Assembly: GCA_902810715.1 (NCBI GenBank)
Contig: CADDYS010000018.1
Span: forward strand, 1 to 32,524
Origin: a bacterium
GTDB lineage: Bacteria; Actinomycetota; Aquicultoria; Aquicultorales; Aquicultoraceae
DNA length: 32,524 nt
Reading direction: 5' to 3'
Translations under genes and position numbers: made by a program
Part shown: positions 1 to 32,524 of the stretch, piece by piece
Layout of the letters: every line of letters begins with the position of its first letter
Numbering within the stretch: position 1 is the stretch's first letter
Notes under the pieces: generated by a model
Database searches by the model: none
Told to the model about the DNA's origin: nothing
What the model saw: the letters and a program-made list of their open reading frames with translations, nothing else

Positions 1-135
1 GGATAAGAGAGCGGTTTCCTGGAGCTCTGATTCGAAGGTAAAATCCTTCTCCAGCACGAACAGCCCGCCTAAAAATTCCACTAGGGTGGGGATATCTATT
101 TTACCTGCCTCTTGTAATTTAATATCTTGCTCCAT
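1..135 (-). CDS. GNAT-family N-acetyltransferase, N-terminal fragment (runs off the left edge)
   Basis: The minus strand opens with ATG at 135 and stays open for 45 codons to the window edge. The product begins MEQDIKLQEAGKIDIPTLVE and continues with FLGGLFVLEKDF, which resembles the first beta strand and helix of GNAT acetyltransferases (typically an I-R-x-A-T-x-x-D-I-P-x-L-V-E-L beginning). Only about a quarter of a normal GNAT domain is visible, so the acetyl-CoA loop cannot be checked and no substrate can be proposed. The gene is divergent from the antiporter at 300, and the 164-bp space between them carries two TTAGAC-type dyads that may control both. Assignment rests on the N-terminal pattern only. 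Confidence 0.55.
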   Translation of the reverse strand, partial: MEQDIKLQEAGKIDIPTLVEFLGGLFVLEKDFTFESELQETALLS

Positions 136-161
136 AAACTAACACTCTCTCAAGTTTAATC

Positions 162-233
162 TTAGACCAAATGTCTAAAAGATTGGCTAACTTTCGTACA
201 GAATTTGTCTCCTTATATTAGACAACTGTCCAA
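162..233. promoter_or_regulatory. pair of TTAGAC-type dyads between divergent genes (putative operators)
   Basis: A perfect inverted repeat TTAGAC-CAAAT-GTCTAA lies at 162-178 and a near copy TTAGAC-AACT-GTCCAA at 218-233. Their centres are about 55 bp apart, roughly five helical turns, and they sit in the divergent promoter region of the GNAT and NhaD genes. The repetition of one dyad suggests a dimeric repressor that binds twice; which regulator is unknown. A related half (TTTAGACAACTG) occurs at 4787-4798 upstream of amtB. Confidence 0.45.
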
Positions 234-299
234 ATACTTAAATAAATCCATGCTTTACCCTATTTATATGATTTATGGGCATGTTAAGGTGTTACTATT

Positions 300-1562
300 A
301 TGATCATCCTGGCTTCGTCGGTATTTTTAGTCGGATATATATTGATCGCCTTGGAGCACAAGCTCCAGGTGAGCAAAAGTGCGATAGCTATGCTATTTGC
401 AGGCATTTTATGGACCATTGTCGCCATTGCCGATAAAGCCGGTCTGTCGGCCCATCTTAGCAAGGCAGGGGCCGGGATATTTGAAATCCTGGTGTTCTTA
501 CTCTCGGCCATGACCTTGGTTGAGATACTTGTACACTACAGGTTCTTTGATGTCGTGCGCTCCTGGCTTATATCCAAAAGGCTAGATAATGTGCGTATGC
601 TCTGGATAATGTCGGCCCTCTCTTTTTGGATTTCCGCAGTAATCGACAACATGACAACGGCGATCATATTTAGCCAACTCGCCCGCCTCTTCTTCAGGGG
701 AAAGAACCTCGTTGTCGCCGCAGCATTAATAGTTGTAGCGGCCAATGCCGGCGGGGCCTTCTCACCGATAGGCGATGTAACCACTACGATGCTTTGGCTG
801 GGTGGTAAGTTCTCGAGTTTCGACGTCATGCGCTATGTCCTCGTCCCGACGATGGTACTTTACCTCGTCGCCGCATTTCTAATGACCAGGAAGCTTAAAG
901 GAGATGAAACCCTGCACCCTGAGACAGAAGACGTTAAGCTTCTCAAATCCGAGAAGCTGGTTATCACAAGCACGTTTATCTCATTCACACTGCCGTTTGT
1001 TTTTCACTCATTCGGCTTAAGACCCTACATGGGGCTACTGGTTGGGCTTGGCATAACCTGGATATTAATTGATACGCTTAAGAAACAGTTTCCGAACCAC
1101 AGAACGCATTTTAACGCATCGATCGAGAAGCTGCTCCAGAAGACCGATATCGCCAGCCTAAAATTTTTCGTTGGGATACTCCTGGCGGTCGCGGCCCTGG
1201 ACCACCTGGGTATCTTAGACACCCTTTCAAATAGTCTGTTTGGACATAACCCGGGCCTTTCAAGATACGTCGTCGGCAGCTCGATCATGGGGGCGCTTTC
1301 TGCCCTTGTTGATAATGTGCCCTTGACCGCCGCGTCCATGCATATCCTTAAGACAACCGATTCATCGATTTGGTCTCTTATCGCGCTAACGGTTGGGACG
1401 GGCGGCTCAATGCTTGTGATCGGTTCCGCCGCCGGTGTAGTTGCCATGGGCATTGTAAAGGAGCTTAACTTCTTCAGGTACCTGAAAGTCGCAGCAATAC
1501 CGGCGGCCTTAGGATATATGTGCGCAATTGCCGTCTGGTACTTGCAGCGGTTGATATTTTAG
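300..1562 (+). CDS. NhaD-type Na+/H+ antiporter (ion transporter superfamily)
   Basis: This 420-residue integral membrane protein is hydrophobic throughout, with about ten or more predicted transmembrane segments. It carries the motifs expected of the NhaD/ArsB group: DNMTTAIIFSQLARLFF near residue 115, ANAGGAFSPIGDVTTTMLW near residue 148, VDNVPLTAAS near residue 338 and the glycine-rich GTGGSMLVIGSAAG near residue 360. The two half-site aspartate/asparagine motifs (DN and DN) are the usual ion-binding pair. It likely exchanges Na+ for H+ across the cytoplasmic membrane; ArsB-like anion transport is less likely because of the GGAFSPIGD motif. The ATG at 300 has an AAGGTG site 8 nt upstream. 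It is followed by another cation antiporter, suggesting an ion-homeostasis pair. Confidence 0.82.
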   Translation: MIILASSVFLVGYILIALEHKLQVSKSAIAMLFAGILWTIVAIADKAGLSAHLSKAGAGIFEILVFLLSAMTLVEILVHYRFFDVVRSWLISKRLDNVRMLWIMSALSFWISAVIDNMTTAIIFSQLARLFFRGKNLVVAAALIVVAANAGGAFSPIGDVTTTMLWLGGKFSSFDVMRYVLVPTMVLYLVAAFLMTRKLKGDETLHPETEDVKLLKSEKLVITSTFISFTLPFVFHSFGLRPYMGLLVGLGITWILIDTLKKQFPNHRTHFNASIEKLLQKTDIASLKFFVGILLAVAALDHLGILDTLSNSLFGHNPGLSRYVVGSSIMGALSALVDNVPLTAASMHILKTTDSSIWSLIALTVGTGGSMLVIGSAAGVVAMGIVKELNFFRYLKVAAIPAALGYMCAIAVWYLQRLIF

Positions 1563-1656
1563 GAGGCATTTTATAGAAAGTAAACTTCTTTAAGCTATGA
1601 GCTAACTGCCAATCCGGTATTAATATAAAGTATAATAAAATATCAACGGAGAAAAA

Positions 1657-2622
1657 ATGGCGTATATACTTTTAACTATTGGATTGGCTCTCTTGGTTAA
1701 GGGCGCTGATTACTTAATAGATGGTTCGACTTCCCTAGCAAAACGATTTAAGGTTCCGAGCCTGATTATTGGACTTACGGTCGTAGCCCTGGGCACCTCT
1801 TTGCCAGAGTTTGTAATTAATATCGTTTCTGCGCTGCAAGGCACAACGCAAGTTGCTTTTGGTAACGTTATCGGCAGCAATATTGCAAACACGCTTTTAG
1901 TTTTAGGGGTTGCAGCCATGATCCGCCCATTGAAAATAGCCCACTCAACCGTATGGAGAGAAATACCCTTTAGCCTTTTAGCTGCTTTGATTTTATTAAC
2001 GATTTCCAATATCCCTTCCGCAAGTGGACCTAGACCGTCTTCCTTAACAAGAATCGATGGCGTGATCTTGTTGTTCTTTTTAGCCATCTTTATCTACTAT
2101 CTTTACGATACTGCATCCAAAAATAGATCTAATTTAGTAGATGAACAAGCAGATATTGAGCTTCTATCTTCCAGAAAGACCGCACTTTACATCATTGTCG
2201 GCATCATCGGTCTTTACGTGGGTGGTAATTTGACAGTAAGTGGAGCCGTTAGCATAGCTCGAGGGGTCGGCGCGTCTGAGTTTTTAATCTCAGCAACCGT
2301 AATCGCCTTAGGAACATCGTTGCCTGAGTTAATAACGAGCGTTAGAGCCGCCTTAAGAAAAGACAGCGATTTGGCGGTAGGCAACGTAATCGGTTCAAAT
2401 GTTTTAAATATCTTTTTAGTTCTGGGCACAACAGCCGTAATTACGCCAGTTGAGCTTCCTAGGGGTATCAACATCGATTTCACATTTTTGATCAGCTCAT
2501 CCCTTATTCTTTTTATCTTTATGTTTATTGGGCAGAGGCACATGCTAAAGAAGTGGCAGGGGACCTTATTTTTGCTTGGTTATACGGGCTACATTTTACT
2601 CTCGGTTACCCGAGGGCTCTAA
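1657..2622 (+). CDS. CaCA-family calcium/sodium antiporter (YrbG-like)
   Basis: The 321-residue product has the internal duplication that defines the CaCA (K+-dependent Na+/Ca2+ exchanger-like) family. Alpha repeat 1 is ALGTSLPEFVINIVSAL followed by GNVIGSNIANTLLVLG, and alpha repeat 2 is ALGTSLPELITSVRAAL followed by GNVIGSNVLNIFLVLG. The glutamate of each SLPE motif and the GSN motif are the conserved ion-binding elements. Length matches bacterial YrbG proteins, with about ten transmembrane segments. ATG at 1657 has a GGAG site 5 nt upstream. The 94-bp gap to the NhaD gene includes an AT-rich stretch that could hold its own promoter. It converges on glnK, with a hairpin between the two. Confidence 0.9.
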   Translation: MAYILLTIGLALLVKGADYLIDGSTSLAKRFKVPSLIIGLTVVALGTSLPEFVINIVSALQGTTQVAFGNVIGSNIANTLLVLGVAAMIRPLKIAHSTVWREIPFSLLAALILLTISNIPSASGPRPSSLTRIDGVILLFFLAIFIYYLYDTASKNRSNLVDEQADIELLSSRKTALYIIVGIIGLYVGGNLTVSGAVSIARGVGASEFLISATVIALGTSLPELITSVRAALRKDSDLAVGNVIGSNVLNIFLVLGTTAVITPVELPRGINIDFTFLISSSLILFIFMFIGQRHMLKKWQGTLFLLGYTGYILLSVTRGL

Positions 2623-2636
2623 TAGTTCAATGCAAA

Positions 2637-2666
2637 GGCCCCTACTACGGAGGGGTAATAGGGGCC
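2637..2666. terminator. hairpin between convergent genes, possible bidirectional terminator
   Basis: GGCCCCTA (2637-2644) pairs with TAGGGGCC (2659-2666) around a 14-nt loop, between the stop of the antiporter (2622, plus) and the stop of glnK (2700, minus). There is no good T-tract on either side, so intrinsic termination is plausible but not proven. Confidence 0.45.
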
Positions 2667-2699
2667 CGGCAGAACAATATGCAATTGTTGAGCTAGCCT

Positions 2700-4639
<1,940 letters not shown>

Positions 4640-4836
4640 TGCTCCTCCTTTCAAAAAGAACAAAAACAACTTGGCCGCCGGGATTGCTGCTTTTCACCAT
4701 CCTTAAATAAATTGCGACCTTACTGAGATCTTAGGACCGCTGGATAAAAGAAACCTTAGCTCAAAGCACAAATCTTAGGTTTATTGTTTAGACAACTGGA
4801 TAAATCGGGGGGATAGCTATACCAGGGAAAGCTTAC
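4640..4836 (-). promoter_or_regulatory. pucR-amtB intergenic region, probable amtB promoter
   Basis: The 197 bp between pucR and amtB contain the AAGGAGGAGC ribosome-binding site at 4641-4650 and a TTTAGACAACTG element at 4787-4798, which matches the dyad half upstream of the NhaD gene. I found no GTNAC-N6 GlnR-type box and no sigma-54 element here. No confident -10/-35 pair is assigned. Confidence 0.3.
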
Positions 4837-6048
4837 TTACAGGTTTAATAGATACTTGATGTGAAGCCCCATGTAGAGCTTTTCACGCTCGGCTCCCATA
4901 AACGGGTCGCAAGCGGTTATTTCGGCTATTCGCTGGAGGCGATAGCGCACGGTATGGCGATGTGTATAAAGCTCATCCGCCGCAAGTGCAACGTTTTCGT
5001 TGTTTCTACGAAACGCCTCAAGCGTCTGTACGAGATCAGTTCCATGCTGCCGGTCGTACTCGGCAAGCCGGCCAACCGTCTCCTCATAATAGAGACGACC
5101 ATCTGCTTTAGACTCCCTGGCAAGCGGTAGAAGCAGGCGGTAAATACCCACCTGGTCAAATTCCATAAACGACCCTGCTCCGCTTAACCTGCATCCGGTA
5201 TCAAGTGCAATCTTAGCTTCATCCATCGCCCTTAAGATTTCGGCGGCGTTCATTCTAATCCGGCTTACACCAACGGCTACCTTAGCATTTGACATATCAG
5301 CAATGGTTATAATATTTTTTGCGGTTTCTCTTATATATTTTGCCCGGCTGATTTTAGCCAGTTCACCTGTCTGGGCAAGCATAATTACAAGGTCACCTTT
5401 ATGCTCTACCAGAAGTGAGCCCGGCGCCTCATACCCTATAAAACGCAGTGTTTCGCGATAAAACCGTTTAAATTTTTCCTCGGGGTCGAAAGTGCAGTAA
5501 AGAACCGCGTATCCTTTTGAAAAATCACCACCCAATTTTACAATCCTTGAATCTACCTGATCGAGCGGTATCCGGCTTGCTGTTAGATCGTTTAGAAAAT
5601 CTCCATATACCCTGGCTTCAGCCTCCTCGATGGCCCTGGTCCTGGCAATTTCCACCGCTATCTTTGCCATCGCTTCGTAAACATCAGCTATAATAGTTGT
5701 CCAGCGGACATCTGACGGTACCTCAATTACGGGGAAATTCAACTTATCGGCAAGATTAAGCACCTCGGACGGCAACGATTCAAGGAACCGTGCCGGTTTC
5801 ACAGCAAGCGCCGCCGCAGGCCCATTGATAATATTTTTTGCAAGCATGCTTATCGCCTTTGGGTCGCTAGATACTGCAAAAAATGTCGAAAGAACCAGCT
5901 CACCGCCTGTAAGCCAGTTTGCAATATCGGGGACCTCCCCGACAGTTACGCCGGTTACAAGCCGTTCAAGCTGATCTTTGCCGGCAAGAATCCTTGAATT
6001 TTTAAGACTTTTAGATTGTAAAACCTTCGCCAGGCTGATGCCGCCCAT
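4837..6048 (-). CDS. PucR-family transcriptional regulator
   Basis: This roughly 403-residue regulator has the three-part PucR layout. An N-terminal PucR domain begins ISLAKVLQSKSLKNSRILAG and contains the signature WLTGGELVLSTFF. A central GGDEF-like/CdaR segment follows, with AEILRAMDEAKIALDTG. The C-terminal helix-turn-helix (HTH_30) reads TLEAFRRNNENVALAADELY followed by THRHTVRYRLQRIAEI. Family members control use of purines, amino acids, sugars or polyamines; the position directly before amtB-glnK suggests a role in nitrogen supply, which is inference. The frame is open to a TTG at 6105, and an ATG lies at 6075, but neither has a binding site; ATG 6048 is used because family members start just before this motif and GAGGGC is upstream. 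Confidence 0.88.
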   Translation of the reverse strand: MGGISLAKVLQSKSLKNSRILAGKDQLERLVTGVTVGEVPDIANWLTGGELVLSTFFAVSSDPKAISMLAKNIINGPAAALAVKPARFLESLPSEVLNLADKLNFPVIEVPSDVRWTTIIADVYEAMAKIAVEIARTRAIEEAEARVYGDFLNDLTASRIPLDQVDSRIVKLGGDFSKGYAVLYCTFDPEEKFKRFYRETLRFIGYEAPGSLLVEHKGDLVIMLAQTGELAKISRAKYIRETAKNIITIADMSNAKVAVGVSRIRMNAAEILRAMDEAKIALDTGCRLSGAGSFMEFDQVGIYRLLLPLARESKADGRLYYEETVGRLAEYDRQHGTDLVQTLEAFRRNNENVALAADELYTHRHTVRYRLQRIAEITACDPFMGAEREKLYMGLHIKYLLNL

Positions 6049-6143
6049 TCTATTCGCCCGCCCTCGACTGAACATACCGATTCTTTTATTCAGTTTATCC
6101 AGCAAACATTTCGCTTTTGTTTCGGGAAGGTGAAGATTTGATT

Positions 6144-6171
6144 AAATAAAAAAGCAGGGCTAAAGCCCTGC
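6144..6171 (-). terminator. rho-independent terminator of nadE
   Basis: On the minus strand GCAGGGCT and AGCCCTGC (6154-6171) form a perfect 8-bp stem with a 2-4 nt loop, followed by six T residues (6148-6153) and more AT-rich sequence. It separates nadE from pucR. Confidence 0.85.
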
Positions 6172-6214
6172 GCTACGATACCCCAATTCGCCCATTTACC
6201 CACCCACCGTGGAA

Positions 6215-6237
6215 GGCCCGATAAATCGGGTAACTAC
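6215..6237 (-). repeat. solitary copy of the GTAGTTGCCCGAT palindromic repeat
   Basis: Read on the minus strand this is GTAGTTaCCCGATTTATCGG followed by GCC, a small hairpin (CCCGAT/ATCGGG) with a conserved GTAGTT leader. It matches the three-copy cluster at 17982-18052, which shares GTAGTTGCC-GATTyATC-GGGC. It lies just downstream of nadE. Confidence 0.7.
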
Positions 6238-6256
6238 ATTTTTTCTATTCACCAGT

Positions 6257-6997
6257 TCACCTCTCACCTATTTTAGGTGGCATGTGCCTTTTGTGCTCGC
6301 TTGTTTTAATCATCGATTCAATGCGCTCTTTGATTGCATCATTGGCTTCACCGGTTAGGATGTATTTGTCGAGCTGATCATAGGTTACGCCCATCTCGGA
6401 CTCGTCGGTTTGCCCGCCCCAAAGACCTGCCGAAGGCGGTTTATCGATAACTTCGCGGGGCACGCCGAGATGCTCTGCAAGTGCTCTTACCTGAGTTTTT
6501 ACCAGATGGGCGATAGGGAGGATATCAACCGCGCCATCACCGTACTTTGTGAAGTAGCCGACGGTCGCCTCGCTTCTATTGCCCGTCCCGGCGACTACAT
6601 AGTTCAGGCGGTTTGCGTGGAAGAACAGGCTCATCATACGAAGCCTGGGCTTAAGGTTGGCGACAGCAAGGTCCACCTTACCCTGAGGTAAAGCCTCGGG
6701 GTCGAGTAGGCTAAGAAAAGTATCGTATACCCCATTTAGCTCTACTGTTTTCACCGGTATTTCAAATCTCTGCGCAACCAGCTTTGCGTGATTCAAATCA
6801 GTTGGGTTGCTATGACAAGGCATTATAAGGCCGAGCATGTTGTCGGGGTACGCCTTCTTACACAAGGCTGCAACAACCGCCGAGTCGATTCCCCCGCTCA
6901 GGCCCACAACCAATCCATCCAGCTTGTTAACGTCCACGTATTGCCTGAGCCAGGCGACTATACGCTTTTCCTCCTGTTCGGGATTAAAATTGGTCAA
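6257..6997 (-). CDS. nadE: NH3-dependent NAD+ synthetase
   Basis: This roughly 246-residue enzyme amidates nicotinic acid adenine dinucleotide to NAD+ using ATP and ammonia. It has the N-type ATP-pyrophosphatase P-loop SGGIDS in VVGLSGGIDSAVVAALCKKA, the catalytic-site motif AGTGNRSEATVGYFTKYGDG and the C-terminal IDKPPSAGLWGGQTDE. There is no nitrilase or glutaminase domain, so it belongs to the short ammonia-dependent class, which fits a locus centred on ammonium. The TTG at 6997 is chosen because GGAAGGTGAT lies about 7 nt upstream; a TTG at 7015 in the same frame would place that site inside the gene. It follows glnE and ends in a clear terminator. Confidence 0.93.
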   Translation of the reverse strand: MTNFNPEQEEKRIVAWLRQYVDVNKLDGLVVGLSGGIDSAVVAALCKKAYPDNMLGLIMPCHSNPTDLNHAKLVAQRFEIPVKTVELNGVYDTFLSLLDPEALPQGKVDLAVANLKPRLRMMSLFFHANRLNYVVAGTGNRSEATVGYFTKYGDGAVDILPIAHLVKTQVRALAEHLGVPREVIDKPPSAGLWGGQTDESEMGVTYDQLDKYILTGEANDAIKERIESMIKTSEHKRHMPPKIGER

Positions 6998-7064
6998 GTT
7001 ACAATCACCTTCCAATCAAGTCAATTCAAAATTAATCACTGTCTAGTTATGCTAATTAAGGTGT

Positions 7065-9875
7065 CTATAAGTAAACCTTTTCTACAATATCAAGCACTTG
7101 CTTGCGGGTCCGCTTGATTTCGCTTACCAAGCCATCTGTCGAGCTAAATTCAAAGAAGGCGGCGACTGTTCCGGCAAGCTCGGAGTCGGGCTTTAATACC
7201 CTCTCTTCATTAAGCCTAAGCAGTGCCTCAACAGTTCTCATGAACTTATACGCGCTTAAGAGCGTCGCCTCGACAGATATATCGATTATACCATGCCTAG
7301 AAAGCCTTCTTAGGGCAGTGGCCGTTTTGCGCGTAACAAGGCCGGGATACTCTGCGGCGTTTTTCAGTTGCAGGTACTGAACAAGAAATTCTATCTCCTC
7401 GGTCCCGCCCGGTCCAAGCTTTATGTCGTAGCCCGATGACTCCCTTGAAACCTCGGCGACAATCCTCTTTCTCATATTTCTGATGTTGGACGCGGTAAGC
7501 TCTTTGCCCCGCTTGGCGATAATATCTCTTTTCATATCAGAAAACGCCCTTAATGTATTACCATTGCCCGTGATTGGCCTGGCCTTAAGAAGCGCCTGTA
7601 TCTCCCAGGGATGGGCCTTTTTGCGGTAGTAGTTTCTGTAGCCGTCGATGTCGTTTACCAGGATTCCCTTCGAGCCATCCGGGCGCAGGCGCATATCCAC
7701 CTCATAAACAATTCCCCGTGCCGTGTATTTGGTGATGAACTTGATAAGCTCCTCGGCAAGGCGTACGGATTTTTCGCGAACCGATTTTTCTTTGCCCGAG
7801 ACAAATATAAGATCGAGGTCCGAGCCGATGTTTAACTCCCTTGAACCCAGCTTGCCCAGGCTCACAATTGTAAGCTCGGCACCCGGGTCAAGGCGGTTTA
7901 ATACCGCCCGGATGATAATATCTGCAAGCATACTGAGCGTATTTGTAAGCTTGTCTACATCGGCAATACCTTCGAGGAAAAGTAAGCTTGAGCGCATCTC
8001 CTCGATTATCCTGAACTCGCGAACCGCATTCTTGGGCGTGCGGCTAAGCTCAAGGATACTTAACAGCCTCTCCTTTGCCGACTTATAATCCATATGCATG
8101 TCCGGATACTCAAAAATACTCTCGATGTTCTCAAGGCTAAGGAGCGAGCGTGTGATGTAGGTGCTCTCGGAGAACGCCTTGATGATTATCTCCACCGTGT
8201 CGGGGCGTCCCGAAAAAAGGTCAAGATACGACTCGTGGTTCCCCACCTTTTGGATAAACGTCACAAAGGTATTTAAAACCCTGTCCTTGTTGCCGAGCTT
8301 CATTATGTGCTCAAGAAACATCGGGAGCATTTTTCTAAGCAGGGTTCTCTCGCGGATGGTTTTGCCCAACGTCATCTGCTCGCTCAAGACCTTCATGTTG
8401 TTAATCGCCGAGTTCGGGTCTTTAAATCCCTTAAAAGTCAGAAAGTCTTTGATTTCATCATCAGTGAGCTCGTTCTCAAGAAATACCATGACCTCCTGCT
8501 CGCTATTCCCCGTTCCCAGAAGCGACCAGTACATATCCCTAACTTTTAACCTTCTGAGTTTAAGATAGGATGAGAACTCCTTCTCATCAGCAAAGCGCAT
8601 CTTAAGCGCGAGGGTTTCAAGTTCCTCGGCTTTTGTGGGCAGGGCGTGGGTCTGGATGTCGTCTCTCATCTGAAGGACGTGTTCGAGCCTTCTGTAGAAT
8701 TGATAGCTTTCTAAAAGCGTCTTTATATCCTCTTCGGATAGAAACCCGTCGTCGAGTAATCTTGCAAGAGCCTCGGCAAGTTTGGGCGTGCGCAAATTTT
8801 CACGCTCGCCGCCGTAGAGTAGTTGAAACGTCTGCACGAAAAACTCTATCTCGCGGATACCGCCGTAGCCTCGTTTGATATCATTTGCATCAAAGACGGT
8901 ATCGATTCGCCGCTTCAGCTCTTTTATCTCTTCGATGTCGTAGTAGTCGGTCGATCTTTTCCATACAAACGGCTCGATGGCCTTCAAGAACTCTTCACCG
9001 AGCTCTTTGTCGCCGGCAACCGGTTTTGCTCGGATAAGAGTCATCCTCTCCCAGGTTTTACCCCAGGCTTCATAGTAAGCGATGTAGGAGTTAAGGGAGA
9101 GCGAGAGCTCTCCCCTTCGCCCGTCGGGCCGCAGTCTCAAGTCGACGCGGTATGCAAAACCGTCTTCGTTCTGCTGCTGCAAAAGATTTGCCAGAAGCTC
9201 GGTCAGCCTCACAAAATACTCATGCGCCCCAATCCGGTTTATAGTAACACCGGATGAGCCCTCATTTCCGGTAGATAGTCCATCCTCCGAGCCATAGACC
9301 GTTATTATATCTATATCAGAGCTGTAATTTAGCTCGCCCGCACCAAGCTTTCCCAAGGCAATCACGGTAAACGGATTATCCTTTAACTCACCAAAACGCT
9401 CTTTTATCAGCACGTAGGCGGCATCGAGAGCTATCTCGACAATTGCCTCGGCCAGCATACTCAGCTCAGCCATGCACTCATCAAGTGATGTTGCACCGGT
9501 TATGTCGCGAAGGGTTATTCTTAAAAGGTATCGCTTCTTTACATCGCGCAGGAACTTTACGGTATCGTTTTTGAAAGACGGGGGTAAGATGCGTACCCCT
9601 TCAGCGAAGAAGCCGCCCTTTCGGGCCTCGGCAATGACCTCTTCTTTAGTTACCGGTTTGTTAATATATTTGAGTGCCTCACCTAGAATTATTGGGTTGT
9701 TGATTGAGTAGTCGGCCAGAAACTGGCTGTATGCAAAAAGGCGGGCTATGCTTTCTGCCTGCCGTTTATGCCTATCAAATGCCTGCGGCGTGCTCCGTAT
9801 GAGCCTTTCCAAATTTTTTAAAGACCTCTGAGGGTCCGGGGTTTGCGCAGATATCTCTTTTACTAAATCATCCAT
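7065..9875 (-). CDS. glnE: bifunctional glutamine synthetase adenylyltransferase/adenylyl-removing enzyme
   Basis: The 936-residue product is a full-length GlnE, which adenylylates and deadenylylates a tyrosine of GSI-beta glutamine synthetase. It shows two nucleotidyltransferase domains: one at residues 175-189 (GKLGAGELNYSSDID, adenylyl-removing half) followed by DLRLRPDGRRG, and one near residues 670-690 (SLGKLGSRELNIGSDLDL, transferase half) followed by VDMRLRPDGSKG. The linked GlnE domains are marked by GGIREIEFFVQTFQL and GGTEEIEFLVQYLQL. The likely target in this window is the GSI-beta enzyme at 16448-17887, which keeps the modified tyrosine. In proteobacteria GlnE is steered by PII, but the PII here lacks Tyr51, so the input must differ. 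nadE follows 67 bp downstream. Confidence 0.96.
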   Translation of the reverse strand: MDDLVKEISAQTPDPQRSLKNLERLIRSTPQAFDRHKRQAESIARLFAYSQFLADYSINNPIILGEALKYINKPVTKEEVIAEARKGGFFAEGVRILPPSFKNDTVKFLRDVKKRYLLRITLRDITGATSLDECMAELSMLAEAIVEIALDAAYVLIKERFGELKDNPFTVIALGKLGAGELNYSSDIDIITVYGSEDGLSTGNEGSSGVTINRIGAHEYFVRLTELLANLLQQQNEDGFAYRVDLRLRPDGRRGELSLSLNSYIAYYEAWGKTWERMTLIRAKPVAGDKELGEEFLKAIEPFVWKRSTDYYDIEEIKELKRRIDTVFDANDIKRGYGGIREIEFFVQTFQLLYGGERENLRTPKLAEALARLLDDGFLSEEDIKTLLESYQFYRRLEHVLQMRDDIQTHALPTKAEELETLALKMRFADEKEFSSYLKLRRLKVRDMYWSLLGTGNSEQEVMVFLENELTDDEIKDFLTFKGFKDPNSAINNMKVLSEQMTLGKTIRERTLLRKMLPMFLEHIMKLGNKDRVLNTFVTFIQKVGNHESYLDLFSGRPDTVEIIIKAFSESTYITRSLLSLENIESIFEYPDMHMDYKSAKERLLSILELSRTPKNAVREFRIIEEMRSSLLFLEGIADVDKLTNTLSMLADIIIRAVLNRLDPGAELTIVSLGKLGSRELNIGSDLDLIFVSGKEKSVREKSVRLAEELIKFITKYTARGIVYEVDMRLRPDGSKGILVNDIDGYRNYYRKKAHPWEIQALLKARPITGNGNTLRAFSDMKRDIIAKRGKELTASNIRNMRKRIVAEVSRESSGYDIKLGPGGTEEIEFLVQYLQLKNAAEYPGLVTRKTATALRRLSRHGIIDISVEATLLSAYKFMRTVEALLRLNEERVLKPDSELAGTVAAFFEFSSTDGLVSEIKRTRKQVLDIVEKVYL

Positions 9876-9887
9876 GGATTTTCACTT

Positions 9888-10580
9888 TTATTCTTTTCCA
9901 ATTAATCGGTAACCAACGCCTGGCTCCGTTAAAATATATCTGGGCTGAGTAGGGTCGGGCTCGATTTTTTTACGCAATTGACCTATATAAATACGCAGAT
10001 AATGGGTTTCCTTTTGGTACTCTTTCCCCCAAATTTGGCAGAGTAGCTGCTTGTGTGTCAACACTCTGCCTGCATATACAGCAAGGTTCTTCAAGATATC
10101 ATATTCGGTGGGGGTCAGCTTAACTTCTCTCCCTTTCAGAGTAACCAAACGATGCGCAAGATCAACTGAAAGGTCGCCTATTGCAATTACAGGCTCATCC
10201 TCGGTCTTAGCGCCATGGCGCATAGCAACTCTAATACGCGCCAGCAACTCCCCCATGCTGAAAGGCTTCGTAATATAGTCGTCAGCACCGGAATCCAAGG
10301 CCCTGATCTTTTCATTCTCATGTTCTTGAACGGTTAAAATAATTACAGGCACATGCGACCATTCTCGAATTCGCCCGAGAACGGCCAAACCATCTAAGTC
10401 GGGTAAGCCAAGATCGAGAATTATTAAATCGGGATGGAATGTCGACGCCTGCCGCAAACCATCTTGCCCTGAAGTCGCTTCATCAATTTGATAATCGTGT
10501 CCTTCCAGTGCAACACGCAGAAGTCGCCTGATCTGCTCCTCATCATCGATGATTAGAATTCGCGCACCCTTAGCAGGCAT
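9888..10580 (-). CDS. OmpR-family response regulator, KdpE-like
   Basis: This 230-residue protein has an intact receiver domain with the acidic pair in ILIIDDEEQI, the phospho-acceptor Asp in DLIILDLGLPDLDG (about residue 56) and the conserved Lys of YITKPFS. The C-terminal winged helix has LTPTEYDILKNLAVYAGRVL and ends VGYRLIGKE. Sequence pattern and the adjacent DUF4118 kinase place it near KdpE, the potassium-responsive regulator of kdpFABC, but no kdp ATPase genes are in the window. ATG at 10580 is preferred, with GAAGGTG 6-7 nt upstream; a GTG at 10589 overlaps that site. It overlaps the truncated kinase gene by 11 bp, so the two are translationally coupled. Confidence 0.88.
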   Translation of the reverse strand: MPAKGARILIIDDEEQIRRLLRVALEGHDYQIDEATSGQDGLRQASTFHPDLIILDLGLPDLDGLAVLGRIREWSHVPVIILTVQEHENEKIRALDSGADDYITKPFSMGELLARIRVAMRHGAKTEDEPVIAIGDLSVDLAHRLVTLKGREVKLTPTEYDILKNLAVYAGRVLTHKQLLCQIWGKEYQKETHYLRIYIGQLRKKIEPDPTQPRYILTEPGVGYRLIGKE

Positions 10581-11637
10581 TATCAACACCTTCTTTCCTT
10601 GCGGGTTCTTGTACCATCGGCTGCTTAATTCTCAGCGCACCCTCTTTAATTGTTTCAACTAAGGTTTGCCTAGCCTCCAAGTTATATATGCCTTCTTCCT
10701 GAAGACTTGTGACCGCACCCGTAATTGAAGCTAGAGGCGTTCGCAAATCATGAGATACGGAATTGAACAGAGCGGTGTGCAGTTTTTCAGATTCTGCTAC
10801 ATGGCTCGCCTGCCGGGCCTCAACTGCTAACTGCAAGCGCAGGATGGCTACTGCCGCCAGACTCGCAAATGCTTCCAAGAGTTGCCTCTGCTCAGATGAA
10901 AGCAGTCGATCTGGATGGCTTGGCAAGACACCCAAAACACCCAGCATCTTTTCCTGGGTTTTTAGCGGAACATATAATCCTTCCGCACCGCTTAACGTCT
11001 CTGTGCCCCTTCCCGCAAACCGACCGTTGTTAAATGTCCAGGTTGCGACCGCCCGTTCTCTTTCATCCAAAAGCTTACTTGCCGTCACAGTTACGGCCCT
11101 AGCAACTGGGATGCCGGTGGCATCCGGCATATATATAACCGTATCTCCATCAATTGTTTGGGCCACAACTCTTACAACCGTCTCAAGCAAGTTCTGCAAA
11201 TCCGTCTCTGCCGCCATTTGACGGCTTAAAGCGTAAAGGGCGGCTGTTCGCTCTTCGCGTTTTCGGGCAGTCTCGGCTTGGTTCTTAAGTCTGCTTGCAA
11301 GGTCGCCCGTGATAAACGCAACCAATAGAAAAACGATGAAGACGATAACATATCGCAGGTCTGCAACGGTAAGACTTAAAACAGGCGGCACAAAGAAAAT
11401 ATCAAATGCTAATACCGATAAGATAGCAGAGAAAATCGATGGTGCACGGCCCCAGCGAACTGCGATGTAAAGTACCGGCAACAAATAAAGTAGCGCAATG
11501 TTTGTGAGGTCAAGCACGGGATGAAGCCCGAGTTGTAACGCTTTTGATATGGCAGTTAAAAAAGCGACGCCTATAAACGCGCTTAAGTACGGCATAGCGC
11601 TCACGCCTTGGGGGTGTGAGGGGGCGGGTGTTGGCAC
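10570..11637 (-). CDS. truncated KdpD-like sensor kinase lacking the ATPase domain
   Basis: The 355-residue product has four transmembrane segments of the DUF4118 type (about residues 15-115, including FDIFFVPPVLSLTVADLRYV), a GAF-like domain (about 140-270), and a HisKA dimerisation segment with the phospho-acceptor His in NSVSHDLRTPLASITGAVTS. It then stops within about 45 residues. The N, G1 and G2 boxes of the HATPase_c domain, normally the last 110-120 residues, are absent, and the tail QPMVQEPARKEGVDNAC is unlike the family. The N-terminal KdpD/UspA domains are also absent, but GTG 11637 has a strong AAGGAGGAT site, so the short front end may be native. Without an ATP-binding domain it cannot autophosphorylate alone. 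It may be a decaying gene or a sensor needing a partner. Confidence 0.85.
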   Translation of the reverse strand: MPTPAPSHPQGVSAMPYLSAFIGVAFLTAISKALQLGLHPVLDLTNIALLYLLPVLYIAVRWGRAPSIFSAILSVLAFDIFFVPPVLSLTVADLRYVIVFIVFLLVAFITGDLASRLKNQAETARKREERTAALYALSRQMAAETDLQNLLETVVRVVAQTIDGDTVIYMPDATGIPVARAVTVTASKLLDERERAVATWTFNNGRFAGRGTETLSGAEGLYVPLKTQEKMLGVLGVLPSHPDRLLSSEQRQLLEAFASLAAVAILRLQLAVEARQASHVAESEKLHTALFNSVSHDLRTPLASITGAVTSLQEEGIYNLEARQTLVETIKEGALRIKQPMVQEPARKEGVDNAC

Positions 11638-11678
11638 TGTGAATCCTCCTTCAGCAAGTTTATTGCTTCAGCTCGTCT

Positions 11679-11690
11679 AAGTCCAGACTT
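11679..11690. promoter_or_regulatory. AAGTCCAGACTT dyad upstream of the kinase gene
   Basis: AAGTC-CA-GACTT at 11679-11690 is a short perfect inverted repeat in the 101-bp gap between the permease remnant and the kinase. It may be an operator for the kinase/regulator pair; nothing else supports this. Confidence 0.2.
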
Positions 11691-11738
11691 AATTGTAGTA
11701 CATTGACTTCTCTAAAAATACTTTACAAAACCGTAAAG

Positions 11739-12187
11739 TTAGGATAGCTGATAGGGTACGCTGGTTACAATTACATTGGGTATAAACATGAGTTTTGTTT
11801 TAAGAATAAAAGCCGTTTGGTTATGAAGCAGGTGCTCCCACCATCTTTTTACAATAAATTCTGGAACCACAACGGTTACGAAATCATCTGGGTTGCCTTC
11901 ATGAATTTGCCTCACCCTGGTAATTATAGGAGTGATTACGTCCCGATATGGCGAGTGAACTATCTCTAGCGGTGCGCTAAACCCGTACTGCTCCCATTTC
12001 TTTTTTATATCGGTTGGGTCGCCATCTTGGGTATTTATATACATCACAATCGCATCGCCATCGCCGGCAATCATCTTTGCGTAGCGAAGCGCCTGAAGTG
12101 TCCCGCAATGCACACCGCCGATACACATAATAACCCAATTTCTAGCAGGTTTAGGTGGACGCAAATTACAAAGTTCCCCTTGTTCAT
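11739..12187 (-). pseudogene. KimA/YdaO-type APC permease, C-terminal part (frameshifted)
   Basis: This frame encodes the conserved cytoplasmic tail of KimA/YdaO-like APC permeases: NWVIMCIGGVHCGTLQALRY, KKKWEQYGFSAPLEIVHSPYRDVI, VTVVVPEFIVKRWWEHLLHN and a final NVIVTSVPYQL. It is out of frame with the N-terminal part and joins it around 12173-12187, where both frames read through HEQGELCNLRPPKPARNW / MNKGNFVICVHL. The tail normally follows twelve transmembrane segments; roughly 150 residues covering the later membrane segments are missing. It has no plausible start of its own with a binding site. It is therefore the 3' end of a broken gene, not an independent protein. Confidence 0.8.
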
Positions 12188-13213
12188 GAGCTGGCGGGGC
12201 ATGAAACCATCTTTTGCCATAAGAGATGAAACACGCGGAAAGTCGGCAAAGCTCGTATTGGCTGCCACAACGAGAATCAGGGTTGTTGCAGCCTGTATAT
12301 AAAAATAGATCGCACCCGCACCGAATATTCCACGTGCTAACTGAGATAACACTGTCTCGGTAGAATTTGGCACGATATGGTAAAAACGAGCGAGTTCTGT
12401 TATTCCAAAAAAAGACGAGCCGAGTATTATCGCCATCCATGCAAGAGTAATTCTCGCATTTTTTGATTCGGGCTTCTTAAATGCGGGAACGCCGTTGCTT
12501 ATAGCTTCAACCCCGGTTAACGCGGCACAACCCGACGAGAATGCTCTCAAGATGAGAAATATGCCAATCGGCTCAAGCCCGGGATGCACGATCTTTCCGC
12601 TACCGGTAAAGTTGTAACCCATGTAATGCCTAAAAAAGCCGAACCCAACCAACAAAACTAAGGATAATATAAACGAATAGGTTGGTATGGCGAATATCTT
12701 CCCGGAGTCTCGGATTCCCCTTAGGTTGGCAAGCATTATTAGTAAGATAAATGCTGCACCAATCCCAACTCTATAATTGTAGAGCAGCGGTACCGCAGAA
12801 GTAATCGCAGCAACTCCCGAAGCAATACTCACCGCAACCGTTAAGACATAGTCTATAAGCAAAGATGAGCCGGCAACCAGGCCTAACTTGTGGCCGAAAT
12901 TATCAGTTGCAACTATATATGCCCCGCCACCAGTTGGGTATGCGCTTATTACCTGGCGATATGATACAACTAATATAGTCAGCAGGGCAATGATCGCTAA
13001 CGCGATCGGCAACGAAAGATATAAAGCTCCCGCACCTGCCAAAACCAGAACAATGAGAATTTCTTCGGTTGCATAAGCCACCGATGACATGGCATCGGAT
13101 GAGAATACCGCAAGAGCAAGCGTTTTTATTAATCTCTCTTCGTGGGCCCGTTCATTAGAAATAGGCTGGCCCAGCAGCGTTCTCTTTACCCTTTTTAAGG
13201 TTTGTATCGGCAT
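12071..13213 (-). pseudogene. KimA/YdaO-type APC family potassium permease, N-terminal part (truncated by deletion and frameshift)
   Basis: The N-terminal 345 or so residues match the KimA/YdaO group of APC transporters: FSSDAMSSVAYATEEILIVL, SYRQVISAYPTGGGAYIVA, ALTGVEAISNGVPAFKKPES and ADFPRVSSLMAKDGFMPRQL, with about eight transmembrane segments. KimA is a K+/H+ symporter of about 600 residues in other bacteria. Immediately after MNKGN the reading frame changes to unrelated residues and ends, while the authentic C-terminal tail continues in another frame. An internal deletion of several hundred bases with a frame change is the simplest explanation. It neighbours the damaged KdpD-like gene, so two potassium genes are affected. 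No c-di-AMP riboswitch was seen upstream. Confidence 0.8.
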
Positions 13214-13236
13214 AAGTTATTCTCTGCAGCTTTGTC

Positions 13237-13281
13237 TTAGGTGATCATCTAAAAACTTGAACCAGCAAGCCTGATCAAGTT
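13237..13281 (-). promoter_or_regulatory. palindromes in the leader of the permease pseudogene
   Basis: TTAGGTGATCATCTAA (13237-13252) is a 16-bp palindrome with one mismatched pair, and AACTTGA (13254-13260) pairs with TCAAGTT (13275-13281). Both lie 24-68 nt upstream of the permease start and could be an operator or a leader hairpin. Confidence 0.3.
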
Positions 13282-13405
13282 TAGCGCCAACGTTATCGAC
13301 TCCAATTAGATTAACCAGAATCAACATCAATTAGCCGTTAAGAATAAACGCGAATCCATAAAAATTTCGTAAAAATCTAAGAGGTTAGAAGAGGTCCACA
13401 ACTAG

Positions 13406-13431
13406 GGCAAGAGACCGTACGGCCTCTTGCC
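13406..13431 (-). terminator. hairpin downstream of the small membrane protein gene
   Basis: GGCAAGAG (13406-13413) pairs with CTCTTGCC (13424-13431) with further CCG/CGG pairing inside. It lies 33 bp after the small gene on the minus strand. There is no T-tract, so it may be a rho-independent-like terminator or a transcript-stabilising hairpin. Confidence 0.4.
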
Positions 13432-13463
13432 TGGTTACCGTGTCATACACCAACATTACGCTA

Positions 13464-13649
13464 CTAGTACAAACCTAGCAAGTGTAGAACCGCTACAACA
13501 ATGAAGATTACTGCCAGGATATAGATTATGTTTGCCAAAGCCGGCGTAAATACAAATACGCCTAACAGCTGCAGCAATGCCAAAATGACAAAGATAACAA
13601 GAATTATGTAAATTATACTCCAAAGAGTACCAGTTGGTCTCGCTGCCAT
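13464..13649 (-). CDS. small two-helix membrane protein with internal repeat
   Basis: The 61-residue product has no recognised family. It is MAARPTGTLW followed by two hydrophobic helices that are near copies of each other: SIIYIILVIFVILALLQLLG and NIIYILAVIFIVVAVLHLLG, separated by VFVFTPALA. Both end in LLG plus two hydrophobic residues. It is thus a duplicated transmembrane hairpin, resembling small bacterial stress or envelope membrane peptides only in general form. ATG 13649 is supported by GGAGGTGA 5 nt upstream; a GTG at 13667 would sit in that site. It is flanked by a gene remnant and a broken permease, and a hairpin follows it. Confidence 0.75.
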   Translation of the reverse strand: MAARPTGTLWSIIYIILVIFVILALLQLLGVFVFTPALANIIYILAVIFIVVAVLHLLGLY

Positions 13650-13711
13650 TATCCTCACCTCCACCAACTTATATGTACCCGCGTTTTTAAAATCTGGTCA
13701 CAAAATATTTT

Positions 13712-13806
13712 CTACTCCTTTTCCTCGCTCTCATACCTCTGTCTCAGCTCTGCAATAACCGCAGACTCAGCGAGCGTTGATATGTCGCCAAGTGCACGAC
13801 CGGCCA
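13712..13806 (-). pseudogene. remnant of the acetyl-CoA synthetase C-terminus
   Basis: The minus strand encodes GRALGDISTLAESAVIAELR followed by QRYESEEKE and a TAG stop at 13712-13714. This matches the extreme C-terminus of acetyl-CoA synthetase (the G-x-x-L-G-D-T-S/T-T-L-x-D/E-P-x-V segment after the acetylated-lysine region). About 30 codons remain; upstream of them the reading frame runs into a GGCCAGGGG-rich inverted repeat with no further homology. The rest of the gene was probably lost when the repeat or a larger segment moved in. Confidence 0.6.
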
Positions 13807-13968
13807 GAGGGCCAGGGGGGGCCAGGGGGACGCTGTTGCCTGTGAGTCCTAATTCATGAAACTTGCACGTTTTCTCCCAATCGCTCGCCTGCCCTCATTG
13901 GTTTCTCATTGGTTTAGGACCCAGAAGAAACAACGTCCCCTGGCCCGTCCCCTGGCCATCCCCCTGGC
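13803..13968. repeat. REPIN-like imperfect inverted repeat with GGGACG cores
   Basis: The left arm at 13820-13852 (GGCCAGGGGGACGCTGTTGC ... GAGTCCTAA) is matched by the reverse complement of the right arm at 13914-13945 (GGCCAGGGGACGTTGTTTCT ... GGGTCCTAA). Outer tandem GGCCAGGGG units extend the arms to 13803 and 13968. The roughly 60-bp interior has no coding signal. The GGGACGTT core is shared with the terminal repeats of the RAYT element 1.1 kb away, so this may be a non-autonomous derivative mobilised by such a transposase. Confidence 0.6.
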
Positions 13969-13978
13969 ACTGGCATAG

Positions 13979-13996
13979 TTCACATCGCGATGTGAA
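13979..13996. promoter_or_regulatory. perfect 18-bp palindrome
   Basis: TTCACATCGCGATGTGAA reads identically on both strands. It lies 182 bp upstream of the iron permease start. It has the form of a dimeric regulator site; the regulator is unknown. Confidence 0.4.
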
Positions 13997-14015
13997 GATC
14001 GAAAAATAAAATTTT

Positions 14016-14035
14016 GATAAATTTTGATATTTATC
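14016..14035 (+). promoter_or_regulatory. Fur-like dyad upstream of the iron permease
   Basis: GATAAAT-TTTGAT-ATTTATC is a perfect 7-bp inverted repeat with a 6-bp centre, similar in form to GATAAT-N6-ATTATC Fur boxes. Its position before an FTR1-type iron permease makes iron-dependent repression plausible. The match to a Fur box is approximate. Confidence 0.45.
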
Positions 14036-14060
14036 ATTGAAGTAACACTCAAACGATGAT

Positions 14061-14093
14061 AACATGAGATTGCGTCTCAATCTCGTTCATGTT
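14061..14093 (+). promoter_or_regulatory. nested dyads in the iron permease leader
   Basis: AACATGA (14061-14067) pairs with TCATGTT (14087-14093), enclosing GAGATTG-CGTCT-CAATCTC (14066-14084). The structure ends 84 bp before the start codon and could be an operator or a leader stem. Confidence 0.35.
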
Positions 14094-14177
14094 AAAGGGG
14101 TGATCTTATCATCTTATGGCAAAGCTTTCGTTCACTATCAAGTTTGGCACTTTATTACGTATTAAAGGAGGAATAGC

Positions 14178-14984
14178 ATGGATGCACTAATAATCATGTT
14201 AAGAGAAGGTATAGAGATGTCGCTTGTCATTGGAATTGTGCTCGCTTACTTAAACAAGACTGGGCGTACTCATCTAAACCGCTATGTTTACCTTGGCCTC
14301 GGATCTGCTATAGTCTTTAGCCTTGCTATCGCCCTCGTTTTTAAGCTAGTGGGCATAGATGCAGATAACGATATTGCCGAAGGAATAATATACCTGACAG
14401 CTTCGGTCTTCGTGGCCTCAATGGTTGCATGGATGTGGAAAACCGGCCGGCAAATTAAGCAGCAGATGGAAGAAAAGATGGCACGAATTACCTCAGTTGA
14501 AAGGACCAGCTTTATGCAGATGACCGGCATCTTTGCATTGACCTTTTTAATGATCGCCCGTGAAGGAGTTGAGACTGCTCTCTTTTTCTCAGCGCTCTCC
14601 TTAGGTAACACCAGCCAGTTAATCACCTTAATTGGCGCTTCAGCAGGTCTGTTATTAGCTGTTGGTTTTGGCGTTTTCTTCATCAAGGGAAGCTTGAGGT
14701 TGAACCTTCATAAGTTCTTCTCAGTCACTTCCCTTGTGCTTCTACTGTTAGTACTAAAATTCTTATTCGGGGGAATTCACGCTTTCGCAGAAGCAGGCCT
14801 CATACACGTTAGTGGAGTTATCGAAGATGGCCTCGAGTTTATAGCAGAGAATAATCTTTCAACTTGGCTTATTGTTGCTCTACTCACCTACCCAATAATC
14901 TCGGCTATAGCTAGATCTCTGGGAAAAGGAACAACTCCAGGGATTAGCCCAGCAGTAGATCGGGAAAGTAGTTCGGCAAGTTAG
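14178..14984 (+). CDS. FTR1-family iron permease
   Basis: The 268-residue membrane protein has about seven transmembrane helices and two REGxE iron-binding motifs, REGIE at residues 9-13 and REGVE at 128-132, the hallmark of FTR1/EfeU high-affinity iron permeases. Length matches bacterial EfeU-like members (about 270). It probably brings iron across the cytoplasmic membrane; no EfeO, EfeB, P19 or ferroxidase partner is visible next to it. ATG 14178 has an AAAGGAGGAA site 5-8 nt upstream. The upstream region has a Fur-like dyad. It is the only plus-strand gene between 2623 and the right end, bordered by a remnant on one side and a transposase on the other, which suggests acquisition or rearrangement. 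Confidence 0.9.
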   Translation: MDALIIMLREGIEMSLVIGIVLAYLNKTGRTHLNRYVYLGLGSAIVFSLAIALVFKLVGIDADNDIAEGIIYLTASVFVASMVAWMWKTGRQIKQQMEEKMARITSVERTSFMQMTGIFALTFLMIAREGVETALFFSALSLGNTSQLITLIGASAGLLLAVGFGVFFIKGSLRLNLHKFFSVTSLVLLLLVLKFLFGGIHAFAEAGLIHVSGVIEDGLEFIAENNLSTWLIVALLTYPIISAIARSLGKGTTPGISPAVDRESSSAS

Positions 14985-15037
14985 CGTTGAAGTCCTCTCT
15001 GTCCTCTCTGGGACGTTCCTATGCATTTATGTATTTG

Positions 15038-16009
15038 TTACTCAAGCACAATATTCCTGCTCTCATGCTCACCTTTGCGTGTTCTAAGAATAGCATATAC
15101 GGTACTTGGCTTAACCCCCAGGGCATCAGCAAGCATCTTTGGGGGCAGTAAGTATCGCTTTGCGCCACAAAAGATGGTAGCAGCACGAGCTTTAGCAATA
15201 CGGCGATTTTTTGTTGCTGAGCAAAGATCGTGGGTAGAGATACCAAAATATAAGGCGCTTATCTCGATAAGCTTTTTAAGTCGTGTTTCTTGTGCTACAG
15301 GATCACGCTTCTCTTCAATTTTTCTCAATACCTCGTCTGCAAAGCTGCTATCCCCAAGAATGCGCTTATCGATCATGGAGGCCCTGCTGTCATTTACTTC
15401 GTCAGCTATAGTCTGCGCTTTAAGATGTGAGCTTGTGTCACTGCCAGTGTGCTCTTTTGAAATCCCTTCATACATAAAGGCTTTAAGAAGTAACCTCGCA
15501 TGCCTCTTGTTGTTTGCAAAGCATAATAAAACATCCGCTGCGGCTAAAGGGACCGTACTTTTCCTTCCCATAAGTGCGCTATATCCCGTGTATCGGTATG
15601 ACGTAAGGCTGTCTATGCCAGAGACAACGCCAGCTCGAACTGGGTTAAGGTGGATATAGCGGATAAGCTCAAGAAAATACGGGCCGCTTTGCACTAGAGC
15701 TGATGCATACCTGTTTTGAAACAGGTGCCCTGCTCTTTTATACCGCTTATTAAAATAGACGGCGTAGCTTGTTAGAAGGCGTCGCATACATGTTGCAAGG
15801 GCGGTCCTGGGCTTGATAAGAAGGTGTACGTGGTTTGGCATAAGACAGAAGGCATATAGCGCATCTACCTCTTCTGCAACCACGCGGCAAAGCGTTCGCA
15901 TAAAGTAGCGGTAGTCACCCTCATCGATAAAAATCGCCTTTCGCTCAATACCGCGGCAAGTAATATGATATGTAAGACCTGCGATATCAAGCCGTGCTTC
16001 TCGTGGCAT
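15038..16009 (-). CDS. REP-associated Y1/HUH transposase (RAYT)
   Basis: The 323-residue protein has a Y1 transposase domain at residues 1-130: a start MPREARLDIAGLTYHITCRG, the HUH pair in LMPNHVHLL (His60, His62) and the catalytic Tyr118 in RYIHLNPVRAGVV. A C-terminal segment (about 240-310) with AKARAATIFCGAKRYL and ALGVKPSTVYAILR resembles a DnaA-like DNA-binding domain seen in some RAYTs. Such enzymes nick and rejoin single-stranded REP-type palindromes. All catalytic residues are present and the frame is intact, so it may be active. A 12-bp palindrome TAGGCTAGCCTA (16015-16026) lies just upstream of the ATG and may be an autoregulatory site. The flanks are near-identical inverted repeats. 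Confidence 0.92.
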   Translation of the reverse strand: MPREARLDIAGLTYHITCRGIERKAIFIDEGDYRYFMRTLCRVVAEEVDALYAFCLMPNHVHLLIKPRTALATCMRRLLTSYAVYFNKRYKRAGHLFQNRYASALVQSGPYFLELIRYIHLNPVRAGVVSGIDSLTSYRYTGYSALMGRKSTVPLAAADVLLCFANNKRHARLLLKAFMYEGISKEHTGSDTSSHLKAQTIADEVNDSRASMIDKRILGDSSFADEVLRKIEEKRDPVAQETRLKKLIEISALYFGISTHDLCSATKNRRIAKARAATIFCGAKRYLLPPKMLADALGVKPSTVYAILRTRKGEHESRNIVLE

Positions 16010-16014
16010 AGGCT

Positions 16015-16026
16015 TAGGCTAGCCTA
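16015..16026 (-). promoter_or_regulatory. TAGGCTAGCCTA palindrome at the transposase start
   Basis: A perfect 12-bp palindrome ends 6 bp upstream of the transposase ATG, where a repressor or the transposase itself could block expression. Confidence 0.3.
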
Positions 16027-16105
16027 TGGATGGCCCTTTAGTCAAGCATATGTGCCGTTGCACATTAGTGCATGTGGAATACATAAATGCGTAGGAACGT
16101 CCCAG

Positions 16106-16386
16106 AAGGAGTCCCAGAAGGAAGGAACGTCCCAGAAGGAAGAAGGACTATTGATTTTAAACCAAAAGCTCATTTTACAATGGTTTTTGCAAAACTAGGG
16201 GATTGGATTCAAACCTTTCCTAAAGACAAAAAAACGGCTCGTCAAAGCCATTATCTTGTGGTTTGAATAATGCCCAACCCGGGGGCGTTAATTTATTCAA
16301 ACCATTATTTTGGCTCTTCAGAGCCCTAATATCCGGTTTGAATCCTATTGGCTCCCCGGATCGGATTCGAACTCCAACTAAACAAC
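16106..16386. other. non-coding stretch with tandem repeats, an inverted repeat and a tRNA-3'-end-like fragment
   Basis: After the RAYT right end, CCAGAAGGA units repeat (16102-16140). GGTTTGAATAA (16260-16270) is a perfect inverted repeat with TTATTCAAACC (16293-16303). Around 16347-16377 the minus strand reads GTTCGAATCC ... GGGGAGCCA, with the spacing of a tRNA T-loop to CCA end, but the T-stem does not pair. No protein-coding signal is visible. Confidence 0.4.
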
Positions 16387-16417
16387 GAAAAGGCCCACCT
16401 CGTGGATGGGCCTTTTC
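16387..16417 (-). terminator. rho-independent terminator of the GSI-beta glnA
   Basis: GAAAAGGCCCA (16387-16397) and TGGGCCTTTTC (16407-16417) form a perfect 11-bp stem with a 9-nt loop. On the minus strand the stem ends in TTTTC followed by GTTGTTT. It lies 31 bp after the glnA stop. Confidence 0.85.
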
Positions 16418-16447
16418 CTATCTATCTTTGATGGGCTTTCTAATTTA

Positions 16448-17887
16448 TTAGATATCGTAGTAGAGGAAGAACTCGTATGGGTGTGGGCGAAGCCTTAGTG
16501 CATCTACCTCGTTGTCCCTCTTATACTCAATCCATGTCTTGATGATATCCTCGGTGAAGACGTTGCCCTTGAGCAAAAACTCATAGTCGGCTTCAAGAGC
16601 GTCGATTGCCTCATCAAGAGCGCCCGGCATTTGCGGGATCTTTGCAATCTCTTCCGGCGGGAGCTCGTAGAGATCTTTCTCCATCGGCTCTCCCGGGTGA
16701 ATTCTGTTCTCGATGCCGTCAAGGCCGGCCATCAGCATGGCGGCAAACGCAAGATATGGGTTGCAGGACGGGTCCGGGAATCTAACCTCGACCCTCTTTG
16801 CCTTGGGTGACGGTGAGTACATCGGGATGCGGATTGAAGCGGAACGGTTCCTAGCGGAATACGCAAGGTTAACCGGTGCCTCAAATCCCGGGACAAGCCT
16901 CTTGTATGAGTTGGTTGTCGGGTTGGTCAGCGCGGCAAGAGCCTTTGCGTGCTTGATGATGCCGCCGATATAGAAAAGCGCCATCTCGCTCAGGCCCGCA
17001 TACTCGTTGCCCGCAAACAGCGGCTGGCCGTCTTTCCAGAGGCTCTGATGGGTATGCATACCGCTTCCGTTATCTCCAAACAACGGTTTTGGCATAAAGG
17101 TTGCGGTTTTACCGTGCATAACCGATATGTTCTTTACAATGTACTTGAAAAGAAGTAGCTTATCCGCCATCTCAACCAGCGGTGAGAACCTCATGTCGAT
17201 CTCGCCCTGGCCGGCTGTTGCAACCTCGTGATGCTGCGCCTCAACATAGATGTCGCAGAGCTGCATAACGGTTACCATCTCGGAGCGGATATCATCCAGG
17301 CTGTCGACCGGCGGTACCGGGAAGTAACCTTCTTTGTGCCTCGGTTTGTAGCCAAGGTTTGGTTCCTCATACGAGCCGCTGTTCCAGATACCTTCTTTTG
17401 AATCCAAAAAGTAGTACCCCTCATGGGCATTCTGGTCAAAGCGGATATCGTCAAAGATGAAGAACTCCGCTTCAGGGCCGAAGTAGGCGGTATCCGCAAC
17501 GCCGGTCGACTTCATGTAGTTGATTGCTTTTCTCGCAATGTACCTCGGGTCACGATCATACGGCTCCTTGGTGATCGGGTCGTAGATGTCACAGATAAGG
17601 CTTAGGGTTTTGGATTTCTTGAACGGGTCCATCATTGCGCTTGCCGGGTCCGGCATGATGAGCATATCGGATGCGTGGATGGATTTCCATCCCCTGATTG
17701 ACGATCCGTCGAAGCCAAAGCCTTCCTCGAAGCTATCTTCGCTAAGCTCCTCAATCGGAACTACGAAATGCTGCCAAACACCCGGTAGATCGATGAACTT
17801 CAGATCCACAAAGCGAGTTTCATTTTTTTTCGCAAAGTCCAGGACTTCCTTCGGTGTCATTATTTGCGTTTTTTCCTTTGTTGACAT
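16448..17887 (-). CDS. glnA: glutamine synthetase type I-beta (adenylylation-regulated)
   Basis: This 479-residue enzyme makes glutamine from glutamate, ammonia and ATP in the cytoplasm. It carries [23 protein letters not shown], the ATP-site [18 protein letters not shown] and the glutamate-site NRSASIRIP. Unlike its neighbour it has the GSI-beta insert [20 protein letters not shown] and the adenylylation motif [12 protein letters not shown], with Tyr407 equivalent to the Tyr397 modified by GlnE in enteric bacteria. ATG 17887 is chosen for the GGAGGAGGAAGT just upstream, although the frame is open to 17926. A palindromic-repeat cluster separates it from the alpha-type gene, and a strong terminator follows. 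Confidence 0.97.
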
Positions 17888-17927
17888 ACTTCCTCCTCCA
17901 TAATGTCTAATATGGCTTATCGGCACC

Positions 17928-17940
17928 TAACCGCCGGTTA
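17928..17940 (-). promoter_or_regulatory. TAACCG-C-CGGTTA dyad upstream of GSI-beta glnA
   Basis: A perfect 6-bp inverted repeat with a single central base lies 41-53 bp upstream of the start codon. It contains a GTAAC half but not the 6-bp spacing of a GlnR box. It may be a regulator site. Confidence 0.3.
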
Positions 17941-17979
17941 CACCCTTGCAATTATTGGGCCAACCAATGCTCTGTCTTC

Positions 17980-18082
17980 CTGTAGTTGCCCGATTCATCG
18001 GGCCCGTAGTTGCCTGATTTATCAGGGCAGGAGTTGCACAATTCATCGGACCTAAGAAGCTCCATAAACGGAGCAACTACAG
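17980..18082. repeat. cluster of GTAGTTGCCCGAT-type palindromic repeats bounded by a 10-bp inverted repeat
   Basis: Three direct copies lie at 17982-18004, 18006-18028 and 18031-18052, each a GTAGTTGCC-type leader with a small hairpin such as CCCGAT-TC-ATCGGG. A fourth, inverted relative with GCTCC-GTTTAT-GGAGC lies at 18057-18080. CTGTAGTTGC (17980-17989) and GCAACTACAG (18073-18082) form a perfect inverted repeat around the cluster, and the right arm includes the stop codon of the alpha-type glnA. Hairpins differ by compensating changes (CCCGAT/ATCGGG, CCTGAT/ATCAGG), indicating that pairing matters. A solitary copy lies at 6215. Confidence 0.75.
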
Positions 18083-19408
18083 TAAAGACAGGTACTTATT
18101 GAGTTCAAACTCGGTTACCTGAGCTTTATACTCATCCCAGTCGGCCTTCTTATTTCTCAAGAAGTACTCATATACATGGTCTCCGAGCGCCTTCCTTAAA
18201 AGGCCACTTTTCTCGGCTATCTTTATCGCCTCATAGAGATCCGCCGGCAGAGAGTCTATCCCGGCAGCCGCACGCTCGGCGTCGCTCATCTCGTAGATGT
18301 TATCGCTTGCCTCAGGCGCAAGCTCGTATCCCTTCTCAATTCCCTCAAGACCCGCGGCAAGCATTACTGAAAACGCGAGGTACGGGTTGCAGGCCGGGTC
18401 GGGGCTTCTTAATTCAATGCGGGTTGCTATCTCTTTACCCGGCTTATACATCGGGACTCTAACAAGCGCGCTTCTGTTTCTACGGCTCCAGCAGATATAG
18501 ACGGGGGCCTCATACCCCGGGACAAGCCTCTTATATGAATTAACCCACTGGTTGAGGATAACTGTTATCTCGGGCGCATGTCTCAAGATACCGGCGATAT
18601 ATCCTTTAGCCTCTTTTGAGAGATGCATATCGTCTTTTGCATCAAAGAACGCATTGGCATCGCCTTTAAATAGGGACTGGTGGGTATGCATGCCGCTTCC
18701 ATTTTGCCCGTAGATAGGCTTCGGCATAAAGGTCGCGTGTATGCCGTGCTCCTGGGCGATCTGCTTTACCGCAAGGCGGTACGTCATGACATTGTCCGCC
18801 ATTGTTAAGGCATCGGCAAAGCGCAGATCGATCTCGTGCTGGCTCGGGGCAACCTCGTGGTGCGAGTACTCCACGGTGATTCCCATTTGTTCAAGGGAAA
18901 ATATTGTCTCGCGCCGGTGTGGGGTTGCCAAATCAAGCGGGGTCAGGTCAAAATAGCCTCCCCTGTCCAATACCTCGGTGCCGTTGGCGTCTTTAAAGTA
19001 GAAAAACTCAAGCTCCGGGCCGACATACATGGTATAGCCCATTTCGGTCGCCCTCTTAAGGTTTCTTTTCAGGACATAGCGCGGATCGCCGTCAAACGGC
19101 GATCCGTCCGGCGTTTGGATATCGCAAAACATCCGCGCGACCTTTGCATCCTTCGACCAGGGAAGAAGCGTAAATGTATTGGGGTCGGGTTTTGCGATCA
19201 TATCGGACTCTTCAATCCTGGTAAAGCCCTCGATTGAGGAGCCGTCAAATCCCATCCCCTCCTCAAATGCAGTTTCAAGCTCAGCCGGGGTGATGGCAAA
19301 GCTTTTGAGGAATCCTAGGACATCTGTAAACCAGAGGCGGATGAACTTCACATCCTTGTCTTTAACAACTTTAAGAACATATTCTTCGTCTTTTTTTAAG
19401 GTCTTCAA
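18077..19408 (-). CDS. glnA: glutamine synthetase type I-alpha
   Basis: The 443-residue protein is a second glutamine synthetase of the shorter GSI-alpha class. Active-site motifs are intact: [40 protein letters not shown] and NRSALVRVP. It lacks the roughly 25-residue beta insert and the DLYELPPEE adenylylation motif; the matching region reads DNIYEMSDAERAA, so GlnE should not control it. Start is TTG at 19408 with AAGGAAGGGG about 6 nt upstream. A GTAAC-N6-GTAAC box 64-79 bp upstream suggests direct control by the GlnR-type regulator encoded next to it. Its stop codon lies inside the terminal inverted repeat of the downstream repeat cluster. Confidence 0.95.
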   Translation of the reverse strand: MKTLKKDEEYVLKVVKDKDVKFIRLWFTDVLGFLKSFAITPAELETAFEEGMGFDGSSIEGFTRIEESDMIAKPDPNTFTLLPWSKDAKVARMFCDIQTPDGSPFDGDPRYVLKRNLKRATEMGYTMYVGPELEFFYFKDANGTEVLDRGGYFDLTPLDLATPHRRETIFSLEQMGITVEYSHHEVAPSQHEIDLRFADALTMADNVMTYRLAVKQIAQEHGIHATFMPKPIYGQNGSGMHTHQSLFKGDANAFFDAKDDMHLSKEAKGYIAGILRHAPEITVILNQWVNSYKRLVPGYEAPVYICWSRRNRSALVRVPMYKPGKEIATRIELRSPDPACNPYLAFSVMLAAGLEGIEKGYELAPEASDNIYEMSDAERAAAGIDSLPADLYEAIKIAEKSGLLRKALGDHVYEYFLRNKKADWDEYKAQVTEFELNKYLSLL

Positions 19409-19471
19409 AGGTAACCCCTTCCTTTGCGGTTATTCAAATAATCGCATTTAAAAGAATTATAAATGCCGAAT

Positions 19472-19487
19472 GTTACGGTTATGTTAC
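19472..19487 (-). promoter_or_regulatory. GlnR-type box upstream of GSI-alpha glnA
   Basis: On the minus strand the sequence is GTAAC-ATAACC-GTAAC, a perfect direct repeat of GTAAC with 6-bp spacing. Actinobacterial GlnR binds gTnAc-n6-GaAAc/GTNAC-type boxes, so this is a strong candidate. It lies 64 bp before the TTG start, between glnA and the GlnR-like gene. Confidence 0.65.
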
Positions 19488-19505
19488 AGACGGATTAAAA
19501 TATTA

Positions 19506-20132
19506 TTATTTCTTGAACCTGTAGCCTACGTTCCTTATGGTTTCAATGAATGATTCGCGGCGACCAAGTTTTGCGCGGAGGCGCCTTATATGAACGTCGA
19601 CTGTGCGCGCGCCGCCGTAGTAGTCGTAACCCCAGACGCTGCTTAGTAACTGGTCGCGGGTATATACCCGGCCCCTATGGCTGATCAGGCACTTTAGGAG
19701 TTCATATTCTTTAAAGGTAAGGTCCAAGGGCGAGCCATCGATGGTTACCTCATAGTTTTCAAAATCAATGGTCATACCATCAACACAGAGAATATTCTTG
19801 TCTTGGACGGGATCAACTTCAGGATTACCCTGCCTGGCGAGGATAAGTCTTATCCTAAGCTCCAGCTCGCTTATATTGTAAGGTGTTAAGAGAATATCAT
19901 CCGCTCTTGCTAAAACATCCTCCGAGCCGCTTTCGCTCACATCATAAAGTACCAGGACAGCGGTACCGTTTAGATCGATGTTGCTTATTTCTTTAAACCT
20001 GCGGTAATCCATGATGATGATGTTTACGGCCTCAGTATCGGCGGGCATGACGCCGTATCCAAGAGCCGCCAGGTCAACGAGTAACTTCTCTTTTAACGCG
20101 TAGTTTTCTGTTATTACAGATGCCGTCCTCAC
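19506..20132 (-). CDS. glnR: GlnR-type orphan OmpR-family nitrogen regulator
   Basis: This 208-residue protein has a C-terminal winged helix highly typical of actinobacterial GlnR: DLTFKEYELLKCLISHRGRV, SSVWGYDYYGGARTVDVHIR and a final ETIRNVGYRF. The N-terminal receiver-like domain is short and lacks the usual paired acidic residues at its start (ASVITENYALKEKL), although an Asp is present in NIIIMDYRRF. This matches the atypical, probably non-phosphorylated receiver of GlnR. No kinase is adjacent. The start is GTG at 20132 with a G-rich upstream stretch. It lies 42 bp after the glutamate synthase genes and 97 bp before a glutamine synthetase gene preceded by a matching box, supporting a role as the nitrogen regulator. 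Confidence 0.8.
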   Translation of the reverse strand: MRTASVITENYALKEKLLVDLAALGYGVMPADTEAVNIIIMDYRRFKEISNIDLNGTAVLVLYDVSESGSEDVLARADDILLTPYNISELELRIRLILARQGNPEVDPVQDKNILCVDGMTIDFENYEVTIDGSPLDLTFKEYELLKCLISHRGRVYTRDQLLSSVWGYDYYGGARTVDVHIRRLRAKLGRRESFIETIRNVGYRFKK

Positions 20133-20174
20133 TATTATCCGCCCCCGAATTGATACGGCTATTATGGCAAGATT

Positions 20175-20918
20175 TTAATACGCATACAAATTACCATACG
20201 GCCTATGCGATACCGCTTTAATTTTTATGAACTCGTCTTTTAGGATATCGTCTGCATCAAGGCCTAAGTCGCCTGCAAACTCGGTGACGTATTTTTCTAT
20301 GGTTTGGCGGTCGCTGTCATCAACCTCGAGAACTGCAACTTCTTTACCAAGTTGGTAATCCTCGAGTTTGCCGCGCACGTAGATTACGCCCCCATGCATG
20401 CCGGTTGCGAAGTAGTTGCCGGCAATCTGGTCGCTATCGTTGTTCCCGGTATCCAACCCCAGAAGAATCAGGGTGCCGCCGGCCATATACTCTCCAAAAA
20501 AGTCGCGGGCCGTTCCTCCAATGACTATAACCGGCACCTTGTCCTTGTATTCTTTCATATGGATGCCGACACGGTAGCCGACGTCTCCCTTTATGAAGAG
20601 CTTGCCGCCCCGCATGCCGTATCCTAAAACGTCACCGGCATCGCCGTGGACTACGATTTTGCCCTCGTTCATGGTGTTGGCGATATGGTCTTGGCCGTTG
20701 GCATGAACTATCACGGTTGGGCCGTTCATGAATGCGCCAAGGTCGTTTCCGGGCACACCTTCAATTGTGATTTGAACCGGGCTGTCGATCGCATCGGCAA
20801 TGTAGCGCTGCCCGTTCACGTTTGCGAGCTTTATCTCGGTCTCCCCGCCTGCAACGGCTTCTCTTACTTTTTCGTTTAACTCTCGGTAAGGCAACCCTTT
20901 AGCGTCAATCGTTATCAT
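20175..20918 (-). CDS. glutamate synthase GXGXG-domain subunit (GltB3-like)
   Basis: The 247-residue product is a stand-alone GXGXG beta-helix domain, equivalent to the C-terminal third of the large glutamate synthase subunit and related to FwdC/FmdC. The repeats run GVPGNDLGAFMNGPTVIVHA, GDAGDVLGYGMRGGKLFIKG, GGTARDFFGEYMAGGTLILLG and YFATGMHGGVIYVRG. In the fused enzyme this domain is structural, packing against the synthase and glutaminase domains. The ATG at 20918 overlaps the stop of the FAD oxidoreductase gene (ATGA), so it is translationally coupled in the operon gltB1-gltB2-ferredoxin-oxidoreductase-gltB3. Confidence 0.92.
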   Translation of the reverse strand: MITIDAKGLPYRELNEKVREAVAGGETEIKLANVNGQRYIADAIDSPVQITIEGVPGNDLGAFMNGPTVIVHANGQDHIANTMNEGKIVVHGDAGDVLGYGMRGGKLFIKGDVGYRVGIHMKEYKDKVPVIVIGGTARDFFGEYMAGGTLILLGLDTGNNDSDQIAGNYFATGMHGGVIYVRGKLEDYQLGKEVAVLEVDDSDRQTIEKYVTEFAGDLGLDADDILKDEFIKIKAVSHRPYGNLYAY

Positions 20919-22171
20919 TTGGCCACTGCACCCAGCCTTTCTTTTCTCAGCTCAACCGGGAAATCGATATATCCAAAGTCGTCGGCCAGCAGGCGGTCGC
21001 GCATGCTGCTTATATCGATCTGGTCGCGGATAAGCCCGGTAATAATGCCGGCCCGGTCGATCTTTCCGACAAAGACCGCGCCTACTATCGTGCTTCCCCT
21101 TAAGACAATCTTGCGATAGTTGCCGTTTTCAATTTTGGTCAGGACTTCTAAGTCGTCGGAGTCGATATTTGAAAGCCCGGCAGTGATAACCGGGACACCG
21201 AAGAGCTCAATCGAGTTCATCGCCAAACCGCCGGTAAACTCGCGCTCAACACCGGCCATGTTAAGCCCGGCAATTTTGCCCTGGATGTAGGCATTCGGCC
21301 ATATCGGGATAACCCGGTTTCCGCCGTTTAGATAATCCGGGCCTTCGGTAACGTCTCCCGCCGCGTAAACATCGGGCAGGTTGGTTCTCATGTGGTTATC
21401 GGTTACGATACCACGGTTTACCTCAACCCCGCTCTCTTTAGCAAAAACGGCATTTGGGACAACACCGATGGCTACAATTACGGCGTCGCATCTAATTTCC
21501 CGGCCGTCTTTAAGCCTCACACCGTTGGCAGCCTTGCCGCCGAGTATCTCATCGACCGTGTTCTCTGTAACGATGTTGATACCCGCTTTCTCAAGCGCGC
21601 TCTGGACGATGCCTCCGGCATCAACATCTAAAACGGCGGCCATAACGCGGTTGGCAAGCTCAACTACCGTTACCTCCACACCACGGTGGTGCAGACTTTC
21701 TGCGGCTTTTAGCCCGATTAGACCCGCGCCGATAATCACGACGTGGTCCATCTCAGGGACCAGGGCATCGATCTGCTTGGCGTCGTCCATCTTGATGAAC
21801 GTGTAGATCCTTTCCTTGCCCAGACCCTTCATCGGGGGAATAAACGGTGTGCCGCCGGTTGCAATCAAAAGCTTGCCGTAGGCGACCTCTTCGCCGTTGT
21901 CTAACTTTACGGATTTTTTCGCCGAGTCGATTGCGACGACTCTCTTGCCCAGCTTTGTCGTAACTCCGTTTTTCTCATAGAAGCCCGGTTCGCGGTAGCC
22001 CATCATCTCTTCTTTAACCTGACCGGCAAGGAACTCGGAGATAAGCGGGCGCGAATAAACCAAATACGGCTCATCCGATATCACGGTTATATTGATCTCT
22101 TTATCTACTTTTCGTATCGCCTCGATGGCACCGATTGCGGCCACCGAGTTGCCAATAATTACGTAGCTCAC
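20915..22171 (-). CDS. FAD/NAD(P)-dependent oxidoreductase of the glutamate synthase operon
   Basis: This 418-residue flavoprotein has two dinucleotide-binding folds: an N-terminal FAD site with GNSVAAIGAIEAIR (a variant of GxGxxG) and a central NAD(P)H site VVIIGAGLIGLKAAE near residue 145. DVYAAGDVTEG is the second FAD contact. It belongs to the class I pyridine nucleotide-disulfide oxidoreductase-like group (rubredoxin/nitrite reductase type), without a redox CxxxxC pair. In this operon it probably passes electrons from NAD(P)H through the adjacent ferredoxin to the FMN/Fe-S synthase subunit, replacing the usual GltD. GTG 22171 is preceded by GGAGAGG. Six base pairs separate it from the ferredoxin gene. 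Confidence 0.88.
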   Translation of the reverse strand: MSYVIIGNSVAAIGAIEAIRKVDKEINITVISDEPYLVYSRPLISEFLAGQVKEEMMGYREPGFYEKNGVTTKLGKRVVAIDSAKKSVKLDNGEEVAYGKLLIATGGTPFIPPMKGLGKERIYTFIKMDDAKQIDALVPEMDHVVIIGAGLIGLKAAESLHHRGVEVTVVELANRVMAAVLDVDAGGIVQSALEKAGINIVTENTVDEILGGKAANGVRLKDGREIRCDAVIVAIGVVPNAVFAKESGVEVNRGIVTDNHMRTNLPDVYAAGDVTEGPDYLNGGNRVIPIWPNAYIQGKIAGLNMAGVEREFTGGLAMNSIELFGVPVITAGLSNIDSDDLEVLTKIENGNYRKIVLRGSTIVGAVFVGKIDRAGIITGLIRDQIDISSMRDRLLADDFGYIDFPVELRKERLGAVAK

Positions 22172-22177
22172 TTCTCT

Positions 22178-22612
22178 CTACCTCTCCTCATAAACTAAAG
22201 CCTGATTTGGGCACATCTCAACGCATGCCGGCGTGTCGCGGTCCGGGCAAAGGTCGCATTTTGCGATTTTCTTTCGCTCAAGGTCGCGCTGCGGTGCGCC
22301 GTATGGGCAGACCAGAACGCACGTCCAGCAGCCGACACATTTTTCCTCGTTGTAGACAACTCTGCCGCTTTCATCTTTAGTTAAAGCGCCTGTGATGCAG
22401 GACTCAACACACTCCGGCTCGTCGCAGTGACGGCATTGTAAGGCAAAAGAGACCGGCATCAGCTCTTCAACAAGCACACGGGATACAGGCGGCGGAAACT
22501 CCGATTTGTGTGCCTTGATTATATTTTTTGACCGCGAGTGCTCGGTGCGGCACCACACTTCGCAGAGCCTGCATCCGATACATACCTCTTCTTTAGCATA
22601 AACCCTTTTCAT
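22178..22612 (-). CDS. multi-cluster 4Fe-4S ferredoxin-like electron-transfer subunit
   Basis: The 144-residue protein contains four cysteine groups: CIGCRLCEVWC, CRHCDEPECVESC, CVGCWTCVLVC and CDLCPDRDTPACVEMC. This is the HycB/CooF/DmsB pattern that binds up to four [4Fe-4S] clusters. No signal peptide is present, so it acts in the cytoplasm. It sits between the glutamate synthase core subunit and the FAD oxidoreductase, so it likely carries electrons between them. ATG 22612 follows a weak GGATGG site. Its 221-bp upstream leader is filled with repeats, so it may be transcribed from gltB2 or from its own promoter. Confidence 0.9.
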   Translation of the reverse strand: MKRVYAKEEVCIGCRLCEVWCRTEHSRSKNIIKAHKSEFPPPVSRVLVEELMPVSFALQCRHCDEPECVESCITGALTKDESGRVVYNEEKCVGCWTCVLVCPYGAPQRDLERKKIAKCDLCPDRDTPACVEMCPNQALVYEER

Positions 22613-22639
22613 ACGTACACCATCCGTTTATCTTACCTC

Positions 22640-22802
22640 CCACCGTTTGAGAAACCCCAACCGTTTAGGCCAAAAGGCGAAAAGGCCATAAGGCCAAAAG
22701 GGGATTAAAGTCTCTTATTCACCTTTTGGCGGACCCACAATTCTAGACCTAAATATCATTGGCCTTTTGGCGAGCCCACTTCCCAGACCCACTTTAAAGT
22801 GG
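22640..22802. repeat. cluster of GGCC-TTTTGG direct and inverted repeats
   Basis: CCTTTTGGCGGACCCAC (22722-22738) and CCTTTTGGCGAGCCCAC (22763-22779) are direct repeats differing at two positions. Inverted relatives GGCCAAAAGGCG and GGCCATAAGGCCAAAAGG lie at 22668-22700. CCACTTTAAAGTGG (22789-22802) is a perfect 14-bp palindrome, and TTCTAGACC occurs at 22741 and 22814. The cluster lies inside the glutamate synthase gene series and can fold into several hairpins. Confidence 0.6.
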
Positions 22803-22833
22803 CCTTCTCTCGTTCTAGACCCTCTTTTCTTCG

Positions 22834-24351
22834 CTAGGCCATCGGCGAACCGGCCACCTGCACGCCCAGTACATCCATCTCTTCCCTGGATAGGCCGACC
22901 GCTCTTAAGTGTAATCTATTTCCGCGAAGCGACTCGATCGCGTTAATCCCCATACCGCCGAGCATCTCGGATATCTCATGCGACCATCCTCTGACTAGGT
23001 TGTAAAGCCGCTCTGCGGCGATATCGGGGTTGAGCCGTTTCTCAAGATATGGATTCTGGGTTGCGATACCCCAGTTGCATTTTCCTGTATAGCATTTCTG
23101 GCAGACGTGACATCCCATCGCAACGAGAGCCGCAGTGCCAAGATAAACCGCATCTGCACCAAGCGCAATTGCCTTGATAACGTCGCCGCTGTTTCTAAAG
23201 CCGCCCGCCGCAATGATTGATGCGCGGTTGCGGATACCTTCTTCGCGCAATCGCGCGTCCACCGCTGCAATTGCAAGCTCAATCGGTATACCAACGTTGT
23301 CCCTGATCATCGTCGGGGCGGCTCCGGTGCCTCCACGGAAGCCATCGATTGCAATGATATCGGCCCCGGCGCGGGCGATACCGGAGGCTATTGCCGCCAC
23401 GTTATGAACCGCCGATATTTTAACCGAGATTGGCTTCGTATACTCGGTTGCTTCTTTTAAGCTGAAGATGAGCTGGCTCAGGTCCTCGATTGAGTAGATA
23501 TCATGATGCGGCGCGGGCGACAGCGCATCTGAGCCGACAGGGATCATCCTGGTCTCGCTTACCGCCGGGCCGACTTTTTCACCGGGCAGGTGCCCGCCGA
23601 TGCCCGGCTTTGCGCCCTGCCCTATCTTAATCTCGATTGCCGCGGCGGCATCAAGATACTCGCTGTGAACACCAAACCTGCCCGACGCAACCTGAACTAT
23701 CGTGTTCGGCGCGTACTTATAAAGGTTTCTATGAAGACCGCCTTCGCCGGTGTTCCAGAAAGTGCCCAGCTCGGTTGCGGCGCGCCCTAAAGCCTCACAG
23801 GCGTTGTAGCTGATCGCGCCGTACGACATCGCCGAAAAAAGTATCGGTGTTTTAAGCATAATTTGCGGCGCAATCTTTGTCCTTAAAACCGGCTCGCCGT
23901 TTACCATCTCAATCTCGATATGGTCCGGCTTGCTCCCCAGGTACGTGCGAAGCTCCATCGGTTCACGCAGCGGGTCGATTGATGGATTGGTAACCTGGCT
24001 CGCGTTTAGAACCAGGTGATCCCAGTAAATCGGGTACGGTTTGGGGTTGCCCATACCGGTAAGCAACACGCCGCCGGTCTCCGCCTGCTTCCAGATGTAT
24101 TTCTGGGTCTCGGCGGTCCAGTTGGCGTTGTCCTTAACAAACGGGGCGTTGTCTTTTATGTAAAGTGCGTTGGTCGGGCAAAGACTGACGCATCTCTGGC
24201 AGGCGACGCATTTTTCGTCTTCGCTGTAGACCTCGCCGTCCTCGTCGAACTTGTGCGCATTGAAGGCGCACTGGCGCACGCAAACGCCGCAGTTTATGCA
24301 CCTGTCTTTATCCCGCTCAATTCTAACCTCAGGTAGCTGGTATGTCTTCAT
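22834..24351 (-). CDS. glutamate synthase FMN/Fe-S core subunit with N-terminal ferredoxin domain (GltB2-like)
   Basis: This 505-residue protein forms glutamate from 2-oxoglutarate and ammonia. Residues 14-65 hold a two-cluster ferredoxin domain, CINCGVCVRQC and CVACQRCVSLC. The rest is an FMN-binding glutamate synthase barrel: FSAMSYGAISYNACEALGRA, GGHLPGEKV, SPAPHHDIYSIEDL, KISAVHNVAAIASG, DGFRGGTGAAPTMI and GADAVYLGTAALVAMGC. The Cys-rich segment CHVCQKCYTGKC binds the 3Fe-4S-type cluster. This is the archaeal or thermophile-type arrangement in which the domains of the large subunit are separate genes. The ATG at 24351 directly abuts the stop of gltB1, so translation is coupled. A repeat cluster follows the gene. 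Confidence 0.95.
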   Translation of the reverse strand: MKTYQLPEVRIERDKDRCINCGVCVRQCAFNAHKFDEDGEVYSEDEKCVACQRCVSLCPTNALYIKDNAPFVKDNANWTAETQKYIWKQAETGGVLLTGMGNPKPYPIYWDHLVLNASQVTNPSIDPLREPMELRTYLGSKPDHIEIEMVNGEPVLRTKIAPQIMLKTPILFSAMSYGAISYNACEALGRAATELGTFWNTGEGGLHRNLYKYAPNTIVQVASGRFGVHSEYLDAAAAIEIKIGQGAKPGIGGHLPGEKVGPAVSETRMIPVGSDALSPAPHHDIYSIEDLSQLIFSLKEATEYTKPISVKISAVHNVAAIASGIARAGADIIAIDGFRGGTGAAPTMIRDNVGIPIELAIAAVDARLREEGIRNRASIIAAGGFRNSGDVIKAIALGADAVYLGTAALVAMGCHVCQKCYTGKCNWGIATQNPYLEKRLNPDIAAERLYNLVRGWSHEISEMLGGMGINAIESLRGNRLHLRAVGLSREEMDVLGVQVAGSPMA

Positions 24352-25491
24352 CTAAGCCACCGTCTCCTCTAACTCTCTAGCTTTGTTACTGCCTTTCTTA
24401 ACAGGGTTTTTTAACTCCCCTACCACCGGCTCGCCGGCCTTTGGGTTCCAAACTATATCAAGCTCGGGCGAAATCTCGCGAATCGCCGCTTCCTCACTTG
24501 CGATATAGAGCATATCATCTTTTCTTGCCGCGGTCAGCGGGCGAAGTTTTACGCGGTCGCTTAACCCCACCATACCGTTTGTATGACCCAGGATTATAGC
24601 AAATGGACCGTTTAGCAACGCGCCGCCGTAGACCATCCTGAGTGCTTCATAAATATCACCTTTTGCGTTGCCCTTTGCTTTCATGCGATCGATGTCGGTC
24701 CAAAACGGGGCTGCTAAGGCCTTACAAGCTACCTCAAGCGGCAGGTTGTGTCGCCTTAGCATAAGGTCAAACATATAAGCCACTACCTCGGTGTCGGTAA
24801 GCATCGTGCACTTGTATCCAAACATCTCAAGGTATCGCTTGTTAATTCCATAGGATGATATTTCGCCGTTATGAACGATCGCCCAGTCGAGAATGGTAAA
24901 TGGATGGGCGCCGCCCCACCAGCCGGGGGTGTTGGTTGGAAACCTTCCATGGCCGATCCAGGTGTATCCCTCATACTCGTCCAAGCGATAGAATTTGCCT
25001 ACGTCTTCGGGGTAGCCGACAGCCTTAAAGGCCCCCATGTTTTTGCCGGACGAGAAGATAAAGGCTCCCGAAACCATGGAGTTAACCGTCATCACAGCTT
25101 CGATGACATAGTCCTCCTCGCACAAACCGCAATCTTCAAAATCAACTTTCGGCTTTACAAAATATCTCCAGAGTAGCGGGCCCTTGGGGATCGCCTCGGA
25201 TTTTTTTGTCGGGATAATCTCCTCGCTGTCAATCTCAAACCGCTCATCAAGCAGCACATCGGTTTCTTCCTTAGCCTTTACGTCATCATACATAATGTGC
25301 AGCGCGTAATAGTCCGCTTTATGCGGATATATCCCGTAGGCGGCAAATCCCCCGCCAAGACCGTTTGAGCGGTCATGAAGAACTTCCATCGAGCGGATGA
25401 TAGCCTCGCCGCCCATCAGCCTTCCGTCTTCGCTCATCATGCCGGCTAAACCACATCCCGAGATATTCCTGCGGTGTATCTGACCTTCCAC
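24352..25491 (-). CDS. glutamate synthase glutaminase subunit, class II amidotransferase (GltB1-like)
   Basis: The 379-residue protein is a stand-alone class II glutamine amidotransferase that releases ammonia for the synthase subunit. The N-terminal nucleophile is Cys13 in NISGCGLAGMM, implying removal of a 12-residue propeptide. Further class II motifs are GHGRFPTNTPGWWGGAHPF, the Asn/Gly site VHNGEISSYG and TDTEVVAY. GTG 25491 has a GGGGGAGG site 7 nt upstream. It is the first gene of the operon, followed by gltB2 with no gap. A possible GlnR half-match (GTGCC-N6-GAAAC, 25529-25544) lies upstream on the other strand. Confidence 0.94.
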   Translation of the reverse strand: MEGQIHRRNISGCGLAGMMSEDGRLMGGEAIIRSMEVLHDRSNGLGGGFAAYGIYPHKADYYALHIMYDDVKAKEETDVLLDERFEIDSEEIIPTKKSEAIPKGPLLWRYFVKPKVDFEDCGLCEEDYVIEAVMTVNSMVSGAFIFSSGKNMGAFKAVGYPEDVGKFYRLDEYEGYTWIGHGRFPTNTPGWWGGAHPFTILDWAIVHNGEISSYGINKRYLEMFGYKCTMLTDTEVVAYMFDLMLRRHNLPLEVACKALAAPFWTDIDRMKAKGNAKGDIYEALRMVYGGALLNGPFAIILGHTNGMVGLSDRVKLRPLTAARKDDMLYIASEEAAIREISPELDIVWNPKAGEPVVGELKNPVKKGSNKARELEETVA

Positions 25492-25528
25492 CTTGTAACC
25501 TCCCCCACTTATCTACTATGTAGAATTT

Positions 25529-25544
25529 GTGCCTGGTTTGAAAC
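25529..25544 (+). promoter_or_regulatory. weak GlnR-like box upstream of the glutamate synthase operon
   Basis: GTGCC-TGGTTT-GAAAC matches the gTnAc-n6-GaAAc actinobacterial GlnR consensus except for C in place of A in the first half. It lies 38-53 bp upstream of the gltB1 start, in the opposite orientation to the gene. Confidence 0.3.
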
Positions 25545-25582
25545 TCTTATGTTCATCCTCTGTCGTTAGCCAATAGCCAATA

Positions 25583-25615
25583 ATAAAAAACACCAACAAC
25601 CTTTCGGTTTGTTGG
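25583..25615 (-). terminator. rho-independent terminator of the hydrogenase operon
   Basis: On the minus strand CCAACAAACC-GAAA-GGTTGTTGG (25593-25615) forms a strong stem, with one bulged base, followed by TGTTTTTTATTATT (25592-25579). It separates the maturation protease from the glutamate synthase operon. Confidence 0.87.
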
Positions 25616-25672
25616 CGCCATTGCCAAAGTTTTCCTTTGTGCAATCAATTATATTAAGTTTATGTTACGATG

Positions 25673-26155
25673 TCAAACACTTGCCCTCAAATTTTTCAGG
25701 CCGGCGTGTATCTCGCCGAGCACAAACGCCTTAAGCTTATCCATTTTGGCTTCTACCTGCGGCGATAGCTCTTCTCCCCAATCGATTTTTGCGGGCTCTA
25801 TGCCGAAAATAATGGTCGGGGGCAAAGTCCCCATAGCCTGCGCCAGCCGTATAAAGTCGTAAATCCCCAGGTCGTGGAAGGATATTTTGTATTTTTTAGG
25901 GATAACATCCACTGAGTCGGGCTCGAAGCGAAAAATGCTGCCCGGCTCCGTGCCGGCCTTAACGCAATCGATGATAATAAGCTTTGCCACATCCTCCATG
26001 TAGGCAAGAAGTTCAAGCCCCTGCGTCCCGCCATCCTGGATTTCAACATTCGGCGGGAGTTCTTCAGCCGGGAGCCGGCGTGCAAGATGCACACCGGCTC
26101 CCTCATCGCTAAGTATTGTATTGCCCACACCTAAAACTAAAACCTTATTCTTCAT
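25673..26155 (-). CDS. NiFe hydrogenase maturation protease (HyaD/HybD family)
   Basis: This 160-residue endopeptidase removes the C-terminal tail of the large subunit after nickel insertion. The nickel-sensing residues are in place: Glu18 in GNTILSDEGAGVH, Asp63 in IIIDCVKAG and His94 in SFHDLG. Length and order match HybD. The likely target is the tail after DPCISCAVH in the large subunit encoded 0.6 kb upstream in the same operon. ATG 26155 lies inside the last codons of the cytochrome gene (11-bp overlap); a GTG at 26164 is an alternative. A strong terminator follows. Confidence 0.93.
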   Translation of the reverse strand: MKNKVLVLGVGNTILSDEGAGVHLARRLPAEELPPNVEIQDGGTQGLELLAYMEDVAKLIIIDCVKAGTEPGSIFRFEPDSVDVIPKKYKISFHDLGIYDFIRLAQAMGTLPPTIIFGIEPAKIDWGEELSPQVEAKMDKLKAFVLGEIHAGLKNLRASV

Positions 26156-26768
26156 TCGGTACACCGAAAAACATGTGCTTTACCAGGCCAAACTCATAGG
26201 TGACTGCAATATAGGTGTGAAGAATAGCAAATGATACAAAGAACCACATCAAAAGAAGGTGGACTTTGCGGACCATCGCCAACCCACCAGATACAACCGT
26301 AATTAATGAAAGTGTTTGGTTGTCAGGCCAGTAAAGCTGAAATCCTGAGACAATCTGCACGATATAAAACAGGGCAATTACTACGTATGACGCACGCTGC
26401 AATACCCTGCACTTGCGCTTTTCTAGACAAGGCTGAAACAAGAGATAATGCCGCAATGTCCAGGCAAGAGAATCGTTGTTCTCCCACGGCTTCAGATACA
26501 CCTTCCAGTCGCCGGCTTTCCCAAAGAATGCGAACCACAGCCTCAGACCAAAGTTGATGGTAAATACCCACACGAAAATAAAGTGAAGGCTTTGCATCAT
26601 CCCCATCTTCAAAACATCGGTTGCAAACGGCGCGTGTATATACCAACCCGTAAAGGCAAGAACAGCGATGCTTATCAGGTTAATCCAATGGTATATCCTT
26701 CTCGGGACAACAATATATTCACTATTGCCGGCAGCGATTACTTTAGCGATTACTTTAGCGTTTGCCAT
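26145..26768 (-). CDS. NiFe hydrogenase b-type cytochrome subunit
   Basis: The 207-residue membrane protein has four transmembrane helices and the expected haem-ligand histidines: RRIYHWINLISIAVLAFTGW, MQSLHFIFVWVFTINFGLR and the paired VHLLLMWFFVSFAILHTYIA. This HyaC/HupC-type cytochrome anchors the periplasm-facing hydrogenase and passes electrons from hydrogen oxidation to the quinone pool. A GGAGGGGC site lies 4 nt before ATG 26768. It is 11 bp from the large-subunit gene and overlaps the protease gene, so the operon is tightly packed. Confidence 0.93.
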   Translation of the reverse strand: MANAKVIAKVIAAGNSEYIVVPRRIYHWINLISIAVLAFTGWYIHAPFATDVLKMGMMQSLHFIFVWVFTINFGLRLWFAFFGKAGDWKVYLKPWENNDSLAWTLRHYLLFQPCLEKRKCRVLQRASYVVIALFYIVQIVSGFQLYWPDNQTLSLITVVSGGLAMVRKVHLLLMWFFVSFAILHTYIAVTYEFGLVKHMFFGVPNEE

Positions 26769-26779
26769 TTTTGCCCCTC

Positions 26780-28339
26780 CTATCCGATTTGGAACTCTAA
26801 AATGCGGTTAGAGTCAGGCTCTATTATATGCACGGCGCAAGAGATGCACGGGTCGAACGAACGGATGACGCGAACCACGTTGATCGGGTTGTTAACATCG
26901 GGTACCGGTACCCCCTCAAGAGCCTTCTCGACAGGGCCTGGATTTCCTTTGTTATCACGCGGCGATAGGTTCCAGGTCGAGGGTACGACAAGCTGGTAGT
27001 TCTCGATCTTTGTGCCCTGGATGTTTATCCAGTGGCCAAGCGCACCGCGCGGCGCCTCGGTCAGACCCATGCCCTTTGCCGAATCCGGTACTTTCCACGC
27101 GTTGGTGTCGTGAACTTTTATCTCGCCCTTTGCCACCATTTCCGTCAACTCATTTAGCCATTTCTCAACTGCGTTTGCCACAAGAATCGTCTCGACCGCG
27201 CGGGCGGCGTGGCGTGCAACCGCGCCCGGCTTAATTCCGTATTTGGTGATTAAATCCATGAGGACCGCCGGCTTGGCGACCAGCATACGCGAAAGCGGGC
27301 CGACCTCCATCGCATTGCTGTCGTAGCGCGGGGCCTTGATGAAACTGTAGCCTTCTGCTTTATCGCGGTCCACCTCGGTTTTGCCTTCAGTTGGATGGAG
27401 ACCCTCGTTGTCTTTGTACCAGGAGTGGCCTACATACTCTCTGATCTTTTCTGTATCGACTTCTTTGACCGAAGTGATATCGCCGCCGGTTATAACTCCT
27501 GCCGGGAAGAGCATGTCTTTCTTATCGGATGAGTTCTGGAACGCCCCGTACGCCAGGTATCCTCCGGGGCCCGCGCCGATTCCCAATTTAGCCAGCGGCA
27601 AGAGCGGGCCGGTCCCAAATGTGACGACATCCTTAACGTAGACATCCTCGACAAAAGCCTTTACCTCCGCCAAAAGCGAGCGGAACCCATCAAGTGCCTG
27701 CATGTCTGGTAGATTGGTTACACCGCCGACAACTATCGCCGCACTGTGCGGGATTTTTCCGCCGAGCAGGGCGGCCATCTTCTTGGCCTTTGCCTGGATG
27801 TCCAGAGCCTTCAGGTAGTGGGCCACAGCCGGGGTAACGATATCCGGGTCGTTTACCGAGAACTCATCCGGCTTGTAGCGCGGTGTGAGCGGTGCGGTGT
27901 CACCTGCTTTTACCAGGGCTACGATTTTGTCTTTTACGGCGTTTAATCCGGCATCGTTGCCGCTGTATTTTGCAACAGCCATGACATCGATATAGTCAAG
28001 GGCGGACAGGTGATAGAAATGAAGCGGATGGTCGTGCAGGTACATGGCACCCAGGATAAGATTTCTTATCAACCTGCCGCCATCAGGGACGTTTGCCTTA
28101 AACGCATCATCAAGACAAAGGGCGGACGCCCACTGGTGCGAACCGCTGCATACACCGCAGACACGATCGGTGACGTGGGAGGCATCCCGGGGATCTTTAC
28201 CTTTTAAAAGCACCTCGAAACCTCTAAACATCTGCCCTTGCGACCTGGCACTTTTAACGACACCGTTTTCGATTTCAACTTCAACAGCCAAATGGCCTTC
28301 TATACGAGTTACCGGATCTATTGTAATTTTCTGAGCCAT
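26780..28339 (-). CDS. NiFe hydrogenase large (catalytic) subunit, group 1 type
   Basis: The 519-residue protein carries the NiFe active site. It opens ITIDPVTRIEGHLAVEVEIE, has the L1 motif RVCGVCSGSH near residue 60 and the L2 motif DPCISCAVH near the C-terminus, giving the four cysteine ligands. Fifteen residues (IIEPDSNRILEFQIG) follow the His and are the expected substrate of the protease encoded downstream. With a Tat-exported small subunit and cytochrome b it fits a group 1 respiratory uptake hydrogenase that oxidises hydrogen on the outer face of the membrane. It has no signal of its own and should be co-exported. The exact subgroup was not determined. Confidence 0.97.
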   Translation of the reverse strand: MAQKITIDPVTRIEGHLAVEVEIENGVVKSARSQGQMFRGFEVLLKGKDPRDASHVTDRVCGVCSGSHQWASALCLDDAFKANVPDGGRLIRNLILGAMYLHDHPLHFYHLSALDYIDVMAVAKYSGNDAGLNAVKDKIVALVKAGDTAPLTPRYKPDEFSVNDPDIVTPAVAHYLKALDIQAKAKKMAALLGGKIPHSAAIVVGGVTNLPDMQALDGFRSLLAEVKAFVEDVYVKDVVTFGTGPLLPLAKLGIGAGPGGYLAYGAFQNSSDKKDMLFPAGVITGGDITSVKEVDTEKIREYVGHSWYKDNEGLHPTEGKTEVDRDKAEGYSFIKAPRYDSNAMEVGPLSRMLVAKPAVLMDLITKYGIKPGAVARHAARAVETILVANAVEKWLNELTEMVAKGEIKVHDTNAWKVPDSAKGMGLTEAPRGALGHWINIQGTKIENYQLVVPSTWNLSPRDNKGNPGPVEKALEGVPVPDVNNPINVVRVIRSFDPCISCAVHIIEPDSNRILEFQIG

Positions 28340-28357
28340 CTCTCATTGCCTCCCTTC

Positions 28358-29398
28358 CTATTTTTTGTCTTTGCCGGCAACCAGACGCACGGCGCCGTGG
28401 ACTACAGCACCGACCGCCGCAACACCTACGGCAACCTCGCCTATCGTGTCGATATCGATCTTTCCGGCATCGATAGTATCCTGCTTTGCATAAAGCGGGG
28501 TAAAGCCTGCATAATACTCAGGCTGTGAACAACCGGCGCAAGGTGCGCCAGCGCCGATACACCAGTTTGCACCCTCGTTCCACCACACCTGCGGGCAGTC
28601 GGCGTAGGTCTTGGGACCTTTACAGCCCTTCAGAAGCAGGCAGTAATCTTTCTGTTTTGGATCGTTCCAGTCGGTAAGGAAATAGCTCTTCTCAAAATGA
28701 TTCCTTCGCGGACAATTATCATGTATTAAAGTGCCGTAGAAGGCAGTCGGCCTGTTGTACTGATCCAAAGCGGGGGCCTTCCCTGCTGTCAGGAAATACA
28801 TGATGGTCGCCACGAGACGCGACGGCTTAACCGGGCAGGTCGGCAAATTGATGACTTTAGACCTGTCGCTTACAAATTCAATTGCGCCCCTGCCTTGCGA
28901 CGGCGTAGCCCCCGGGATGCCGCCGCCCAGGGTAGCACAAGAACCGGCGCCGATGATGGCAGCCGCCTTACCGGCCGCCTCCATGAAGATGTCTTTGAAA
29001 TTTCTGCCACCGACCATGCAGAATCTGTCATCGGCTTTTGGGATAGAGCCTTCCAGCACCAGGACATACCCGCCCTCCTTTATGGTGTCTTCGAGTGCCC
29101 TTTCTGCCACACTCCCCGAACCAGCCATAATTGTCTCGTGGTAGCGGATCGACAGCGTGTCAAGAACCAGCTCCGCGATTGACGGGTTGATGGTTGAGAG
29201 CAGCGATTCGCTGCAACCCGCGCAGTCCTGGCCTTCGAGCCAGACCACAGGCGGCTTCTTCATTGCTTTTTCAGTGGCTAAGGCGATATCTTGCGCAAAA
29301 CCTGCTGGTAGACTAAACGCCGCTGCCACCGCCGTGCAGAGCTTTACGAAGTCTCTGCGCTTGATCTCTTTAGCAGCCAACTCCTCCAAAATACCCAT
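28358..29398 (-). CDS. NiFe hydrogenase small subunit with Tat signal and C-terminal anchor
   Basis: This 346-residue iron-sulfur subunit has a twin-arginine signal (IKRRDFVKLCTAVAAAFSLP, residues 12-31) for export of the folded heterodimer. The proximal cluster ligands are Cys59 and Cys62 (EGQDCAGCSES) with later GSCATLGG and LPTCPVKPSR. The distal and medial cluster ligands lie in HDNCPRRNHF, YCLLLKGCKGPKTYADCP and CIGAGAPCAGCSQPEYY. A hydrophobic helix near the C-terminus (EVAVGVAAVGAVVHGAVRLV) anchors it next to the cytochrome. ATG 29398 has GGAGGTGC just upstream. It lies 18 bp before the large-subunit gene. Confidence 0.96.
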   Translation of the reverse strand: MGILEELAAKEIKRRDFVKLCTAVAAAFSLPAGFAQDIALATEKAMKKPPVVWLEGQDCAGCSESLLSTINPSIAELVLDTLSIRYHETIMAGSGSVAERALEDTIKEGGYVLVLEGSIPKADDRFCMVGGRNFKDIFMEAAGKAAAIIGAGSCATLGGGIPGATPSQGRGAIEFVSDRSKVINLPTCPVKPSRLVATIMYFLTAGKAPALDQYNRPTAFYGTLIHDNCPRRNHFEKSYFLTDWNDPKQKDYCLLLKGCKGPKTYADCPQVWWNEGANWCIGAGAPCAGCSQPEYYAGFTPLYAKQDTIDAGKIDIDTIGEVAVGVAAVGAVVHGAVRLVAGKDKK

Positions 29399-29422
29399 TT
29401 CGGCACCTCCATCTTTAGTCTC

Positions 29423-29851
29423 TTATTTAATTAGACAAATCCGGCCCTCTTCTACTGTAAGAGAGAAAGACTGTAAGTCCGTGCTGACACGCTCGTCCTC
29501 ATATTCAAGGACATGCTTGCTCTTACAGGCACTGCAGTATAACACGTTTTCATGAGGCAGGTAGGCAAATAAAAAGCCGTCTTTACTGCAGACGGCCGGA
29601 AACGCGGTTAAGTTCTTATCAATTTCTCCTACTAGATAAACCGGGGGAGTGGTAAACGAAAGCAGCTTCGGCCCGTTTTTATATTCTTCAACGGGGATGA
29701 GAGACTGGGTGGTAACCTTCTTGGCTATTGCCTCAACTTGCCGCAACGGCTCGGCCACATCCTCTACAAACTTAAAGGCAACCGATGCCGTCTCATGCAA
29801 GATGTTTTTTAAAAATTCTGCCCGCCCAATTGCTTTCTGCTTCGGCTTCAA
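29423..29851 (-). CDS. Rieske-like protein of unknown function at the head of the hydrogenase operon
   Basis: No family is firmly recognised in this 142-residue protein. Its second half (residues 80-141) resembles a Rieske fold, with AVCSKDG and NVLYCSACKSKHVLEYEDER followed by LQSFSLTVEEGRICLI, the usual C-terminal strand pattern. The canonical ligands C-x-H and C-x-x-H are altered: Cys88-Ser-Lys90 and Cys106-x-x-Cys109, with His113 nearby, so a standard [2Fe-2S] site is unlikely. The N-terminus (GRAEFLKNILHETA) is helical and lacks a clear signal. The best start is TTG at 29851; a stop lies three codons upstream and no good binding site is seen. It precedes the small subunit by 24 bp, so it may assist the hydrogenase. 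Confidence 0.6.
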   Translation of the reverse strand: MKPKQKAIGRAEFLKNILHETASVAFKFVEDVAEPLRQVEAIAKKVTTQSLIPVEEYKNGPKLLSFTTPPVYLVGEIDKNLTAFPAVCSKDGFLFAYLPHENVLYCSACKSKHVLEYEDERVSTDLQSFSLTVEEGRICLIK

Positions 29852-29970
29852 CTTAAACTATTTAACCTGCTCTTTCTTAACAGAGACCCCTGGTTTATCT
29901 TCTAAGTAATATTTATAGGCAGATTCAGTGCCGGCCCTCTTTCCCTTTGCATCTAACAGTAATTCTATAT

Positions 29971-30009
29971 GTAATTAAGTAAAATTACACATCACTAATT
30001 AGGGTGATG
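29971..30009 (-). promoter_or_regulatory. dyads in the hydrogenase operon promoter region
   Basis: GTAATT-AAGTAA-AATTAC (29971-29988) and CATCAC-TAATTAGG-GTGATG (29990-30009) are adjacent perfect inverted repeats in the AT-rich 190-bp gap upstream of the structural hydrogenase operon. Neither matches an FNR or CRP consensus closely. They are candidate operators; no -10/-35 pair is assigned. Confidence 0.35.
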
Positions 30010-30026
30010 CCCGATGGATTGAGTAG

Positions 30027-30050
30027 AAAAAGATTTGTTATTAACAAATC
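30027..30050 (-). terminator. rho-independent terminator of the hypCDE operon
   Basis: On the minus strand GATTTGTTA-A-TAACAAATC (30050-30032) is followed by TTTTTCT. The stem includes the hypE stop codon at 30041-30043. It ends the maturation operon before the structural genes. Confidence 0.8.
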
Positions 30051-31042
30051 CTAGGCAGTATTTCTCCTCTTGGGGTGGGGACTACGCGCCTTGTACCCCA
30101 TTCGGTCTCCATGATGACCTGGGTTTTTCCACCAGCCACTTCTCCAATAATCGCCGAGTCGAGTCCAGCGGGATGACTCTTAAGAATAGCAAGCGCATCA
30201 TCAGCTTTATCGGCTGCTATAATGAAAAGCATCTTGCCCTCGTTGGCAAGATAAATAGGATCAAGACCCAAAAGTGCGCAACCGCCTTTTACCTCATCTT
30301 TAACAGGAAGATGATTCTCAAAGACAAGGATGCTTTTTTCGCTTTGCCGCGCCCACTCGTTAAGAACCGTGCCAACCCCTCCGCGCGTGGCATCGCGCAC
30401 GGTGCGCACCGCAGCCGAAATGGGATTAAGGAGGGCCACAAGCCCGTGAAGCGGTTGGCAGTCGCTCTGCACGCTGCTCTGGATATCGATCCCCTCGCGC
30501 AGGGCGGTGATGCAGTAGCCGTGGTCTCCCATAGTGCCGCTTATGATTATCTTATCGCCTTCCCTGGTATGTCGTGGGTGATAGTCAACTTGATCGGGGA
30601 TTACGCCGATGCCCGAGGTTGTAATAAAAAGCTTATCCGCGCTTCCCTTATCGACTACTTTAGTATCCCCGGCTACAACCGGGATGCCCGTCTCGCGGGA
30701 CATCTCACCCATCGATAACGCGATGGTCTTAAGCTCCGCGACATCCATCCCCTCCTCGATGATAAACGAGGCGGACAGCGCAATCGGCCTTGCTCCCACA
30801 GCAGCCAGGTCGTTTACCGTGCCGCAGAAGGCAAGCTTTCCGATATCCCCGCCCGGGAAAAAAAGCGGGCTTATAACAAACGAGTCGGTGGTAAAAGCAA
30901 TCCTTCCGCCGCTAAGATCTAAAATGGCCGAGTCGTTGGCACCCTTCGGGTCGCCCCCCAAGGCCGTATAGAAAACCTCTTCGATAAGGCGGGCGGTCAT
31001 TTCTCCACCACTGCCGTGAGCTAAGCGAATCGTATCAGACAA
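30041..31042 (-). CDS. hypE: hydrogenase maturation protein HypE
   Basis: The 333-residue protein dehydrates the S-carboxamide on its own C-terminal cysteine to a thiocyanate, the source of the CN ligands of the NiFe centre. It begins SDTIRLAHGSGGEMTARLIE, has the ATP-site NDSAILDL and CGTVNDLAAVGARPIALS, the DATRGGVGTVLNEWA motif and the essential C-terminal PRIC. TTG 31042 is chosen because CAGGAGAG lies 5 nt upstream inside hypD and the family starts here, although the frame is open further. It overlaps hypD by 8 bp. Its stop lies in the operon terminator. Confidence 0.96.
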   Translation of the reverse strand: MSDTIRLAHGSGGEMTARLIEEVFYTALGGDPKGANDSAILDLSGGRIAFTTDSFVISPLFFPGGDIGKLAFCGTVNDLAAVGARPIALSASFIIEEGMDVAELKTIALSMGEMSRETGIPVVAGDTKVVDKGSADKLFITTSGIGVIPDQVDYHPRHTREGDKIIISGTMGDHGYCITALREGIDIQSSVQSDCQPLHGLVALLNPISAAVRTVRDATRGGVGTVLNEWARQSEKSILVFENHLPVKDEVKGGCALLGLDPIYLANEGKMLFIIAADKADDALAILKSHPAGLDSAIIGEVAGGKTQVIMETEWGTRRVVPTPRGEILPRIC

Positions 31043-32123
31043 GTGAACTCTCCTGATATAAGTAATAAGCGGCGCAAGTGCCTTCACTCGATACCATACA
31101 AGGACCAACCGGATTCTCGGGTGTACATCGCTTGCTGAAAAGGGAGCACTGATGCGGCTTAATTATCCCTTTTAAGATATCTCCACAGCGGCAGCCGGGA
31201 TGAAGTTTCACGCTTTGCCTTTCGATATTAAATTTCCTGGCCACATCGAAGGACTCGTACCTCTGTCTGATTGCAAGACCGCTATCAGGAATTGCGCCCA
31301 GGCCGCGCCACTCGGCATCGGCCTGTACAAAAATTTCATCCAGCAGCCTTTGCGCGACCACGTTTCCTTCCGGGCGCACAACCCGGCGGTATAGATTTGA
31401 TATCGTCGGCGCGTCGGCATTTATATCCTTTACAAGCTTAAGGATAGTCGCCATGACCTCAGGCGGCTCAAAGCCGGCGATCGCACCCGCCGCGCCGAAC
31501 TCCTCGGCAAGAAAATAATACGGGTACTCACCGATGATTACGCTTACATGCCCGGGTAAGATAAAGCCATCGATTTTTGTGGTCTCGTCGGCTGCCAACA
31601 CCCTTAAAGGCTCGGGTACGGTTTTGTGCAGGTTATAGATGCTGAAATTGGAGAGTCCCTCCTTGCTTGCCGTCTTTATCGCGTGGGCGGTGGCCGGTGC
31701 GGTTGTCTCAAAACCGACACCTAAAAAAACAACCTCTCTTGCGGTTTCGGACCTTGCAAAGGCCAGTGCCTCCAATGCCGAGTAAACAACACGCACATCC
31801 GCACCCTGGGCCTTAAGCTCTGCGAGGCTTCCCTTTGTGCCGGGAACGCGGACCATATCGCCGTACGTCGCAAGGATAACCCGCTCGTCTTCGGCCAGTC
31901 GCATGAAGGCGTCGATATCGCTGTCGGCGGTAACGCATACCGGACATCCCGGGCCCGAGATAAGCTCGACCTCCGGCGGCAACACGCCACGGATGCCGGC
32001 TTTTCCAATCGCCATTGTGTGGGTGCCGCAAACCTCCATAAGCTTTACCGGACGGGTCGCTATCTCACATACCTTATCCGCCAAGAGGTGAAAGTACTTT
32101 TTCTCATCAAGCTTGGTAATCAC
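31035..32123 (-). CDS. hypD: hydrogenase maturation protein HypD
   Basis: The 362-residue protein assembles the Fe(CN)2CO group with HypC. It contains a [4Fe-4S] cluster and the conserved motifs KLMEVCGTHTMAIGKAGIR, ELISGPGCPVCVT, LGVGFETTAPATA, ILPGHVSVIIG and GFEPPEVM. The C-terminal Cys-rich part HPGCRCGDILKGIIKPHQC and CTPENPVGPCMVSSEGTC is complete. GTG 32123 is chosen, with GGGAGGA 9-10 nt upstream and a 17-bp overlap with hypC; an ATG at 32198 would overlap hypC almost fully. hypE follows with an 8-bp overlap, giving a tightly coupled hypCDE set. Confidence 0.96.
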   Translation of the reverse strand: MITKLDEKKYFHLLADKVCEIATRPVKLMEVCGTHTMAIGKAGIRGVLPPEVELISGPGCPVCVTADSDIDAFMRLAEDERVILATYGDMVRVPGTKGSLAELKAQGADVRVVYSALEALAFARSETAREVVFLGVGFETTAPATAHAIKTASKEGLSNFSIYNLHKTVPEPLRVLAADETTKIDGFILPGHVSVIIGEYPYYFLAEEFGAAGAIAGFEPPEVMATILKLVKDINADAPTISNLYRRVVRPEGNVVAQRLLDEIFVQADAEWRGLGAIPDSGLAIRQRYESFDVARKFNIERQSVKLHPGCRCGDILKGIIKPHQCSLFSKRCTPENPVGPCMVSSEGTCAAYYLYQESSLV

Positions 32124-32337
32124 GCAGGATTTCCTCCCATACGGCAAGTGAGGCGTTCGCTTCTTCATCCGATACGATGCTGATTGCTTGCCCTGCATGT
32201 ACTAATATCCAATCCCCGATATGAACACCTGGGATTAAAACAATGCCCACTTTCTTTGTGTTGCCGAGGACATCTACCTCGGCAGTGAAATGTTTTTCAT
32301 CTACCGATACTACTTTCGATGGAACAGCCAAGCACAT
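32107..32337 (-). CDS. hypC: hydrogenase maturation chaperone HypC
   Basis: This 76-residue OB-fold chaperone opens MCLAVPSKVVSV, with the essential Cys2, and has the family segment GIVLIPGVHIGDWILVHAGQ AISIV. It carries the Fe(CN)2CO group between HypD and the large-subunit precursor. ATG 32337 follows a GGAGGA site about 9 nt upstream. It overlaps hypD by 17 bp. Confidence 0.96.
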   Translation of the reverse strand: MCLAVPSKVVSVDEKHFTAEVDVLGNTKKVGIVLIPGVHIGDWILVHAGQAISIVSDEEANASLAVWEEILRDYQA

Positions 32338-32411
32338 AGGTGTCGGTCCTCCTAATTCTACTCTTGACTAAATATTACGCCACCTTACTACCCAACCTTT
32401 TAAGTAAACTA

Positions 32412-32455
32412 CTACCGGCTATAAGCCGGTAGCTTTGTTATCGGCTGCAAGCCGA
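32412..32455. terminator. two tandem hairpins upstream of hypC
   Basis: CTACCGGCT-ATA-AGCCGGTAG (32412-32432) and TCGGCT-GCA-AGCCGA (32441-32455) are perfect stems in tandem. They directly follow the stop codon of the gene at the right edge, read on the minus strand, and may terminate it or attenuate read-through into hypC. T-tracts are poor. Confidence 0.45.
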
Positions 32456-32524
32456 CTAAAGCTCCTCACCATCGATCTTAAAATCTGCATCCGGGGGCTC
32501 GTGTCCTTGTTGCTCGATATACTG
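32456..32524 (-). CDS. C-terminal fragment of an unidentified protein (runs off the right edge)
   Basis: The minus strand reads QYIEQQGHEPPDADFKIDGE EL and a TAG stop at 32456-32458, open to the window end. Twenty-two residues are too few to name a family. By position before hypC it may be another hydrogenase accessory gene, which is inference only. It is followed at once by two hairpins. Confidence 0.45.
   Translation of the reverse strand, partial: QYIEQQGHEPPDADFKIDGEEL

Follow-up and report, generated by a model that had tools for sequence, protein, structure and literature searches.

The window, by which we mean the whole stretch of 32,524 nucleotides analysed here, carries on its minus strand a gene for an OmpR-type regulator (REG) immediately upstream of glnA. 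Very probably, REG is an orphan regulator of the GlnR family, served at glnA by an array of half-sites in 11-bp phase that takes the place of the −35 hexamer; that REG binds this array, activates glnA and answers to nitrogen is what we infer. The explanation is based on family membership, the site itself, its register, its conservation and its co-occurrence with the regulator. The host belongs to Actinomycetota, in an uncultivated lineage that lies apart from the Actinomycetes GlnR group, the phylum placement being taken from kinship labels and from a Streptomyces-like genome that falls in the same phylum. GlnR itself is already known; what is new here is the lineage, the linkage to glnA, the strict register and a candidate target, nadE.

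In minus-strand order, the locus consists of a split (archaeal-type) glutamate synthase operon (20175–25491), REG (19506–20132; 208 aa, GTG start), a gap of 97 bp (19409–19505), glnA1 (18077–19408) and a second glutamine synthetase gene (16448–17926) lying 150 bp 3′ of glnA1. The likely target of REG, glnA1, encodes a type I glutamine synthetase (TIGR00653, 536.7 bits against a cut-off of 429), and the second gene scored 706 bits with the same model. REG thus has glutamate synthase genes and glnA as its neighbours, and no histidine kinase gene adjoins it.

Relationship of REG to GlnR

When REG was searched against PDB sequences with phmmer, the best matches were the GlnR proteins of M. tuberculosis (8hih, E 2e-36) and S. 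erythraea (8hig/8hml); RegX3 came at 1e-23, about 13 orders of magnitude behind GlnR. The genome was also queried with GlnR from M. tuberculosis, S. erythraea and the Streptomyces-like genome G056. With each of these, REG ranked first among the eight OmpR-type regulators found, whereas for MtrA, PhoP and RegX3 other genes of the genome came first. In a tree of full-length proteins, the GlnR-like proteins including REG were split from ordinary response regulators with a support of 100/100. A tree made from the winged helix only placed REG with GlnR (91/94), which removes the degenerate receiver as the cause of the grouping. It may be noted that an AU test for a single clade omitted the other GlnR-like rows, and its rejection says nothing on REG versus GlnR.

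The first-pass annotation had called the regulator GlnR-type from its winged helix and had proposed that it be compared with GlnR and with PhoP and MtrA by phylogeny. Both trees and the best-match tests bear this out: REG falls with GlnR and away from PhoP, MtrA, RegX3 and KdpE. By every feature that in silico tests could reach, REG is a GlnR-family protein, although its identity to Actinomycetes GlnR is only 45–49%. The GlnR-like part of the full-length tree had three main groups, namely Actinomycetes GlnR, a glnA-linked group including Acidimicrobiales, and the proteins from this class.

The receiver of REG was likewise expected to be non-phosphorylatable, and the residues needed for phosphorylation are indeed absent save one Asp. 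At five receiver places REG has T, E, D, L and T where MtrA has D, D, D, T and K; the acidic pair, the T/S and the K are gone, and the central Asp stays. The receiver of GlnR is also degenerate with the central Asp kept (PMC10704036). Pfam recognised Trans_reg_C in REG, the OmpR/PhoB winged helix, but not the receiver. In the AlphaFold model of full-length REG (pTM 0.48) the domain orientation is uncertain, and only its winged-helix matches are informative. Such a receiver cannot switch by phosphorylation in the usual way; its most likely role is that of a dimer or tetramer module.

The glnA promoter and its conservation

The 97-bp gap contains the perfect repeat GTAAC-ATAACC-GTAAC (GTAACATAACCGTAAC; 19472–19487, on the minus, glnA coding strand) that the first-pass annotation had described, and we take it to be a predicted GlnR box of two half-sites in 11-bp phase. 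The pattern GTAACN6GTAAC was recreated in 0 of 20,000 dinucleotide shuffles of the gap. Beyond what that annotation had pointed out, a third half-site, TTAAT (19494–19498), lies upstream of the box in the same 11-bp phase, and a −10 hexamer, TATAAT (19456–19461), follows the box at a spacing of exactly 10 nt. A −35 hexamer was looked for at this promoter, and none was found. If the −10 hexamer is set at −12 to −7, a placement that corresponds to an inferred rather than a mapped start, the half-site centres fall at about −47, −36 and −25. With a matrix trained without the window's own sites, the glnA site scored 26.2, against a background maximum of 15.4.

The arrangement is shared by relatives within the family and, beyond it, by the sister family and by less closely related families of the class, so the expected conservation of the box upstream of glnA was recovered. 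In the family, the REG-linked glnA promoters read TTAAY-N6-GTAAC-N6-GTAAC-N10-TANNNT in all eight that could be aligned; 14 of the 15 half-site letters and the N10 register are invariant, while the spacers vary. The box was found before glnA in every family member where both glnA and REG were found. In G004 it stands on the glnA copy adjoining REG, an orthologue of the second glutamine synthetase gene, and not on glnA1. G003 keeps two half-sites (GTAAC and GTAAT) and the register, its third half-site not being clear. Outside the family, glnA of G011, from the sister family, is preceded by TTAAC-N6-GTAAC-N10-TATAAT, and that of G013 by three half-sites, N10 and TAGGAT. In family f6 the sequence is TTAAC-N6-GAAAY-N10, where the register is kept but the half-site letters differ. 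The Streptomyces-like genome has GCAAC-N6-GAAAC-N10-TCTGAT before glnA, so that this register would fit the classical group as well, albeit with a weak −10.

Synteny was also conserved: the order gltB-REG-glnA is kept in the family, and glnA-REG in other families of the class. Like these, the Acidimicrobiales loci have GlnR homologues linked to glnA, whereas none of the named Actinomycetes loci that were fetched has glnA within 4 kb of GlnR. Upstream of glnA in Acidimicrobiales (L165, L220) we observed TGAAC-N6-TGAAC, possibly a variant GlnR half-site.

We then asked in which genomes of the class regulator and box occur together. Where a GlnR-like gene (of this group, or beside glnA) is present and the upstream region of glnA1 could be scored, 13 genomes had a site (G000, G002, G003, G005–G009, G011, G013, G015, G026 and G030), several of these sites having trained the matrix; the window, G009, G013, G015 and G027 were outside the training set. 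G013 was counted because its adjacent gene is GlnR-like. The fourteenth such genome is G004, with its site on the glnA copy beside REG. Eleven scorable genomes without a GlnR-like gene showed no glnA1 site (lowest p 0.06); the one exception, in addition to these, is G027, a bin 79% complete in which the box is present and no regulator was detected. G021 and G034 could not be scored. On contig C197 of G027 (L101), glnA is 82% identical to that of the window and has a box of the family type, although the bin is assigned to a different family; we read this glnA and its box as transfer or contamination. In G001, gltB, REG and glnA1 are missing together while both amt units and their boxes are kept, which is more likely to reflect an incomplete bin.

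Other candidate targets and the glutamate synthase operon

The 2.43-Mb genome contains four perfect GTAACN6GTAAC sites, two of which lie at the glnA promoter and at an amt-glnK promoter on contig C5. When the −10 element was included in the pattern (GTAACN6GNAACN10TANNNT), exactly these two promoters were found genome-wide, the reversed control pattern giving one match. The C5 promoter reads GTAAC-N6-GTAAC-N10-TAAAAT with a TTAAC half-site ahead. A row of at least six half-sites, phased at 11 bp and closing with GAAAC-N10-TATTAT, precedes the neighbouring amt on C5, so that both amt-glnK units, as well as amt of several relatives, share one register from box to −10. Like glnA, the amt promoters have a good −10 and no −35, and upstream of both genes the half-sites are GTnAC or GAAAC separated by N6, as expected for GlnR. 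Single-mismatch GTAAC-type sites, on the other hand, were not enriched genome-wide over the reversed control. The two remaining perfect sites (C47:438 and C76:12725), with no fitting nitrogen gene or −10 hexamer, were taken as chance, as were matches in G001 C2 and in G001 C27/G000 C83, where the genes at or close to the site offer no plausible nitrogen target.

In G002 and G011, nadE (NAD synthase) is preceded by a box in the −10 register (L149, 6608–6639; L151, 6737–6768). In other relatives nadE directly follows glnA. No box was found before REG itself, glnE, glnA2 or nadE of this genome. Within the window, the second-best site with the matrix lacking the window's own sites (16.5, against the background maximum of 15.4) is a candidate second box, GAAAC-AAAAGC-GAAAT-N10-TAAACT (6092–6123, minus strand), before pucR-amt-glnK (6105–2700). 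As this box overlaps the TTG start listed for pucR (6105), the gene for a PucR-family regulator, the true start is probably further downstream.

The glutamate synthase of this organism is of the archaeal (split) type, as the first-pass annotation had stated. Its operon lies upstream of REG, runs in the same direction towards REG and glnA, and keeps this synteny in the family. It encodes the GATase (24352–25491), the FMN domain (22834–24351), a ferredoxin (22178–22612), an NAD(P)H oxidoreductase (20915–22171) and the GXGXG subunit (20175–20918), all on the minus strand. The gltB promoter is a strong one of the sigma-70 type, a perfect TTGACA-17-TATAAT (25648–25676, minus strand), kept in the family. 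Inside its 17-bp spacer, between −35 and −10, lies a family-conserved GTAAC-N6-TTAAT (25653–25668). This is a different, possibly opposite, layout in a repressor-like position; that REG represses gltB is a guess, and one we lean slightly against.

The gltB leader (25585–25625, minus strand), conserved in the family and in G011, contains a mini-hairpin, GGC-AATGGC-GCC (25614–25625); its 3′ arm is also part of an intrinsic terminator, a hairpin with a T-run (25585–25619). The mini-hairpin was read from the letters, the minimum-energy fold showing the terminator instead. ANTAR targets have a hexaloop hairpin with A at position 1 and G at position 4 (PMC3369931). In all gltB leaders found (GGC-AATGGC-GCC and variants), A1 and G4 of the hexaloop are kept and the hairpin overlaps the terminator. 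No consistent second (P1) hexaloop hairpin was found upstream in these leaders, and Rfam at gathering scores gave nothing in the window, the gltB leader included. A single receiver-ANTAR protein is encoded in the genome, its gene adjoining one for a histidine kinase (L291).

Proposed mode of action and alternatives

PhoB promoters have 11-bp direct repeats that end about 10 nt before the −10, the pho box replacing the −35. The glnA array has the same geometry, with 11-bp repeats, about 10 nt to the −10 and no −35, and is in this respect like a class II activation site of the PhoB type. Unlike PhoB, REG is without a phosphorylation switch, its half-sites have other letters and the genes are those of nitrogen metabolism. 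We propose that under nitrogen limitation REG would bind head to tail on TTAAT-GTAAC-GTAAC before glnA. The array, ending 10 nt before the −10 hexamer, would stand in for the missing −35, and bound REG would recruit RNA polymerase in the class II manner of PhoB-type promoters. Since amt-glnK has this arrangement too, as does nadE in relatives, these genes are marked as further candidate targets. In the published GlnR transcription complex, the DNA-binding domains are arranged head to tail and a receiver tetramer bridges to the polymerase; glnA and amtB are activated by GlnR in the species studied (PMC10704036). The half-site centres and the absent −35, taken with this complex, make activation of glnA and amt the best reading, and given that REG binds, it probably activates both.

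The array could also be read in the opposite sense. Bound over about −49 to −23, REG would block RNA polymerase and so repress glnA, and the half-sites do overlap the −35 place, while the gltB site has a classical repressor position. We consider this unlikely, as glnA and amt have a good −10 without a −35, like activator-dependent promoters, and are the genes that GlnR activates elsewhere. A similarly low probability is given to a box that serves chiefly a different OmpR-type regulator of the genome, for example the MtrA-like protein (C54) or a second GlnR-like regulator, REG2 (C23). MtrA reportedly binds GlnR boxes in S. coelicolor (Zhu et al. 2019, cited in PMC10704036), 11-bp direct repeats are generic to the OmpR family and readable by another member, and REG2 shares the winged helix and has a box-like promoter of its own in G000 and G004. 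However, REG2 was found in only two family genomes (E <= 1e-25), whereas every family genome found to have REG and glnA has the glnA box; class members with ordinary response regulators but without REG, such as G014, have no box.

It is far less probable still that REG is just a local regulator of the ordinary OmpR kind, with a GTAAC repeat produced by chance or promoter context. In favour of this are the shortness of the repeat and the lack of enrichment of single-mismatch sites. Against this stand the shuffling result, the position of two of the four perfect sites at nitrogen promoters, and the conservation of half-sites against free spacers in the eight family promoters, an observation contrary to chance.

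Apart from these alternatives, REG as a putative GlnR-type activator resembles Actinomycetes GlnR (S. coelicolor, M. tuberculosis, S. erythraea) in being an orphan OmpR-type protein with only the central Asp left in the receiver. The recognition helix, RTVDVH[IV]RRLRAKLG, is near-identical, the sites (gTnAc-n6-GaAAc or GTnAC-n6-GTnAC) are phased head to tail, and glnA and amt are the targets, in the case of REG likely ones. It differs in its limited overall identity, in the place of its gene, which adjoins glnA and follows the glutamate synthase operon, and in the strict three-site TTAAY/GTAAC array at glnA in the REG family. The GlnR species covered by a review are Actinomycetes only (PMC10704036), and a limited literature search, which is weak evidence, listed no paper on GlnR for other actinobacterial classes. 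The suggestion that GlnR control may reach deep-branching relatives is supported inside the phylum by the glnA-linked homologues in Acidimicrobiales. The presence of REG and its site in this lineage suggests that GlnR control has a greater age and spread in the phylum than its known occurrence in well-studied soil bacteria, such as Streptomyces and Mycobacterium, would indicate. A GlnR in a remote class with a conserved site, together with the Acidimicrobiales homologues, makes the age of actinobacterial nitrogen control testable, and the less GC-rich, clean promoters of this lineage let the geometry of GlnR activation be read directly. More tentatively, and with doubt prevailing, GlnR control of glnA and amt, with fixed register and glnA linkage, could date from close to the base of Actinomycetota. 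In that case glnA, amt and nadE would, in this lineage, be activated by one regulator via −35 replacement, glutamate synthase would be repressed between −35 and −10, and the terminator leader would possibly be ANTAR-controlled.

REG2 (G000 C23; L002, 1474–2121; L056, 9648–10295) also has a degenerate receiver, and such a second GlnR-like regulator in one genome recalls GlnRII of Streptomyces. Unlike GlnRII, REG2 adjoins a glycosyltransferase (glucosyl-3-phosphoglycerate-synthase-like) gene and is itself preceded by a box-like promoter site. In both trees, from which GlnRII is absent, it falls among the REG proteins from this class. The site before REG2 is GAAAC-N6-GTAAT-N10-TACCTT, a weaker one, in G000, and in the same arrangement GTAAC-N6-GTAAC-N10-TACTGT in G004.
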